A stretch of DNA of 57,929 nt from a virus. Below the pieces are notes generated by a model. The model ran no database searches and had not been told where the DNA came from. It worked only from the letters and a program-made list of their open reading frames with translations. Below, in pieces: positions 1-57,929 of the stretch. A program made the translations under genes and the position numbers. The DNA lies in IMG/VR virus record IMGVR_UViG_3300043119_000538, positions 1 through 57,929 of that record; one strand, 5' to 3'. How positions within the stretch are numbered: position 1 is the stretch's first letter; each line of letters begins with the position of its first letter.

Positions 1-1
1 A

Positions 2-289
2 TACGGTGTTGCCGCAAATCTTGAGATTGCTGTCGGCAATATGAAGTTCAGTGAAGCTGAAGTCGAGATCAAAGTGACGGCTAAGGTCATCGGTGTGAAA
101 ACTCGTGCCGATTCTATGCTTGAGACTATGATCAAACTGAAAGGTCTAAAACTGAAGAATGCCAATGGTGATGAACTTGTTGGCTATAACAGTCGTGCCC
201 ATAAGATGCCTTTCATCTATCAGAAAGCTTCTGACGGTAAGCGTTACAAATGTGCCGAAGATATGGCAAAATTCTTGTTTGCAGCATAA
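2..289 (+). CDS. Hypothetical phage protein, 5'-truncated by window edge
   Basis: The frame is open from the first bases of the window, so the gene very probably begins upstream. An internal ATG at 41 has no Shine-Dalgarno sequence in front of it. The visible part is a small basic, lysine-rich protein with the C-terminal pattern DGKRYKCAEDMAKFLFAA. I recognise no enzymatic motif. It is followed after 12 bases, with a GGAG ribosome site, by another small gene, so the two are probably co-transcribed. Its base composition is richer in G+C than the structural genes further on, like the DUF932 gene nearby. Function unknown. Confidence 0.6.
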   Translation, partial: YGVAANLEIAVGNMKFSEAEVEIKVTAKVIGVKTRADSMLETMIKLKGLKLKNANGDELVGYNSRAHKMPFIYQKASDGKRYKCAEDMAKFLFAA

Positions 290-301
290 GGAGAACTGAC
301 C

Positions 302-484
302 ATGAATAAACTTCAAATCCTAGGCGATCGCATGATGACTGTCGCTAAGACCTATCACAATGACATTCTTGCAAATGAGTTTGCTCGTGTCGGTGATCTT
401 GTTGCTCACCAAGGTATGCCCTTTGTGAAAAAGCTGACTGAAAAAGATATGATGGTTGTGAAATATTTTAAAAATAATTGTTGA
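302..484 (+). CDS. Small hypothetical protein (60 aa)
   Basis: A 60-residue ORF preceded by an AAGGAG ribosome site at about 289-294, 12 bases after the preceding gene. It is predicted to be soluble and slightly basic, with no signal peptide and no recognised motif. Its stop codon TGA lies inside the TTGACA -35 box of the promoter for the DUF932 gene, so one transcription unit ends exactly where the next begins. Function unknown. Confidence 0.55.
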   Translation: MNKLQILGDRMMTVAKTYHNDILANEFARVGDLVAHQGMPFVKKLTEKDMMVVKYFKNNC

Positions 485-509
485 CATTGTTTTAATTGTA
501 TGTTATGTT
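481..509 (+). promoter_or_regulatory. Sigma70-type early promoter for DUF932 gene
   Basis: TTGACA at 481-486, a 17-base spacer, then TATGTT at 504-509. A GAGGAA ribosome site and the ATG at 545 follow. The -35 box matches consensus and the -10 box is a close match, as expected for early genes read by host RNA polymerase. Confidence 0.65.
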
Positions 510-544
510 GACTATGTAACCAAAACAAAACAGAGGAATACAAA

Positions 545-1495
545 ATGGCTCACGAGATTGAATTTGTTAACGGCGCTGCTCAGATGGCATTTGTCGGTGA
601 ATTGCCTTGGCATGGCCTGGGTGTTCAGGTTGCCGATGATTTGGCTCCTGCCGATATGATGAAGGCTGCTGGTGTTGACTGGCGTGTACAAGAGGTTGAA
701 ACCTTTGCTGAGTTCAACGGCAAAAAAGTCCCAACCGGTATGAAAGCACTGATCCGTGAAACTGACGGCCGTGTATTGACTCAGGTCGGCAAGGGTTGGC
801 ACCCTGTCCAAAACGAAGAGGCCTTTGAGTTCTTCAAGGACTTCACCGATGCTGGTAAGATGAAAATGCACACTGCAGGTTCTTTGAAGAACGGTGAGAT
901 CATCTGGGCCTTGGCAAAAGTTGATGATGACTTTGAATTGTTCAATGGTGATAAAGTTGAGAGCTACATGCTCTTCTCGAACCCACACCAATACGGCAAG
1001 ACCATCGACATTCGGTTTACTCCTATCCGTGTGGTATGTAACAACACCTTGACATTGTCGCTCAACCAGACCGCTGCAAATGCAGTCAAGTTGAACCACC
1101 GTCAAAAGTTTGATGCTGATGCTGTCAAAGATATGATGGGCATTGCACACTTCAAGATGTCGCAATACAAGGAAATGGCTTCCTTCCTTGGCTCCAAGCG
1201 CACCACTGAGGATACCGTCAAACAATACTTCGGTGAGTTGTTGGGTATGTCAAACAAGAAGGAAGGTGAATTGAGCCGCACCGCCGCCCGTGCAATGGAA
1301 GTTCTGATTGAACAACCAGGTGCTGAGTTTGCCGAAGGCTCTTGGTGGTCTGCCTTTAACTCGATTACCTTCATGACTGACCATGAATTGGGTCGCTCGG
1401 CCGATACGCGGATGCAATCGGCATGGTATGGCACTAACAAAAAGCTGAAAACTCAGGCCTTGGAATTGGCCTTGGAAATGGCAGAGGCTGCTTAA
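545..1495 (+). CDS. DUF932 (phage/plasmid-like TIGR03299) protein
   Basis: A 316-residue protein starting MAHEIEFVNGAAQMAFVGEL and continuing PWHGLGVQV, the hallmark N-terminus of the DUF932/TIGR03299 phage-plasmid protein family, whose molecular role is not established. The length is typical of the family. It lies behind its own sigma70-type promoter and a GAGGAA ribosome site, so it is likely an early gene. The sequence is visibly richer in G+C, and uses more GCC/CTG/ACC codons, than the AT-rich structural genes, suggesting strong expression or a different history. The 3' end overlaps by four bases the convergent minus-strand EF-hand gene. The family call is confident; the function is unknown. 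Confidence 0.85.
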   Translation: MAHEIEFVNGAAQMAFVGELPWHGLGVQVADDLAPADMMKAAGVDWRVQEVETFAEFNGKKVPTGMKALIRETDGRVLTQVGKGWHPVQNEEAFEFFKDFTDAGKMKMHTAGSLKNGEIIWALAKVDDDFELFNGDKVESYMLFSNPHQYGKTIDIRFTPIRVVCNNTLTLSLNQTAANAVKLNHRQKFDADAVKDMMGIAHFKMSQYKEMASFLGSKRTTEDTVKQYFGELLGMSNKKEGELSRTAARAMEVLIEQPGAEFAEGSWWSAFNSITFMTDHELGRSADTRMQSAWYGTNKKLKTQALELALEMAEAA

Positions 1496-1809
1496 CTTCT
1501 GCTCATGTAAGCTTGACTTCCAAAAAATGTAGCGACTACACCAGCCTGGGCAATGTAAAACATGCCCAGGATATTATCTATAGCCTGGATGCGTTCTGTA
1601 TCAATCCATGGTAAAAATAACAATGCTGTAAAGAAGACCATTGACGCCATAGCAATCCATGCCATGCGCCGTTGTTGGTCTTCTTTTTTATCTAGATTCT
1701 CAATCTCAATTATCTCTTGAGTCTTTTTAATATCACTATTTGAAATAACACCATCTCCATCACTATCATAACCAATGCGACTTGACTTTTTGTCCATTGT
1801 TCTGTCCAT
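1492..1809 (-). CDS. EF-hand-containing small membrane protein, candidate holin
   Basis: A 105-residue protein. Residues 15-26 (DSDGDGVISNSD) form a complete 12-residue EF-hand/dockerin-type calcium loop with Asp at positions 1, 3, 5 and 12 and Gly at 6. A charged, probably helical stretch follows, then two hydrophobic segments at about 48-67 and 78-97. The architecture is a cytosolic or periplasmic calcium loop plus a two-helix membrane anchor, about the size of a small holin. It is divergent from the SleB cell-wall hydrolase and has its own late-type octamer (minus strand, 1840-1847). A lysis role is inferred from position and topology, not from homology to a characterised holin. Confidence 0.6.
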   Translation of the reverse strand: MDRTMDKKSSRIGYDSDGDGVISNSDIKKTQEIIEIENLDKKEDQQRRMAWIAMASMVFFTALLFLPWIDTERIQAIDNILGMFYIAQAGVVATFFGSQAYMSRS

Positions 1810-1839
1810 AGTACGTAATTTTTGTATAAGTATATAACA

Positions 1840-1847
1840 TATTTATA
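1840..1847 (-). promoter_or_regulatory. T4-type late promoter octamer (minus strand)
   Basis: On the minus strand the sequence reads TATAAATA, an exact match to the T4 late promoter -10 element, 31 bases upstream of the EF-hand membrane gene start. It directly abuts the -35 box of the divergent early promoter on the plus strand. Confidence 0.5.
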
Positions 1848-1875
1848 TTGACAAAGTTCTATAGTATGGTATAAT
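1848..1875 (+). promoter_or_regulatory. Strong sigma70-type promoter for SleB hydrolase gene
   Basis: TTGACA at 1848-1853, a 16-base spacer, and TATAAT at 1870-1875: consensus at both boxes. Transcripts would start near 1882 and enter the cell-wall hydrolase gene at 1953 through an AAGGAAA ribosome site. Confidence 0.7.
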
Positions 1876-1952
1876 GAATTAATGGTTCTGAATAATATGA
1901 AAGGATTAATGAGTTATAACTAATATATTTTAACTATATAAGGAAATACAAA

Positions 1953-2420
1953 ATGAGATATATCTTAGGAATAATTATTCTCACTAGTATCTTAACAAGT
2001 ACTAAAGTTGAAGCACTACATGATGATTATATGAATGAATTAAATTGTCTAGCACTTAATGTTTATTTTGAATCAAGAGGTGAATCTAGTCTGGGTCAAA
2101 AAGCTGTTGCATGGGTGACTCTTAATAGGACTAACTCTCCAGAATACCCAGACGATATTTGTGATGTTGTCTATGATAGAGGTCAATTCTCATGGACAAG
2201 AGATAAAAAGTCTGATGATCCTAAGGATGATAATGCATGGGCTAGAGCCTTATATATAGCATATGTGATTCTTAAAACCCATAAGGTTAGCAACGATCCA
2301 ACAGATGGTGCTGTTATGTTTCACACATTAAATAGTAAACCTTCTTGGAGAAAATCATATGTTGTTACTACAAAGATTGACGGACATATTTTTTACAAGA
2401 AAGAAACTGACAATGGCTAA
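1953..2420 (+). CDS. SleB-type cell wall hydrolase (endolysin candidate)
   Basis: A 155-residue protein with an N-terminal hydrophobic segment (residues 1-21, MRYILGIIILTSILTSTKVE), either a cleavable signal peptide or a signal-anchor. The SleB/CwlJ-type hydrolase fold (Hydrolase_2, PF07486) follows: LALNVYFESRGES, QKAVAWVTLNR, DICDVVYDRGQFSW. The Glu of YFESRGE is the likely catalytic acid. Such enzymes cleave peptidoglycan glycan strands and are common endolysins of marine T4-like phages. A secretion signal implies export by the host Sec system. The gene is divergent from the EF-hand membrane protein and overlaps the next small gene. A spore-type role is excluded by the phage context. Confidence 0.85.
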   Translation: MRYILGIIILTSILTSTKVEALHDDYMNELNCLALNVYFESRGESSLGQKAVAWVTLNRTNSPEYPDDICDVVYDRGQFSWTRDKKSDDPKDDNAWARALYIAYVILKTHKVSNDPTDGAVMFHTLNSKPSWRKSYVVTTKIDGHIFYKKETDNG

Positions 2421-2553
2421 ATGGGATAATAAAAAACTTGAAACAGACATAGAGGATGCTAAAAAGAAAGATGATAATCCTCCTGTGCCTGTGACAACAC
2501 CAAAACATAAGTTAACACATGAAGAAACAATTAGGCGATATGATAGAGGTTGA
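2413..2553 (+). CDS. Small hydrophilic protein (46 aa)
   Basis: It starts at ATG 2413, inside the last codons of the hydrolase gene (overlap 8 bases), with an AAGAAA-type purine stretch upstream. The 46-residue product begins MAKWDNKKLETD and is highly charged, with a proline-rich middle (DDNPPVPVTTP). An upstream in-frame start at 2359 would lie deep in the hydrolase gene and is less likely. The overlap suggests translational coupling to the hydrolase. Possibly an accessory lysis protein by position; no family recognised. Confidence 0.45.
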   Translation: MAKWDNKKLETDIEDAKKKDDNPPVPVTTPKHKLTHEETIRRYDRG

Positions 2554-2554
2554 T

Positions 2555-2818
2555 ATGAAAACGTTTGAAACTTATGAATATGTGCATAATTTACAACCTT
2601 GTATGAAACGACCTATTGTTGTTCATGCCAAACAGATACATGAAGAGTTCCGTGTCAATACTCTTGAAGGTAATTACAAGCAAGGTAAAGCTGGTGACTA
2701 TCTCATGATGGGTATTGATGCTGAACTTTATATTTGTGATAAAGCCATCTTTGAAAAGACCTATGACTTTACCGATACTGATAATTCTAAAGCATGGACA
2801 CCATGGGGACACCTTTGA
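2555..2818 (+). CDS. PGDYG-like small phage protein
   Basis: The start at 2555 is chosen because AGAGG lies six bases upstream; in-frame ATGs at 2519 and 2540 lack a ribosome site. The 87-residue product contains HAKQIHEEFRVNTLEG followed by KAGDYLMMGIDAELYICDK and FEKTYD. This resembles the small phage PGDYG-type domain (substrate-like beta fold, function unknown), with Ala in place of the Pro. It starts immediately after the preceding 46-residue gene. The family assignment is tentative. Confidence 0.5.
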   Translation: MKTFETYEYVHNLQPCMKRPIVVHAKQIHEEFRVNTLEGNYKQGKAGDYLMMGIDAELYICDKAIFEKTYDFTDTDNSKAWTPWGHL

Positions 2819-2827
2819 AAACAATGG

Positions 2828-2858
2828 TTGACATATACTAATTAAGGTGTTATAAATA
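2828..2858 (+). promoter_or_regulatory. tmRNA promoter: sigma70 boxes overlapping a late octamer
   Basis: TTGACA at 2828-2833, a 17-base spacer and TATAAA at 2851-2856 form a near-consensus sigma70 promoter. The same -10 region reads TATAAATA (2851-2858), the exact T4 late octamer. The predicted start near 2863 lies just before the acceptor portion of the tmRNA gene. Confidence 0.6.
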
Positions 2859-2862
2859 GACT

Positions 2863-3160
2863 TGTAAATATTGAAGCAACATGGACACATTCTGGACTGC
2901 GGGGCGGTACCGCACGACTCCACCATAGATACACTGCTTATGGTCTTTTGACACGGGGATAGGCTTTACGCCGTCTGGTAGTGTATCTTTGCTGGGGTCG
3001 AAATTAGGATCGACAGGTGTGAAGATAGAGTGGAGTTTACCGGATGGCCTCGTATCGGCTAAATAAACTAAAGGCAAATGAAAATTTCGCACCTGAGGTT
3101 CGCCTAGCGGCTTAATCTCTTGCGGTATGAGCTCCACCGTATAACCTAACGGGCTCACTT
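2863..3160 (+). ncRNA. ssrA: Permuted two-piece tmRNA (ssrA), tag ANENFAPEVRLAA
   Basis: tmRNA rescues stalled ribosomes and adds a degradation tag. Here the acceptor part comes first and ends in the encoded CCA at 2923-2925, and the coding part begins with GGGGTCG at 2994-3000. GGGGTCG pairs perfectly over 7 bp (one G-U) with CGACTCC at 2915-2921 just before the discriminator A and CCA. A T-arm stem TGCGG/CCGCA sits at 2898-2902/2910-2914. The intervening segment is closed by a perfect 9-bp helix, AGATACACT 2927-2935 with AGTGTATCT 2980-2988. A tag reading frame runs 3074-3115 from resume codon GCA: ANENFAPEVRLAA then TAA, ending in LAA like alphaproteobacterial tags. AGTTTA/TAAACT (3034-3039/3064-3069) is a likely pseudoknot 1 stem. 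The circular permutation is typical of Alphaproteobacteria. Outer ends are approximate. Confidence 0.9.
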
Positions 3161-3190
3161 AAACATGTTTATATAATTAAAGGAAATACT

Positions 3191-3538
3191 ATGAAAAAGA
3201 TTCTTCTTGCAACTACCATCCTTGCAATGACCGCTGTTTCTGCAATGGCTGCTGACCTTGGCTATGGCTTCTCTGTTGGCGCCGACATCAATGCAGAATA
3301 CAATTTGACCGCTGGTGGTGATATTGCATTGACTGCAACTCCAGCATTGTATTACAGTCTTGCTTCTGTCGACTTGACAATCGGTACCGATATTGATTTG
3401 GCTGATGTATATTTTGTCGGTCTTGATCTTGAAGCTTCGTATGATTTGAACGACAGTTTTAATTTGTATGCAAATGTATCTACAGATGAGAATTTTAACT
3501 TCGGTGATGTAGTTATTGGCGCCACTGTTAGTTTCTAA
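3191..3538 (+). CDS. Small secreted beta-rich (outer-membrane-like) protein
   Basis: A 115-residue protein with a textbook signal peptide (MKKILLATTILAMTAVSAMA, cleavage near residue 20-21). The mature part of about 95 residues has alternating hydrophobic/polar strands with many Asp, Tyr and Thr residues and a terminal Phe (GATVSF), the kind of C-terminal signal read by the Bam outer-membrane assembly machinery. It starts behind AAAGGAAA, 30 bases after the tmRNA, and is followed by a strong terminator, so it is probably the last gene of that transcript. Mature length is short for a full beta-barrel; a single small barrel or a periplasmic beta protein is possible. A role in superinfection exclusion or receptor masking would fit but is inference. 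Confidence 0.6.
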   Translation: MKKILLATTILAMTAVSAMAADLGYGFSVGADINAEYNLTAGGDIALTATPALYYSLASVDLTIGTDIDLADVYFVGLDLEASYDLNDSFNLYANVSTDENFNFGDVVIGATVSF

Positions 3539-3544
3539 TACTTA

Positions 3545-3578
3545 AAAATGTGGAGAGAACTTAATCTCTCCACATTTT
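3545..3578 (+). terminator. Rho-independent terminator after secreted protein gene
   Basis: Perfect 14-bp stem (3545-3558 with 3565-3578, core TGTGGAGAGA/TCTCTCCACA), six-base loop ACTTAA, and A-runs and T-runs at the two flanks. It can act on both strands. Confidence 0.85.
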
Positions 3579-3587
3579 ATTATTAGA

Positions 3588-3615
3588 TTGACATATCTTA
3601 TAGTTGGTGTATATT
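3588..3615 (+). promoter_or_regulatory. Sigma70-type promoter for the gp33-gp59-gp32 region
   Basis: TTGACA at 3588-3593, a 16-base spacer and TATATT at 3610-3615. It lies directly after the terminator, so the following operon starts afresh. The first gene has an AAAGGA ribosome site and starts at 3642. Confidence 0.65.
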
Positions 3616-3641
3616 AAACTATAGACTATGAAAGGATAAAC

Positions 3642-3839
3642 ATGGAATTAATTTCAACATACTTTAATGAACAGACTTCAAAGGCCCGAGCTGAAGTGAT
3701 TAAAAATAATGGTCTATATGAGGTTCATTACTACAATAATAGTGGTCAGTTATTCAGATCTGAAAACTTTGTCAATGAACAAACGGCACAAAACATTGCC
3801 GAAACATGGGCATCACAGATTCAAGTATTGAAGGAATAA
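3642..3839 (+). CDS. Small conserved phage protein (65 aa)
   Basis: A 65-residue soluble protein: an N-terminal beta-rich half (ARAEVIKNNGLYEVHYYNN) and a C-terminal helix (EQTAQNIAETWASQIQVL). It is the first gene after the promoter at 3588-3615 and is followed, one base after its stop, by the gp33-like gene, so it is in the same operon. Similar short proteins with this strand-then-helix pattern occur in marine T4-like phages, but no function is known to me. Confidence 0.6.
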   Translation: MELISTYFNEQTSKARAEVIKNNGLYEVHYYNNSGQLFRSENFVNEQTAQNIAETWASQIQVLKE

Positions 3840-3840
3840 T

Positions 3841-4062
3841 ATGACACTTTCAGCTGAAATGATCCTAAAAGAAGTAGAACAATATACAAATAATGAAGTC
3901 AGTCTTATTGATGCTTTAGTACATTTCTCTGAAAAACATGATATTGAAATTGAATTGATTGGTGAAATTGTAAGACGTTCTGTTGTATTAAAAGCAAAAG
4001 TTCGTAATGATGCAGAACGTCTTAACTTATTAGAAGAAAAAACGGCACAACTTCCAGTATGA
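3841..4062 (+). CDS. 33: gp33-like late promoter transcription co-activator
   Basis: A 73-residue protein. In T4, gp33 binds the RNA polymerase beta flap and, with sigma factor gp55 and sliding clamp gp45, activates late promoters. Here the central DALVHFSEKHDIEIELIGEI and the C-terminal LKAKVRNDAERLNLLE followed by TAQLPV match the short gp33 of marine T4-like phages (T4 gp33 itself is longer). Its stop overlaps the gp59 start (ATGA), and the order 33-59-32 is the same as in T4, which supports the call. It explains the many TATAAATA late promoters in the window. Confidence 0.75.
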   Translation: MTLSAEMILKEVEQYTNNEVSLIDALVHFSEKHDIEIELIGEIVRRSVVLKAKVRNDAERLNLLEEKTAQLPV

Positions 4063-4649
4063 GTATATATTCAACAAAAGCTGCATATGATCTGTATGTG
4101 TACTATTTGGCTTTAAAGAAACACTTTACCACTGATTATGATTTTTTCAAATACAATGGTAAAGTGAGAGCATCACAAGATGCCTTTGAGAATAGAAAAG
4201 ACAAGTTCTTTTTCTATAAACTATCAAAACGATCTGATTCTCAAAGTTATCTTTTAGCAAATATCATTCATAATCCTAAATTATGGATAGGTGATCTTGG
4301 TAATGGTAATGGTGAAACTATCTACAATGATTGGAAAAAAGTTCAGCAATCACTGATGTATACTTTCCAATCTGATATAAATAACATGGATGGAGATTTT
4401 GATTCCAATGTTCTTACAAAGGACGGTCAACATCCACCACTGATCCGAATGTACTTGACAAAACAAATACATTCTGAAACCTTGATTATGATAAACGACG
4501 TGATAAATATTTTTGATTATTGGGATAAGAAATTGGTTGACAAAATAATATGGCCTGATATAAAGAGAACATGTGTCAAATATAGACCATTCTTATCATT
4601 CGATAAGGCAAAAATTAAAACTACTATAATCGCAACATTTCGCAAATAA
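4059..4649 (+). CDS. 59: gp59-like replicative helicase loader
   Basis: A 196-residue protein close to T4 gp59 in length (217). gp59 binds fork DNA and gp32 and loads the gp41 helicase. The N-terminus carries the diagnostic LKKHFTTDYDFFKYNGKVRA and later KDKFFFYKLSKR. The protein is rich in Lys, Phe and Tyr, as expected for a DNA- and protein-binding adaptor. The start overlaps the gp33 stop by four bases, implying translational coupling, and gp32 follows after 21 bases. Confidence 0.9.
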   Translation: MSIYSTKAAYDLYVYYLALKKHFTTDYDFFKYNGKVRASQDAFENRKDKFFFYKLSKRSDSQSYLLANIIHNPKLWIGDLGNGNGETIYNDWKKVQQSLMYTFQSDINNMDGDFDSNVLTKDGQHPPLIRMYLTKQIHSETLIMINDVINIFDYWDKKLVDKIIWPDIKRTCVKYRPFLSFDKAKIKTTIIATFRK

Positions 4650-4670
4650 ATCGCATAAAGGATACTAAAC

Positions 4671-5585
4671 ATGGTTAATTTCGCAGACCTTAAGAAAAAC
4701 AGTTCATCGTCATTTGATAAATTGAATAATCAATTGAAATCAATGGGCAAGCCGAACTATTCTAATGACGAAGATAAATATTGGAAACCAATCGTTGATA
4801 AGGCTGGCAATGGTTTTGCCGTCCTTCGTTTCCTCCCTCCTCCAGTAAATGAAGAAATGCCATTTGTGCGCCTATGGGATCATGGATTCCAGGGACCAAC
4901 TGGTAAATGGTATATTGAGAAATCACTTACAACTCTTGGAATGCCTGATCCAGTTTCTGAACATAACTCAGAACTTTGGGCAACAGGTATTGAAGCAAAC
5001 AAAGAGATTGTTCGTAAACAAAAGCGTCGTGAGTCATATATTGCAAACGTCTATATCGTACGTGATCCAGCAAATCCTTCTAATGAAGGCAAAGTTTTCC
5101 TATACAAGTTTGGTAAGAAAATCTTTGAAAAACTCAATGACCTTATGAATCCACAATTTGAAGGTGAAGCAAAGGTTAACCCTTTCGATCTATGGAAAGG
5201 TGCTAACTTTCAACTTAAAATTCGTAAGTATGAAGGTTATCAGAACTATGACAAATCAGATTTTGCCCCAGCAGGTCCTTTGTTGGAAGATGATGATCGC
5301 CTAGAGGAAATCTGGAAATCAGAAAATTCTCTAAAGGATATTGTCGATCCTAAAAACTTCAAATCATATGAAGAACTCAAGACCAAATTGTATAGCACAC
5401 TTGGTCTTGACGGTAGCAAACGTGCACCCACATCCACTGCTGCTGAGGACGATGATGAGGTGATGGACTACACTCCTAAGTTTAAGGAACGTTCTGCTCC
5501 TGCTATGAGTGAAGCTTCATCGCCTTCTATTGATGAGGATGATGACGACAGTCTATCATTCTTCAAGAACCTTGCTGATGACTAA
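4671..5585 (+). CDS. 32: gp32 single-stranded DNA-binding protein (zinc-less)
   Basis: A 304-residue homologue of T4 gp32, which coats ssDNA in replication, recombination and repair. The core is clear: FRWDHGF-type region LWDHGFQGPTGKWYIE, NVYIVRDPANPSNEGKVFLY, KFGKKIFEKLNDLMNP and PFDLWKGANFQLKIRKYEGY. The acidic C-terminus (IDEDDDDSLSFFKNLADD) is the protein-interaction tail. The zinc-binding cysteines of T4 gp32 are absent; the protein has no cysteine at all. The ribosome site is AAAGGA. A strong terminator follows. Confidence 0.95.
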   Translation: MVNFADLKKNSSSSFDKLNNQLKSMGKPNYSNDEDKYWKPIVDKAGNGFAVLRFLPPPVNEEMPFVRLWDHGFQGPTGKWYIEKSLTTLGMPDPVSEHNSELWATGIEANKEIVRKQKRRESYIANVYIVRDPANPSNEGKVFLYKFGKKIFEKLNDLMNPQFEGEAKVNPFDLWKGANFQLKIRKYEGYQNYDKSDFAPAGPLLEDDDRLEEIWKSENSLKDIVDPKNFKSYEELKTKLYSTLGLDGSKRAPTSTAAEDDDEVMDYTPKFKERSAPAMSEASSPSIDEDDDDSLSFFKNLADD

Positions 5586-5615
5586 TCAGTAATGTGACTA
5601 TATTATGAAATATGA

Positions 5616-5640
5616 GGGGGTGCAGAAATGCATCCCCTTT
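5616..5640 (+). terminator. Rho-independent terminator of the gp32 operon
   Basis: 9-bp stem (5616-5624 with 5629-5637), GAAA tetraloop, and a T-run. It separates gp32 from the convergent minus-strand operon that ends at 5644. The T-run is only on the gp32 side. Confidence 0.85.
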
Positions 5641-5643
5641 TTG

Positions 5644-7038
5644 TTACCGATTACCACCAAGCATCTGTGTGTATAACGATGCAGACACATTTTTTGTTTG
5701 ATTTACAATGGTGGTCTGTTGGTTATTAGAGTTCACTACAGATGATGCTGGTGCTGCAGGCGGTGCAATAATAATAGGTGCTGCTTGTGGTTGTGCAAGG
5801 GTTTTATCAGGTACTGTTGTTGGTGCCATAGCCGTTTTAAATGCTGTCATTCTATTTGGAGCTGCAGCTATTGTTTTATTAGGCGTTTCATCAATTGATG
5901 CCAACATATATTTACGAAATGCCGGTGTAATATCAAGATTAAACTTATCTTCCTCAGCGGCAAATCCTCTTCCTGTTATGCTATTAAGTGGATCTGTGAT
6001 TAAACCTTGAACAAACATATCAATTGCGCCAGGAATAGATTCAAGAAGACCTTGACGAATTCTTTGTGTGGCATCAAGTCCGGCATCTTTTAATTCTTGA
6101 TCAAAATAACCCATACCACCTGATAATAATGCTCCAAGTGCGCCAGGTACTTTGGACATTTTTGGTGGCTTAACTATACCTTTTGTTGGTGCATCTGATA
6201 TTTTAGGATATATTTTAGGTGCGGCTTCAGTGGTAACACGCATATCTTGTGTTAATTTGAATGGTTCTAACCCAGCATTCATTGGTGGCATTGGTTTGAG
6301 TGTTGGTTTTTTATCACCGAGCGCTGCAAGATGCTCATCTACAGTTAAGTATTTTGTAGATAGTTTTGGTTTTGGCACTGTATTCAGATCATCAATTGAT
6401 GCAAGAAGTTTATCTTTAGCAAATGCTGCAAGACGCTCATCTACAGTTAAGTATTTTGTTGATGTTTTTGGTTTGGATGATGCTTGCTCAGCAAGTGTGG
6501 CAAGACGCTTATCTTCGGCAATTGCTGCAAGACGCTCATCTACAGTTAAGTATTTTGTCGATGTTTTTGGTTTTGTGTCATTAACATTCAGTCGGTCATT
6601 TCCAGGTGCTCCCTTTAATTTGTCAGCGCCACCTCCACCTCTAAGTAACATTCCTGCTGCAGCTTGTAATCCTAAAGGTCCAAGTAATGACATAAGTCCT
6701 GCTGATCCAGCAGCTGCTAATACCGAACCTAAACTAGCAGATTTACTTTCTTCTTCATCATTATCTTTTTTACCTTTTTTTGATGGCGTTGCAGCACTAG
6801 ATACATCTTCTCTTCTGGCCTTTCCAAGCATTGCTTCTTGATAACCAACCATTTTTTTAAGATAAACAGCTTGTTCTTTGCCAATCATTTTAAGTTCATT
6901 GATACCACTTTCAAGTTTTGAACCAGCAGCATAATCTACCATAAGCCCAGTTTTATCTGAACCACCATTTGAACTAATTGCATTCATAATATCTTGAATC
7001 TTAGATATATCAGTTGGTTTGCTGGTTACTTCTACCAT
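5644..7038 (-). CDS. Candidate tape-measure / baseplate hub protein with internal repeats
   Basis: A 464-residue protein. The N-terminal third is helical, with a KK/EE-rich linker (residues about 75-100). A long hydrophobic Ala/Gly/Leu segment follows (SVLAAAGSAGLMSLLGPLGL onward, about 105-135). Three copies of KPKTSTKYLTVDERLAA (third degenerate) occupy about 155-245. The C-terminus is Pro/Ala/Gln-rich. It starts directly after the stop of the gp51-like ORF, in the place where tail operons put the tape measure behind the frameshifted chaperone pair. No sequence similarity to T4 gp29 is evident to me, so hub or tape-measure function is inferred from position, hydrophobic segment and repeats. 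Confidence 0.5.
   Translation of the reverse strand: MVEVTSKPTDISKIQDIMNAISSNGGSDKTGLMVDYAAGSKLESGINELKMIGKEQAVYLKKMVGYQEAMLGKARREDVSSAATPSKKGKKDNDEEESKSASLGSVLAAAGSAGLMSLLGPLGLQAAAGMLLRGGGGADKLKGAPGNDRLNVNDTKPKTSTKYLTVDERLAAIAEDKRLATLAEQASSKPKTSTKYLTVDERLAAFAKDKLLASIDDLNTVPKPKLSTKYLTVDEHLAALGDKKPTLKPMPPMNAGLEPFKLTQDMRVTTEAAPKIYPKISDAPTKGIVKPPKMSKVPGALGALLSGGMGYFDQELKDAGLDATQRIRQGLLESIPGAIDMFVQGLITDPLNSITGRGFAAEEDKFNLDITPAFRKYMLASIDETPNKTIAAAPNRMTAFKTAMAPTTVPDKTLAQPQAAPIIIAPPAAPASSVVNSNNQQTTIVNQTKNVSASLYTQMLGGNR
6323..6575 (-). repeat. Three direct coding repeats in the tape-measure candidate
   Basis: Near-identical blocks at about 6323-6366, 6425-6472 and 6527-6575, each encoding KPK-S/T-STKYLTVDE-LAA. 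The two most upstream in the coding direction are almost identical; the third has H for R and L for T changes. Spacing is about 100 bases. The open frame and irregular spacing mark them as coding repeats, not CRISPR. Confidence 0.85.
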
Positions 7039-7194
7039 TTAGTTATCTTTCTCTATGTGGTCTGTTAACATATGTATGTACAATTCTAATTCATATGGTA
7101 TCATGTTTTCAATATCACTTAATGCATATCTATGAATGGTTACCAATTTAAAAATATTTGTATATAGGTGAATCAAAGAAGTATGACTCACCAT
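7039..7194 (-). CDS. 51: gp51-like C-terminal extension, reached by frameshift from gp26
   Basis: A 51-codon open frame on the minus strand, from ATG (7194) to TAA (7039-7041). Its product contains HRYALSDIENMIPYELELYI, the conserved tail of marine T4-like gp26/gp51 baseplate hub assembly proteins (family pattern SLTELENMIPWERDIYV). There is no ribosome site before the ATG. The conserved block continues upstream in this frame across the gp26 stop (FFYLMVSHTSLIHLY), so a -1 slip at 7200-7206 would give a 276-residue gp26-gp51 fusion. Termination-reinitiation at the overlapping TAATG is the alternative. The next gene starts directly after its stop. Confidence 0.75.
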   Translation of the reverse strand: MVSHTSLIHLYTNIFKLVTIHRYALSDIENMIPYELELYIHMLTDHIEKDN

Positions 7195-7868
7195 TAAGTA
7201 AAAAAATTACTCAATCCCTCCAATACAAAAGTTTTATCAACACCAGTTTTATCTTTATATGGTATTTCAACTTTAAGTACTGGTATTGTTTTGAAAAAAT
7301 CTTTGATTGAATCAATATTCTTTGGATTTAATTCTTCAATAAATTTTTCAATTTCTTCTTTAGTATATTCAGATAACTTATAAACCTTTTCGCCGTCATT
7401 ACTGACAAGAACATCAATACAATTAATAACAAGATCTTCACCACTATTAATCTTATCAATTGTAGGGTATTTCATAATTAAAGTATAATGATTATCAAGA
7501 TCAATCTTTTTACTATGCTTTTCATTCTGAATAAGTTTTATATTATTAATATCAAGTTTCAAAGTAACTGTTTCATCAGTTTCATTATCAATGATATTAA
7601 ATTCAATTTCATTATTAACAGATTTTGCTCGAATATTTAACATAATATATTCAAGATCAAACATTGGAATTTCATTTACATCAAGATCATACACACAGTT
7701 TGTAATGATCTGCTTAATAGCCAATATTGTTTGGTCTATATCATCACTCTCTTGTGCTACTAATAAGATCTTTTCTTCACGTACATTATACGGTCTATAT
7801 TTTACTTTTTTACCACTTGATGGAACTGTCAATTCAAATAGTGGTAGTTCAATTTTTGGTAAACTCAT
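7194..7868 (-). CDS. 26: gp26 baseplate hub assembly protein
   Basis: A 224-residue protein of the T4 baseplate protein family (PF12322 type), near T4 gp26 in length (208). It begins MSLPKIELPLFELTVPSSGK, then KVKYRPYNVREEKILLVAQE and IPMFDLEYIMLNIRAKSV, the family's typical motifs. It is thought to act in baseplate hub assembly, comparable to tail assembly chaperones of other phages. Its last codons run through T TTT TTT before the in-frame TAA, a slippery heptamer that would fuse it to the gp51-like frame. It lies in the late minus-strand operon starting near 9682. Confidence 0.88.
   Translation of the reverse strand: MSLPKIELPLFELTVPSSGKKVKYRPYNVREEKILLVAQESDDIDQTILAIKQIITNCVYDLDVNEIPMFDLEYIMLNIRAKSVNNEIEFNIIDNETDETVTLKLDINNIKLIQNEKHSKKIDLDNHYTLIMKYPTIDKINSGEDLVINCIDVLVSNDGEKVYKLSEYTKEEIEKFIEELNPKNIDSIKDFFKTIPVLKVEIPYKDKTGVDKTFVLEGLSNFFT
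7200..7206 (-). promoter_or_regulatory. Putative -1 programmed frameshift site T_TTT_TTT
   Basis: On the minus strand gp26 reads AAT TTT TTT ACT TAA. The heptamer T TTT TTT fits X XXY YYZ with X = Y = T in the correct phase, allowing both tRNAs to re-pair after a -1 slip. The new frame reads TAC TTA ATG GTG and gives conserved gp51-like residues. The slip is two codons before the gp26 stop, a favourable spacing. Confidence 0.7.
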
Positions 7869-7893
7869 TTTAAAATCTTTCTATATTATAAGT

Positions 7894-8589
7894 TTAAAAA
7901 GTGCCACTAAGTGCAGCACCATTAGCAGAAATTGGATCTAGATTTTTTCCACGATTTATTTTTGGAACTTCAATTGCACTGTATGTAAAACCAATTGGAA
8001 GAATCATAGTCGATGTAGCATCAGTATTATTCCAATTCAACGAAATATTTCCCATGTTCACAGGGAATGCTTTAATTAATTTATACTTCTGCATTTTAGT
8101 AGTATTGGTACCATCTTCACCTGGATTACCTTGCATACCACCAGGATAAACGTCAATATCAATGGTTGCTGCATATTCATTAATATATGATACTTCATAT
8201 GGTAATTGATCAGCATCATTAATTGAATTAAAGGGACTTCCTGATGAGTAATAGTTAACAATAAATTGTAACCAACTTTGAAAAAAGTTAGCACTTTTCA
8301 TATCTGCATCAACAATAAATTCCATGGGAATTATTTTGAACTGATTTGCACCAATGACACGATTCTCTGCAACACCAGTTACTCTTGAATAATATGGTAT
8401 TGTTAAGAGATCAAGTTCTGGCAACTGAACAGAAGAACAACGAAGTGATAACTGTCTTAAATCCTCAGTACTAATATTTGCAAATGTTTGTACAAAAGGA
8501 GGTGGCGTAATTGTTACTTCATATGTGTTTGTCTTAGCAACTCCATAGCTATTGAGTGAACTTTTGAATTCTGATAATTTAAATACCAT
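7894..8589 (-). CDS. 54: gp54-like tail tube initiator (gp19-fold baseplate protein)
   Basis: A 231-residue protein with the features of the T4 tube-like fold: N-terminal KLSEFKSSLNSYGVAKTNTY, RCSSVQLPELDLLTIPYY, FKIIPMEFIVDADMKSANFF plus QSWLQFIV, and a late strand segment with LNWNNTDATS. The tail tube protein further on also has MDWNNTDSIESYDITF, so the two share the fold. T4 gp54 (320 aa) is the tube initiator on the baseplate and starts in a similar way. This protein is shorter, so another tube-like baseplate protein is possible. It lies between gp26 and an unknown conserved gene, two bases from its upstream neighbour. Confidence 0.55.
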   Translation of the reverse strand: MVFKLSEFKSSLNSYGVAKTNTYEVTITPPPFVQTFANISTEDLRQLSLRCSSVQLPELDLLTIPYYSRVTGVAENRVIGANQFKIIPMEFIVDADMKSANFFQSWLQFIVNYYSSGSPFNSINDADQLPYEVSYINEYAATIDIDVYPGGMQGNPGEDGTNTTKMQKYKLIKAFPVNMGNISLNWNNTDATSTMILPIGFTYSAIEVPKINRGKNLDPISANGAALSGTF

Positions 8590-8590
8590 G

Positions 8591-9190
8591 TTAACGACCT
8601 CTGATAATTTTGACTGAATCTGCCCAAACTTTTTGATTCGCCGCTTTTTGGAATCTTGATAAGGGAAGAAAAAGTGCTACGTCCCACTCTGCAGGAAATA
8701 TGTATAAGAATTTACTTGTCAGATGATCGCTTAAATAATGCTTTACTGTTGGTTTAAAGTATTTAAATTGCGCAGCACCATTTAATAAATCATAATTCAA
8801 CTTTAACTTTGTTGTATCATTGTACAGTGTATTGTTTGTAATGGAATAAAGGCCATCCATTAACTTAGCTCTGTAAGGCAATGGAAGATAGTGCATATTC
8901 ATACCAAGAAATCCACCTGGAACTTTTCTGAATGGAAATACAAGAGGAAATCTATCCCAATATGGCAAAGTATCCTTGTGCTTTGGGTTATAGGTAAACA
9001 TATACATCTGACCAATTCTAGGAGAACTAGTAAAACGAGTTGCATCACTACCTTTAAGCAGTGATGTTTCGTTGATCTTGCCTTGCTGTTGAGCGGTGTT
9101 ACGATACCAATCACGTGCTTCTTGAGTACGAGCAGGAATGTTTCCTTCTCGAATACCCTTTGATAATATAGTATCGAATAGTATTGCCAT
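8591..9190 (-). CDS. Conserved T4-like virion-associated protein, function unknown
   Basis: A 199-residue protein with SPRIGQMYMFTYNPKHKDTL, PYWDRFPLVFPF, GGFLGMNMHYLPLPYRAKLM and KLKLNYDLLNGA. This pattern is common in marine T4-like phages, where the gene usually lies near gp4 and baseplate genes. I do not know an experimentally assigned role. It begins at the stop codon of gp4 (TAATG overlap), so translation is coupled to gp4, and it belongs to the minus-strand late operon. Probably a structural or morphogenesis factor. Confidence 0.6.
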   Translation of the reverse strand: MAILFDTILSKGIREGNIPARTQEARDWYRNTAQQQGKINETSLLKGSDATRFTSSPRIGQMYMFTYNPKHKDTLPYWDRFPLVFPFRKVPGGFLGMNMHYLPLPYRAKLMDGLYSITNNTLYNDTTKLKLNYDLLNGAAQFKYFKPTVKHYLSDHLTSKFLYIFPAEWDVALFLPLSRFQKAANQKVWADSVKIIRGR

Positions 9191-9648
9191 TACTTGATTC
9201 CTAGTTCTATTTCCGTCATAATTCGAAAAATCCAGCCACGATCCTTGCAGACTTCCTCAGCGGCCTTCCACTTTGCCATATTCACGCCGTAAGTCATAAC
9301 TTCATTGATATATTTTTTATTCAACATTCCCTTGGGTGTTAACTTTGTACTTGGATTCGGTGCTATTGTCTGTGCTTTTGGTTTCACTTCAATTAGTATC
9401 TTTTCTTTTTTACCATCTCTATTTATTTGCTCTACAAAAAAGTCTGGAAAGTATCTATGCATTCTTCCGTCAACTGGACTTTCATATGGTATCACAATCT
9501 CTTCCGAGCCCCATTTAATAACATTCGGATGAGAATCCAAATATGCCATTAACTTAAGTTCCCACGATGATCTATAAATAATATTTGTAGGATCACCCTT
9601 ATACTTAGAAGGATTCTTCGGTTTAAATTTGCCTTGATACGCTGCCAT
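9190..9648 (-). CDS. 4: gp4 head completion protein (nuclease-like)
   Basis: A 152-residue protein matching T4 gp4 (also called gp50; 150 aa), which acts at head completion before tail joining. Motifs: KYKGDPTNIIYRSSWELKLM, AYLDSHPNVIKWGSEEIVIP, YFPDFFVEQ and ILIEVKPKAQT. The PDF...EVKPK arrangement resembles the active site of PD-(D/E)XK-type nucleases (Asp in PDF, Glu and Lys in EVK). It is the first gene of the minus-strand operon, 34 bases from a minus-strand late octamer. Confidence 0.92.
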   Translation of the reverse strand: MAAYQGKFKPKNPSKYKGDPTNIIYRSSWELKLMAYLDSHPNVIKWGSEEIVIPYESPVDGRMHRYFPDFFVEQINRDGKKEKILIEVKPKAQTIAPNPSTKLTPKGMLNKKYINEVMTYGVNMAKWKAAEEVCKDRGWIFRIMTEIELGIK

Positions 9649-9657
9649 GAAAAACCA

Positions 9658-9665
9658 TATAAATA
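9658..9665 (+). promoter_or_regulatory. T4-type late promoter for gp48 baseplate operon
   Basis: Exact TATAAATA, 35 bases before the gp48-like start at 9700, where an AAAGGAA ribosome site follows. It is partner of the divergent octamer at 9682-9689. Confidence 0.75.
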
Positions 9666-9681
9666 TGTTAAAGCTTATATG

Positions 9682-9689
9682 TATTTATA
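9682..9689 (-). promoter_or_regulatory. T4-type late promoter for gp4-gp26 operon (minus strand)
   Basis: The plus strand reads TATTTATA, so the minus strand carries exact TATAAATA, 34 bases before the gp4 start at 9648. The two late promoters fire towards and past each other, so their transcripts overlap for a few tens of bases. Confidence 0.75.
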
Positions 9690-9699
9690 AAGGAATACT

Positions 9700-10710
9700 A
9701 TGCCCAATTTTGTAGAAAATCCAAACTATGTAATAGCTGCAGCGCGAAGAAATAGTACTACTGCAATTGATAATCTTAGATTCCCAGCATCAGAAGCTAT
9801 TCCATATGTTATGCTTATGAATTTCAAGGAATATATATATAGTGAAAACATTGGACTTGGCACTGAAAATTTTGCAAATGAAATTTCAAAAGGTTCTATT
9901 GTTCTTCCATTACCATTACAATTAAGAGATTCTGTAGGTATTGAAGCAAGTTCAGTATCTGGTAATATAGCAGCAATTACAAGTACAGCAGCTGATTTTG
10001 GTTCATATCAAGGCGGTGAAGATTTTGAATCAAATGCTAGATTTTATGCTGATTTAATGAAAAATGTGGCAGGATCCGCAGCTGCCGCGACTTCTCAACT
10101 TAAAGGTCCAATAGCTGCAGCCCTTACAACATTTTTAGGTGGAACTGCAGTTGTATCTAATCAAGTAGCAGGAACTACAGGTTCTCTTCTCTTGGGTAAG
10201 GCTATTAACTCATTTGAAACAATGGAATTCAAAGGCGTAAAACTTAAATCCCATTCTTTTAACTGGAGATTATCACCGTCAAGTCAAAAAGATTCAGATG
10301 CTTTAAGAGATGTTATTAAGGAAATTAAGAAAAATATGTTACCGGCATATGTTGGTGCCGCAGGTCCTGCTGCTTTAACACATGCACTTCTTAAATACCC
10401 AAAACTTGTTATGGTTACATTTCTTGGTATTAATCAGGATTATTATTATAAATTAAAACCATGTATGATCACTGGGTTTGATGTACGATATAATGGAGGT
10501 GAACAATTAAACGTTTTTAAAGGTGGTAAGCCTGTTGTTGTGGAATTATCATTAGAGATGACTGAGGTGCAAATTCATACAAGTGATGATTACGGCGGTG
10601 GTGCTGATACCATTATACCTCTTGATGAACCTATTTCGAATCCGAATCAATTTAGACAAGACATACTAACCGGTGCACCAGGAACTAATAGCGGGAGACA
10701 GCCAAGATGA
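9700..10710 (+). CDS. 48: gp48-like tail tube cap / baseplate protein
   Basis: A 336-residue protein. N-terminal part: AIPYVMLMNFKEYIYSENIG and GSIVLPLPLQLRDSVGIEAS. Centre: Ala/Gly-rich helical segment (about 125-170). C-terminal part: the tube-like fold with FKGVKLKSHSFNWRLSPSSQ, DVIKEIKKNMLPAY, LKYPKLVMVTFLG and VVELSLEMTEVQI. This fits the tube cap gp48, on which the tail tube polymerises; gp54 has the same fold, so the 48/54 assignment between this protein and the one at 7894 rests on length and position. First gene of the plus-strand baseplate operon; the gp53 start overlaps its stop. Confidence 0.65.
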   Translation: MPNFVENPNYVIAAARRNSTTAIDNLRFPASEAIPYVMLMNFKEYIYSENIGLGTENFANEISKGSIVLPLPLQLRDSVGIEASSVSGNIAAITSTAADFGSYQGGEDFESNARFYADLMKNVAGSAAAATSQLKGPIAAALTTFLGGTAVVSNQVAGTTGSLLLGKAINSFETMEFKGVKLKSHSFNWRLSPSSQKDSDALRDVIKEIKKNMLPAYVGAAGPAALTHALLKYPKLVMVTFLGINQDYYYKLKPCMITGFDVRYNGGEQLNVFKGGKPVVVELSLEMTEVQIHTSDDYGGGADTIIPLDEPISNPNQFRQDILTGAPGTNSGRQPR

Positions 10711-11285
10711 ACTACTTTAAATTTTTCCCAACAGTAACATACAACGGCAAATCGGTAGTAAATATTACTCGCCGAACTGCTATTCAGCAACAATTATATA
10801 GTTCACCTATTTCATTCCTTTCATATTCAATTAAAGATGGTGAGAAGCCAGAAGACATTGCTCTATATTATTATGATGATATGGGTAAAACTTGGCTTGT
10901 ATTCATGGCCAATAATATCATTGACCCTGTTTCTCAATGGCCATTATCAAATAGTGACTTTGAAAAAATGATTATAAAGAAATATACTGAACAAGCACAA
11001 GCAGTAAATCCAGCATATGTTGGAAATGGTGTTATTAATTGGACACAGAATGCATCACTTACCAGCAATATTCTATGGTATCAGAATGCCGAGAACAATA
11101 GAATCAGTAAGGATACTTATCTGTTAAATGCAGATTTAGGATTGATCACTGCAGGTGATTGGTACCCAGTACGAATTTATGATTATGAACTTGAACTGAA
11201 TGAGAATAAAAGAAACATATTCTTATTTAATAGAGCATATGCGTCGCAAGCCGAATCAGAATTAAAGGGATTGTTGAATGCCTAG
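10707..11285 (+). CDS. 53: gp53 baseplate wedge subunit
   Basis: A 192-residue protein very close to T4 gp53 in length (196). gp53 joins wedges in the baseplate and has a LysM-like N-terminal part. Here this is SIKDGEKPEDIALYYYDDMG followed by KTWLVFMANNIIDPVSQWPL and FEKMIIKKY, the same arrangement as T4 gp53 (GSPRPEELANAIYG, YWVLLMCNDNYDPYYGW). The start overlaps the previous stop (ATGA), and the end overlaps the next gene, so expression is coupled. Confidence 0.88.
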   Translation: MNYFKFFPTVTYNGKSVVNITRRTAIQQQLYSSPISFLSYSIKDGEKPEDIALYYYDDMGKTWLVFMANNIIDPVSQWPLSNSDFEKMIIKKYTEQAQAVNPAYVGNGVINWTQNASLTSNILWYQNAENNRISKDTYLLNADLGLITAGDWYPVRIYDYELELNENKRNIFLFNRAYASQAESELKGLLNA

Positions 11286-12615
11286 TCTGACTCAAGCTGG
11301 ACAATACGAACTTGTGAGTGTTTATCTCAGTGACTATACAAGACAGAGCAAGATAGAAGTGTCTGCTTTAATGTCTGGTTTTACTATCACAGAATCAATG
11401 TCAGCACCATTTATGACTGGTACAACTACACTCTTTGACAGTGATGATATTTTATCAAGATTGCCAGTCATAGGTGAAGAATATATTGAGTTCATATATA
11501 AAGACTTTTTTGGTAAAGTAAGAACTGATGTGTTTATGGTCTTTTCAGTATCTGATATTAAATATTCAGATCCTAATAACCAAACATTAATTCAGTACAC
11601 ATTAAACTTTGTATCAACACCTAGAGTTCTTACTGATAGCTTTAGAGTCATGAAAGCATTTAAGAATCAGAAAATAAGTGATTATGTAAAACTACATTTT
11701 GATGCTACATTTAAAGCAGCAATGGATCAACAGCGTTTAAAACCAAAGGAATTAGATGTTGAAGAAACTGATGGCATTCAGAATCTTGTCATTCCAAATC
11801 TTACTCCTGTTGAAACGTTTTTGTTTTTTGCTCGTTATGCTTATAAATCAGATTCAAATACACAGTCTTATCGCTTCTTTGAAAACAGAGATAGTTACTT
11901 TTTTGGAACAAATGAGTATGTTATTAAACGCTATGGAACAAAAGTTTCTGAAACTGAAATGCGACCACCAAGTGTATTGCAAGATGGTGAAGTAAAGAAT
12001 TTCTATTACAACTATCTACCAAACATGGATGCTAATTCACAATATACGCTGATGTTTAATATTCGTGACATCAATTTTGGTGAAAAAGTAAATACGATAA
12101 ATGATATTAACAAAGGTGCTTACAAACGCAACGTATATGCAATTGATATTTTAAATGGGACTATTTTAATTCCTCAAACACCATATAGTATTTTAGATGA
12201 CTTTTCAGATAATAAAATAAAGTTACCGCACAGCAAACAATTTATTGATGAAGTCATATCAGATAAGTATACTCGATTTGTTTTAAAAGATTATACAGCA
12301 CCTGCAGATGTTTCAGGACCTGCAGTCAGACTTGATGCTAATTATTCTGACCTATATAATAAGAAAGGTTCATATTTTTACCAATATGATCAAAACACCA
12401 TTGAAGTTGAAATTCATGGGCATAATGATATTGTTGCTGGATCAGTAATCAATCTTCAGTTACCATTGAGAGCAAAAGCCAATTCAGGTAATACAAAAAA
12501 CATAGATGTTGAACGCAGTGGTTATTATTTGGTGAATGAAATACGAAATGAATTTCTAAATAAAGAATATAAACAGAAACTTACATTATCACGATATGGA
12601 ATTGGAACAGCATGA
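11278..12615 (+). CDS. 27: gp27-like baseplate hub protein
   Basis: A 445-residue protein placed directly before gp5, the usual partner of the hub protein gp27 (T4: 391 aa). It begins with beta-rich sequence (IEVSALMSGFTITESMSAPF, GEEYIEFIYKDFFGKV), followed by a helical segment with FRVMKAFKNQKISDYVKLHF and NLTPVETFLFFARYAY. The end has VEIHGHNDIVAGSVINLQLP, typical for hub domains that mimic tube subunits. Identification rests on layout, domain pattern and position; identity to T4 gp27 is low as judged by eye. Overlaps gp53 and gp5 genes at both ends. Confidence 0.72.
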   Translation: MPSLTQAGQYELVSVYLSDYTRQSKIEVSALMSGFTITESMSAPFMTGTTTLFDSDDILSRLPVIGEEYIEFIYKDFFGKVRTDVFMVFSVSDIKYSDPNNQTLIQYTLNFVSTPRVLTDSFRVMKAFKNQKISDYVKLHFDATFKAAMDQQRLKPKELDVEETDGIQNLVIPNLTPVETFLFFARYAYKSDSNTQSYRFFENRDSYFFGTNEYVIKRYGTKVSETEMRPPSVLQDGEVKNFYYNYLPNMDANSQYTLMFNIRDINFGEKVNTINDINKGAYKRNVYAIDILNGTILIPQTPYSILDDFSDNKIKLPHSKQFIDEVISDKYTRFVLKDYTAPADVSGPAVRLDANYSDLYNKKGSYFYQYDQNTIEVEIHGHNDIVAGSVINLQLPLRAKANSGNTKNIDVERSGYYLVNEIRNEFLNKEYKQKLTLSRYGIGTA

Positions 12616-14315
12616 TATTATATGAGGGCTTAAATAACCTTACTTGGTTTATGGGAATTGTGCAGCGCATTAATGATCCTAAACACGAAGGCCGTGTAAA
12701 AGTAAGAGCTTTTGGGTTCCATCCTACTATTGCAGAAGGCACTGTTAGTGCAGATGATTTACCATGGGCAACAGTTCTTGTTAATAACGTAAGTGTTTCT
12801 GCAAAACTTGCCATTGGTGAATTGGTATTTGGTGCTTTTCTTGATGGACGTGATGCTCAACAACCACTTATCTTTGGGGTAATACCAACACCAAAGTTTG
12901 GGATTCCTACATTAGAACCTACTGGCTCTGTTGGTGATATGAGTGCTAATGATCAATCCCAGAATAATGCAACACCAGCATATGTTTCAGGTACTGCAGA
13001 AGGTGTTCTTAGAACAATTAAAGCTCGAGAATCAGGCGGTGATTACACAGCTGAAAATGGTGGAACAAGATATGTCGAGAGAGATGCAAACGGTAATGCT
13101 ATAGGATCTACAGCTTCAGGTGCTTATCAATTTATTGACTCGACATGGCAAGAACGTGCGACAGCTGCAGGTATTGGTACTGAATATAGTCATGCAGCTG
13201 ATGCACCTCCAGCCATACAAGATGCAGTAGCCGGACACTATGTAAATGATATTCTTGCAAAGAATAATAACAATGTTGCTGCAATACCAAACGTTTGGTT
13301 TACAGGAAATGCTCAAGGCAATATGTCTGCCGAACAACTTAGTGTAAATCGTGGGCAAACTTCGGCAACATATCAAAAAAATTGGTTGGAAGACTATTTT
13401 AGAATTACCGGCACTGATCCAGGGATTGTGACATCAACACTTCCGTCAACCGCACCGTATACACCATTAGTATCATCAACAATTGAATCATATGGTCAGG
13501 GTGCATTACCGCCTCAGAGAACTGGTGAAGGCATTCATCACACACCACTAGCTCCAGCACTTGCAAACTTTCAAAAATCAACTGGTGATCTTTATCATCC
13601 AGGTCTTGCTGTTGGAGGATCACATAATACAACAGTAATTAATGCAAGTTATAATGGTTCGTATATTGAAATGCATGGTGGTGATGGTGAAAACAATGAA
13701 CATATTAATATTATTCATAAGAGCGGTGCTCACATTGCATTAGATCAAAATGGTAATGTAACAATTGGGGCAATTGGTCGTTTACATGTAGTTTCAATAA
13801 ATGACTTTGAACAACAGGTCGGTGGTCATACCACAAATATTTCTGATGGTGGTTATTCGATTCGTGTAGAAAATGGTGGTATTCAGTTACACTCAGTCGG
13901 TGATTTAAGCATATCATCAAACTCTAACATTAACATAGCAGCCGCTGGTGATATTGTACTGAACTCTGGTACATCATTAGACATAAAGTCTGCACGTGTA
14001 GGCTTGTCAGCAACCGCAGGCGGTGTTGGTGTTCTATCTTCTGAAGGGATCCAATTACAATCAGTGGGTGATACTACAGTTAAAGGTGCTAATTTCAATG
14101 TAAATGCGGCAACAGTGGGAATTGAAGCAACTGGTGGTAATGCCACTATTAAAGGCACTGAAGTTCATCTTAATGACGGTTCTGTTGCAACCGTAGCAGA
14201 TACTCAAGGTGCAGCAAATATTGAAAAACCACCAACTGCCGGTATTGCAACTAAAAAACAATCATCACCGACAACCGGCGGTATTAGTATTAATCAAATT
14301 GATGATACGGTATAA
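12612..14315 (+). CDS. 5: gp5-like central spike with transglycosylase-like domain
   Basis: A 567-residue spike protein. Residues 10-95 are the OB-fold (TWFMGIVQRINDPKHEGRVK, VRAFGFHP, DLPWATVL, LIFGVIP). Residues about 127-260 hold a lysozyme-superfamily domain: LRTIKARESGGDYTAENG with likely catalytic Glu140, then TASGAYQFIDSTWQ. This is the transglycosylase/Rpf-like pattern, not the GH24 lysozyme of T4 gp5. Residues about 385-540 are beta-helix repeats (GDLSISSNSNINIAAAGDIV and following), forming the needle. It punctures the outer membrane and trims peptidoglycan during infection. Start overlaps gp27 stop. Confidence 0.88.
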   Translation: MILYEGLNNLTWFMGIVQRINDPKHEGRVKVRAFGFHPTIAEGTVSADDLPWATVLVNNVSVSAKLAIGELVFGAFLDGRDAQQPLIFGVIPTPKFGIPTLEPTGSVGDMSANDQSQNNATPAYVSGTAEGVLRTIKARESGGDYTAENGGTRYVERDANGNAIGSTASGAYQFIDSTWQERATAAGIGTEYSHAADAPPAIQDAVAGHYVNDILAKNNNNVAAIPNVWFTGNAQGNMSAEQLSVNRGQTSATYQKNWLEDYFRITGTDPGIVTSTLPSTAPYTPLVSSTIESYGQGALPPQRTGEGIHHTPLAPALANFQKSTGDLYHPGLAVGGSHNTTVINASYNGSYIEMHGGDGENNEHINIIHKSGAHIALDQNGNVTIGAIGRLHVVSINDFEQQVGGHTTNISDGGYSIRVENGGIQLHSVGDLSISSNSNINIAAAGDIVLNSGTSLDIKSARVGLSATAGGVGVLSSEGIQLQSVGDTTVKGANFNVNAATVGIEATGGNATIKGTEVHLNDGSVATVADTQGAANIEKPPTAGIATKKQSSPTTGGISINQIDDTV

Positions 14316-14324
14316 GGAATAAAC

Positions 14325-15896
14325 ATGTCTTGTAGCCCATATTTTAATCTTAATTCAACTACAGCAGAGTTAGAGTATAAAATTCTTTCCGTTGGTGATC
14401 TATTTGATCTTCAAAACGATTCTGCAAAACAATATGATCAATCATTTCTACTTATAGCACTAACAGATTTAAATTTATTGGTTACATTGGCAAGACAAGA
14501 ATATGATTATCCAATGTTATATGATAGATTAAATAGTGGTCCAATTAGTACCACTGAATATGCTGACTTTTTAATTGCAACTGGCACAACTCAAAGTATG
14601 GTTCAAGCATTAAATCCTAATCAACTATCAATTACTGCATTACAATATCTTGAAAATCTGAATACATATTACACCAATAACTTTTCATCAAGTACTGATG
14701 GTTTTTGTACTATATTCTCTGGTGTCTTAAATGATGTTTTTAATGCATTAAATACTGTTAACAATGTTATAGGTGCAATACTTAATATACAAAAATTAAT
14801 TGAAACATTGATTGATACATTAAAAGAAAAGTTATCACAACTTGTCACACAATTAATACAGCAAGTTAGCAACTGTTTAGGATCTATTAAAGGTATTGCA
14901 AATACAGTTCAACAGACTTCTGACTTCTTTAGTGATTTAAATATTCAGACATTAAAAGATACTGTGAATGGTGTAATTGCATCAACCTCAAATAAGTTTA
15001 CTAATATCACACAACAGAATATTGAGTATCTTGTTTATAGATTCTGTCAGTTATCAAATGCTGTTGAACAATTTATGCGTAGTCCATTATCAGAACTACA
15101 AAATGCTTTACAAAGTTGCACTGATGTTAAAAATGTATTAACAAATGCTTCAACTGAATTCAGTCTATCTGCTGTTACTGCTGGTGCATTTAGAATGAGT
15201 GATGATAATGTTGAAGCTGTAAAGAAACAACTTTCAGATAACCTTAACAATGGAGCTGATTCTGGTCTTGATCAAGCAGGGCAAGCTAAACCTGGAAAGT
15301 GGTATACAAGACCTTTTACAGAAACTGAAAAGGCTACAGCAATAGCAATTATATCTGCAGCTGCTGCTGATATATTGACAGGTAATCATCCTGGTACAAA
15401 ATGGTTTGACTTTAGCACAATTGGTGGTTCAATGAATAATCCAACAGATGCTATAGGTGTAAAAAAGTTAACTGTTGATATTCTTATTCTTGGTATGAGA
15501 ATATCAGAAAAATTAGGTAAGAAATTAAGCATTAATTCCGGATATAGATCACCTGCATATAATAGAAGTATTGGTGGCGCAAAAAATAGTTATCATATGT
15601 CAGGTATGGCCCTTGATGTGGCAAGAAGTAGTTTTGGTACAGACTTTGAATCAGGTGAGAAGTTTATTAAAGCAGCTAGTGAAGAAGGTGCTATGGGTAT
15701 TGGCACATACTCTGGTGGTAACAATAATTTTATTCATATTGATGTTCGAGATTACAGATCACAATGGACTGAAACATCTGGACCATTAGCACACACAAAT
15801 GCTTTAAAATTGCATTTTAATGATCAATTTAGAAATGGTTCTTCAGCAGAAATTGATCAATTGAATGCTGATGTTCGTGCTGCTCTTAGAACCTGA
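14325..15896 (+). CDS. Virion-associated protein with C-terminal M15-type peptidase
   Basis: A 523-residue protein. Residues 1-280 are helical, with hydrophobic heptad-like sections (AILNIQKLIETLIDTLKEKL) that suggest a baseplate-bound scaffold. The C-terminal domain (about 330-500) matches D-Ala-D-Ala carboxypeptidase/M15: SINSGYRSPAYNRSIGGAKN, then His424 and Asp431 in YHMSGMALDV, and His471 in FIHIDVRDYRSQW. These give the H-x6-D and H zinc ligands. It would cut peptide cross-links in peptidoglycan, complementing the gp5 glycan-cutting domain. It lies between gp5 and gp25, so it is probably part of the baseplate. Confidence 0.82.
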   Translation: MSCSPYFNLNSTTAELEYKILSVGDLFDLQNDSAKQYDQSFLLIALTDLNLLVTLARQEYDYPMLYDRLNSGPISTTEYADFLIATGTTQSMVQALNPNQLSITALQYLENLNTYYTNNFSSSTDGFCTIFSGVLNDVFNALNTVNNVIGAILNIQKLIETLIDTLKEKLSQLVTQLIQQVSNCLGSIKGIANTVQQTSDFFSDLNIQTLKDTVNGVIASTSNKFTNITQQNIEYLVYRFCQLSNAVEQFMRSPLSELQNALQSCTDVKNVLTNASTEFSLSAVTAGAFRMSDDNVEAVKKQLSDNLNNGADSGLDQAGQAKPGKWYTRPFTETEKATAIAIISAAAADILTGNHPGTKWFDFSTIGGSMNNPTDAIGVKKLTVDILILGMRISEKLGKKLSINSGYRSPAYNRSIGGAKNSYHMSGMALDVARSSFGTDFESGEKFIKAASEEGAMGIGTYSGGNNNFIHIDVRDYRSQWTETSGPLAHTNALKLHFNDQFRNGSSAEIDQLNADVRAALRT

Positions 15897-15902
15897 TAAA
15901 TA
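15895..15902 (+). promoter_or_regulatory. Possible late promoter before gp25
   Basis: GATAAATA, one mismatch from the late octamer, 19 bases before the gp25 start and overlapping the stop region of the previous gene. Weak evidence; gp25 may simply be read through. Confidence 0.35.
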
Positions 15903-15920
15903 CTATAAAGGAGAAGTTAA

Positions 15921-16337
15921 ATGATCATAACACCTAGTGTAAGAAAACAGGATGTATTATATTCTGATTTGAGAAAAGATCTTTTATTGAATCCAGTAAA
16001 TAGTGATGTTGTTAGATATACCGATGAGGATTCTATCAAAGAGTCAATCAAAAATTTACTTTTGACCGATACTGGTGAACGACTATTTAATCCAACACTT
16101 GGTTCTAATATCAGAAAAATGTTGTTTGAGAATATTCTTCATCCCGAAACACAATACATTCTAAAAGATCTTATTAGAACAACTATAGAAAACTTTGAAC
16201 CAAGATGCAATTTAATTTCTGTAAATGTGAGTGATCTTTTTAATGATCAAAATAGCGCTACAATTACCATCATGTTTAGCGTCATAAATATACAAACACC
16301 AATAACATTAAACGTAGTACTTAACAGGGTAAGATAA
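15921..16337 (+). CDS. 25: gp25 baseplate wedge subunit
   Basis: A 138-residue protein (T4 gp25: 132 aa) of the GPW/gp25 family. It joins gp6 and gp53 at the inner baseplate and contacts the first sheath ring. Key block: SIKNLLLTDTGERLFNPTLG followed by SNIRKMLFENI, with the conserved ER-F-P-G-S. It has an AAAGGAGAA ribosome site. Its last base is shared with the A of the gp6 start codon (TAATG). Confidence 0.95.
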   Translation: MIITPSVRKQDVLYSDLRKDLLLNPVNSDVVRYTDEDSIKESIKNLLLTDTGERLFNPTLGSNIRKMLFENILHPETQYILKDLIRTTIENFEPRCNLISVNVSDLFNDQNSATITIMFSVINIQTPITLNVVLNRVR

Positions 16338-18130
16338 TGGCAACTACAGTTAACAGTATCACTAATTTAGACTTTGATCAGGTAAAAGCTGATCTTAAAG
16401 CTTACCTTAAAGGTCAAAACCAGTTTAAGGACTATGATTTTGAAGGTTCAAATATGTCTGTCCTATTAGACATATTGGCTTATAATACATATCAGAATAA
16501 CTTCTATACAAATATGGCAATTTCTGAAATGTTTCTTGACTCATCACAACTAAGAGATTCAGTCATTTCACATGCAAAGTCCTTGAATTATCTTCCAAGA
16601 TCATACACATCATCAGTTGCAAAAATTGCTGTAAGACTGTCTGTGGCTGCACCATATCCAGCAACAATTACAATTCCTGCAAAAACAAAATTCATTGCAA
16701 GATGTGGCAACAAGACTTACACATTCTATAGTACTGATGCTGTGTCAATACCAAATGTCAATAACTCATTTGTGTATAACAACCTTGAAGTTTATGAAGG
16801 CAGTTATATCACTGAAGCATATTCTGTCACTAATATAAACACACAACGATTTGTTATCTCAAATAAGAATGTAGATACAAACAGTATTCGTGTCACTGTT
16901 AAAGCTACATCAACCGATACAACCGGTATCACATATATGCCAAAATCAAATATCTTTGGTGTTGGATCATTAGACAATGTTTTCTATGTTCAACCGTATT
17001 TTGATGATAAGTATGAGATTGGATTTGGTCAAAACGTATTTGGAAATGTTCCGACAACTGGTAATGTTGTACTTATTGAATATCGTATGACCGTTGGTTC
17101 GGCTGCAAATGGTATTACTAGCATGGCACCATCAGGTTCTATTTCTGGTTATCAAGCAACCGTATCATTAAACTCAACATCGGCAGGTGGCTCAGACATT
17201 GAAAGTATTGAGTCAATCAAATACTTTGCACCAAAATCCATTCAGATTCAAGATCGTGCAATTACTAAGTCTGATTTTGAAATTATTTTGAAAAATAAGT
17301 TTCCAGAAATTCAAGCTGCATTGGCTTACGGTGGTGAAGAACGTGATCCGCCACAATATGGTCGTGTCATTGTTGCAGTTGATACCAATAATGCTTATGG
17401 ACTATCAAGTAATGATAAGAACAAATATTACAACTACTTAAAAGATAGAACAGCTCTGGGTATTGAACCAATCATTGAAGCTGCTGAATTTATGTATCTA
17501 TATGTTACAAGTAATGTTTACTATAATATTAATGTAACAGATTTATCTCCTGTTGCAATTAAAGATCTTGTTGCTAATTCAATCACCAAATACAGTACAA
17601 ATAATCTATCCGATTTTAAGAAAACATTTAGATATTCTAATTTTACATCCACAATTGATAATAGTAACGTTAGCATACTATCAAATGATACATCAGTTCA
17701 AGCCATTCTTGCGATCAATCCAACATTAAATGTAAATAATGCATATTCATTAGAATTTAAAAATCAACTGATCATTGATCATCCATTGACTACTGGTGAA
17801 TTGGTTAACACACATAAACCAGCTATTAAATCTTCAACATTTACATATGCTGGAAAAGACTCTGCGTTTATTCAAGATGATGGTTTAGGTAAATTACAAA
17901 TACTTCAAACAACAAATGGTGGTTTTATTTACTTAAATGATGATATTGGTAGTGTTGATTATATGACTGGTAAAGTTACTATTAAAGCACTTAATATTTC
18001 TGCATATGAAGGTGCTGATTTAAGAATATATGGAAGAACAGTGTTAAGTGACATTGTGCCGCCAAACAATAGAATTATTACTATTCGACCAGAAGATGTA
18101 CTTATCACCGTATATGGAGTAGCAGGATAA
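16337..18130 (+). CDS. 6: gp6 baseplate wedge subunit
   Basis: A 597-residue protein (T4 gp6: 660 aa) of the baseplate J / gp6 family, which forms the dimeric ring of the inner baseplate. Motifs: NMSVLLDILAYNTYQNNFYT, MAISEMFLDSSQLRDSVISH and AKSLNYLPRS in the first 100 residues, then beta domains, IQIQDRAITKSDFEIILKNK followed by FPEIQAALAYGGEE. The start overlaps the gp25 stop. The order 25-6-7-8 is as in T4. Confidence 0.95.
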   Translation: MATTVNSITNLDFDQVKADLKAYLKGQNQFKDYDFEGSNMSVLLDILAYNTYQNNFYTNMAISEMFLDSSQLRDSVISHAKSLNYLPRSYTSSVAKIAVRLSVAAPYPATITIPAKTKFIARCGNKTYTFYSTDAVSIPNVNNSFVYNNLEVYEGSYITEAYSVTNINTQRFVISNKNVDTNSIRVTVKATSTDTTGITYMPKSNIFGVGSLDNVFYVQPYFDDKYEIGFGQNVFGNVPTTGNVVLIEYRMTVGSAANGITSMAPSGSISGYQATVSLNSTSAGGSDIESIESIKYFAPKSIQIQDRAITKSDFEIILKNKFPEIQAALAYGGEERDPPQYGRVIVAVDTNNAYGLSSNDKNKYYNYLKDRTALGIEPIIEAAEFMYLYVTSNVYYNINVTDLSPVAIKDLVANSITKYSTNNLSDFKKTFRYSNFTSTIDNSNVSILSNDTSVQAILAINPTLNVNNAYSLEFKNQLIIDHPLTTGELVNTHKPAIKSSTFTYAGKDSAFIQDDGLGKLQILQTTNGGFIYLNDDIGSVDYMTGKVTIKALNISAYEGADLRIYGRTVLSDIVPPNNRIITIRPEDVLITVYGVAG

Positions 18131-18131
18131 G

Positions 18132-21100
18132 ATGACTGATATTACACAAACAATATCACATGTAATTGAGTCACAATTTCCTGCTTATTATCGTGAGCAA
18201 GGTGCTGAATTAGTTGCATTCATAAAAGCCTATTATGAGTTTCTTGAAACAACTGACAAGTATTCGATAAAATTATCACGTCAAATGTTTGAATTAAGTG
18301 ATATTGATGAGTCTTTGGATTCATTCATATCACATTTCAAAAATGAATTCTTGGCTGACTTTCCATCAATTATCACAACTGATAAGCGATTTGCAATCAA
18401 ACATATTCTTGACCTATATTCAACAAAAGGTTCTAAGTACTCATTAGAGTTGCTTATGAAACTTCTTTATAATCAAGAAATTGATGTGTATTATCCAGGT
18501 GATGATATTATCAAGCCGTCGGATTCTTTATGGTACAATCAAATTTATATTGAAGTTACAAAAAGTCCCAGAACAAAAACATTCATTAATAAACAAATTA
18601 CTGGTTCAATTACTGGAACTAAAGCTTTTGTTGAAAGTATTATTACTAAACGTGTTAATGGGAAACTTATTGATATTGTATATCTAAGTTCAATTAAGGG
18701 AAATTTTATTTATGGTGAACAAATTACTGATAGTGTTTCACTCAATGGAGCCCCATCAGTCAATGGATCATTGACTTCTATTAATATCATATCTGGTGGC
18801 AAAGATAATAAAATTGGTGACATTCTTGATATTATAAGCAGTGAAGCAAAACACGGTAAGGTTCGTGTGACTGGTATTGAGAATGCTACTGGTCGTGTTG
18901 ACTTTAAACTTGTCGATGGCGGTTATGGATATACAACAACCAATACAACAAACGTATATGTTTCAACAGCACTTTTAAATGTCAATAACGCAAATCTTTC
19001 ATATTCATTATATGAACCAGTTCTGCAACGAATTGAAAAAATATATCTTGCATCCGCAACAAATGTCAATAGCGCCAATGTTGGTGACTATCTGTCTGGT
19101 AGAAATGCTGCAAATACTGTGGTGGCAAACTCAATTATTATTTCAGTTGCTAATACAAATGCTACTGGTGATATTATCACAACACCATCTGCCAATTCAT
19201 TAGTGACTGTTCAATTACTCGGTGATACAACATTTGGTGATCAAACTAAATTTACTTTAAGTTCAGCAACAGCATATTCCATCGGTGAATATATTGATGA
19301 GCAAAGTATTGTTACATTATCAGTATCTTCAAATACTGGTTTTAATGTTAATGATGCCGTCAGTCAAACAATTCGTGAACCTGTGTCAAATACAATTACT
19401 AGTAGTGCATTTGGTTTAGTGGAATCAAGCACTGCAAATACAATTATTGTTAAAGAATCGTGGGGAACATTTGTAACAACTCAATCACTAATTAAAACCA
19501 GTAATCCAACTGTGAACTGTTCAGTTAGTTCCGTTACGGTGTCAAATACTGGAGCAAGAGGTTTGGTAACTAATGTTACTGGAGCAAATGTGAGTGCAAG
19601 AATTGTATATGGTGTCTTTAATGATGGCAATAAAATTCGTGGTGATCGCACCAAACTTATTGCTACAATTTCATCAAATACAAATACTGGTGCAGCATCT
19701 GTATATCTAAATAGTAATAATAGTGCAAATGGCGTTATTGGAGCCCCTGCAGGTAAGAATAACATAACAAAAGCATATGCAAATGGATTTATTGTTGGGC
19801 AGAATACAATAGCAATTGGTATCTATGGAAATACACAACCATTTTTCTATAATGAAGCAGGTAACTTTTATGTTGAAACAAATCGTGAATTATTAATATC
19901 ACCTCCACGATATGCAAACGGTACTATCATTGAGCTAAACACAGTTATAACAGGAATAAGAACAGGTACTGGTGCTAATTTTAAAGTAGGTGTATTGGAA
20001 AATGCTGAAACTGTTGCTTTAAATACTGATCTTGTAGGTGCAAATAATACAGCCAATACTCCATTCCTGAATGTATTATTGAATGGTCAAGAATCTGGTA
20101 TTGGATTTGTACAAACAGTAACTGTAAATACTGGTGGCACTTTATATGCAAATGGTGGTTTAATTACATTTACGGGCGGTGGTCAAGGCGGTGGCAATCC
20201 ATGGTTACAGGCAAATGCATATATCACTACAAATGGTTCAGGTGTGATCACTACAGTGACTGTAACAGATCCTGGCGAAGGTTACTACACTTCACCTAGT
20301 CTTACGCTTCCTGCAACGTCTGGCACAGTTGCTAGCATATCACCAGTGATGAATTATGGTTATGGATTTATCAAGAATCCACAAGGTGAGATTACAGATA
20401 CTATTACTAGTCTTCTTACATCTGAAAACTTTACTATTGGTTCTATTGGTTCACTAGGAAAAATAAATCCAGGTATTAACTATAACGCAAATCCATTTAC
20501 AAGAGTATATAATCCATATATTGCTTCATATGCAAGAGGTGATTTTTATCTTGAATTAAACAATGTGATTGGATCATTTATTGTTGGTGAAAACCTTGAA
20601 CAGAGTACATCTGCTAAAGGAAAAGTATTACAATATGACACTATTGGAAAAATACTTAAAGTTCACAGAACATCATTTAATGTTGCATTTTCGGCTGGAA
20701 TTGCTATTACTGGTGTTGATTCAAATGCTAGTGCAAATATTTTAAATGTTCAGGCCGATAGTACTTCAAGTGTTCTTGGTGATAATGCAATTATATCATC
20801 AAATGTTATTGTTGCAAATGGTATTGCAACTTCACTTGAGGTTATTGATTCTGGTTTTGGATATGTACAAGATGGTGTTGTCACTCTTGAAAGTGTTAAC
20901 AATCAGTTTTTACTTGAAGGTACTACAAACATTTTGAATCAAGGTATTGGTGAAGGTTATTGGAAAACAACAACATCACATCTGAACTCTGAAAAGAAGA
21001 TTCAGGATAATAGATACTATCAAGAATATTCGTATGACATCATTTCAGGATTGTCTATAAATAGATATGAAGATATTGTTAAAAAGATATTGCATGTTGC

Positions 21101-21188
21101 TGGTAATGAAATATTTGGTAGTGTTGAAAAAAGATCAACAGCTAATTTAAGTATTGCCATTGCCAATAGTAGTATAACATCAGCCTAA
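18132..21188 (+). CDS. 7: gp7 baseplate wedge initiator
   Basis: A 1018-residue protein, close to T4 gp7 (1032). gp7 nucleates wedge assembly with gp10 and gp8. The N-terminus (SQFPAYYREQGAELVAFIKA, YYEFLETTD, then FAIKHILDLYSTKGSKYSLE and LLMKLLYNQEIDVYYPGDDI) is the conserved start of gp7 in marine T4-like phages. The middle consists of long Asn/Thr/Ser-rich beta repeats. The C-terminal RYYQEYSYDIISG and EDIVKKILHVAGNEIFG is also typical. One base lies between the gp6 stop and this start. Confidence 0.88.
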   Translation: MTDITQTISHVIESQFPAYYREQGAELVAFIKAYYEFLETTDKYSIKLSRQMFELSDIDESLDSFISHFKNEFLADFPSIITTDKRFAIKHILDLYSTKGSKYSLELLMKLLYNQEIDVYYPGDDIIKPSDSLWYNQIYIEVTKSPRTKTFINKQITGSITGTKAFVESIITKRVNGKLIDIVYLSSIKGNFIYGEQITDSVSLNGAPSVNGSLTSINIISGGKDNKIGDILDIISSEAKHGKVRVTGIENATGRVDFKLVDGGYGYTTTNTTNVYVSTALLNVNNANLSYSLYEPVLQRIEKIYLASATNVNSANVGDYLSGRNAANTVVANSIIISVANTNATGDIITTPSANSLVTVQLLGDTTFGDQTKFTLSSATAYSIGEYIDEQSIVTLSVSSNTGFNVNDAVSQTIREPVSNTITSSAFGLVESSTANTIIVKESWGTFVTTQSLIKTSNPTVNCSVSSVTVSNTGARGLVTNVTGANVSARIVYGVFNDGNKIRGDRTKLIATISSNTNTGAASVYLNSNNSANGVIGAPAGKNNITKAYANGFIVGQNTIAIGIYGNTQPFFYNEAGNFYVETNRELLISPPRYANGTIIELNTVITGIRTGTGANFKVGVLENAETVALNTDLVGANNTANTPFLNVLLNGQESGIGFVQTVTVNTGGTLYANGGLITFTGGGQGGGNPWLQANAYITTNGSGVITTVTVTDPGEGYYTSPSLTLPATSGTVASISPVMNYGYGFIKNPQGEITDTITSLLTSENFTIGSIGSLGKINPGINYNANPFTRVYNPYIASYARGDFYLELNNVIGSFIVGENLEQSTSAKGKVLQYDTIGKILKVHRTSFNVAFSAGIAITGVDSNASANILNVQADSTSSVLGDNAIISSNVIVANGIATSLEVIDSGFGYVQDGVVTLESVNNQFLLEGTTNILNQGIGEGYWKTTTSHLNSEKKIQDNRYYQEYSYDIISGLSINRYEDIVKKILHVAGNEIFGSVEKRSTANLSIAIANSSITSA

Positions 21189-21198
21189 GGAATAATTG

Positions 21199-23529
21199 AT
21201 GTCTCGTCTTATTGTAAGTAATTTTCGTACACATGCCGCTGCTCAATTTCTTGAGTCTGTGAATGAATCTGCTAATTCAATCTATTATATTGGTGCCCAT
21301 AAAAGCACACCTTTTACAAATGATAGTTCCCCACCAGATCCTGTGAATTCTATTATAGAAAACCATTATAATCTATACGATGATCTTATCTTTGGTAAAA
21401 ATATTACACCTGCTGATATTAAGCATATGATTCGAAATGTTTCTTGGACTTCTGGTACAATATATGATATGTATGATGATACAGTGGCCAATTTAGAGAC
21501 AAAGAACTTTTTTGTCGTATCACCTGAAAGTACAAATTATCATATATTTAAGTGTCTGAATAATAATAACAGGTCTCAATCAATAAGTCAACCATTATTT
21601 TCAGAAACATCGGCAGATGATGAAACTTATGTGACAAATGACGGGTATCAGTGGAAATATATGTTTTCTGTGGATGCATCTACATACTCCAAATTTGCCA
21701 CAGCAGAATATATTCCAGTTGTTCCAAATGCCAATGTGACATCTAATGCTGTGGTTGGTTCAATTAATACAATTCTTATTACAAACCCAGGTTCAGAATA
21801 CAATAGTTATGCAACAGGCACCATTAAGGAGGCCACTGTTGGTGGTAATACATTATTATATTCTATTTCATCAGAACGTTATTCTGAATATGATGTGACA
21901 TTATCAAGTGTGGCAGGATTTACTGAAGAAAAAGTTACATCACTAAATACCGCAACTAATAAAACATCAAATGGTGTTATTGTTGCCGTATTTACCTCAA
22001 ATAATACTTTAAGAATTACAAATGTTGATAGATCATTTAATCCAGGCGCAAATATTATTGGTGTTACAACAACTACTAATAGAACAATACTTTCAGCAAC
22101 ACCGCTTACGACATCATTAAATCCAAATGCCGGCTTTTATAAAAATAACTCATTTTATATTCGTTCAGGTTTAGGTGCAGGTCAGTTAAGAAATATCACA
22201 GAATATTATTCTACTGGTGATACTCGCCGTGTTCTATTAGATTCACCATTACAAACAGTTCCAGATGTAAGTTCTGTATTTGAAATTGGTCCACGTGTAG
22301 TCATTAATGGTGATGGATCAAATGCAAAAGCAATTGCCATTGTAAATCCATCAGCTAACTCAATTTCAGATATTGAAATTATTAACTCAGGATCAAATTA
22401 TACATTTGCAAATATTACAATTATTGCAAACACTGGTAACATTTCTACTGGTACTTCAAATGGTGTTATTAATACATCAACTGCAAAGGCAAGAGCAATC
22501 ATTTCTCCACAAGGTGGTCACGGTTCTGATGTAATTAATGAGTTATATGCAAATAGAATTGGTATTGGTATGTCATTTGCAAATACGGAATCAAGTACAA
22601 TTCCAGCAACAAATGATTTTAGAAAAATATCAATTATTAAAGATCCATTATTTGCAAATGTTCAATTGACATTATCGGCAAGTGTTGCAGCTAACTTTAC
22701 GGCAGGCGAATATATTGTTCAAGCTAACACTGGGGCAACAGGTCAAGTTTCAAATCGTGACGGTACAACATTACGACTTACCAACATAGATGGATTTTTT
22801 GGAACAGGAAATAGTACTGTAAACTACATTACTGGAAGTACAAGTAATACTACCGCAAGTGTTTCAGCAATTGATAGATCATTGACTACTTTTGATCAAC
22901 GTGAAATCTACAATGTTGTGATCACAAATACAGGTCCTGCTGATAAAGGTTTTGAACTTGATGAATTAGTTCTTCAGACAGGATTACAGTTAATTAGTTC
23001 AGACGTTGTAAAGTTAACAACAAATACTTCAGCATTTTCGTTCAGTGAAGGTGCATTAATTACACAATACAATGATTCTACAGTGACAGCAAATGGTATT
23101 ATTATTGATCGTGGTGCAAATACAATAACAATTAATCCTAATTTTGGCACATTTTTAGTTGGAAATAGTACTATCAATATTATTAAAACATCTGGAAATA
23201 CAGTTGTTGCGTCAGTATCAAATGTTGATAATACTTTCCAAGCAAATGGTTTAGGATATATTCACAGCCTGAATGGTAGTAATACAACAAGTACTGTAAT
23301 TGGTTTAACTGGTGTTCAAGGTGTATTTAATCTTTCTGATGATCCGTCAGGCGTTATAAATACATTTGTAGGGCAAATAAATGGTGCAACAGCTAAACTT
23401 ACCGGAAAAGTTAATACTTTGAATTCAGTAGTTGATGGTTCTGGCGAAATATTATATGTTGAAACATTTACTCCAATTGCTCGTAGTACTTCACAAACTG
23501 AAAAAGTAAAAATAATAATTGAATTTTAA
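21199..23529 (+). CDS. 8: gp8 baseplate wedge subunit
   Basis: A 776-residue protein; the ATG at 21199 is used because AAGGAA lies upstream, and the preceding in-frame TTG is not needed. T4 gp8 (334 aa) is much shorter; the extra length is beta-rich repeats, as in other marine T4-like phages. The N-terminus is diagnostic: SIYYIGAHKSTPFTNDSSPP, NLYDDLIFGKNITPADIKHM, IRNVSWTSGTIYDMYDDTV, NFFVVSPESTNYHIFKCLNN, GYQWKYMFSVDAS. These are the wedge contact segments. It is part of the 25-6-7-8 block. Confidence 0.88.
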   Translation: MSRLIVSNFRTHAAAQFLESVNESANSIYYIGAHKSTPFTNDSSPPDPVNSIIENHYNLYDDLIFGKNITPADIKHMIRNVSWTSGTIYDMYDDTVANLETKNFFVVSPESTNYHIFKCLNNNNRSQSISQPLFSETSADDETYVTNDGYQWKYMFSVDASTYSKFATAEYIPVVPNANVTSNAVVGSINTILITNPGSEYNSYATGTIKEATVGGNTLLYSISSERYSEYDVTLSSVAGFTEEKVTSLNTATNKTSNGVIVAVFTSNNTLRITNVDRSFNPGANIIGVTTTTNRTILSATPLTTSLNPNAGFYKNNSFYIRSGLGAGQLRNITEYYSTGDTRRVLLDSPLQTVPDVSSVFEIGPRVVINGDGSNAKAIAIVNPSANSISDIEIINSGSNYTFANITIIANTGNISTGTSNGVINTSTAKARAIISPQGGHGSDVINELYANRIGIGMSFANTESSTIPATNDFRKISIIKDPLFANVQLTLSASVAANFTAGEYIVQANTGATGQVSNRDGTTLRLTNIDGFFGTGNSTVNYITGSTSNTTASVSAIDRSLTTFDQREIYNVVITNTGPADKGFELDELVLQTGLQLISSDVVKLTTNTSAFSFSEGALITQYNDSTVTANGIIIDRGANTITINPNFGTFLVGNSTINIIKTSGNTVVASVSNVDNTFQANGLGYIHSLNGSNTTSTVIGLTGVQGVFNLSDDPSGVINTFVGQINGATAKLTGKVNTLNSVVDGSGEILYVETFTPIARSTSQTEKVKIIIEF

Positions 23530-23542
23530 GAGGCTAAAATAG

Positions 23543-26500
23543 ATGGGTCTAACTACTGATTTTAATCAAGCGCCATATTTTGATGATTTTAATGAAGCTA
23601 ATAGCTTTTATCGTGTGCTATTTAAGCCAGGTGTTGCACTACAAGCAAGAGAATTAACTCAACTTCAAACGATTCTTCAGAATCAAATTGAACGCTTTGG
23701 TAATAATATTCTTGTTGATGGTACAATTATTCAAGGTTGTAATTTTTCAGAAATTGATAATCTTGCATATATTAAAATTCTTGATCTGAATACTAATGGT
23801 CAACCAGTTTCAATGAGTTCATATGATGGACTTAAAATTATTGGTGCAACTACTGGTGTTTCAGGTGTTATTCAAACATATGCTAATGGATTAGAATCTC
23901 AAGATCCGGATTTAAATACTTTATTCTTTAAATATACAGGTTCTGGTAACCCAAATACTGAAATCAAAACATTTAATAGTACTGAAAACCTATATTTGCT
24001 GAATACCAGCAATACTATTATTGATACTGTTACTGCAGCAGGAAGTATTCTTACAGTTCCAGCAAATGCAGTTGGTAAAGCATATGGTATAAAAACTGGT
24101 GATGGTATCATTTATCAAAAAGGTTTCTTCTCACGTGTTGAAGAACAACTTACTGTAGTTTCAAAATATACAAACAGCCCAAATAATGTTGTGGTTGGTT
24201 TTAGTACTGATGAGTCAATTATTAATAGCAATGCAGATACATCATTGCTTGATAATGCAAATGGTTTTAATAACTATAATGCGCCAGGTGCTGATCGTTT
24301 AAAACTTACTCCAATTCTTGTGACGAAAACAACTGATGAAGCAATTGCAAATTCATCATTCTTTGCTATTCAAGAATATGCATATGGTCGTGTTATTCGT
24401 AGAAATAATGACACTCAATATAGCACGATTATGAGTGTAATTGAAAAGCGCACAAAAGAAGAATCAGGTAATTATATTGTTAATGATTTTGTAATTAATA
24501 CATCTGATAGCGCAAATACGTCTGCTATTGCACTTGATGTGAATAAAGGTTTAGCATATGTTGAAGGTAAGAGAGTAGAACTTCTTGACAAAATTAGTCT
24601 TGATCTTCCTAAATCATCTACATATTTGACTGAAAGTTCTCAGAATATTTCAACGAATTATGGTAACTATATTCTTGTCAAAGAATTCATGGGTCGGTTT
24701 GATACTCATCTTGGTGCAAACGTGGCACTTTATGATACAGTTCAGACTAATGTGACTGATGGTTCAATTGGATCAGCAGCAGGGACTTCCATTGGTACTG
24801 CAAAGATCATGGCAATCACTTATGATAGTGGTACTATTGGTTCAAACACTGCAATATATAAAGCATATATTTCTGACATTACTATGGCATCAACAAAGAA
24901 ATGGGATGATGTAAAAGCATTAGTTTATGCAACAAACGTTGGTACTGCTGATTTAATTACAACCACAATATATGATCAATCATTTAAACGCCGTGTATTT
25001 AATGTTGGTCGTTCAGCAATTAAAGCAATACCAGCAGCAAATACAACTACCTATTTTACATTAAGAACTGTTAATAATTCCTTAACAATGAGTTCAGGTG
25101 GTGTTCTATCATTTACACTTACAAGTGGTGAGTGGCCGTATTCAGTAGGTGCTTTGACAACAGATCAGAAAAAAGATCTTATTCTTGTTGCTGGTGCTAC
25201 TTCATCACCGTATGTTGCTAATAGACCAATTGATCTGACAAGTGCTACTGCGACAGTAACAAATACAACCAATATTTCAATTACAGTTGGAGCACCAGCC
25301 GGTTCTATTTCAAATTGTATTCTATATCACAATGTGAAAAAAGACGGTATCAATGCACCTACACAAAAGATCCTTGAAACTGTATATGTAAAAATTGCAT
25401 GTAACACAGCAACAACAAATAGCACAGGTCCTTGGAGTCTTGGATTCCCAGATGTCTACTCTATTGACAATGTGTATGTAGGTGACACAACAATTGGTTA
25501 TCAAGATGCTAATACCGCTGCTGATAAAACATCATTCTTTGTATTAAACTCAAATCAAAAAGATGATTATTATGGATTGGCAACAATCTCTAAAAAGTCT
25601 GGATTATCATTAGTAGCAAATTCAAATCTTGTTGTCAAATTGACAAGATTTAAAAAAGGTATTACTGATAATGGTTTCTTTAGTGTATTATCATATCCTA
25701 TTGATGATGCAAACACAGCTAATACTTCGGCAATTCAGACTTATGAAATTCCAACATTCACCTCAAGTGATGGTGCTATTTACGATCTAAGAGATGTTGT
25801 TGACTTTAGACCATATTCAGTTAATACTGCTGCAAATTCTGTAACTTCAGCTTCAGCATCAGTGAACCCATCTGCCACAATATCATTTAATACTGGTGGT
25901 CTTGTTCCTACACCAAACAAAGAATTGGTTGCGGATTATGAGTATTATCTGGCAAGAAAAGACTTGCTAATGATTGACACAACTGGAAATATTGTTCTCA
26001 AATCTGGCACACCTGCTGAAACTCCAATTGCACCGGCTGATCCTTCTGTTGGTATGGTATTGGCAGACATTTCAATTCCTCCATTCCCATCATTAACTGC
26101 TAAACTTGCAAATGCCGTCAAACGTAACCAATATGGTGTTTCACTATCAAAAAGAAACAATCGTCGTTACACAATGCGAGATGTAGGTCAAATTGATACA
26201 CGAGTAAACAATCTTGAATACTATACAGCTCTTAGTCTTTTGGAAACAACTACAAAAGATCTAATTATCACTGGTGCTGATGGGTTGAATAGATTTAAGA
26301 ATGGTATTTTGGTAGATAATTTTAGTGATCTTTTAGGTGCTAACATTGATGACCCAGAATATAATGCTGGCTATAATGTATCCACTCAAGAAATCAGTCC
26401 GATTTTTAGATTATATCCATTAACTATTAAACCTGATCTTACCGCAACAAATGCAAATGTGAGTGTCGGCATTTCAACTGTTACATTGAGAAAAAACACT

Positions 26501-28870
26501 GATAGCGTATTAATCAATCAACCATATGCAACTGGTTCAAGAAGATTGGCAGACCAATTCTGGTCATTCAAAGGTAATGCTAGAATATATCCATCATTTG
26601 ATGGGGGTTGGGATACTAACATTACACCAGAACCAAGTTTTGATGTGGATTCAACATCTATTTACAGATATTCAACAACTGGAAATGCTATAAGAACCAC
26701 TGGTGCAAATAAAACTGGCACCAATATTGAACAAACTGCATTTCAATCAGCTTACATGCGCCCACAAAATGTTCGTATTAGAGCAACAGGACTTCGTCCA
26801 AATGCTCGTCATTACTTTGCATTTGATAAAAAGAATGTTAATGCATTCTGCGCACCTGGAAAATTTTTAACAGGTAGTACAAATCTTGTCGACATCTATT
26901 CAACAGATCCTGATGGTACTACAGTAACTTCAGATTCAGGTGGAAATCTAACAGCTGTATTTACTATCCCAGCAAATACTTTCCTTGTTGGTGAAAGATT
27001 ATTAGAAATTGGTGATGTAAATGACTTTACATTAACACCTGATGCATATACTTCATATTCAAATATTGCATATACGGGATTTAATCCACCTCGTCCAACA
27101 CCACGTCGTCAAAATAGAGATCCACTTGCTCAAACATTTAGAATTGATAGAGATGCAGGTAAAGATAGTGTTCTTATGCTATCAAAACTTGAATTATATT
27201 TTAAGCAAAAGCCTGTTGATGCAAACATTGGTGTTACAATTGAAATTCGTGAAACTGTTAATGGTTACCCAAGTTCAAATAGCATTGTTAAAAATGGTGT
27301 TGTATACTTGGAAAACTCATCCATCAGTACTACTGTAAAAACTATTGTAACATTTGCAGAACCAGTTGAATTAAAAACAGATACTGAATATGCCTTTGTT
27401 GCTTTACCAGATAATGATCACCCTGATTATTATATTCATCTAAGTAAAGTCGGAGGTTATGATCCAGTTGCTAAAATCAATGTGACACACGACACATTTG
27501 ATGGCACATTGTTTACGTCAACAAACGGTCGTGCTTGGACCCCATATCAGGACGAAAATGCTAAATTTACATTGTATACTGGACAATATGATAAGTCTGG
27601 TTATCAACACTTTACTAACACTGATCATGAATTCTTTACAATTGTACCTACATCAAATTCATTTGTTGGTTCTGAATTGGTTGCAAAGGTTGCTGCTAAC
27701 CTAACACAAACAATTACGACTGTCAAATCAAATACTGAGATTGCTTATAGTGGTACCACATTGGTTGGCACAATAGCAGCAGGTGATTTTATTGGTTATT
27801 GGGCAAACACAACTGTAATTGATACATTAAAAGTATTAAGTGCTAATACTACTAAAATTGTTGTTGACAGACTACCAAAATATGCTAACACCTCTGCTAA
27901 TATTTTTAAAACAGTTGTTGGTGAAGTATCATATCAAGATACAAGTAAAACAATTTTACATCTGACTAATTCATCTGCATCTGCTTCATATTTGTTTGCA
28001 AATAATGACATAATTAGAGGTACCAAATCACAAGCAACCGCAACTATTACTACAGTTAATGCACTTAAGGTAAGTTCAATTCAAGCTAACATTGTTGATT
28101 CAAATTATCTATATACTGATTCAAAATATGAAGTAAGTATTATTAGAGATTCAACCGGTATTACAAATATTGCAACAAATCAACCTTTATCAATAGATGA
28201 TGATAACTTGTTCAATAAGAACCCTGCAACAATCTCTAGTAAATCATTATTGCCAGCCGATCGTGGTTTTAGAATTAAAGCATCATTAAGTAATAGTCAA
28301 ACTACCGCACCATATGATTCAACACCAATTATTGACTTTGGTGCATCGACAATAAATGTGATTGAATATCTGGTAAACAATGATTCAACAAATGAGACCA
28401 AAGCACTTGGTGGTAATGCATTAAGTAAGTATATTACATTGCCTACAACACTTGCTGAAAATCTAGATGCTGATGATCTTACGGTATATCTAACTGCTTA
28501 TAGACCAGCTGGAACTACAATTGAGATATATTCAAGATTTAAGAATAAGAGTGATCCAAGATTATTTGATGAGATTGAATGGACAGAATTAACATTAAAA
28601 GATTCATCAAATCTGACTTCATCATCAGCCGATGTCTTTGATTATCGTGAACTTCAGTATGTAATGCCTTCTGTAGCAACAGATGCATCATTAACAAATG
28701 GTGGTGGTGCTGCACTCAATATAGCAAATAGTAATACACTAACATATAAAGATCCTGCAGGAGCTGTATATACTGGTTATAAGCAATATGCAATTAAGAT
28801 TGTATTCTTGGCTACAGATTATTCTAGTGTTCCAAAGGTAAAAGATCTAAGAGCAATTGCACTTACCTAA
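23543..28870 (+). CDS. Giant DUF4815-type baseplate protein (gp10-like position)
   Basis: A 1775-residue structural protein, the largest in the window. It begins NQAPYFDDFNEANSFYRVLF, KPGVALQARELTQLQTILQN, QIERFGNNILVDGTIIQGCN, the DUF4815 N-terminus of marine T4-like baseplate proteins. Later parts contain VDFRPYS, ARKDLLMIDTTGNIVLKSGT, a helical MRDVGQIDTRVNNLEYYTAL, and the gp10-like stretch RRQNRDPLAQTFRID with ALPDNDHPDYYIHLSKVG. The final part is jelly-roll-like. It follows gp8 and most likely occupies the peripheral baseplate, as gp9/gp10 do in T4, and could contact fibres. The precise T4 equivalent is uncertain. Confidence 0.8.
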   Translation: MGLTTDFNQAPYFDDFNEANSFYRVLFKPGVALQARELTQLQTILQNQIERFGNNILVDGTIIQGCNFSEIDNLAYIKILDLNTNGQPVSMSSYDGLKIIGATTGVSGVIQTYANGLESQDPDLNTLFFKYTGSGNPNTEIKTFNSTENLYLLNTSNTIIDTVTAAGSILTVPANAVGKAYGIKTGDGIIYQKGFFSRVEEQLTVVSKYTNSPNNVVVGFSTDESIINSNADTSLLDNANGFNNYNAPGADRLKLTPILVTKTTDEAIANSSFFAIQEYAYGRVIRRNNDTQYSTIMSVIEKRTKEESGNYIVNDFVINTSDSANTSAIALDVNKGLAYVEGKRVELLDKISLDLPKSSTYLTESSQNISTNYGNYILVKEFMGRFDTHLGANVALYDTVQTNVTDGSIGSAAGTSIGTAKIMAITYDSGTIGSNTAIYKAYISDITMASTKKWDDVKALVYATNVGTADLITTTIYDQSFKRRVFNVGRSAIKAIPAANTTTYFTLRTVNNSLTMSSGGVLSFTLTSGEWPYSVGALTTDQKKDLILVAGATSSPYVANRPIDLTSATATVTNTTNISITVGAPAGSISNCILYHNVKKDGINAPTQKILETVYVKIACNTATTNSTGPWSLGFPDVYSIDNVYVGDTTIGYQDANTAADKTSFFVLNSNQKDDYYGLATISKKSGLSLVANSNLVVKLTRFKKGITDNGFFSVLSYPIDDANTANTSAIQTYEIPTFTSSDGAIYDLRDVVDFRPYSVNTAANSVTSASASVNPSATISFNTGGLVPTPNKELVADYEYYLARKDLLMIDTTGNIVLKSGTPAETPIAPADPSVGMVLADISIPPFPSLTAKLANAVKRNQYGVSLSKRNNRRYTMRDVGQIDTRVNNLEYYTALSLLETTTKDLIITGADGLNRFKNGILVDNFSDLLGANIDDPEYNAGYNVSTQEISPIFRLYPLTIKPDLTATNANVSVGISTVTLRKNTDSVLINQPYATGSRRLADQFWSFKGNARIYPSFDGGWDTNITPEPSFDVDSTSIYRYSTTGNAIRTTGANKTGTNIEQTAFQSAYMRPQNVRIRATGLRPNARHYFAFDKKNVNAFCAPGKFLTGSTNLVDIYSTDPDGTTVTSDSGGNLTAVFTIPANTFLVGERLLEIGDVNDFTLTPDAYTSYSNIAYTGFNPPRPTPRRQNRDPLAQTFRIDRDAGKDSVLMLSKLELYFKQKPVDANIGVTIEIRETVNGYPSSNSIVKNGVVYLENSSISTTVKTIVTFAEPVELKTDTEYAFVALPDNDHPDYYIHLSKVGGYDPVAKINVTHDTFDGTLFTSTNGRAWTPYQDENAKFTLYTGQYDKSGYQHFTNTDHEFFTIVPTSNSFVGSELVAKVAANLTQTITTVKSNTEIAYSGTTLVGTIAAGDFIGYWANTTVIDTLKVLSANTTKIVVDRLPKYANTSANIFKTVVGEVSYQDTSKTILHLTNSSASASYLFANNDIIRGTKSQATATITTVNALKVSSIQANIVDSNYLYTDSKYEVSIIRDSTGITNIATNQPLSIDDDNLFNKNPATISSKSLLPADRGFRIKASLSNSQTTAPYDSTPIIDFGASTINVIEYLVNNDSTNETKALGGNALSKYITLPTTLAENLDADDLTVYLTAYRPAGTTIEIYSRFKNKSDPRLFDEIEWTELTLKDSSNLTSSSADVFDYRELQYVMPSVATDASLTNGGGAALNIANSNTLTYKDPAGAVYTGYKQYAIKIVFLATDYSSVPKVKDLRAIALT

Positions 28871-28871
28871 C

Positions 28872-29078
28872 ATGATAAAAATAACAACCGATGATCCAAA
28901 CTTTAATCGTGATCCAAACTCTAGGGCTTTATTGAATTCAAATCAACAAGCCTTAGAGGATTACCGATTAAAAAAGAGTTTACAAAATAGGATAAATAGT
29001 TTAGAAGAGAATGTTACAAACTTAAATGTTAAACTTGATGACGTTCTCAATCTTCTAACCAAACTGATAGGTAATTAA
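28872..29078 (+). CDS. Small coiled-coil protein (68 aa)
   Basis: The start at ATG 28872 overlaps the tail of the DUF4815 gene region by none and follows its stop by one base; an in-frame TTG at 28857 is less likely. The N-terminal half is polar (KITTDDPNFNRDPNSRALLN). The C-terminal half is a clean coiled coil, LQNRINSLEENVTNLNVKLD then DVLNLLTKLIG. Similar small trimerising proteins accompany fibres in marine T4-like phages. It may link the fibre that follows to the baseplate. Confidence 0.6.
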   Translation: MIKITTDDPNFNRDPNSRALLNSNQQALEDYRLKKSLQNRINSLEENVTNLNVKLDDVLNLLTKLIGN

Positions 29079-29081
29079 TAA

Positions 29082-31208
29082 ATGTCAAAGAATACATATC
29101 TAGGTGCCAATGTTATAACAACTGACACTTTTGCTGGTTGGATTGATAAGACAAACCAAGTTCGAGATGACATGGGAAGAATTGTGGTTACGGTTACCAC
29201 AGCAACTGGTGCTGAACCAAATACCACAAACGCCGGATTAACTACAGGTAACCTAGCAATTCAAGGTGTTGTCACTGCTAACACAATTGCTGTAAGTTCT
29301 GCATTACGCGGTGGTACTGTTACCACGCCAAATAACTTAACAATCACCTCAAATGCTTTATTTACTACTACTGGTAATGTTGATATTACTGCCGCCAATA
29401 GTGTTACAGTTAGTGCAAATAATTTTAATGCTTCATCCAATATTACATTGAATGGTGGTGTTGGTAAAACTATTCGGATTGATACTGCTAATACAACCGT
29501 AAATACCGGTACATTTTTTGTTAATTCGAATTCAATCTTTAGTTCTAATGTAACAATTGTAGGTGCTAATACCACTATTGGTGATGCAGGTGCTGATAAG
29601 TTAAATGTAATTGCAGCATCAACATTTACTGCTAATGTGATACTAACCGGTACAAATACTGATATAAGTGGTACTCTTTCAGTTGCCAATCTTATTGTAA
29701 CTGGTACGACATCACTAGCCTCAAATGTAAGTTTCAGTGTTAATACAGCATTAGCTAATACATCAACAGTATATTCATTATTTGATTCACAAGGTAACAC
29801 AACAATTGGTAATGCAAGTACTGATAGATTAGATGTCAATGCAAATACACTATTTAGTTCAAATGTTACTATTACTGGCACAGCAACTGTTGGGTCATTA
29901 ATTGCTAATTCTAAAACAATTGCTGTTGGTGGAAATATTGCTACGGCAAATAGTCTTACAACTGCTGGTAACTTTGCTTTAACATTGACTCAAACCGGTG
30001 CTACCAATGTAACATTACCAGTTTCTGGCACACTTGCAACAACTGGTAACTTGGCACAATTTGCTGCTACAACATCAGCACAACTTGCCGGTGTTATTTC
30101 AGATGAAACAGGATCTGGTTTACTTGTATTTGGAACATCACCAATATTATCAGATGTCACTTTAAATGGTAATACAGCAATCGGTGGCAACATGATTGTC
30201 ACTGGTAATTTAACAATCAATGGCACTACTACAACTATTAATTCTACCACTTTAAGTATTGATGATAAAAATATTGAATTGGGTTCTGTTGTTACACCAA
30301 CCGATATTACTGCTGATGGTGGTGGTATTACACTTAAAGGTGCAACTGACAAAACATTTAATTGGATAAGTGCAACAAACGCATGGACATCATCTGAAGA
30401 TTTAAATCTATTAACTGGTAAGTCATATAAGATTAATGGTACTTCAGTTTTAAATGGTACCACTTTGGGTGCAGGTATTGTAAGTTCTAGTTTAACTTCT
30501 GTTGGAATATTGGCTTCTGTAACCATCACTGGCGGAACAATTAACGGGACAGCAATAGGTTCCACTACTGCAAACACTGGTAATTTTAGTACACTATCAA
30601 TTGCAGGTGTTAATATTGAGACAACATTAAGTGGAAAAGCTAATACTTCTGGTGCTACTTTCACAGGACAAGTTATTTTTGATGCTGGTCTTAAAACTAA
30701 TGATAGTGATCAGTTTAATCTTGGCACTGATAATGATTCTAATATTCGTCATACAGGTTCTCATTTACAAATTCAAAATGGAACTGGTAACTTTTACACA
30801 GACATTTCATCAGCTGGTCAAATTGTTTATAGAGACACAACAGGGACTGCTGTAGATCGTTTTACATTTGATATTCCAACAGGTAACTTTACCGCCGGTG
30901 GCGATATTACATCAAACTCTGATGCTCGACTAAAAGAGAATGTAATTACTGTCAGTAATGCTCTTGATAAAGTAACGTCTATGCGTGGTGTATATTTTAA
31001 TAAAATTGGTTATCTAGAACGCAAAATTGGTTTGATTGCACAAGAAGTTGAAGTTGTAATTCCTGAAGCAGTTACTGAAGATAAAGATGGGATCAAATCA
31101 GTTGCATATGCAAACTTGATGGGTCTTATTATTGAGGCTTTAAAAGATGTTAAAAATGAAATTGATTCAATCAAAACTGATATAAATAATATCATGTCAA
31201 AGGAGTAA
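29082..31208 (+). CDS. Tail fibre with C-terminal S74 self-cleaving chaperone
   Basis: A 708-residue fibre. The body is low-complexity Asn/Thr/Val/Ala beta sequence with repeated N-x-T-I-x-N motifs. The C-terminal about 100 residues are an intramolecular chaperone of peptidase family S74: TSNSDARLKENVITVSNALD, YFNKIGYLERKIGLIAQEVE, YANLMGLIIEALKDVKNEID. Ser613 and Lys618 in SDARLK fit the catalytic dyad, so the chaperone should release itself after trimer folding. A block at 30205-30364 is shared with the fibre at 38929. Start is three bases after the coiled-coil gene. Confidence 0.87.
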   Translation: MSKNTYLGANVITTDTFAGWIDKTNQVRDDMGRIVVTVTTATGAEPNTTNAGLTTGNLAIQGVVTANTIAVSSALRGGTVTTPNNLTITSNALFTTTGNVDITAANSVTVSANNFNASSNITLNGGVGKTIRIDTANTTVNTGTFFVNSNSIFSSNVTIVGANTTIGDAGADKLNVIAASTFTANVILTGTNTDISGTLSVANLIVTGTTSLASNVSFSVNTALANTSTVYSLFDSQGNTTIGNASTDRLDVNANTLFSSNVTITGTATVGSLIANSKTIAVGGNIATANSLTTAGNFALTLTQTGATNVTLPVSGTLATTGNLAQFAATTSAQLAGVISDETGSGLLVFGTSPILSDVTLNGNTAIGGNMIVTGNLTINGTTTTINSTTLSIDDKNIELGSVVTPTDITADGGGITLKGATDKTFNWISATNAWTSSEDLNLLTGKSYKINGTSVLNGTTLGAGIVSSSLTSVGILASVTITGGTINGTAIGSTTANTGNFSTLSIAGVNIETTLSGKANTSGATFTGQVIFDAGLKTNDSDQFNLGTDNDSNIRHTGSHLQIQNGTGNFYTDISSAGQIVYRDTTGTAVDRFTFDIPTGNFTAGGDITSNSDARLKENVITVSNALDKVTSMRGVYFNKIGYLERKIGLIAQEVEVVIPEAVTEDKDGIKSVAYANLMGLIIEALKDVKNEIDSIKTDINNIMSKE

Positions 31209-31211
31209 ATT

Positions 31212-31382
31212 ATGGCATTTGTTAACGGAAGTACTACATCACCATTTTATCTTAATAAGCAGACTATCACTGCTAATTATACGATCCCATCAACATATAA
31301 TGCTATGTCGGTAGGTCCAATCACAATTAACTCAGGCGTCACTGTGACTGTTCCAACTGGACAAGCATGGTCAATCGTATAA
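31212..31382 (+). CDS. Small conserved structural protein (56 aa)
   Basis: ATG at 31212 behind AAGGAG, stop at 31380-31382. The product begins MAFVNGSTTSPFYLNKQTIT and continues ANYTIPSTYNAMSVGPITIN, ending SGVTVTVPTGQAWSIV. This is a well-known small phage protein type with a turn-rich beta structure (PITINSGVTVTVP-G), common between fibre genes of marine phages. It may be a fibre decoration or tip. It lies three bases after the fibre gene and 12 bases before the next gene. Confidence 0.75.
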   Translation: MAFVNGSTTSPFYLNKQTITANYTIPSTYNAMSVGPITINSGVTVTVPTGQAWSIV

Positions 31383-31394
31383 GGATTCTAGAAC

Positions 31395-31763
31395 ATGAGT
31401 ACTCTTGTCGTAACCAATATCTCTGACGGCACAAATAGCACCACTTCAACAAACGCGATTAGGGGTTCAGCAAAAGCATGGGTGAACTTTAATGCAAGCT
31501 CAGGTGTGCCAACAGTTCGTAGTTCATTCAATATATCTACAATTACCGATAATGGTATAGGTCTTTATGCTCCAAACTTTACTGCTGCATTGACCTCCGC
31601 TAACTTTGTATTAGCAGGAACGGCTAGCCGTGCAACTGCTGTCACCTCTGCGACTATTCTTACATTATATGGTCAATCTACCTCACTTGCAAATATATCC
31701 GTTTCTACAGATGCTGGCGGTTTGGTTGATTCACTTTATGCAAATATTGCGGTAATTGTTTAA
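31395..31763 (+). CDS. Small beta-rich structural protein (122 aa)
   Basis: It begins MSTLVVTNISDGTNSTTSTN, then RGSAKAWVNFNASSGVPTVR and SSFNISTITDNGIGLYAPNF. The AWVNF-x-G...SFNISSITDNG pattern is common in virion or fibre-tip proteins of marine phages, often as a separate receptor-side module. All-beta, no cysteine. The final base is shared with the next start. Role in host attachment is inferred from location. Confidence 0.65.
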   Translation: MSTLVVTNISDGTNSTTSTNAIRGSAKAWVNFNASSGVPTVRSSFNISTITDNGIGLYAPNFTAALTSANFVLAGTASRATAVTSATILTLYGQSTSLANISVSTDAGGLVDSLYANIAVIV

Positions 31764-32161
31764 TGTACTATACTGATTATGTTGTACTATTTGAAGATCC
31801 TTTAACACCTGATGCACCAGTACAAGTTATGATACCGACACCAGAGTTTATGCATTTTGCACTTGAAGGAGGACATCTTCCAAATATTGATGCATATATT
31901 GAGGATCGTGAATATGAAGAAGAATGGACAAAAAATAATCCTGGTAAAATATTTAGTTGGGAATGTGAACCAAAACATTGGAATGCTCAAAGAATCGGAC
32001 CACTAACAGAAGAACAAGCAATTGAGTATCTTATTATAAAAGACCTTCCTCAAAGAGTATGGGCTGACACTCAATCAAACATAACAAGATTTGCAATCGT
32101 TAAACGAGCGCAATTACCAGAAACAAGAGAATGGCGTAACGCTTGGAGACTAAAACAATGA
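31763..32161 (+). CDS. Hypothetical protein in fibre region (132 aa)
   Basis: An acidic, Trp/Tyr-rich soluble protein of 132 residues with IPTPEFMHFALEGGHLPNID and RIGPLTEEQAIEYLIIKDLP, ending RAQLPETREWRNAWRLKQ. The C-terminal EWRNAWRL resembles the FRNAW motif at the start of the next gene, as in small tail or fibre assembly proteins. Its start overlaps the previous stop and its stop overlaps the next start (ATGA). Possibly a fibre assembly factor; no firm family. Confidence 0.5.
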   Translation: MYYTDYVVLFEDPLTPDAPVQVMIPTPEFMHFALEGGHLPNIDAYIEDREYEEEWTKNNPGKIFSWECEPKHWNAQRIGPLTEEQAIEYLIIKDLPQRVWADTQSNITRFAIVKRAQLPETREWRNAWRLKQ

Positions 32162-32511
32162 CAGCTATTATTAACATCGATGGACGTCTACTTGACACCT
32201 CACAGTGGAAAACACCAGAAGACAGAATCTTTCGTAATGCATGGAAGGCTGACGGTACCTCTATGTCAATTGATGTTGATATGGTCAAGGCCCGTGAAAT
32301 TTGGAGAACCAAGATCCGCGCAGCGCGTGTTCCAGAACTTCAACGTCTTGACACAGAGTTTATGAAAGCACTTGAAACTGGTGCAAATACTGCACCTATC
32401 ATAGCAGCAAAACAATTATTACGCGATGCGCCGAGTGATCCCGTAATTGAAGCCGCAACTACACCAGAGGAACTTATGCTGGTTCAACCGGCAGGCTTGA
32501 AAGTAGTGTAA
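32158..32511 (+). CDS. Tail assembly chaperone-like protein (117 aa)
   Basis: Start at ATG 32158, overlapping the preceding stop; an upstream in-frame non-ATG start is not needed. Motifs: DRIFRNAWKADGTSMSIDVD, MVKAREIWRTKIRAARVPEL, LDTEFMKALETGA, KQLLRDAP, ATTPEELMLV. This DR-FR-AW...KAR-I...R-P-L..LD-EFM-A-E...KQ-LRD arrangement is widespread in small phage genes near tail fibres, often annotated as tail assembly chaperone. Predominantly helical. Not proven in T4-like phages. Confidence 0.6.
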   Translation: MTAIINIDGRLLDTSQWKTPEDRIFRNAWKADGTSMSIDVDMVKAREIWRTKIRAARVPELQRLDTEFMKALETGANTAPIIAAKQLLRDAPSDPVIEAATTPEELMLVQPAGLKVV

Positions 32512-32512
32512 C

Positions 32513-33412
32513 ATGACAGCATCAGTTTCCGGAAATGGACCATCAATCTTTCCGTCGGAAAGCAATCATCCAATGTCATTTACTAACAGTCCAAATGAAT
32601 TTAAGTTTTTGGATCCTGGTATTAGTGCAAATACATCTGGCACAAGAATAAATGCCTTTTCAAATGTTGATGGAACCAATGGAATTATAATACCGTCAAA
32701 ACAATTTACTTCCAGACCATATAGACAAGTCCCGGCTACACTTAGTTATCTTACAGGAACTTCTAGTACGGCCGATCTAACAGCACCAGGCGTGCACGGG
32801 ATAGGCAGTAACGTAGTTAATCTTAATTCATATACAAGACCACAATTAATAGTTGTTACCACAGCTATTAACGCATTGTCGACATCTACATATTATATCC
32901 AAAGTATGTTACTTAGATCAATGTCTGATCAGACACGTACATATCCATTAACTTTTGCTGCAGGTGGTGCATATTCCTCTGCAAATTCTCGCTATCAAAA
33001 TTCATGGATTGCGTATTATGAATTTCCTGTAGGTACCGTAGAAAGTTTTAGGGCTGAAGTTACCATTGCTGGATCAGGGACTGTTGGTAAATATAGATCA
33101 GATATATGGTTAATTCAAGATCATAGCAGTCCAATACCTTATACTACAGGTACGAGGGATAGTGGATTAACATGGGATCCAACAATATTAAATACTCAAC
33201 ACAATTCAGTTATTCTTGCCAATGCATGGTGTAATGGTGCATCTGGTATTCCAACTTTAACCGGTATAAACGGTCCAATAGCTGATAATGCTGAGAGTAA
33301 TATGATTTGGACTGGTTATCTTACTGGTCAAGGTACTGAATTAAGCATTCCTATTTCAGCTGTATTTAGTGCCGGCACTGCAGTTGTTGGCGGCTGGGCG
33401 GTTTGGAGATAA
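32513..33412 (+). CDS. Probable fibre/adhesin structural protein (299 aa)
   Basis: A 299-residue Ser/Thr/Asn/Gly-rich beta protein, for example PSIFPSESNHPMSFTNSPNE and GTVESFRAEVTIAGSGTVGK. The end is GGWAVWR. I recognise no family. It follows the chaperone-like gene by one base. Composition and place between fibre genes suggest a distal fibre or receptor-binding part. No catalytic motif seen. Confidence 0.5.
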   Translation: MTASVSGNGPSIFPSESNHPMSFTNSPNEFKFLDPGISANTSGTRINAFSNVDGTNGIIIPSKQFTSRPYRQVPATLSYLTGTSSTADLTAPGVHGIGSNVVNLNSYTRPQLIVVTTAINALSTSTYYIQSMLLRSMSDQTRTYPLTFAAGGAYSSANSRYQNSWIAYYEFPVGTVESFRAEVTIAGSGTVGKYRSDIWLIQDHSSPIPYTTGTRDSGLTWDPTILNTQHNSVILANAWCNGASGIPTLTGINGPIADNAESNMIWTGYLTGQGTELSIPISAVFSAGTAVVGGWAVWR

Positions 33413-33415
33413 CTT

Positions 33416-34471
33416 ATGACAATTACACTTACACCTAACACAATTACTTTAAATAGCGGTCAAACATTATCAACTACCTTTGCAAATAGAGAAGGCATTA
33501 ATGTTATCAAGAGCGGAAATGATGCTATTGTTAGTGGACGCGTATCATTTGGTGGTTCAAATAACTCAATAGACTTCGTTGATTATAATGAAGATACACT
33601 TGCATATAACATTCCTGGAACTGTGCGAGCAAAAACTTATCCAGTCACAAGACCTTCTAATATCATTGGTCAGATTAACGTAGATTCAGCTACTACTATT
33701 GTAAATACTAGAAATTGGCTTTTTAGTAACATTGGTTCCCCATATGGTAAAGAAACAAATTCAAACATATCATATACAATCAATACAGGTCTTGACTTAT
33801 CTGCAACATCTATTACAGCTACTATGAATATGTCTGTTCTTCCAAGTGAAGTCAGTGTGCCAAATATTGGAATTTGGGCAGAGTCTAAATCGTTTACTGT
33901 AGTAGGAATCAATGTTGGACAAAGTGCTGGTTTAGGTTCATATACTGTAAATGGTGGTTCAATTACACCAACTACTATTGACAATAGTTTTATGGGTGGT
34001 TCATTGACTTATGCGGCAAATTACGCCCAAGTAAATACTAACCTAACATCAGTAACATCTCTTGGTTATACTTTTACAAAAGCTAATGCCTTTATGTTTT
34101 CAGCGCAAATGGTACACGTTCTTCCAGGTAAATGGAATCTTCAAAACTATTATGTACAAGTGGGAACAACCGCCCAGTCTCCAATAGGAGCAACAGTTTA
34201 TAGCACGACTGTAAAAAAATGGGATATTATTTTTGCAGTCCAAACTACACCTCGTGATGCTGCAGTGGAATTTAATGGATTTACATCTGGACCTTTAAAA
34301 TTAATAAGCAATCGTGGTGGTTGGTGGGTTAATGGTGAGAATTGTGCAGTATATCTTGCAACAGAAGATGGTATTATATCATATGTTGGTGACGCCACGG
34401 CAACAGACAGTGATACTTATATTACAGATCCATTTAGAATTCTTGTATTTAGATCAACATTTGAGTTATAA
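33416..34471 (+). CDS. Probable fibre/adhesin structural protein (351 aa)
   Basis: A 351-residue beta-rich protein starting MTITLTPNTITLNSGQTLST, continuing with GINVIKSGNDAIVSGRVSFG and Trp-rich GGWWVNGENCAVYLATEDGI near the end. It starts three bases after its upstream neighbour. No family recognised. As with the preceding gene, composition and position suggest an adhesin or fibre subunit. It is the last beta-type virion gene before the enzyme cassette. Confidence 0.5.
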   Translation: MTITLTPNTITLNSGQTLSTTFANREGINVIKSGNDAIVSGRVSFGGSNNSIDFVDYNEDTLAYNIPGTVRAKTYPVTRPSNIIGQINVDSATTIVNTRNWLFSNIGSPYGKETNSNISYTINTGLDLSATSITATMNMSVLPSEVSVPNIGIWAESKSFTVVGINVGQSAGLGSYTVNGGSITPTTIDNSFMGGSLTYAANYAQVNTNLTSVTSLGYTFTKANAFMFSAQMVHVLPGKWNLQNYYVQVGTTAQSPIGATVYSTTVKKWDIIFAVQTTPRDAAVEFNGFTSGPLKLISNRGGWWVNGENCAVYLATEDGIISYVGDATATDSDTYITDPFRILVFRSTFEL

Positions 34472-34473
34472 AA

Positions 34474-34788
34474 ATGAAAATTATTAGTACTAGCATAATC
34501 AATGATTCTCTTGATCTTGAAGTTACTGTTCGAAATGAACTAGATAATCTTATAACATTTCAATTTTCTTGTGTTCAAATGACTCCTATGGGATGGCAAG
34601 ATTTATCATATGATATGTATGATCCAAGCATAATTAAACTCATTGAAGCACATCTTTCAAATTGGACGCCAGCAATCAAAGAAATTTTTAAACAAAAAAA
34701 AGAGTTTGAATATTCTCAGATGTTATCGGCAGGCTATGATCAGCAAATACCTGACGAAGAAATCAATGCAATTCTTGCAAATATATGA
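34474..34788 (+). CDS. Hypothetical protein upstream of enzyme cassette (104 aa)
   Basis: A 104-residue acidic protein, N-terminal beta (LEVTVRNELDNLITFQFSCV) and C-terminal helical (AIKEIFKQKKEFEYSQMLSA). It follows the preceding structural gene by two bases, and its stop overlaps the next start (ATGA), so it is translationally linked to the oxygenase-like gene. Function unknown; it could be a small partner of the cassette or a fibre assembly factor. Confidence 0.45.
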   Translation: MKIISTSIINDSLDLEVTVRNELDNLITFQFSCVQMTPMGWQDLSYDMYDPSIIKLIEAHLSNWTPAIKEIFKQKKEFEYSQMLSAGYDQQIPDEEINAILANI

Positions 34789-35303
34789 TTCAAAAATTAG
34801 AACCAAATAAAAATGTAATTAAAGCACTTTCAAGTCATATTCAAAAGACACAATATCAGTGGTCTCGAGTTCCTTCTGGTAGTGTGACGCGTGAATTATT
34901 TGATGCTCAAGAATTACCTACTCGAGATTTAACAGGTGGTTACTTTCTTGATGGAAGTACACATACTCATCTTGCAATTATGGCACCAAAACATGAGTTA
35001 AATCCTCTTGCAGAATTAGTCGGTGCTAATGAAAACACTAATCTGATTGTATATGGTGCTAATTCATGTATGGGATGGCATACCAATTCTGATATGCCTG
35101 GTGATCGAATCTACTATACATTTACTCTTGGTAAAGCTATCTTTAGATATGTCAATCAAAATGGTCAAATTATAGATGATATAGATAATAGTGGTTGGAC
35201 CGTAAGAAAGTTTCCTGTTCAAAAAGATCCTTTGTTATGGCATACAATTTGGACAGAAAAGATTCGCTTCTCATTTGGATTTTGGGTAAAAAATGTATCA
35301 TGA
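34785..35303 (+). CDS. 2OG-Fe(II) oxygenase-like protein
   Basis: A 172-residue protein with the C-terminal double-stranded beta-helix pattern found in phage 2OG oxygenase-like proteins: SCMGWHTNSDMPGDRIYYTF, AIFRYVNQNG, LLWHTIWTEKIRFSFGFWVK. His99, Asp103 and His153 could bind the metal and Arg161 the 2-oxoglutarate. The first His and Asp are four apart (HTNSD) and not in the standard HxD, so catalytic competence is uncertain; a cupin-like non-enzymatic role is possible. Overlaps both neighbours, making it part of the five-gene cassette. Confidence 0.55.
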   Translation: MIQKLEPNKNVIKALSSHIQKTQYQWSRVPSGSVTRELFDAQELPTRDLTGGYFLDGSTHTHLAIMAPKHELNPLAELVGANENTNLIVYGANSCMGWHTNSDMPGDRIYYTFTLGKAIFRYVNQNGQIIDDIDNSGWTVRKFPVQKDPLLWHTIWTEKIRFSFGFWVKNVS

Positions 35304-36231
35304 TCAATGGAAAACTTGGTTAGTTGTTCGTAAAGATAAACCACTTAAGTTAAAAAACTTTCCTCATTTATTTAAATTCTCTGAATCAATTAAACGGTTA
35401 TCTGAGAAGCATCAGATACCGTATGTATTTGCTGAGGCATATATTGCAATGTATTTTGATTATACATTAATATATCGTGGCGGTAGTCCAAACTATAAAC
35501 TGTTTAAGATGACTCCTCATGGTGATTATGTGACTCGATGGCCAATGTATCATCTTTGGAAAGATCACCCAATTGATGATGGAATAATTGAGCGATTCCT
35601 TGCAATGCCAAATAATCGGTATATGCAACCCAATACAGTAATTGAAACACCTGAATCCTATGATCTTTACTTGATGCAGATGAATATCACAAAATTTAAA
35701 GTCACAAATCATATTAATCCAAATTGGGATTTTGAAAAAGATGCACCAAAAGATGATGTTGTTTGTAGAATGGTATTAAAATATGTTAAAGAGAATAAAA
35801 TTTACACGCTGTTTAAAGCTCATCCAACTACATCAATGCCAAGTGAAAAAGCATGGGAAGTTTATAAGCGTGATGGATTAGTAAGTGAGTATTCAATATT
35901 CATCGACAATGTCAATACCGATTCATTGATTCCCAATGCTAATAGAATATATTCAGCCGACTCAGCAGTGAGTTTAAATGCAATGTTAGCTGGAAAAAAA
36001 GTGGCTACATTTCATCCAATGGATCTATCAGAAATAATCCCAATGATTAAATCACCAGAAGAACTTGATTTAATTCAACCCGTTCCGATTGAAGATCAAA
36101 AGCGATTCCTTTCTTGGTATTATCACAAGCTTGTTATAGATATTGATGATCCTAACTATGAAGACAAGATGGAATCAATTATGATTCGATTCAAGAACGG
36201 TGAAAGAACAAAGGAATTATTTGGATGTTAA
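35293..36231 (+). CDS. Capsule-polysaccharide-synthesis-like glycosyltransferase
   Basis: A 312-residue protein resembling the Capsule_synth (KpsS/KpsC-type) sugar transferases: LYTLFKAHPTT-like block IYTLFKAHPTTSMPSEKAWE with the KxHP motif, then SIFIDNVNTDSLIPNANRIY, SADSAVSLNAMLAGKKVATF with the SxxSLNAMLxGK signature. Such enzymes transfer sugars such as Kdo to lipids or glycans. The N-terminal half is less conserved. Acceptor unknown: virion fibre or host surface polysaccharide. The start overlaps the previous gene by 11 bases and the stop overlaps the next. Confidence 0.62.
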   Translation: MYHDQWKTWLVVRKDKPLKLKNFPHLFKFSESIKRLSEKHQIPYVFAEAYIAMYFDYTLIYRGGSPNYKLFKMTPHGDYVTRWPMYHLWKDHPIDDGIIERFLAMPNNRYMQPNTVIETPESYDLYLMQMNITKFKVTNHINPNWDFEKDAPKDDVVCRMVLKYVKENKIYTLFKAHPTTSMPSEKAWEVYKRDGLVSEYSIFIDNVNTDSLIPNANRIYSADSAVSLNAMLAGKKVATFHPMDLSEIIPMIKSPEELDLIQPVPIEDQKRFLSWYYHKLVIDIDDPNYEDKMESIMIRFKNGERTKELFGC

Positions 36232-36761
36232 TACAAACACCGTGGCCACATATGATTATTGACGATTATTATGATCCAATTCTTTTTCAAGAGATGTGTG
36301 ACGAAATTAGAACTTTCATTAGACAACTTAAAAATGGTAGTAAACTTCATAGTAAGAAAACTACGATCGGTGGAATACATAACCCAATAAGGAAACTACC
36401 AAAAACTTCTAAATGTATCGGCAGTCGTGTAATCACTGAAGACATACTAAAAGAATTTCCACAATATAGAGATTATAAAAAACTTGAACTTGCAACTGAG
36501 GTAAATATCTGTTTAGATGACCTCAGCTATCCCATTCATGATGAAGCTAAGAGCAAAGTTTTATCAGCAGTGACATATCTTTTTCCTGAAGTATCACGTG
36601 GAACTCTACTATATGATACTGATAAAAACTTTGTGGCTGAAGTCGAATGGAAAGCTAATCGCACATTGATCTTTGCGCCTATTGATAATGTTACTTGGCA
36701 TGCATATAAATCAATTCCAGGATCATATCGAATCACAGTTAACATGTTTCTTATAAAATGA
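36225..36761 (+). CDS. 2OG-Fe(II) oxygenase (prolyl hydroxylase-like)
   Basis: A 178-residue protein. N-terminal PWPHMIIDDYYDPILFQEMC is the usual entry of small 2OG oxygenases. The core has YPIHDEAKSKVLSAVTYLFP, with His105-x-Glu107 (HDE) as the likely first metal ligands. EWKANRTLIFAPIDNVTWHA gives distal His159, and SYRITVNMFLI gives Arg169 for 2-oxoglutarate. Relatives often read HDE in phages and are presumed hydroxylases of unknown substrate. Overlaps both neighbours by a few bases; fourth gene counted from 34474. Confidence 0.7.
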   Translation: MLIQTPWPHMIIDDYYDPILFQEMCDEIRTFIRQLKNGSKLHSKKTTIGGIHNPIRKLPKTSKCIGSRVITEDILKEFPQYRDYKKLELATEVNICLDDLSYPIHDEAKSKVLSAVTYLFPEVSRGTLLYDTDKNFVAEVEWKANRTLIFAPIDNVTWHAYKSIPGSYRITVNMFLIK

Positions 36762-37390
36762 TTCGAATTCATAGACTTAAAGCAACATTTATTAATGTAC
36801 CAAAAACTGGTTCAACATCTGTTCGTGAGTTTCTTATTGATAATGTTGTATCGTCAGAAGATACTATAACATATCATAGAGGCATTACACAAAATGTTAG
36901 TGCGGGTTTACACAGTCATTATACTCAATCAAATACAATTAAGAATGATTTGTCTGTGTCTGATGATACCTTTTATGCAACAGTTCGTGAACCACTCGAG
37001 CGCACTCTTAGTCTCTATCTGTATAGATGGAAGCAAGGTGAAATACCAACACCATCAATAGGAGATTTTCGGTTACGTCTATATAAGGGTAAAGGTTGGA
37101 TCCAAGATGTTAAACCTTATCAGATGCAACTTCAAAGTAATTTTATGAACAATGGTACTTGGTGGTGCTATGATACTTTAGATTCTCATATCAAAGACTT
37201 AATTCAGAAGTATACAATTGAAGTCAAGGTTCCATTTGGTCATCATAATCAGTCATCACTTGTTCCAACACATAAATTGGTGGATCAATTTTATGATGAA
37301 TCTACAAAAAACCTTGTGAGAAGTGCACAGCAACTTGATTTTGAGTTATATGAAAGAGTAAAAAATGAATATCGAAAGAGCAGTAATTGA
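36758..37390 (+). CDS. Sulfotransferase family protein
   Basis: A 210-residue protein. Near the N-terminus, FINVPKTGSTSVREFL (residues 11-26) has the PKTGST loop that binds the 5'-phosphosulfate of PAPS. FYATVREPLERTLSLYLYRW (about 72-91) matches the VREPxxRxxSxY loop that binds the 3'-phosphate. These two motifs define Golgi-like and bacterial sulfotransferases. It would sulfate a glycan, protein or small molecule. Shorter than many family members but with both key loops. Overlaps both neighbours, including 26 bases with the radical SAM gene. Confidence 0.8.
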   Translation: MIRIHRLKATFINVPKTGSTSVREFLIDNVVSSEDTITYHRGITQNVSAGLHSHYTQSNTIKNDLSVSDDTFYATVREPLERTLSLYLYRWKQGEIPTPSIGDFRLRLYKGKGWIQDVKPYQMQLQSNFMNNGTWWCYDTLDSHIKDLIQKYTIEVKVPFGHHNQSSLVPTHKLVDQFYDESTKNLVRSAQQLDFELYERVKNEYRKSSN

Positions 37391-38312
37391 AATAAATGGT
37401 GGATGCAACTACTCATGTCAGATGTGCCCACAGTCAAATCCAGGAAGACATAAAGACTTTTTGAAAAAGATGTCACTATCTCATTTTGAAGATATGGTGG
37501 CACAATGTGCTGAACAAGGACTCAAAGTTGTGAATCTTGAAGGTTCAGGAGAACCTACACTCAACAGGGATTTGGCAAGATATGTTGAGATCGTGAAAAA
37601 GTATAATGCAAAAGCATTCATATTTACAAACGGTAGACTTCTGAAAGATTCTTTCATGAAAGAGGTCATTGATGCAGGATTAGATTATTGTCGTTTTAGT
37701 ATCATTGGTTATGATGCAACTACATATCACGAATGGATGAATAGTCTTGCATTTAATCAAGTTATTAAAAATCTGAATGACATAAATCAATATGTTCTAA
37801 CATCTAATTCTGAATGTGTAGTTTCTACATATCATCTTATCCTTGATCAAGCAAATATTCCGTATGAAGTTGAAAAATATCTTGACATTGTCAATACAAT
37901 GAATGTTAAGACTGAAATTTGGAAGATGCATAATTGGTCAGGTGTATATAAACCAGATTATGAAAGAGATGGAAAAATAAAAACATGTGGACGGCCATTT
38001 TCGCCAGACATTGTAATTCGAGCAGGCGGACTGAATGGTGACTATGGTGCAGTTCATCCATGTTGCCAAGTTCTAGGACAAGATGAAAAAGCTGTGTTAG
38101 GTCATACATCATCAACTTCAATTAAAGACATCTGGTATGGTGAGGCATATGAAGATTTACGTAACCGACATAGAACTGGTGACTATCCTGATTATTGTAA
38201 GTCGTGTGATTTTTTAATTGATGATACTGAAGTTTTGGTATATACTAATCATGATCGTGATCTTTATAAGATGCATGGTACCACTTTTGACTTAAATGAT
38301 TACAGACAATGA
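37365..38312 (+). CDS. Radical SAM enzyme with SPASM-like C-terminus
   Basis: A 315-residue radical SAM protein. The 4Fe-4S motif CxxxCxxC is Cys14, Cys18, Cys21 in EINGGCNYSCQMCPQ. EGSGEPTLNRD is the GGE-like SAM contact, and FTNGRLL is typical beta-4. C-terminal cysteines in TCGRPFSPD, HPCCQVLG and YCKSCDFLI resemble a SPASM domain with auxiliary clusters, as in enzymes that modify peptides or carbohydrates. It overlaps the sulfotransferase gene by 26 bases and ends just before a late promoter, closing the cassette. Substrate unknown. Confidence 0.85.
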   Translation: MNIERAVIEINGGCNYSCQMCPQSNPGRHKDFLKKMSLSHFEDMVAQCAEQGLKVVNLEGSGEPTLNRDLARYVEIVKKYNAKAFIFTNGRLLKDSFMKEVIDAGLDYCRFSIIGYDATTYHEWMNSLAFNQVIKNLNDINQYVLTSNSECVVSTYHLILDQANIPYEVEKYLDIVNTMNVKTEIWKMHNWSGVYKPDYERDGKIKTCGRPFSPDIVIRAGGLNGDYGAVHPCCQVLGQDEKAVLGHTSSTSIKDIWYGEAYEDLRNRHRTGDYPDYCKSCDFLIDDTEVLVYTNHDRDLYKMHGTTFDLNDYRQ

Positions 38313-38315
38313 TTG

Positions 38316-38323
38316 TATAAATA
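38316..38323 (+). promoter_or_regulatory. T4-type late promoter for second adhesin region
   Basis: Exact TATAAATA, 28 bases before the start at 38351, followed by a strong TAGGAGGA ribosome site (about 38336-38343). Confidence 0.75.
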
Positions 38324-38350
38324 ACCATAGGATATTAGGAGGATTATTTT

Positions 38351-38683
38351 ATGGCTATTAAAGCAAATTTAGTTGTTGATCAAGGTGCAAATTTTAGTGC
38401 AACGATTGATCTTACTGATGCAAATAATGCTGTGTTTAATCTTACTGGTTATACGGTAGCAGCTCAAATGCGAAAGAATTATACTTCGTCATCAGCGACT
38501 ACATTTATAGCATCACATAATAACACAGGCGGAAAGATTACTCTTGTTCTGAATTCTACAACTACTGTTGCTATTGAACCTGGAAGATATTTGTATGATG
38601 TAGAAATCACATCCTCAGGCAATACAATTACACGAGTTGTTGAAGGAATTGTTACTGTAACTCCAGGAATGACGAGAATCTAA
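38351..38683 (+). CDS. Conserved virion structural protein (110 aa)
   Basis: A 110-residue beta-sandwich-like protein: LVVDQGANFSATIDLTDANN, FNLTGYTVAAQMRKNYTSSS, AIEPGRYLYDVEITSSGNTI, GIVTVTPGMTRI. This Q-G-x-x-F...LTGYT-x-x-x-QMRK...GRY-YDV pattern is common in virion proteins of marine T4-like phages and resembles N-terminal anchor domains of baseplate receptor complexes (BppU-type). First gene after a late promoter with the strongest ribosome site nearby. Confidence 0.7.
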   Translation: MAIKANLVVDQGANFSATIDLTDANNAVFNLTGYTVAAQMRKNYTSSSATTFIASHNNTGGKITLVLNSTTTVAIEPGRYLYDVEITSSGNTITRVVEGIVTVTPGMTRI

Positions 38684-38929
38684 ATGAGTATAAAAGCCGT
38701 TGTCACTCAGGGAATACAAACCACTGCTAAGGTAACACCTCAGCAGAACATTTTAGTAACTAATTACCAAGTAAGTACCAGTAATATTAATCTAGATGAT
38801 CTTGCTGATGTTGTTGTAGGAAATCAACAAGACGGTGCTCTTTTAATATATGAACAATCAACACAAACTTGGAGAGCTAGAACCTCCATTGAGAACCCAA
38901 ATACTGAAGTTAATGGAGGCTTCTTCTAA
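38684..38929 (+). CDS. Small conserved virion protein (81 aa)
   Basis: An 81-residue protein with NINLDDLADVVVGNQQDGAL followed by LIYEQSTQTWRARTSIEN, the D-L-x-D-V...G-x-L-x-Y...W motif found at fibre attachment segments in many phages. It follows the preceding stop immediately, and its last base starts the next gene (TAATG). Likely a fibre connector; not proven. Confidence 0.6.
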   Translation: MSIKAVVTQGIQTTAKVTPQQNILVTNYQVSTSNINLDDLADVVVGNQQDGALLIYEQSTQTWRARTSIENPNTEVNGGFF

Positions 38930-39903
38930 TGGCAATTATCCGTATTAAAAGATCAGGTTCTACAGGGTCTCCAAGTGCATTAGCACAAGGTGAAATGGGT
39001 TACTCATTTCTAGGTGGAACACAATCAAATGGCGGTGACCGTCTTTACATTGGTACTGGCACTGAAACTGGAGGTGTAGCGGCTAATATTGCTGTTATCG
39101 GTGGTAAATACTTTACTGACAAATTAAATCATGTGCCTGGAACATTGACTAATAATGCCGCAGTCATTGTAGACTCATCTGGACGTGTTGATAGTTTTAC
39201 CGCTAATAACTTAACTACCGTTACATTATCGGCAAATGGTTCTGTAGGTACTGCTGGTCAATTGTTAGCATCTAATGGTTCAGTTGCTTATTGGGCTACA
39301 GTTTCTGGTACTACTAATCTTGGCCAGACTTCAAATAGTTCTGTAATTGTTGTAACATCAAGCACAGGTACTAGCACAACTTTAGCTGCAGCCAATTCTA
39401 CCATTGCTGGTCTTATAAGTGCTGATGCACAAACCATAGCAGGTGTTAAGACATTTAGTAACGATATTGTAGTGTCAGGTAACCTAACAATCAATGGTAC
39501 TACCACAACACTTAATTCAACTACGTTGACTGTCGATGATATTAATATTGAGTTGGGTTCAGTTGCATCTCCTACCGATACAACTGCAATAGGTGGTGGT
39601 ATCACTCTCAAAGGTACTACTGATAAAACAATTTCATGGAGTGCTGCAAACGGTTGGACATCTTCAGAAAACTTTAATCTTGCATCAGGTAAGACTTATA
39701 AGATCAATGGATCTAATGTATTAAGTTCTACAACACTTTCTATGTCTGGTTCCACTTCTGGTACCATTACAGTTACACCTGTATCCATAGCAGGAACAAC
39801 CTCTATTATACTTCCAGCAACCTCTGGAACTCTTATCACAACAGGTGATGTTGAAACAATTACTGCTTCAATGATTGCCTCAATTGATGGTGGTACATAC
39901 TAA
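38929..39903 (+). CDS. Tail fibre-like protein sharing a module with the S74 fibre
   Basis: A 324-residue protein. The N-terminus IIRIKRSGSTGSPSALAQGE followed by MGYSFLGG and RLYIGTG is the usual attachment module of phage fibres (LKRS...L..GE..Y). The middle (about residues 184-270) is closely similar to part of the S74 fibre at 29082: NLTINGTTTTLNSTTLTVDD, NIELGSV, GGGITLKGTTDKTISW. No S74 chaperone at the end. Probably a fibre shaft segment. Confidence 0.72.
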   Translation: MAIIRIKRSGSTGSPSALAQGEMGYSFLGGTQSNGGDRLYIGTGTETGGVAANIAVIGGKYFTDKLNHVPGTLTNNAAVIVDSSGRVDSFTANNLTTVTLSANGSVGTAGQLLASNGSVAYWATVSGTTNLGQTSNSSVIVVTSSTGTSTTLAAANSTIAGLISADAQTIAGVKTFSNDIVVSGNLTINGTTTTLNSTTLTVDDINIELGSVASPTDTTAIGGGITLKGTTDKTISWSAANGWTSSENFNLASGKTYKINGSNVLSSTTLSMSGSTSGTITVTPVSIAGTTSIILPATSGTLITTGDVETITASMIASIDGGTY

Positions 39904-39956
39904 CCATTCCTATTATTCCATAGTCTATATAGACATTATATAACGGTGAAAGACAT

Positions 39957-41177
39957 ATGTCAACAAATATTACGCTAAAACGAAGTGCTGTTCAGAACAA
40001 AGTTCCTTTAACGACTGATCTTGCTCTTGGAGAGATTGCTCTTAATACATACGATGGTAAACTATTTCTTAAAAAGAATGTTAGTGGCACTGAAAGTATT
40101 ATTGGTTTTTCTGAAGTATATTCTAACGCCAACAACAGCATTGTGCAAATTGGGCAATCTGCCAACACTGGCGGTATTATACAGTTCTTTACAGAAGGGA
40201 CTGAAAAAGCACGACTTGCAGCGAATGGCAACTTCGGTATTGGTGTTACTGCACCAAGTTCAAAACTTGATCTAGCAGAAACTTGGAATAATGCCGGCAC
40301 AACCTTTACTCACATCAAATCGAATGTGACCGATACAGCAAGTAATGCGGCCAGTTTATTGATGAACTTGCAAGTCGGTGGAGCTAGTAAGTTTAGTGTG
40401 ACTAAAGCTGGGGTCATAATCATGCCTTGGGCATCTCAGCCATTTATATGGAACACTCAGGCTGGATTTGGAGCTAACGGAGATAATGCATTAATTTTCA
40501 CTGGAGGCGGAACAAAAGCTGTAATTAGCAGTGGTGGAATAACAAGTTTTTCTTTTAATCTAGGTAGTAACCTGTACGACCCAGATATTAGAATAGAACG
40601 CGATGCATCCAACACTCTTGCTCAACGTAATGGCACAAACGCGCAAACATCTCGTATTTATGGGACATATACCGATGCATCAAACTATGAACGTGCCAAG
40701 ATTGGCTGGAATACTAACGTTCTTGAAATTGGAACCGAAAATGCAGGCACTGGTACTTTAAGAAATATCAACTTAATTGGCGGTAACGTAGGTATCGGTG
40801 TAACTCCAACGGCAAAACTTGATGTTGCTGGTGATATTAGAGTAAACTCATCTGTAACCCTAAGTTCGGAAGCAATTACACTCGCAACAGTCACAAAAAC
40901 ACAGGTTGCATCATTTGCTGTTGCATCATTCCGTTCAGGTAAATTGGTTGTTCAAGCATACAATAGCGTAACTGGTGAAGTTCAAATATCAGAATTACTT
41001 GTTGCACATAATGGAACAACAGCATCAGCAACGGAATATGGTGTAGTGTTTACCGGAAGCTTATCATTCGTAACTTATGATGTTGATATATTATCTGGTA
41101 ACGTCAGACTGATGGTAACTAATACAACAGCAAACTCAACACAATATAAAATATCAGAAACACTAATGGTAGCGTAA
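39957..41177 (+). CDS. Tail fibre protein (406 aa)
   Basis: A 406-residue protein with the N-terminal attachment pattern NITLKRSAVQNKVPLTTDLA followed by LGEIALNTYDGKLFLKK, then repeated GNFGIGVTAPSSKLDLA and GNVGIGVTPTAKLDVAG, the GIG-T-P-x-x-KLDV repeats seen in many phage fibres. The end is a beta domain (TASATEYGVVFTGSLSF). A 12-base palindrome lies in the 53-base gap before it. Likely a fibre or spike of the second adhesin region. Confidence 0.72.
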   Translation: MSTNITLKRSAVQNKVPLTTDLALGEIALNTYDGKLFLKKNVSGTESIIGFSEVYSNANNSIVQIGQSANTGGIIQFFTEGTEKARLAANGNFGIGVTAPSSKLDLAETWNNAGTTFTHIKSNVTDTASNAASLLMNLQVGGASKFSVTKAGVIIMPWASQPFIWNTQAGFGANGDNALIFTGGGTKAVISSGGITSFSFNLGSNLYDPDIRIERDASNTLAQRNGTNAQTSRIYGTYTDASNYERAKIGWNTNVLEIGTENAGTGTLRNINLIGGNVGIGVTPTAKLDVAGDIRVNSSVTLSSEAITLATVTKTQVASFAVASFRSGKLVVQAYNSVTGEVQISELLVAHNGTTASATEYGVVFTGSLSFVTYDVDILSGNVRLMVTNTTANSTQYKISETLMVA

Positions 41178-41186
41178 GGAATTATT

Positions 41187-41396
41187 ATGACAACATTTAC
41201 AATTACAATAAACGATGAAACACATTTGATTGGCATTACATCTGCAAGAGCCGCGTATAATGCTGCATTGACACCCACAGTAGATGCTGAAGGCAATGAG
41301 AGTCCAAATCCAGAACTATTAAACACAGATGAAGAATATGTGCAGTTTGTAATGAGTCGTGCGGCTGAGAGTTATGCAAAGCAATACGGTGCTTAA
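41187..41396 (+). CDS. Small hypothetical protein (69 aa)
   Basis: A 69-residue acidic protein with NTDEEYVQFVMSRAAESYAK at the C-terminus, a pattern seen in short proteins between phage tail-fibre genes. An AAGGAA ribosome site is present. Its stop overlaps the first LamG gene start (TAATG). Possibly a fibre assembly factor; function unknown. Confidence 0.5.
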   Translation: MTTFTITINDETHLIGITSARAAYNAALTPTVDAEGNESPNPELLNTDEEYVQFVMSRAAESYAKQYGA

Positions 41397-42082
41397 TGGC
41401 AGTTGTTTATAATACAAACATTATAAGAAATGGATTAGTGCTTTACTTAGATGCTGCTAATGTAAAGTCGTATCCAGGAACTGGTACTACATGGACTGAT
41501 TTGAGTGGGAATGGTAATAATGGTACTCTGACTAATGGCCCAACTTATGATAGTACAAATAACGGCAGCATAGTATTTGATGGTACAAATGATTATGCAA
41601 CAACTTCAGTAAATTTTAATAATAGTAATAATTTTACAATTAATTTATGGTTAAAGAATACTGCTAGAGGTGTCAGCGATGGTCAAATATTATGCATAGG
41701 TAATGAGAAACTATTATTTTACACTGCAGCTAGCACAGGATCATCTCCTTGGGTGTTTTCTGTTTACTCTCCTACTATTTTTAACAATACGCCAAGATAT
41801 AGTTCGTTAGTAATGCAATTGAATCAATGGTATAATCTTGTTGGTGTATACAGAGGAACATCATTTGAAATGCTTGTAAATAATGTTTCAATATTAGATT
41901 TGAACACTAGTATAAGTTCTTATAATATAGGAGTAGAAACAATACAGATGCCAAGAAGAATTTTGACTGGATTTACACAATTTCCAGGAAACATAGCGCA
42001 GACATCAATCTACAACCGTGCATTAACCGCAGCAGAAATCACCCAAAACTTCAACGCACAACGTGGAAGGTATGGAATATGA
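41396..42082 (+). CDS. LamG-like (concanavalin fold) adhesin, copy 1
   Basis: A 228-residue protein with the standard LamG/Laminin_G_3 phage module: NGLVLYLDAANVKSYPGTGT, WTDLSGNGNNGTL, IVFDGTNDYATT, NFTINLWLK, and the C-terminal SIYNRALTAAEITQNFNAQR. The jelly-roll fold commonly binds carbohydrates. It overlaps the paralogous next gene by four bases (ATGA). Start shares bases with the preceding stop. Confidence 0.82.
   Translation: MAVVYNTNIIRNGLVLYLDAANVKSYPGTGTTWTDLSGNGNNGTLTNGPTYDSTNNGSIVFDGTNDYATTSVNFNNSNNFTINLWLKNTARGVSDGQILCIGNEKLLFYTAASTGSSPWVFSVYSPTIFNNTPRYSSLVMQLNQWYNLVGVYRGTSFEMLVNNVSILDLNTSISSYNIGVETIQMPRRILTGFTQFPGNIAQTSIYNRALTAAEITQNFNAQRGRYGI
41480..41518 (+). repeat. 39-base identical block, copy 1 (LamG genes)
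   Basis: The 39 bases here, coding for TGTTWTDLSGNGN, are identical to 42163-42201 in the neighbouring LamG gene, while flanking codons differ. The pair is a likely recombination point. Confidence 0.85.
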
Positions 42083-42717
42083 GTTTAGGACACGGACCAT
42101 CAATTGTAAGAAACGGGTTAGTGCTGCATTTAGACGCAGCTAACGCAAAGTCATATCCAGGCACTGGTACTACATGGACTGATTTGAGTGGGAATGGTAA
42201 TCATTTTACATTGGTGAATGGCGTTGGATATAGCGCCGATAACAATGGTACTATGATATTTGATGGCGGAAACGATTATGCATCAACTGCATATCAACAA
42301 CCAGCGCAGGATGCAACAACATCATTTACTTGGACTGCATGGGTATATCCATTGGTTATTGACCTTACTCCGCTAATAGGTAATAGGAATAATATTTTAG
42401 TTTTTACTAAAATAACGGCTACTAGATTTGAATATTACCCAACAAATATTGGCGGTCCTATGACGCCAAACGCATGGCAAAGTGTCACTATCGTTAAAAA
42501 TAATACAAATTTTTCTTACTATATAAACGGTATATTAAATGCAACTGGTGTAAGTTCAGGTGTAAAATCTGCTATACCATTTTTTGTTGGCGCTGATCCT
42601 TTTGCATCAGAATATTCAAGATCTAGAATTTCTACTGTTCAAGTATATCACCGTGCTCTTACACTAACAGAAATTGCACAAAACTTCAACGCAACAAGGA
42701 GCCGTTATGGAATTTGA
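42079..42717 (+). CDS. LamG-like (concanavalin fold) adhesin, copy 2
   Basis: A 212-residue paralogue of the preceding gene with the same ends: NGLVLHLDAANAKSYPGTGT, WTDLSGNGNHFTL, MIFDGGNDYAST and VYHRALTLTEIAQNFNATRS. The middle, which forms the ligand-facing strands of the fold, differs strongly. A tandem duplication followed by divergence of the binding region is the simplest reading. The following small gene begins inside its last codons. Confidence 0.82.
   Translation: MSLGHGPSIVRNGLVLHLDAANAKSYPGTGTTWTDLSGNGNHFTLVNGVGYSADNNGTMIFDGGNDYASTAYQQPAQDATTSFTWTAWVYPLVIDLTPLIGNRNNILVFTKITATRFEYYPTNIGGPMTPNAWQSVTIVKNNTNFSYYINGILNATGVSSGVKSAIPFFVGADPFASEYSRSRISTVQVYHRALTLTEIAQNFNATRSRYGI
42163..42201 (+). 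repeat. 39-base identical block, copy 2 (LamG genes)
   Basis: Second copy of the block at 41480-41518, 683 bases downstream in the same orientation and reading phase of the paralogue. Confidence 0.85.
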
Positions 42718-42961
42718 AAATAGAAAATATGTAGTCATTCCTACATCAGAAGTTGTAAATGTAAACTTCACAGAGGTGTTAGAAACAGCACCAAATACTT
42801 GTCGTTATAATGTAGACGGAACTAAAACATTTGTCAAGTATGAAGGCGATATGCCAATAAGTGTTTCTTCTATTGTAGGCATCAGTCAAGAATACACATA
42901 TCAAGAAATTCTTGCTTTACTTTCTACACCTGAATGGACTACACCGATACAATTATTATAA
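42707..42961 (+). CDS. Small hypothetical protein after LamG genes (84 aa)
   Basis: The ATG at 42707 is chosen because AAGGA lies six bases upstream; an earlier in-frame start at 42674 lies well inside the LamG gene. The 84-residue product starts MEFENRKYVVIPTSEVVNVN and includes NTCRYNVDGTKTFVKYEGDM, a pattern seen in small fibre-region proteins. The gene overlaps the LamG gene by 11 bases, and its stop overlaps the next late promoter. Function unknown. Confidence 0.55.
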   Translation: MEFENRKYVVIPTSEVVNVNFTEVLETAPNTCRYNVDGTKTFVKYEGDMPISVSSIVGISQEYTYQEILALLSTPEWTTPIQLL

Positions 42962-42964
42962 ATA
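42957..42964 (+). promoter_or_regulatory. T4-type late promoter
   Basis: Exact TATAAATA overlapping the stop codon of the preceding gene, 29 bases before the GTG start at 42993. Confidence 0.72.
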
Positions 42965-42992
42965 TAACAAACGCCAACGGGGAGAGTGATCT

Positions 42993-43439
42993 GTGGCAAA
43001 CGATAAGAAATTCGTAGTCAAGAATGGACTACAAACTCAGAATGTGAATTTTGTAGATTCAAATTCCAACAATATTATTATTGCAAGTATGCTGACGAGT
43101 GATGTTCTTTCCTTCTCAGGAAACACAGGACAACTCTTCAGTATCTCCGATAGTATGACAGGCATAATTTTTGCGGTCAATGATATTTCTGGTATTCCAA
43201 GTATTGAAGTGCTTGACACAGGCACGGTCAGGTTGGCTGAACTATCGGGCAACGTCGGTATTGGCAACTCATCTCCCACACATAAACTAAGTGTGAACGG
43301 CACTTCATTTTTTAGTGGTAATGTAGTTATTTCTGGAGCTACTACTACAATCAATTCCGCTAACGTTGTAATTCCCGCAATAACCAGTTCAATAACTACT
43401 TTAAGAAATCTAGTAAATCTTACATTAATGGGGTACTAA
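42993..43439 (+). CDS. Fibre-type structural protein with GTG start (148 aa)
   Basis: A 148-residue protein. The start codon is GTG at 42993, supported by GGGGAGAG about seven bases upstream and by the late promoter. It has FVVKNGLQTQNVNFVDSNSN at the N-terminus, the common KNGL attachment motif, and a GNVGIGNSSPTHKLSVNGTS repeat as in fibre proteins. A short fibre or fibre-base subunit is likely. Next gene follows after one base. Confidence 0.68.
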   Translation: MANDKKFVVKNGLQTQNVNFVDSNSNNIIIASMLTSDVLSFSGNTGQLFSISDSMTGIIFAVNDISGIPSIEVLDTGTVRLAELSGNVGIGNSSPTHKLSVNGTSFFSGNVVISGATTTINSANVVIPAITSSITTLRNLVNLTLMGY

Positions 43440-43440
43440 A

Positions 43441-44115
43441 ATGGTTAAATCAACCAATCTAAACTTTACACAAACTTTACAGAATCCTACAGTAGTGTTC
43501 GTCACATCTGATTTACTTAATGTGATTGCAGTTAGCCCTAACGCAGTAGGTTCAGGTTCCACAGCAGGTACTAGAACATATACAGCAGCGGCAGGAACTC
43601 TACAAACTGGCGGCGCAGCAGCAGCGTGGACTGCAACAGTGACTGATGGTCGTGTCATTGGTCCATGCACTATAACTGTTCCTGGCTCATATCTTGTCAC
43701 ACCAACAGCAACTGCAAACCCTGCAACTATTGATAGTGGAACAACAACATCGACATTCAACATACGCGCTGAATATTACAAGGTGTTATACACTGCTTCA
43801 GTTGATGACTCTGTTGTAAAAGCAATCAACGTTTCATCTCTTGATTCTGCTGCAAGAGTTATGTCACTCTGGCTTGTAGGCACTGATAACCAGCCAAGAT
43901 TGATTGGCGCTGTGAACATTCCAGCCAACGCAGGTAACACTGGTACTGCCAACGCAATTGATTTACTAAATGGTGCGCTACTTCAAGCATTACCGTATGA
44001 TGCAAATGGTAAACGAGTTATTCCGCTTAGAGCAGGGCAAAAACTTGCACTATCAGTTCCTGCTATTACTGTTGGTACGCAAATTTATGTGTCTGCAATG
44101 ATTGAAGAATACTAA
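43441..44115 (+). CDS. Virion structural protein (224 aa)
   Basis: A 224-residue Ala/Thr-rich beta protein: RTYTAAAGTLQTGGAAAAWT, PCTITVPGSYLVTPTATANP, FNIRAEYYKVLYTASVDDSV, GQKLALSVPAITVGTQIYVS. No family recognised. It lies between fibre-like genes under a late promoter, and its stop overlaps the next start (TAATG). Probably a fibre or baseplate accessory subunit. Confidence 0.5.
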   Translation: MVKSTNLNFTQTLQNPTVVFVTSDLLNVIAVSPNAVGSGSTAGTRTYTAAAGTLQTGGAAAAWTATVTDGRVIGPCTITVPGSYLVTPTATANPATIDSGTTTSTFNIRAEYYKVLYTASVDDSVVKAINVSSLDSAARVMSLWLVGTDNQPRLIGAVNIPANAGNTGTANAIDLLNGALLQALPYDANGKRVIPLRAGQKLALSVPAITVGTQIYVSAMIEEY

Positions 44116-46637
44116 TGGATGGCAAACTCTCTTATGGTCCAAAGGTAACATATGATGCACGAGTGGCTGCAGGGCTTTCTCGAGGACCAACGACGAGACG
44201 ATTAATGAATGCGGCAGTTTGGTCTAATACTTGGCCAACACAAAACTCTACTCTTGATTTAGATTTTGCAAATGATCGCGGATTTGTAAGAGGTAAGGGT
44301 CAAGGTAGAGTGATGGACGCTCTTACCTATAGTCGTTTTAGCAGCGCAACATATTTTGATAAAGATGGGCTACTTAAAACAGCTTTTTCTGATCCACCAC
44401 TTGATTATCAGGTGACAACTTCATCAGTCGGTACTGTTAATAGATTTTTAAACTCGCAAAACTTTGTCGATGCAAGTTGGAATAAAACTGGCTTAACTGT
44501 TGCATTTGAACCGACAGTTTTAGCGCCAGATGGTGTATCACAGGCAACAAGAATTACAGAATCTAGCGGGGCTATTACTGAAGCGTTAATTAATGCTGGT
44601 AGTGTTACTAGTGCTGGTCCTAATAACACCATATCATTTTTTGTCAAAGAAATATCTGGTGGGCAAAAACGATATGTTTACATTGGTATGAGAAGTGCAG
44701 GTTTGACGCGATGGTCATGGATTATTTATGATTTAGCAAGACAAGAATTTACAACTCGTGGTGATGGTATACAGAACTCAGTAGCAGGAGGAAGTATAAC
44801 ACCTCTTGCCGACGGTTGGTATAGAATATCCGCAATAGTGAATAGTCCACTAGGAGATCAGCGCGCTGCCATTGGAATAACAAATTCATTTGCAGCGCCG
44901 AATAGTTATAACTTTGGCGGATACACTGGAGATGGCGTTTCGGGTATGTATATCTGGGGTGCGCAATCGGAACTCACCCCAACAAATGCTGTAATATCTG
45001 TTCCACGTTATGATTATTCAAATCCAACTACAATCAAGGCTAGAAATCTTATAACATTTAGCGAAGACTACTCGACACGATCTTTTTCTGGTTTCGGTTC
45101 GTATCGTGCAGGAGTTAGACTAACAGCGCAAACTACGCCGACCGAAACTATTTCGACCATTTATGGAAACTTGCCGTTTTTTGCTTTAACTGAAGACACT
45201 ACCGCTACATCTGAACATTATTTTGCAATTGGTAGAAATACATTTGATGGATTTGATCCATGGCCAACAGATCCGACAACATTTTCATTAATTTTTAAAC
45301 GCGCTGGCAGAAGATATCTATTTATTAGGCAATATTCAAGCACACCGTTTAAGCAAGTCCAATTTGATTTTGATAATCCAAATAGTTTAGTGTTTACTCA
45401 AAGCGGTGGTGTCGGAAATTTTACTTCTGGTTCTGTAGAATCACTTGGAAATAATGTATATCGTATCAGTTTAACAACATCATTCATTGGCGGTGGTACT
45501 AACTGGTTTATGATATTGGGTGCTGATGATACTGGCAATACAACATATACTGGAACTAATTCTATAATTGCATATGTATCTGGTATACAATTTGAAGAAG
45601 GATCAGTAGCAACTCCATATATTGCAGCATCGTATGCATATGCTGCTTATGATCAAAATATATCAACTACAAGTAATGGACTTCTTATAGAAGAAGGTCG
45701 AATCAATTATGCGCAATGGTGTAGAGACTTAACCAACACCGTATGGGTTAAGCAAAATATGTCAGTTTTTAGAGATCAAATTGGCTTAGATGGAATCACA
45801 AATACAGCATGTAGGTTGGTCGCTGATACTGATAATGCAACAGTCACTCAACTATATACAGGCTCGGGTAGTGTTACTGCGTCTGTTTATATTAAAAGAT
45901 TAACTGGTTCTGGTAATATTCAGTTAACAATTGATGGTACTCAATGGACCACTATGCCAGTTGAAGAAAATAAATGGAAACGAATATCATTAATCGCCAG
46001 TATTACGAATCCGTCAATTGGTATTCGTATCATGAATGCTAATGATTCTGTAGTTGTTGATTATATGCAACTTGAAGGTGGAACATTTATGACTTCTCCA
46101 ATATTTACCACTGGAGTTGCATCTTCAAGAGGGACAGATTTTACAGCAATATTTAACCCTACGTTTGATCAATTCTTTAATCAAAGAGAGGGTACGTTTT
46201 ACGCAGAATTTGATATTCTAGGCGAAGCTGGCTCAACCGATAACCAAGTAATGGTATCTGTCGGCACATCTAATAACAACTCTTTTAGTGATTTTTTTAG
46301 ATTAGATGAAAGAAACTTTGTTGGATTCTATAATCCGCCTGCAGGTGGCGTAGGTTATGATGATGCAACTAATCGTGCATTTAAAGGCGTGACCGTATAT
46401 GGTCGAAAGGCTCATGGCGCATTAAATACTACCGGCATCAACAAAGCATTATATAATCCTAATGTCTCGGGTGGTATAAATTTATATGTAAATACTCCTT
46501 ATGATAGACTTGGTATCGGTTTCCAAATTAGAACAATCTCTAATTATCGTTGGATGCACGGCAGAATAAAAAGAATAATATATATACCATACTTTATAAA
46601 CAATGAAACTGACCTTACACTCATTGGTGACAGATGA
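44115..46637 (+). CDS. Large adhesin with probable triple carbohydrate-binding-like domains
   Basis: An 840-residue protein. The N-terminal 90 residues (TLDLDFANDRGFVRGKGQGR) resemble a phage particle-binding start. Three beta-sandwich units follow, each with a W/F-S-like beginning and an I-W/Q-E end: about 112-290 (RFLNSQNFVDASWNKTGLTV ... GMYIWGAQSELTP), 305-500 (ARNLITFSEDYSTRSFSGFG ... SGIQFEEGSVATPYI) and 525-670 (NYAQWCRDLTNTVWVKQNMS ... VDYMQLEGGTFMTS). This layout fits tandem carbohydrate-binding modules. The C-terminal part (about 680-840) is a further beta domain. It is a strong candidate receptor-binding protein. Confidence 0.7.
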   Translation: MDGKLSYGPKVTYDARVAAGLSRGPTTRRLMNAAVWSNTWPTQNSTLDLDFANDRGFVRGKGQGRVMDALTYSRFSSATYFDKDGLLKTAFSDPPLDYQVTTSSVGTVNRFLNSQNFVDASWNKTGLTVAFEPTVLAPDGVSQATRITESSGAITEALINAGSVTSAGPNNTISFFVKEISGGQKRYVYIGMRSAGLTRWSWIIYDLARQEFTTRGDGIQNSVAGGSITPLADGWYRISAIVNSPLGDQRAAIGITNSFAAPNSYNFGGYTGDGVSGMYIWGAQSELTPTNAVISVPRYDYSNPTTIKARNLITFSEDYSTRSFSGFGSYRAGVRLTAQTTPTETISTIYGNLPFFALTEDTTATSEHYFAIGRNTFDGFDPWPTDPTTFSLIFKRAGRRYLFIRQYSSTPFKQVQFDFDNPNSLVFTQSGGVGNFTSGSVESLGNNVYRISLTTSFIGGGTNWFMILGADDTGNTTYTGTNSIIAYVSGIQFEEGSVATPYIAASYAYAAYDQNISTTSNGLLIEEGRINYAQWCRDLTNTVWVKQNMSVFRDQIGLDGITNTACRLVADTDNATVTQLYTGSGSVTASVYIKRLTGSGNIQLTIDGTQWTTMPVEENKWKRISLIASITNPSIGIRIMNANDSVVVDYMQLEGGTFMTSPIFTTGVASSRGTDFTAIFNPTFDQFFNQREGTFYAEFDILGEAGSTDNQVMVSVGTSNNNSFSDFFRLDERNFVGFYNPPAGGVGYDDATNRAFKGVTVYGRKAHGALNTTGINKALYNPNVSGGINLYVNTPYDRLGIGFQIRTISNYRWMHGRIKRIIYIPYFINNETDLTLIGDR

Positions 46638-46873
46638 TTAGATATCTAAAATTTATTTCAAGAGAAGAAATGCTTGAAGCATTGTCCAAATGTGGGTTTG
46701 CTTTAAATGGAGAAATATCTAACGCATCTCATGTGCATACTCTCATAGAGTTAGGTAAAATTCATGGTGTTGAAGGTTGGCATATTAACCTTAAGACGGA
46801 TGGCAGTGTAGATTTAACTGCACTTGATGAATATTCAGTTATACCAAAGAATCCTAGGGCAGTATGGGCTTAA
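46634..46873 (+). CDS. Small hypothetical protein after adhesin (79 aa)
   Basis: A 79-residue protein whose start overlaps the adhesin stop (ATGA). It contains ISREEMLEALSKCGFALNGE, SHVHTLIELGKIHGVEGWHI and ends SVIPKNPRAVWA. This end is typical for small proteins that follow phage fibre genes. Likely a fibre assembly or tip partner of the adhesin; no proof. Confidence 0.5.
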   Translation: MIRYLKFISREEMLEALSKCGFALNGEISNASHVHTLIELGKIHGVEGWHINLKTDGSVDLTALDEYSVIPKNPRAVWA

Positions 46874-46882
46874 CCGGTGTGA

Positions 46883-46890
46883 TATAAATA
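46883..46890 (+). promoter_or_regulatory. T4-type late promoter of the neck-packaging operon
   Basis: Exact TATAAATA, 25 bases before the homing endonuclease start at 46915. In the absence of the inserted endonuclease it would sit at the usual distance before gp13. Confidence 0.75.
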
Positions 46891-46914
46891 CTTAATAAAT
46901 GATAGGAGAGCGTT

Positions 46915-47586
46915 ATGGCACAACCGACAACAAGAACTGAGTTTAAAGAATGGTGTCTACGTAACAAGTATACTACTTGGTATTTTTCTATTATTGATAA
47001 AGCTATTGAACGTAATTGGGATTCTCATAACATTGATTTTTATGTTGAAAAACATCATTCTATACCAAAATCTTTTGGCGGATCAAATGATGATATTGTT
47101 ATATTAACTGCAAGAGAACATTTTATATGCCACATATTGCTCACAAAAATGCTTGTTGGTGATAAAAAGTCTAAAATGGTTTGGGCAGTTATGTGTATGA
47201 AAGGTAAATCTAATAGATACATTAACAGTAGATTGTATGAGAACGTAAAACAACATATTAAACATTCTGAATATTCAAAAACAAAAATGTCAGAAACAAG
47301 AATTAAAAATGGTACATTTGTTGGAAAAAATAATCCAATGTATGGTAAAAAAGGGATTCTTTCTCCACATTATGGTGTAACTCAAAGTGAAGAACATAAA
47401 GAAAAAAGACTTGGTAAAATCAGAGGTCGTGTTCAAAGTGAAGAAGCTAAAATAAAAATGTCGACTAATAGACCTAAAGGTCCAAGTGGTAAAAAATGGT
47501 TTAATAATGGTATTTTAGAAACATTTGCATTACCTGAAAATAAACCCAATGATTTTATTTTTGGTAGATTAAAGAGGGCAGTATAA
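46915..47586 (+). CDS. HNH homing endonuclease with gp13-like N-terminus
   Basis: A 223-residue HNH endonuclease. The HNH core is VEKHHSIPKSFGGSNDDIVI then LTAREHFICHILL (His47, His48, His69, His73). GTFVGKNNPMYGKKG and VQSEEAKIKMS are NUMOD3-type DNA-binding repeats, as in phage homing nucleases. The first 16 residues, MAQPTTRTEFKEWCLR, match gp13 (MAIPTTRSQFKEYCLR), 12 identical. The gene sits between the late promoter and gp13, and its stop overlaps the gp13 start (TAATG). It promotes its own spread by cutting phages that lack it. Confidence 0.9.
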   Translation: MAQPTTRTEFKEWCLRNKYTTWYFSIIDKAIERNWDSHNIDFYVEKHHSIPKSFGGSNDDIVILTAREHFICHILLTKMLVGDKKSKMVWAVMCMKGKSNRYINSRLYENVKQHIKHSEYSKTKMSETRIKNGTFVGKNNPMYGKKGILSPHYGVTQSEEHKEKRLGKIRGRVQSEEAKIKMSTNRPKGPSGKKWFNNGILETFALPENKPNDFIFGRLKRAV

Positions 47587-48329
47587 TGGCAATACCTACA
47601 ACAAGAAGTCAATTCAAAGAATATTGCCTACGTAAATTAGGTAAACCAGTTATTGAGATTAACGTAGATGATGATCAAGTTGAAGACCGTATTGATGAAG
47701 CTTTACATTATTGGTATGACTATCATTTTGATGGTACCGAAAGAACATATTATAAGTATCAGATCACAAGTCAAGATATAACAAACAAGTATATTACAAT
47801 ACCAGAAAATATCATTGGTGTTGTGAGTATTTTTGATTTGTCATCAAGTCTTTCTACCGGTTCTGGTATGTTTAATGTTCAGTACCAATTTGTTCTCAAT
47901 AATCTATATGAATTGGTCAACTTTGAATTCCTCCATTTCTATATGGCAATGGAACATATTCAGTTTATGGAACAAATGCTGGTCGGAAAACAACCAATTC
48001 GTTATAATAGAAATGTGAATAAACTTTACATTGATACTAATTGGGAACGACTAGCAGTTGGTAGTTATATCATTGTTGAAGCATATCAGATTGTTGATCC
48101 ATCAGTTTATGCTGAGGTATGGAAAGACCGTTGGTTGCAGAATTATGCAACTGCTAAGATTAAATATCAGTGGGGTTCAAATCTTACCAAGTTCTCTGGT
48201 ATGCAACTTCCTGGCGGTGTTCAATTCAATGGTGAAAAGATTCTTGGCGATGCTCAGGAAGAACTTACAAAGATGGAACAAGAAATGTTGTCGTCATATT
48301 CCTTGCCCGTATACGACATGATCGGATAG
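47586..48329 (+). CDS. 13: gp13 neck protein
   Basis: A 247-residue protein (T4 gp13: 309 aa) of the head-to-tail neck. It begins MAIPTTRSQFKEYCLRKLGK and continues VIEINVDDDQVEDRIDEALH and YWYDYHFDGTERTYYKYQIT, then IPENIIGVVSIFDLS. This is the conserved gp13 of marine T4-like phages. The ribosome site AGAGG lies within the 3' end of the homing endonuclease gene. It opens the block 13-14-15-16-17-18-19-20. Confidence 0.93.
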   Translation: MAIPTTRSQFKEYCLRKLGKPVIEINVDDDQVEDRIDEALHYWYDYHFDGTERTYYKYQITSQDITNKYITIPENIIGVVSIFDLSSSLSTGSGMFNVQYQFVLNNLYELVNFEFLHFYMAMEHIQFMEQMLVGKQPIRYNRNVNKLYIDTNWERLAVGSYIIVEAYQIVDPSVYAEVWKDRWLQNYATAKIKYQWGSNLTKFSGMQLPGGVQFNGEKILGDAQEELTKMEQEMLSSYSLPVYDMIG

Positions 48330-48334
48330 TTTAC

Positions 48335-48994
48335 ATGGCTACCAACTTCTATTTCTCAAACTTTTCAAACTCAGGTGAACAGAACCTTATTGAGGATCTG
48401 ATCATTGAGTCAATTCGTGTTTATGGCCACGATCTTTGGTATATCCCAAGAACATTAGTTGCTAAAGATGAATTGTTAAATGAAGATGACTTATCAACAT
48501 TTACCAAAGCATTCATGATTGAAGCTTATATTAAGAACGTTGATAGCTTTGGTGGTGATGGTGACTTCTTATCTAAGTTTGGCTTAAGAATCAGTGACAC
48601 AATTACCTTTACTATTGCAATGAGAAAATTTGCCCAAGATGTTGCTTTATATGATGAACAGATTCGACCAAATGAAGGTGACTTAATTTACTTTCCATTA
48701 AATCGTAAAATGTTTGAAGTACAATTTGTTGAGCATGAAGCAATCTTCTATCAGATGGGTCAATTACAGACATATGACTTACGTTGTGAACTATTTGAAT
48801 ATTCACAAGAACGATTCAGTACTGGTGTTCTTGAGATTGACACATTGTTTAATTCATATGTTCTTACATCAAACTCTGCTATTGCTAATGTTGAAGCATT
48901 TGATGCAATGGCCGATAACTTTACTATTGAAACAGTTGCAGATTCTATCATTGACTTCAGTGAACTGAATCCGTTTGGTGAACAAAATTTTTAA
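48335..48994 (+). CDS. 14: gp14 neck protein
   Basis: A 219-residue protein (T4 gp14: 256 aa). gp14 and gp13 complete the head neck. Recognisable: GEQNLIEDLIIESIRVYGHD followed by LWYIPRTLVAKDELLNEDDL, FGLRISDTITFTIAMRKFAQ, RPNEGDLIYFPLNRKMFEVQ and FVEHEAIFYQMGQLQTYDLR. It starts five bases after gp13. Confidence 0.93.
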   Translation: MATNFYFSNFSNSGEQNLIEDLIIESIRVYGHDLWYIPRTLVAKDELLNEDDLSTFTKAFMIEAYIKNVDSFGGDGDFLSKFGLRISDTITFTIAMRKFAQDVALYDEQIRPNEGDLIYFPLNRKMFEVQFVEHEAIFYQMGQLQTYDLRCELFEYSQERFSTGVLEIDTLFNSYVLTSNSAIANVEAFDAMADNFTIETVADSIIDFSELNPFGEQNF

Positions 48995-49008
48995 GGATAT
49001 AGAATAAA

Positions 49009-49809
49009 ATGTTTGGTAATCAATTCTATAATGAGACAACTCGACGTTATGTAGCAGTATTTGGTACTCTCTTTAATGCTATCAAAATAAGTCGTAAGGA
49101 TAATGCAGGATCAACTATTCAAACAATGACGGTTCCTATTAATTATGGACCTATGCAAAAGTTTTTAGCAAGACTTGAACAAGATCCAAGTTTGACAGCA
49201 CCACAAATTACACTTCCAAGAATTACATTTGAGATGATTAACATATCTTATGATCCTTCTCGTAATTTAACACCAATGAGTAGATATTCCAAAAACATCA
49301 CCTCAAATGATGCATCGTTTAATACATCATACACTCCAGCACCTTATAACATTACGTTTCAATTGAATATTATGACTAAATTTCAAGAAGATGGTACAAA
49401 AATTGTTGAGCAAATTCTTCCATTCTTTAAACCAGACTTTACACCTTCTGTTAAATTGTTAGATAACATTGATGAATATTTTGATATTCCAATTGTATTA
49501 GATAATATTTCAATGGAAGATACTTATGAAGGATCATTTGAACAAAGACGTGCATTGATTTGGACACTTACTTTTACAATGAAAGCTTATTACTTTGGTC
49601 CAGTGACACAAAAGAAAATAATTAAATTTGCAAAAACAAATCTGTATTCCAGTCTTGATTCTAATACAGCAGTTCAAGTAGTTCAAGTACAACCTGGACT
49701 TACTGTAAATGGACTACCTACTACAAATATTAATAACACAGTAGCATATGCAAACATCAACTTTGAAGATGATTGGGATTATATTGTACAAATAACGAAT
49801 GGCCCGTAA
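49009..49809 (+). CDS. 15: gp15 tail sheath stabiliser
   Basis: A 266-residue protein (T4 gp15: 272 aa) that caps the tail and binds the neck. Motifs: MFGNQFYNETTRRYVAVFGT, LFNAIKISR, VPINYGPMQKFLARLEQDPS, MINISYDPSRNLTPM and YNITFQLNIMTKFQEDGTKI. The order with gp14 and gp16 is as in T4. The gp16 start follows two bases after its stop. Confidence 0.94.
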   Translation: MFGNQFYNETTRRYVAVFGTLFNAIKISRKDNAGSTIQTMTVPINYGPMQKFLARLEQDPSLTAPQITLPRITFEMINISYDPSRNLTPMSRYSKNITSNDASFNTSYTPAPYNITFQLNIMTKFQEDGTKIVEQILPFFKPDFTPSVKLLDNIDEYFDIPIVLDNISMEDTYEGSFEQRRALIWTLTFTMKAYYFGPVTQKKIIKFAKTNLYSSLDSNTAVQVVQVQPGLTVNGLPTTNINNTVAYANINFEDDWDYIVQITNGP

Positions 49810-49811
49810 GA

Positions 49812-50234
49812 ATGAGTGATGATATTGCAAGACATCTTGGATTAACTCCAATGTCAGAAATTATGGATGCTGAAATCATTGGTGTTGAACAACCAAAAAA
49901 GCAAGTTATAGTTCCTGAAGATACAACAGAAGCTGACAGAGATTATAAGTATGCTCGAGATAATTTTTACAATGTCATTGAAAAAGGTACACAGGCATTA
50001 GAAGATCTTTTAGATGTTGCAAGTCAATCACAACATCCAAGAGCATATGAAGTACTTGCTACCACAATGAAAACATTGATTGATGCCAATAAAGATTTGG
50101 TTGAACTTTCACGAAAGAAAAATGAAGAACAAGCACCTAAATCAGAAGGTGGTAAAGTTACTAATAATCTTTTTGTTGGATCAACAGCTGAACTTCAACA
50201 GATAATGAGAACTCTAAATGACAAATCTGGCTGA
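49812..50234 (+). CDS. 16: gp16 terminase small subunit
   Basis: Start at ATG 49812, just after the gp15 stop; an upstream in-frame start would overlap gp15 heavily. A 140-residue protein (T4 gp16: 164 aa), helical: ADRDYKYARDNFYNVIEKGT, QALEDLLDVASQSQHPRAYE and VLATTMKTLIDANKDLVELS, the central coiled coil that forms the ring recognising DNA and regulating gp17. Its end overlaps the gp17 start by 17 bases, as in T4. Confidence 0.92.
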   Translation: MSDDIARHLGLTPMSEIMDAEIIGVEQPKKQVIVPEDTTEADRDYKYARDNFYNVIEKGTQALEDLLDVASQSQHPRAYEVLATTMKTLIDANKDLVELSRKKNEEQAPKSEGGKVTNNLFVGSTAELQQIMRTLNDKSG

Positions 50235-51831
50235 TAGAGGTTATAATGGCAATACCAATCTTAAAAAGAAAGGTGTATCTATTGAATGGGATCATGATAA
50301 ACTTCAAGAGTATTTAAGATGTGCTCGTGATCCAAAATACTTTGCACAAAAATATATTAAGATCGTTCATGTTGATCACGGATTAATTCCCATTGATCTA
50401 TATGACTATCAAGAAGAAATCATTGATAAAATTACAAATGGTCGTCGAGTCGTAGTCAATACATCTCGTCAGGCTGGTAAAACCACAACTGCGGTTGTTG
50501 TGATTCTTCATTACATTCTATTCAACGATCATAAGACAGTTGCTCTATTGGCAAACAAAGGTGATGCAGCTCGAGAGATTCTTGAACGAATTAAGATTGC
50601 TTTTGAAGCACTACCAAAATGGTTACAACAAGGTGTGATTGAATGGAACAAAGGTTCTGTTGAATTTGAAAACGGTTGTAAGATTCTTGCATCTGCTACA
50701 TCAGGTTCTGCAATCCGTGGTAAGTCTATCTCATTCCTTTATATTGATGAAACTGCATTTGTTGAAAACTGGGATGAGTTTTTTGCTTCGGTTTTTCCAA
50801 CCATTTCATCTGGTAACACGACAAAGATTCTATTTACATCAACACCAAATGGTTTGAATCACTTTTATAAAACATGTGAAGGTGCTAAGAATGATATGAA
50901 TGGATATGAATATGTTGAAGTTCCTTGGCAACGAGTTCCTGGTCGTGATGAGACTTGGCGTAAAGAAACTCTGGCTGCTATGGATCATGACCTTCAAAAG
51001 TTTGCACAAGAATTCTGCTGTGAATTCCAAGGTTCATCTGGTACTCTTATCACTGGTTCTAAATTAAAATCATTGGTTACTAAAATACCATTGCTAGATA
51101 AAAATAATATCAAAATGTATGAGAATGCAACTCCTGGGCATATGTATGTTTGTGTTGCTGATGTATCACGAGGTAAAGGATTAGACTATTCGGCATTTCA
51201 AATTATTGATGTGACAGAAATGCCATATAAACAAGTGTGTATATTCCGTGATAATCTTATTACACCACTAGATTATGCGGAAGTTATTTTTAGAACATGT
51301 AAAGGATATAATGAAGCTTCTATTTTAGTTGAAATTAATGATATTGGTCAACAGGTCATTGAATCTATACTTTATGATTTTGAATATGAAAATGTTCTTT
51401 ACACAACAAATAATGGCCGTGCTGGTAAAATGATCTCTACTGGTGGAAAAAGCCAAGAACTTGGAATTAGAACTACAAGATCCGTAAAATCAGTTGGTTG
51501 TAGTGTTCTTAAATTATTAGTGGAACAAGATCAATTAATCATTAATGATTTTGATACGATTAAAGAACTATCCACATTCTCTAAAAAAGCAAATAGCTTT
51601 GAAGCGGAATCTGGGTGTCATGATGATATGGTGATGTGTTTAGTTTTATTTGCTTGGTTATCAGATCAAAAATATTTTAGAGAAATTACTGATATTAATA
51701 CGTTGGCTAAATTGAGAGAAAGAACTAATGATGATTTGGATGCTGAAATGTTGCCATTTGGTTTCCATGAAACAGGACATGATGAACCGTTAATTATTGA
51801 TGTTGTGGAAGATAATTGGTTGCGTTTTTAA
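50218..51831 (+). CDS. 17: gp17 terminase large subunit
   Basis: A 537-residue packaging motor and nuclease (T4 gp17: 610 aa). ATPase domain: Walker A SRQAGKTT (83-90), Walker B FLYIDE (173-178), and the coupling motif TSTPNG. Nuclease domain: VADVSRGKGLDYSAFQIIDV, VEINDIGQQV and GCHDDMVMCLVL provide the acidic metal ligands of the RNase H-like fold. No frameshift or insertion. Overlaps gp16. The gene is followed by a late promoter for the sheath. Confidence 0.96.
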   Translation: MTNLADRGYNGNTNLKKKGVSIEWDHDKLQEYLRCARDPKYFAQKYIKIVHVDHGLIPIDLYDYQEEIIDKITNGRRVVVNTSRQAGKTTTAVVVILHYILFNDHKTVALLANKGDAAREILERIKIAFEALPKWLQQGVIEWNKGSVEFENGCKILASATSGSAIRGKSISFLYIDETAFVENWDEFFASVFPTISSGNTTKILFTSTPNGLNHFYKTCEGAKNDMNGYEYVEVPWQRVPGRDETWRKETLAAMDHDLQKFAQEFCCEFQGSSGTLITGSKLKSLVTKIPLLDKNNIKMYENATPGHMYVCVADVSRGKGLDYSAFQIIDVTEMPYKQVCIFRDNLITPLDYAEVIFRTCKGYNEASILVEINDIGQQVIESILYDFEYENVLYTTNNGRAGKMISTGGKSQELGIRTTRSVKSVGCSVLKLLVEQDQLIINDFDTIKELSTFSKKANSFEAESGCHDDMVMCLVLFAWLSDQKYFREITDINTLAKLRERTNDDLDAEMLPFGFHETGHDEPLIIDVVEDNWLRF

Positions 51832-51846
51832 CCCATTTCAGCATTT

Positions 51847-51854
51847 TATAAATA
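51847..51854 (+). promoter_or_regulatory. T4-type late promoter for tail sheath gene
   Basis: Exact TATAAATA, 58 bases before the tail sheath start, in the 80-base gap after gp17. Position and strength fit a highly expressed structural gene. Confidence 0.78.
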
Positions 51855-51911
51855 TATAATAAGAATAGGTATTGGAATCTTACACATTAACAATTATAAG
51901 GGAGAAATGAC

Positions 51912-53735
51912 ATGGCTTTTCAAATAAGTCCAGGCATTAATGTAAGTGAATTTAATTTAACCACAGTTGTTCCTGCAGTAGCCACCACTCAAGGCGGTAT
52001 TGCTGGCGTATTTAGCTGGGGCCCAGTAAATGAACGAGTATTAGTGACATCGGAAACAAATCTAGTTAATACATTTGGTAAACCAACTGCTAATAACTAC
52101 GAAACATTCTTTACAGCGGCTGACTTTTTAGCTTATTCAAATCAGCTATATGTTGTCCGTGTAGCGGCAAACACTGCATTTAATGCAGGTGCTAATGGAC
52201 AAGTTTTGACAGCCTCGGTAGCAGAAGCAAACACAACTATTCCTCAAATTATTGCTAGATACCCAGGTGATCTAGGAAATAGTCTTAAGGTTTCAGTCTG
52301 TCAAAATGCTAACGTATATAGTTCTAATATTGCCGGTGTTTCAATTGTCACTGGTGCAAATACTGCAACAAATGTTACAGATTTTGCTAATTTAGTTGCT
52401 GGTGATGTTTTAACAGTTGGTAATACATCAATTGGTTTTCAAGATTTAGTTGTTTCTAGTGCTGGAAGCAATACTACTGTAACATTTACCAACAAATATA
52501 CACTGTCAACTAATTTGGTAACTTCTACTGCAACTAGAAGATGGGCATATTATAAAAACGTAGCAAAAACTCCTGCTGCAAATTCTGTCCACATTGCAAT
52601 TATTGATGAAGATGGTGATATTAGCGGTGTTGCTGGTACTATTCTTGAGATGTATGAACAAGTAAGTGTTACTTCAACTGCTAAGAAACCAGATGGTTCA
52701 TCTAATTTTTACAGAAACATTATTAATAATAAAAGTAACTGGGCTTATGCAACTGGTAACACTATTGTAACTACAGGTAATGCTGTATATACATCATTAA
52801 CTGGTGGTATCAGTGGTGATGAAAAGACTGTTGCACTTGGTGTTCTTACTGCCGGTTATAACAAGTTTGTTTCACCACAAGACGTTGATGTATCATTTAT
52901 TCTTGCTGGTAAACCAAGAGAAGGTACTGTTCAGACTGGTGTTGCTAACTATATTATTGATAACATCTGTGAAGTTCGTAAAGATTGTATGGCATTTGTT
53001 TCACCATCTGCAAATAATGCTAATACTGTTCTTAGTACTGCAGGCAATGAAGTAACTGATATTGTTGCATTTAGAAATGCTCTAACATCAAGTTCATATG
53101 CTGTTATGGATACTGGTTATAAGTATCGTTATGACCGTTATAATGATGTATATCGTTATACTCCAATGAATGGTGATATTGCTGGTTTGACTGCAAGAAC
53201 TGCTCAGGAAAAAGACCCATGGTATTCACCAGCTGGTTATAACCGCGGTAAACTAAAGAATGTTGTTAAATTGGCATTCAATCCAAATGCTGCACAACGT
53301 GATATTCTTTACCCTGCGGATATTAATCCAGTCATTAGTGAGAATGGTCAAGGTACATTGCTATTCGGTGATAAGACACTTATTGGTGATAACAGTGCAT
53401 TTGATCGTATTAATGTTCGTCGTCTCTTCATTGTTCTTGAAAAAGCAATTGCTGAAGCAGCTAAATCCACACTATTTGAATTTAATGATGCATTTACTCG
53501 TGCACAATTCAAAAATCTAATTGAACCATTCCTACGTGATGTTCAAGGTCGTCGTGGCATTTATGACTTCAGGGTAGTATGTGATGATACTAACAACACA
53601 TCACAGATCATTGATACTAACCAGTTCGTCGGTGATATTTACATTAAACCTGCTCGTTCAATTAACTATATCCAATTGAACTTTGTTGCTGTTGGTACTG
53701 GTGTTGCATTTAATGAAATTATTGGTCAAGTTTAA
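51912..53735 (+). CDS. 18: gp18 tail sheath protein
   Basis: A 607-residue contractile sheath subunit (T4 gp18: 659 aa). N-terminus: FQISPGINVSEFNLTTVVPA, GGIAGVFSWGPVNERVLVTS, NYETFFTAADFLAYSNQLYV. C-terminus: NVRRLFIVLEKAIAEAAKST, FEFNDAFTRAQFKNLIEPFL, RDVQGRRGIYDFRVVCDDTN, which form the conserved inner domain that joins neighbours through strand exchange. The ribosome site is AAGGGAGAA. gp19 follows after 22 bases. Confidence 0.96.
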   Translation: MAFQISPGINVSEFNLTTVVPAVATTQGGIAGVFSWGPVNERVLVTSETNLVNTFGKPTANNYETFFTAADFLAYSNQLYVVRVAANTAFNAGANGQVLTASVAEANTTIPQIIARYPGDLGNSLKVSVCQNANVYSSNIAGVSIVTGANTATNVTDFANLVAGDVLTVGNTSIGFQDLVVSSAGSNTTVTFTNKYTLSTNLVTSTATRRWAYYKNVAKTPAANSVHIAIIDEDGDISGVAGTILEMYEQVSVTSTAKKPDGSSNFYRNIINNKSNWAYATGNTIVTTGNAVYTSLTGGISGDEKTVALGVLTAGYNKFVSPQDVDVSFILAGKPREGTVQTGVANYIIDNICEVRKDCMAFVSPSANNANTVLSTAGNEVTDIVAFRNALTSSSYAVMDTGYKYRYDRYNDVYRYTPMNGDIAGLTARTAQEKDPWYSPAGYNRGKLKNVVKLAFNPNAAQRDILYPADINPVISENGQGTLLFGDKTLIGDNSAFDRINVRRLFIVLEKAIAEAAKSTLFEFNDAFTRAQFKNLIEPFLRDVQGRRGIYDFRVVCDDTNNTSQIIDTNQFVGDIYIKPARSINYIQLNFVAVGTGVAFNEIIGQV

Positions 53736-53757
53736 TAGGTAATAAAGGAGAAAAACA

Positions 53758-54309
53758 ATGGCGTTTAACATAAACGAAATGAAAGCTTCCTTGACCGGTG
53801 GTGGTGCTAAATCAACACTCTTTCAAGTTGCTATCACAAACAAAATTGATACCAGTGCTGATGCTTTAGTACCATTTATGGTTCATGCTGCTCAGTTACC
53901 ACAATCACAACTTGGCATTTATGATCTGCCATATATGGGAAGAAAGATCCCACTGGCTGGTGACAGAGTATTTGAACCATGGACTGTTTCAGTATATAAT
54001 GATGAAAACTTTGCAATCCGTAACCGTATGGAACAATGGATGAATGCAATCAATAGTCATACTGGAAACCTACGTCTTACAAATTCAAGTAGCCCTTCTG
54101 ATTATAAATCACAAGCATTGATTACTCAATTTAGTAAAACTGGTAAAGCTTTGCGTACTTATAAATTTGAAGGTATTTTTCCAACAATGTTAAGTTCAAT
54201 TGCAATGGATTGGAATAATACTGACAGTATTGAAAGTTATGATATTACATTCCATTATGATCTATGGACTGTTGAAGGTATCACAGGCGATGCTTCTACA
54301 AAGGCATAA
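53758..54309 (+). CDS. 19: gp19 tail tube protein
   Basis: A 183-residue tail tube subunit (T4 gp19: 163 aa) that polymerises on gp48/gp54 inside the sheath. Typical: PFMVHAAQLPQSQLGIYDLP, YMGRKIPLAGDRVFEPWTVS, VYNDENFAIRNRMEQWMNAI and MDWNNTDSIESYDITFHYDL. It has an AAAGGAGAA ribosome site and is followed by a terminator, so sheath and tube form the end of that transcript. Confidence 0.95.
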   Translation: MAFNINEMKASLTGGGAKSTLFQVAITNKIDTSADALVPFMVHAAQLPQSQLGIYDLPYMGRKIPLAGDRVFEPWTVSVYNDENFAIRNRMEQWMNAINSHTGNLRLTNSSSPSDYKSQALITQFSKTGKALRTYKFEGIFPTMLSSIAMDWNNTDSIESYDITFHYDLWTVEGITGDASTKA

Positions 54310-54320
54310 ATATACCAATA

Positions 54321-54353
54321 GGTAAGGGGTTGATGTCCCTTACCACCTTTTTT
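54321..54353 (+). terminator. Rho-independent terminator after tail tube gene
   Basis: 8-bp stem GGTAAGGG/CCCTTACC (54321-54328 with 54337-54344), eight-base loop, and T-run at 54348-54353. Confidence 0.8.
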
Positions 54354-54378
54354 ATATAAAGATAAGAGATATTACAAA

Positions 54379-55929
54379 ATGGCAACTTTATTTGGTTTTG
54401 AGATCAAAAGAAAAGATGAACCAGAACTTAAATCCTTTGTTGATAAAGATTTAGATGATGGTGCATTGACTGTTAACTCTGGTGGTATTGCTGGAGGTGC
54501 TTATGGTACTTTTCTTGATATTGAAGGAACTGCAAAAACTGAAGGCGAGATAATTACCAAGTATCGTCAAATGGAAATGCATCCTGAAGTATCAAGAGCA
54601 ATTGATGATATTGTAAATGATGCTATTGTTGTATCAGATACTGATAAAGTTGTTGAACTCAATTTAGATGATACCAAATTATCTGACAACATTAAAAAAC
54701 GTGTTGTTGAAGAATTTGAAGAAGCATTAAGATTGCTTGACTTTTCAAATAGAGGTTATGAAACATTCCAACGTTTCTATGTTGATGGGCGTTTAAAGTA
54801 TCATGCCATTATTGATGAAAAGAATCCAAAATTAGGCATTAAGGAATTACGTTATATTGATCCACGTAAACTTCGTAAAATTCGTGAGATCACAAAAACA
54901 AAAGATAATAATGCTGATGCTACATTAGTTCAAACAAAGAATGAATATTATATCTTCAATGATAAAACATTTGCAACCAAATCAAGTTCTGTAAGCACCA
55001 CAGATACTACTAAAGGTATTCGAATTGCAAAGGATTCAATCATTGAAGTGACTTCAGGTGTTGTGAATGAAACAAATACATTAGTTTTATCTCATCTGAA
55101 TAAAGCAATTAAACCATTAAATCAACTTAGAATGTTAGAAGATGCGGCGGTTATCTATCGTTTGGCTCGTGCTCCAGAACGTAGAATTTTTTACATTGAT
55201 GTCGGTAATCTACCAAAACTTAAAGCAGAGCAATATCTTCGTGATATGATGACCAAACATAAGAATCGTCTTGTATATGATGCTGCTACTGGTGATATAC
55301 GTGATGATCGCAAACATATGACGATGCTTGAAGACTTCTGGATGCCTCGTCGTAATGGAGAAAAAGGTACAGAGATCACTACACTTCCAGGCGGCGCCAA
55401 TCTTGGTGAGATGGATGATGTTCTATATTTCCAAAAGAACCTATATAAAGCATTGAATGTTCCTATCACTCGTATGGAATCTGAAACAGGATTTTCATTA
55501 GGTAGATCAAATGAAATTTCAAGAGATGAAGTTAAATTCAGTAAGTTCATTCGTCGTCTCCGTGCTCGTTTCTCAATGTTGTTTGATGAAATTCTAGAGA
55601 AGCAATTGGTTCTTAAGAATGTGATGACCATTGAAGAATGGAAAGAGATTAAGAATAAAATTCGTTATGACTTCCAAGAAGATAATCATTTTGAAGAACT
55701 GAAAGAGCAAGAGATTCTTACTCAGAGACTTCAGACATTACAAGCTATTAATGATTATGTTGGTGTTTACTATTCTAAAAAATGGGTGCGTAAAAATATT
55801 CTTCAACAAACCGATGAAGATATTGAAGAAATTGATGAGGATATTCAAGAGGAACAGGATGCTAATCCAGAACCTGAGGATACTCCACCACCGCCTCCAC
55901 AACCCACACCAGTTAAAATTGTGAAATAG
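54379..55929 (+). CDS. 20: gp20 portal protein
   Basis: A 516-residue portal vertex protein (T4 gp20: 524 aa). Motifs: EGEIITKYRQMEMHPEVSRA, IDDIVNDAIVV, FQRFYVDGRLKYHAIIDEKN, LGIKELRYIDPRKLRKIREI, EDAAVIYRLARAPERRIFYI, DVGNLPKLKAEQYLRDMMTK and DVLYFQKNLYKALNVPITRM. The dodecamer conducts DNA, binds gp17, and nucleates head assembly. The C-terminus is acidic and proline-rich (PEPEDTPPPPPQPTPVKIVK). Confidence 0.97.
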   Translation: MATLFGFEIKRKDEPELKSFVDKDLDDGALTVNSGGIAGGAYGTFLDIEGTAKTEGEIITKYRQMEMHPEVSRAIDDIVNDAIVVSDTDKVVELNLDDTKLSDNIKKRVVEEFEEALRLLDFSNRGYETFQRFYVDGRLKYHAIIDEKNPKLGIKELRYIDPRKLRKIREITKTKDNNADATLVQTKNEYYIFNDKTFATKSSSVSTTDTTKGIRIAKDSIIEVTSGVVNETNTLVLSHLNKAIKPLNQLRMLEDAAVIYRLARAPERRIFYIDVGNLPKLKAEQYLRDMMTKHKNRLVYDAATGDIRDDRKHMTMLEDFWMPRRNGEKGTEITTLPGGANLGEMDDVLYFQKNLYKALNVPITRMESETGFSLGRSNEISRDEVKFSKFIRRLRARFSMLFDEILEKQLVLKNVMTIEEWKEIKNKIRYDFQEDNHFEELKEQEILTQRLQTLQAINDYVGVYYSKKWVRKNILQQTDEDIEEIDEDIQEEQDANPEPEDTPPPPPQPTPVKIVK

Positions 55930-55939
55930 ATAAATACAT

Positions 55940-55947
55940 TATAAATA
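55940..55947 (+). promoter_or_regulatory. T4-type late promoter for prohead core genes
   Basis: Exact TATAAATA, 18 bases before the gp67-like start at 55965, with AAAAGGAAA as ribosome site. Confidence 0.75.
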
Positions 55948-55964
55948 TAAAAGGAAATTAAACT

Positions 55965-56198
55965 ATGTCAATTGAAGATATTATTCAAGCATCATTTGAT
56001 AGCAACCCAGTTGAAGTTGGAAATGCTTTTAATAATGCTATTAAAGATAAAATGATGAATGCTATTGCGGCACGTCGAGAACAACTATCTATGAGTATGT
56101 ATGGCGACGATGATGAAGAATCAGACGTATACGCTGATGATGAGGATGAAGATTTAGACAACTCAGATACAGAGGAATACGAAGATGAAGACGTTTAA
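55965..56198 (+). CDS. 67: gp67-like prohead core protein
   Basis: A 77-residue protein (T4 gp67: 80 aa). N-terminal helix SIEDIIQASFDSNPVEVGNA, basic middle KDKMMNAIAARREQLSMSMY, and a strongly acidic tail with DDDEES and DDEDEDLDNSDTEEYEDEDV. This matches the T4 prohead core protein cut into acidic internal peptides. Located just after gp20, as in T4. The next gene starts inside its last codons. Confidence 0.85.
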   Translation: MSIEDIIQASFDSNPVEVGNAFNNAIKDKMMNAIAARREQLSMSMYGDDDEESDVYADDEDEDLDNSDTEEYEDEDV

Positions 56199-57450
56199 GG
56201 ACATCATCAAAGAAGCTACATTAGAGCAATTGCCACGTCGTACCAAAGCTTTTGTTGATAAACATGTTGTGCAAAAAACTGATTATCCAGTTGATGCTGA
56301 AGATCAATTTACTGCTAAGAAGCTTAAAAAAGATAAGACAAAACTTGCCTCATTCCATAATGGTGAGGATGCTTCTGTATATGAAGAAGTTGATCTTGAT
56401 GAAGGTGTTTCAAATCTTTCAGATGCAAGACTTAAGTTTCATGTTTTAAATAATATTCCTCATGGTAGTTATGGCAAAAAAGAAATGTCAGCAGAACATC
56501 TTCGTCGCAAAAAGACCGGTGGTCCTGCATATAATGCTGTTAAACCATCTATGAATGAAGAAGTTGATCTTGATGAAGCAAAGACTGATATTTACCACAA
56601 GCATATGTTAAAAGCACTTGGTAAAACAAGATTGCCAAAAGACCATGGTTACACATCATCAATCGCAAACAATGGTGATTTTGTTGTTCGTAAAGGTAGT
56701 GAAGTTGCTGGTCGTATCCCAAAAGGTGAACATGATCTAAAAGAAGCTTCAATGTCTCCAACAGATATGAAGCAACGTGAAGATATTGTTAAGGGTATGA
56801 AAGACAAGACTCAAGACTTTAAGGATCGTTATGGTTCTAAGTGGAAGTCTGTCATGTATGCTACTGCTACTAAGGCTGCAATGAAAGAAGAAGCAGAACA
56901 AATTGACGAGTTGTCAAAAAAGACACTTGGCTCTTATGTAAAAAAAGCGGCTGGAGATTTAGATTTTAACGCAAGAAGAGACGGCAAAATTTTGGCTGGT
57001 CAAGGAAAAAGCACCGATAAATATTTTAATAAAGCATACAGTAGAAAAAGAGGCATCGGTCTAGCTGCTGACAAATTGGCAAAAGAAGAAGCAGAACAAA
57101 TTGATGAAGTTTCAGCAACCACACTTAGCAAATATTCAACCAAAGCTGCTCGCCAAGGTGATGATCGTCTAGCTGGTCAAAAGATGGCAGATGAAAAAAT
57201 TCGTAAACAGCAAGGCAAATCATCAACGGCTAAAGTGGCTGCTGAATCAGTCGACCTTGATGAAGCATTCAAAGCAGGTGCAATGAAACTCAATGATGGA
57301 TCATCTGTAACTCTTACTAATGAGTCATCAAATTCTTTGAACAATCTATTCAATCAGTTGAGTTCATCAAATAAAACTAAAATGGAACAGAGATTAATGT
57401 CTGGTTCAAAAGGCTTTAATGAAATTCTAGCATTTGCAAAGGAAGTATAA
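56185..57450 (+). CDS. Prohead core / internal head protein with repeats
   Basis: A 421-residue Lys/Glu-rich protein starting inside gp67 (MKTFKDIIKEATLEQLPRRT). It has recurring units: EEVDLDEG, EEVDLDEA and AESVDLDEA, and EEAEQIDELSKKTLGSYVKK with EEAEQIDEVSATTLSKYSTK. Each ends in I/L-D-E, compatible with the T4 prohead protease consensus (I/L-x-E). T4-like phages of marine hosts have similar internal head proteins. Probably a scaffold or packaged internal protein; the prohead protease gp21 and capsid gp23 are beyond the window. Confidence 0.7.
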   Translation: MKTFKDIIKEATLEQLPRRTKAFVDKHVVQKTDYPVDAEDQFTAKKLKKDKTKLASFHNGEDASVYEEVDLDEGVSNLSDARLKFHVLNNIPHGSYGKKEMSAEHLRRKKTGGPAYNAVKPSMNEEVDLDEAKTDIYHKHMLKALGKTRLPKDHGYTSSIANNGDFVVRKGSEVAGRIPKGEHDLKEASMSPTDMKQREDIVKGMKDKTQDFKDRYGSKWKSVMYATATKAAMKEEAEQIDELSKKTLGSYVKKAAGDLDFNARRDGKILAGQGKSTDKYFNKAYSRKRGIGLAADKLAKEEAEQIDEVSATTLSKYSTKAARQGDDRLAGQKMADEKIRKQQGKSSTAKVAAESVDLDEAFKAGAMKLNDGSSVTLTNESSNSLNNLFNQLSSSNKTKMEQRLMSGSKGFNEILAFAKEV

Positions 57451-57722
57451 TGGCATTTTCTAAAATTGCAATCAATAAAGATACTTGGACATTAATTGGT
57501 AATAACGTTGCTACAATTACCTTTCAAAATATTGGTCAACAACAAATCTATATTAATACAACTACAACAAACGTTGCACCAACTTCAACAATTGGTCTTG
57601 TATATGACATTTGGCAAGGTGAACTTAAAGTATCTACAACAACGTTAACAGTTGTGGGTGGTACTTACATTTGGGCCAAAGCCATCACTGGTACTTCTGG
57701 ATCTGTAATAGTGGATGTATAA
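57450..57722 (+). CDS. Small conserved structural protein (90 aa)
   Basis: A 90-residue protein: FSKIAINKDTWTLIGNNVAT, ITFQNIGQQQIYINTTTTNV, VYDIWQGELK, GGTYIWAKAITGTSGSVIVD. The short beta-sheet module WTLIGNNVxxITFQN...IYI...YIWAK occurs in many phages as an independent virion or fibre-tip protein. It shares a base with the preceding stop and overlaps the next start (TAATG). Its placement within the head gene block is unusual. Confidence 0.7.
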   Translation: MAFSKIAINKDTWTLIGNNVATITFQNIGQQQIYINTTTTNVAPTSTIGLVYDIWQGELKVSTTTLTVVGGTYIWAKAITGTSGSVIVDV

Positions 57723-57929
57723 TGTTCACAAATAGTTTTCGTAGTAAAGTTAACCCAGGTATAGGTAATCCTTGGCTCAATAGAGTAAGGTTTTTCCCAT
57801 CATCCCTCTTTGCTGCCTCAGAGCAAGGCGTATGGTATGACCCATCTGACCTGACCACACTGTTCCAAGACAGCGCAGGAACCACGCCTGTGACTGCCGC
57901 TGGACAGACTGTTGGCTTGATGCTGGATA
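57722..57929 (+). CDS. Structural/adhesin-like protein, 3'-truncated by window end
   Basis: The frame is open from ATG 57722 to the end of the window (69 codons). The product starts MFTNSFRSKVNPGIGNPWLN and contains GVWYDPSDLTTLFQDSAGTT followed by PVTAAGQTVGLMLD, a very common N-terminal signature of phage and prophage minor structural or LamG-like proteins. The last about 150 bases are visibly richer in G+C than the surrounding genes, suggesting recent exchange. The rest of the gene and its role are outside view. Confidence 0.65.
   Translation, partial: MFTNSFRSKVNPGIGNPWLNRVRFFPSSLFAASEQGVWYDPSDLTTLFQDSAGTTPVTAAGQTVGLMLD

Follow-up and report, generated by a model that had tools for sequence, protein, structure and literature searches.

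Two-piece tmRNAs encoded by phages were described in 2022 from the OM43 phage Melnitz and the Pelagibacter phage Mosig, which are T4-like marine myophages and carry, as does the locus presented in this study, a permuted tmRNA of the alphaproteobacterial type (PMC9004378). In the same work, 53 two-piece cases were called by ARAGORN among phage genomes, 50 of which were marine or aquatic, and a two-piece tmRNA was present in 17 of 47 Melnitz-like contigs (PMC9004378). The tmRNA database holds 79 phage sequences (PMC11915505), and mycobacteriophages (Bxz1, Wildcat, and others; listed in PMC4131195) and Bacillus phage G also have phage-encoded tmRNAs. The stretch of DNA analyzed here (the window) comprises 57,929 bases and is a linear virus record, a fragment of metagenomic origin. 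The tmRNAs of the mycobacteriophages and Bacillus phage G are of the one-piece form, unlike the tmRNA of the window, which belongs to the already known two-piece phage tmRNAs. The novelty claimed when a permuted copy in a T4-like phage was first noticed in the window was overstated, since two-piece tmRNAs of marine and aquatic phages, T4-like pelagimyophages and Melnitz among them, had been published in 2022 (PMC9004378).

The analysis confirms that positions 2864 to 3159 of the window hold a tmRNA gene that is complete, circularly permuted, and of the alphaproteobacterial type. The Rfam covariance model RF04321 matches at 2864-3115 with 99.6 bits (E = 3e-18, cut-off 47), and RF01849, the alphaproteobacterial type, matches at 2810-3159 over the full model from 1 to 355 with 86.7 bits (E = 4e-22, cut-off 50). 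These two tmRNA families are the only Rfam families above cut-off in the window, and the permuted tmRNA with the tag ANENFAPEVRLAA is the sole gene called by ARAGORN over its whole length. The three methods thus agree with the sequence-only reading, which had proposed a phage-encoded permuted tmRNA with an intact tag and had suggested the covariance search, and the scores lie far above both cut-offs. Bacterial tmRNAs mostly outscore the window RNA on RF04321 (roughly 120-165 versus 99.6 bits), so the latter has diverged and may be less active.

The features of the locus are listed in Table 1. The CCA-bearing acceptor, the 68-nt segment, the 9-bp helix, the GGGGTCG strand, and the 13-codon tag with its LAA end all lie where the sequence-only reading had placed them, and the pairing across the break that it had claimed is complete; i.e., all seven pairs of the CGACUCC/GGGGUCG acceptor stem are formed. 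The stem includes a G3-U70 pair, which is the pair recognized by alanyl-tRNA synthetase. The coding piece holds a region that is able to form a PK1-like pseudoknot. Folded as a single strand, the precursor shows the acceptor stem with the hairpin of the intervening segment stacked on it, and P2 and the pseudoknot are absent from this fold. No nested protein gene was found in the intervening segment of the window itself.

Table 1. Features of the tmRNA locus in the window.
Feature	Position	Strand	Description
Sigma70-like promoter (predicted)	2828..2858	+	TTGACA 2828-2833, 17-nt spacer, TATAAA 2851-2856; from sequence and enrichment in homologues
T4 late-promoter motif	2851-2858	+	TATAAATA; overlaps the -10 of the sigma70-like promoter
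Acceptor piece	2864..2925	+	P2 5' strand, T-arm TGCGG-GGCGGTA-CCGCA, 3' acceptor strand CGACTCC, encoded ACCA
Encoded ACCA	2922-2925	+	End of the acceptor piece
Intervening transcribed segment	2926..2993	+	68 nt; stable hairpin stacked on the acceptor stem
Closing helix of the intervening segment	2927-2935 / 2980-2988		Perfect 9 bp, AGATACACT/AGTGTATCT
Coding piece	2994..3159	+	GGGGTCG as 5' strand of the acceptor stem; D-loop-like segment; 3' strand of P2; tag frame; 3' portion with an approximate end from the RF01849 model
Tag frame	3074..3115	+	ANENFAPEVRLAA, 13 codons; resume codon GCA, stop TAA
Small secreted protein	3191..3538	+	Signal-peptide-like start; downstream neighbor of the tmRNA
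gp33, late transcription coactivator	3841..4062	+	PF16805, phrog_25387; opens the gp33-gp59-gp32 cluster by which the locus is recognized
gp59, DNA helicase loader	4059..4649	+	phrog_269, E = 1e-55
gp32, single-strand DNA-binding protein	4671..5585	+	phrog_224, E = 7e-112

The tmRNA begins where transcription from the sigma70-like promoter is predicted to start, at approximately 2862-2864. This promoter is missed by the promoter scanner because its -10 ends in A, and it was hence scored separately. Of 29 phage homologues, 14 have a sequence ahead of the tmRNA that matches at least 10/12 consensus positions, compared with 0.9 expected by chance, and the sigma70-like promoters of the homologues mostly lie at a similar distance from the tmRNA. 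The late-promoter motif is likewise present upstream of the tmRNA in 10 of the 29 (0.4 expected). No terminator-like site was found between the coding piece and the next gene, so processing probably defines the 3' end of the tmRNA, and transcription may continue into the gene for the secreted protein at 3191.

The contig is that of a T4-like myovirus, as had been assigned from the sequence; it carries the T4 core genes for the portal (phrog_213, E = 9e-204), terminase, sheath, tube, and baseplate in addition to gp32, gp59, and gp33. Among named phages, the portal protein is nearest to those of phiM12/phiN3, which infect Sinorhizobium, and of Stenotrophomonas phage DLP_6 (57-58% identity). Judged by the tmRNA type and the nearest phages, the host is likely alphaproteobacterial; host assignment by tmRNA type is fallible, because the alphaproteobacterial tmRNA of Melnitz sits in a phage of a gammaproteobacterium (PMC9004378). 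Upstream sequence of 6 kb or more was available for 28 gp32 loci; 14 of these have a tmRNA upstream of gp32 on the same strand, and the other half of these comparable relatives has no tmRNA near gp32, which indicates that the gene is dispensable. We found no report in the open-licence literature of the fixed gp33-gp59-gp32 locus in the wider group or of the promoter pattern. Elsewhere on the contig, a protein with a TnsA-like endonuclease N-terminal domain (PF08722, E = 7e-25) is encoded on the minus strand at 9190-9648 amid the T4-like structural genes. When window positions 56382-56701 are set beside positions 6800-7661 of the related contig L009, the stretch at approximately 56383-56560 matches L009 in several places, a hint that a module is repeated downstream of the portal gene.

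The arrangement of the window resembles that of Melnitz, in which ssrA lies directly upstream of the late transcription coactivator (PMC9004378), as the window tmRNA lies upstream of gp33. On the other hand, a glutamine riboswitch is predicted on the Melnitz ssrA (PMC9004378), whereas Rfam gives only the tmRNA in the window. Pelagibacter phage HTVC008M (KC465899.1, 145161-145370) also has a permuted tmRNA upstream of gp33 and gp59; its sequence has strongly diverged from that of the window, and its tag is ANFNEYALAA. This tmRNA is unannotated in the public record KC465899.1, as is a permuted tmRNA with the tag ANDDSFAPMAIAA in DLP_6 (KU682439.2, 102838-103059). The tmRNAs of the roseophage type (DSS3P8, DSS3_MAL1, RcXuper, MD18, and vB_RpoS-V10) are permuted as well, and their acceptor piece is 86-89% identical over short stretches, but they belong to another phage group and another locus; the tag of RcXuper is ANENFAPMEMRLAA. 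The tmRNA of alphaproteobacterial hosts (RF01849, Caulobacter type) shares with the window the order of acceptor, intervening segment, and coding piece and the AN(D/E)N... tag, and the T-loop GGCGGTA is also found in 53 of the 97 alphaproteobacterial hosts sampled. Compared with these hosts, the window RNA scores lower on the model and clusters with the phage RNAs, and the median length of the intervening segment is 80 nt in phages versus 28 nt in bacteria.

The pairing of the RNA is well preserved among the phages. For the 12 pairs of the TLD in 28 phage homologues, the covariation score was 0.571, whereas shuffles gave 0.115 and slid versions did not exceed 0.077; extraction of the TLD required pairing and so favors structure, the matches themselves having been found independently by ARAGORN or Rfam, and the fraction paired is thus partly built in, which does not apply to the variety of pair types. 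None of the 12 pairs in the acceptor stem and T-stem is lost across the 28 phages, and seven of them show changes on both sides, and G3-U70 is present as a UG pair (columns 26/35) in all 28 phage rows, the window included. The closest relative, contig L089, is approximately 76-87% identical to the window in the tmRNA region; it ends inside the tmRNA gene but still covers the tag, ANENFAPKAYALAA, the frame of which differs in length by 3 nt without being shifted and has synonymous changes in its last two alanine codons. Contig L088, found via its tag, encodes ANDNFAPEVRLAA. Because the frame is kept in L089, the stem covaries strongly among the 28 phages, and many relatives have the gene upstream of gp33-gp59-gp32, the tmRNA gene is, as judged from these comparisons, under selection. 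A gene for SmpB is absent from the 15 phage records searched, 6 of which are complete genomes and for which the controls worked, so the SmpB of the host presumably serves.

Drawing on the anatomy, the pairing and covariation, the conservation of frame and locus, the promoter-like sequence, and the absence of SmpB from the searched records, we consider it very probable that the window encodes a functional, phage-owned two-piece tmRNA that rescues ribosomes during infection, is processed and charged by the host, and tags products for ClpXP-type proteases; the processing, charging, SmpB use, degradation, and benefit are what we infer. The precursor would be transcribed from its own promoter, starting near 2862-2864, and would fold so that the hairpin of the intervening segment stacks on the acceptor stem. 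Removal of this hairpin by tRNA-processing enzymes of the host would give an acceptor RNA of approximately 62 nt and a coding RNA of approximately 165 nt that would stay joined via the acceptor stem and helix P2. After charging by the host alanyl-tRNA synthetase via G3-U70, host SmpB and EF-Tu would bring the tmRNA to ribosomes stalled on truncated mRNA during infection, where translation would resume at GCA, append ANENFAPEVRLAA, and stop at TAA. The LAA end would then mark the product for proteases of the ClpXP type. The phage would most likely benefit because ribosomes are kept free while host and phage mRNAs are cut.

Other explanations of the locus were weighed against ribosome rescue. 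The phage tmRNA could instead outcompete that of the host and thereby change the fate of tagged proteins, either through an altered preference for adaptor or protease or, as the Melnitz authors proposed, through early recycling of host proteins. The tags offer some ground for this replacement: phage tags end in LAA (26/29) or IAA (3/29) and never in VAA, whereas the sampled alphaproteobacterial hosts have LAA in 40 and VAA in 19 of 72 rows, which are not independent of one another, and neither the window tag nor a close variant is encoded by any bacterial genome in the searched collection. However, the phage tags begin with AN(D/E)N... and close with a hydrophobic residue and AA, as is typical of host tags, so the sequence gives no clear sign of a different fate, and early selective degradation of host proteins is without direct support; we regard a replaced tag as an unlikely main role. 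A decoy that titrates SmpB or ribosomes and so inhibits host trans-translation would have a precedent in the TLD-only inhibitor reported to be encoded by mycobacteriophage DS6A (PMC11915505, PMC4131195). That type has no tag frame, whereas in the window RNA the tag frame, stop, and resume codon are intact and are maintained via in-frame changes in relatives, none of which a decoy needs, and this role is very improbable.

The gene might also be a functionless fragment of a host ssrA captured recently, e.g., by imprecise excision, since integration often takes place at tmRNA genes and prophages do contain fragments of the host (PMC9004378). Yet the gene is complete, covarying, and syntenic, and the only host DNA matches span approximately 36 nt (83-86% identity) in 4 of 385 alphaproteobacterial genomes; the plasmid search gave no match. 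A tree was built from 30 sequences of phages and 91 from bacterial genomes, the hosts sampled being alphaproteobacterial only; in it, the window falls among phage rather than bacterial RNAs, on a well-supported branch (98/98) that also holds 24 further phage RNAs and 3 bacterial-genome rows. Both the tree and the direct DNA search indicate that no sampled host was a recent source of the gene; recent host capture was rejected, and a mere passenger is highly improbable. The chance of an assembly artefact or host contamination is negligible: the window is a 58-kb linear metagenomic fragment, but the independent contig L089 has the same junction of tmRNA, secreted protein, gp33, gp59, and gp32, on which ground this explanation was rejected, and in L088 and L169 a homologue of the secreted-protein gene likewise adjoins the tmRNA.

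A working rescue RNA of the phage itself therefore remains the preferred reading, and its origin can be considered further. All phage rows as one clade were not rejected (p-AU 0.63) in a test for which L195 and L198 had been moved to the phage rows once the tree was known. The beta_tmRNA model is matched by several other phages, and no genome among the beta hosts sampled was above the cut-off; since the tree hosts are alphaproteobacterial and some phages have beta-type tmRNAs, a single origin is not claimed. A relaxed scan of bacterial genomes for the tag gave five matches, one of which is L195 (contig PBPT01000016.1, 335 kb), deposited in a Neomarinimicrobiota genome and carrying a permuted tmRNA and a T4-type portal homologue. 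L195 is also one of the three bacterial-genome rows that share the branch of the window. Because of this portal homologue, it is most likely a large phage misbinned into a bacterial genome; L198 looks similar, from its neighboring genes only.

As a broader and tentative proposal, which we hold possible but less than even, the permuted tmRNAs of this phage group may form an old phage-owned lineage, rather than a series of separate captures from hosts, with a fixed locus upstream of gp33-gp59-gp32, dual sigma70/late promoters, phage-specific tag ends, and an intervening segment that would be excised during maturation and houses a protein gene in some members. If this is true, one transcript would give both a ribosome-rescue RNA and a small protein. 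The results confirm that phages own a complete ribosome-rescue RNA. In one T4-like group, the tmRNA gene is bound to a fixed locus, carries its own promoter-like elements, and is maintained as a working RNA, which makes it a testable case for ribosome rescue as a phage need, and cultured relatives (HTVC008M, the roseophages, and DLP_6) exist for experiments.

In some relatives, the intervening segment contains a protein gene. In 16 contigs of one scan (L317-L321, L326-L329, L331-L334, and L336-L338), a conserved 52-codon protein gene lies exactly between the acceptor and coding pieces of a permuted tmRNA (e.g., L327:1495-1653). It has an AAGGA ribosome-binding site, a GTG start, and a stop at the end of the segment, and its copies in L326 and L327 differ at 20 bases, 17 of which are third codon positions. 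If transcribed and translated, such nested genes would represent an unusual gene-within-RNA-gene arrangement. The same 52-codon gene is located just upstream of a complete tmRNA in L322-L325, where the ORF ends at approximately 1656 (1476 in L325), and in L324 and L325 it is flanked by apparent decayed tmRNA ends, suggesting that the gene was moved or duplicated. In the phage tmRNA on the reverse strand of L175, the 165-nt intervening segment contains an AGAGG site and another, distinct ORF (MFKKIKEKIK..., 45 codons). In L097 (= L180) and L107 (= L182), ACTC or ATTA is encoded in place of ACCA, and the CCA end of these tmRNAs would thus need to be added enzymatically.
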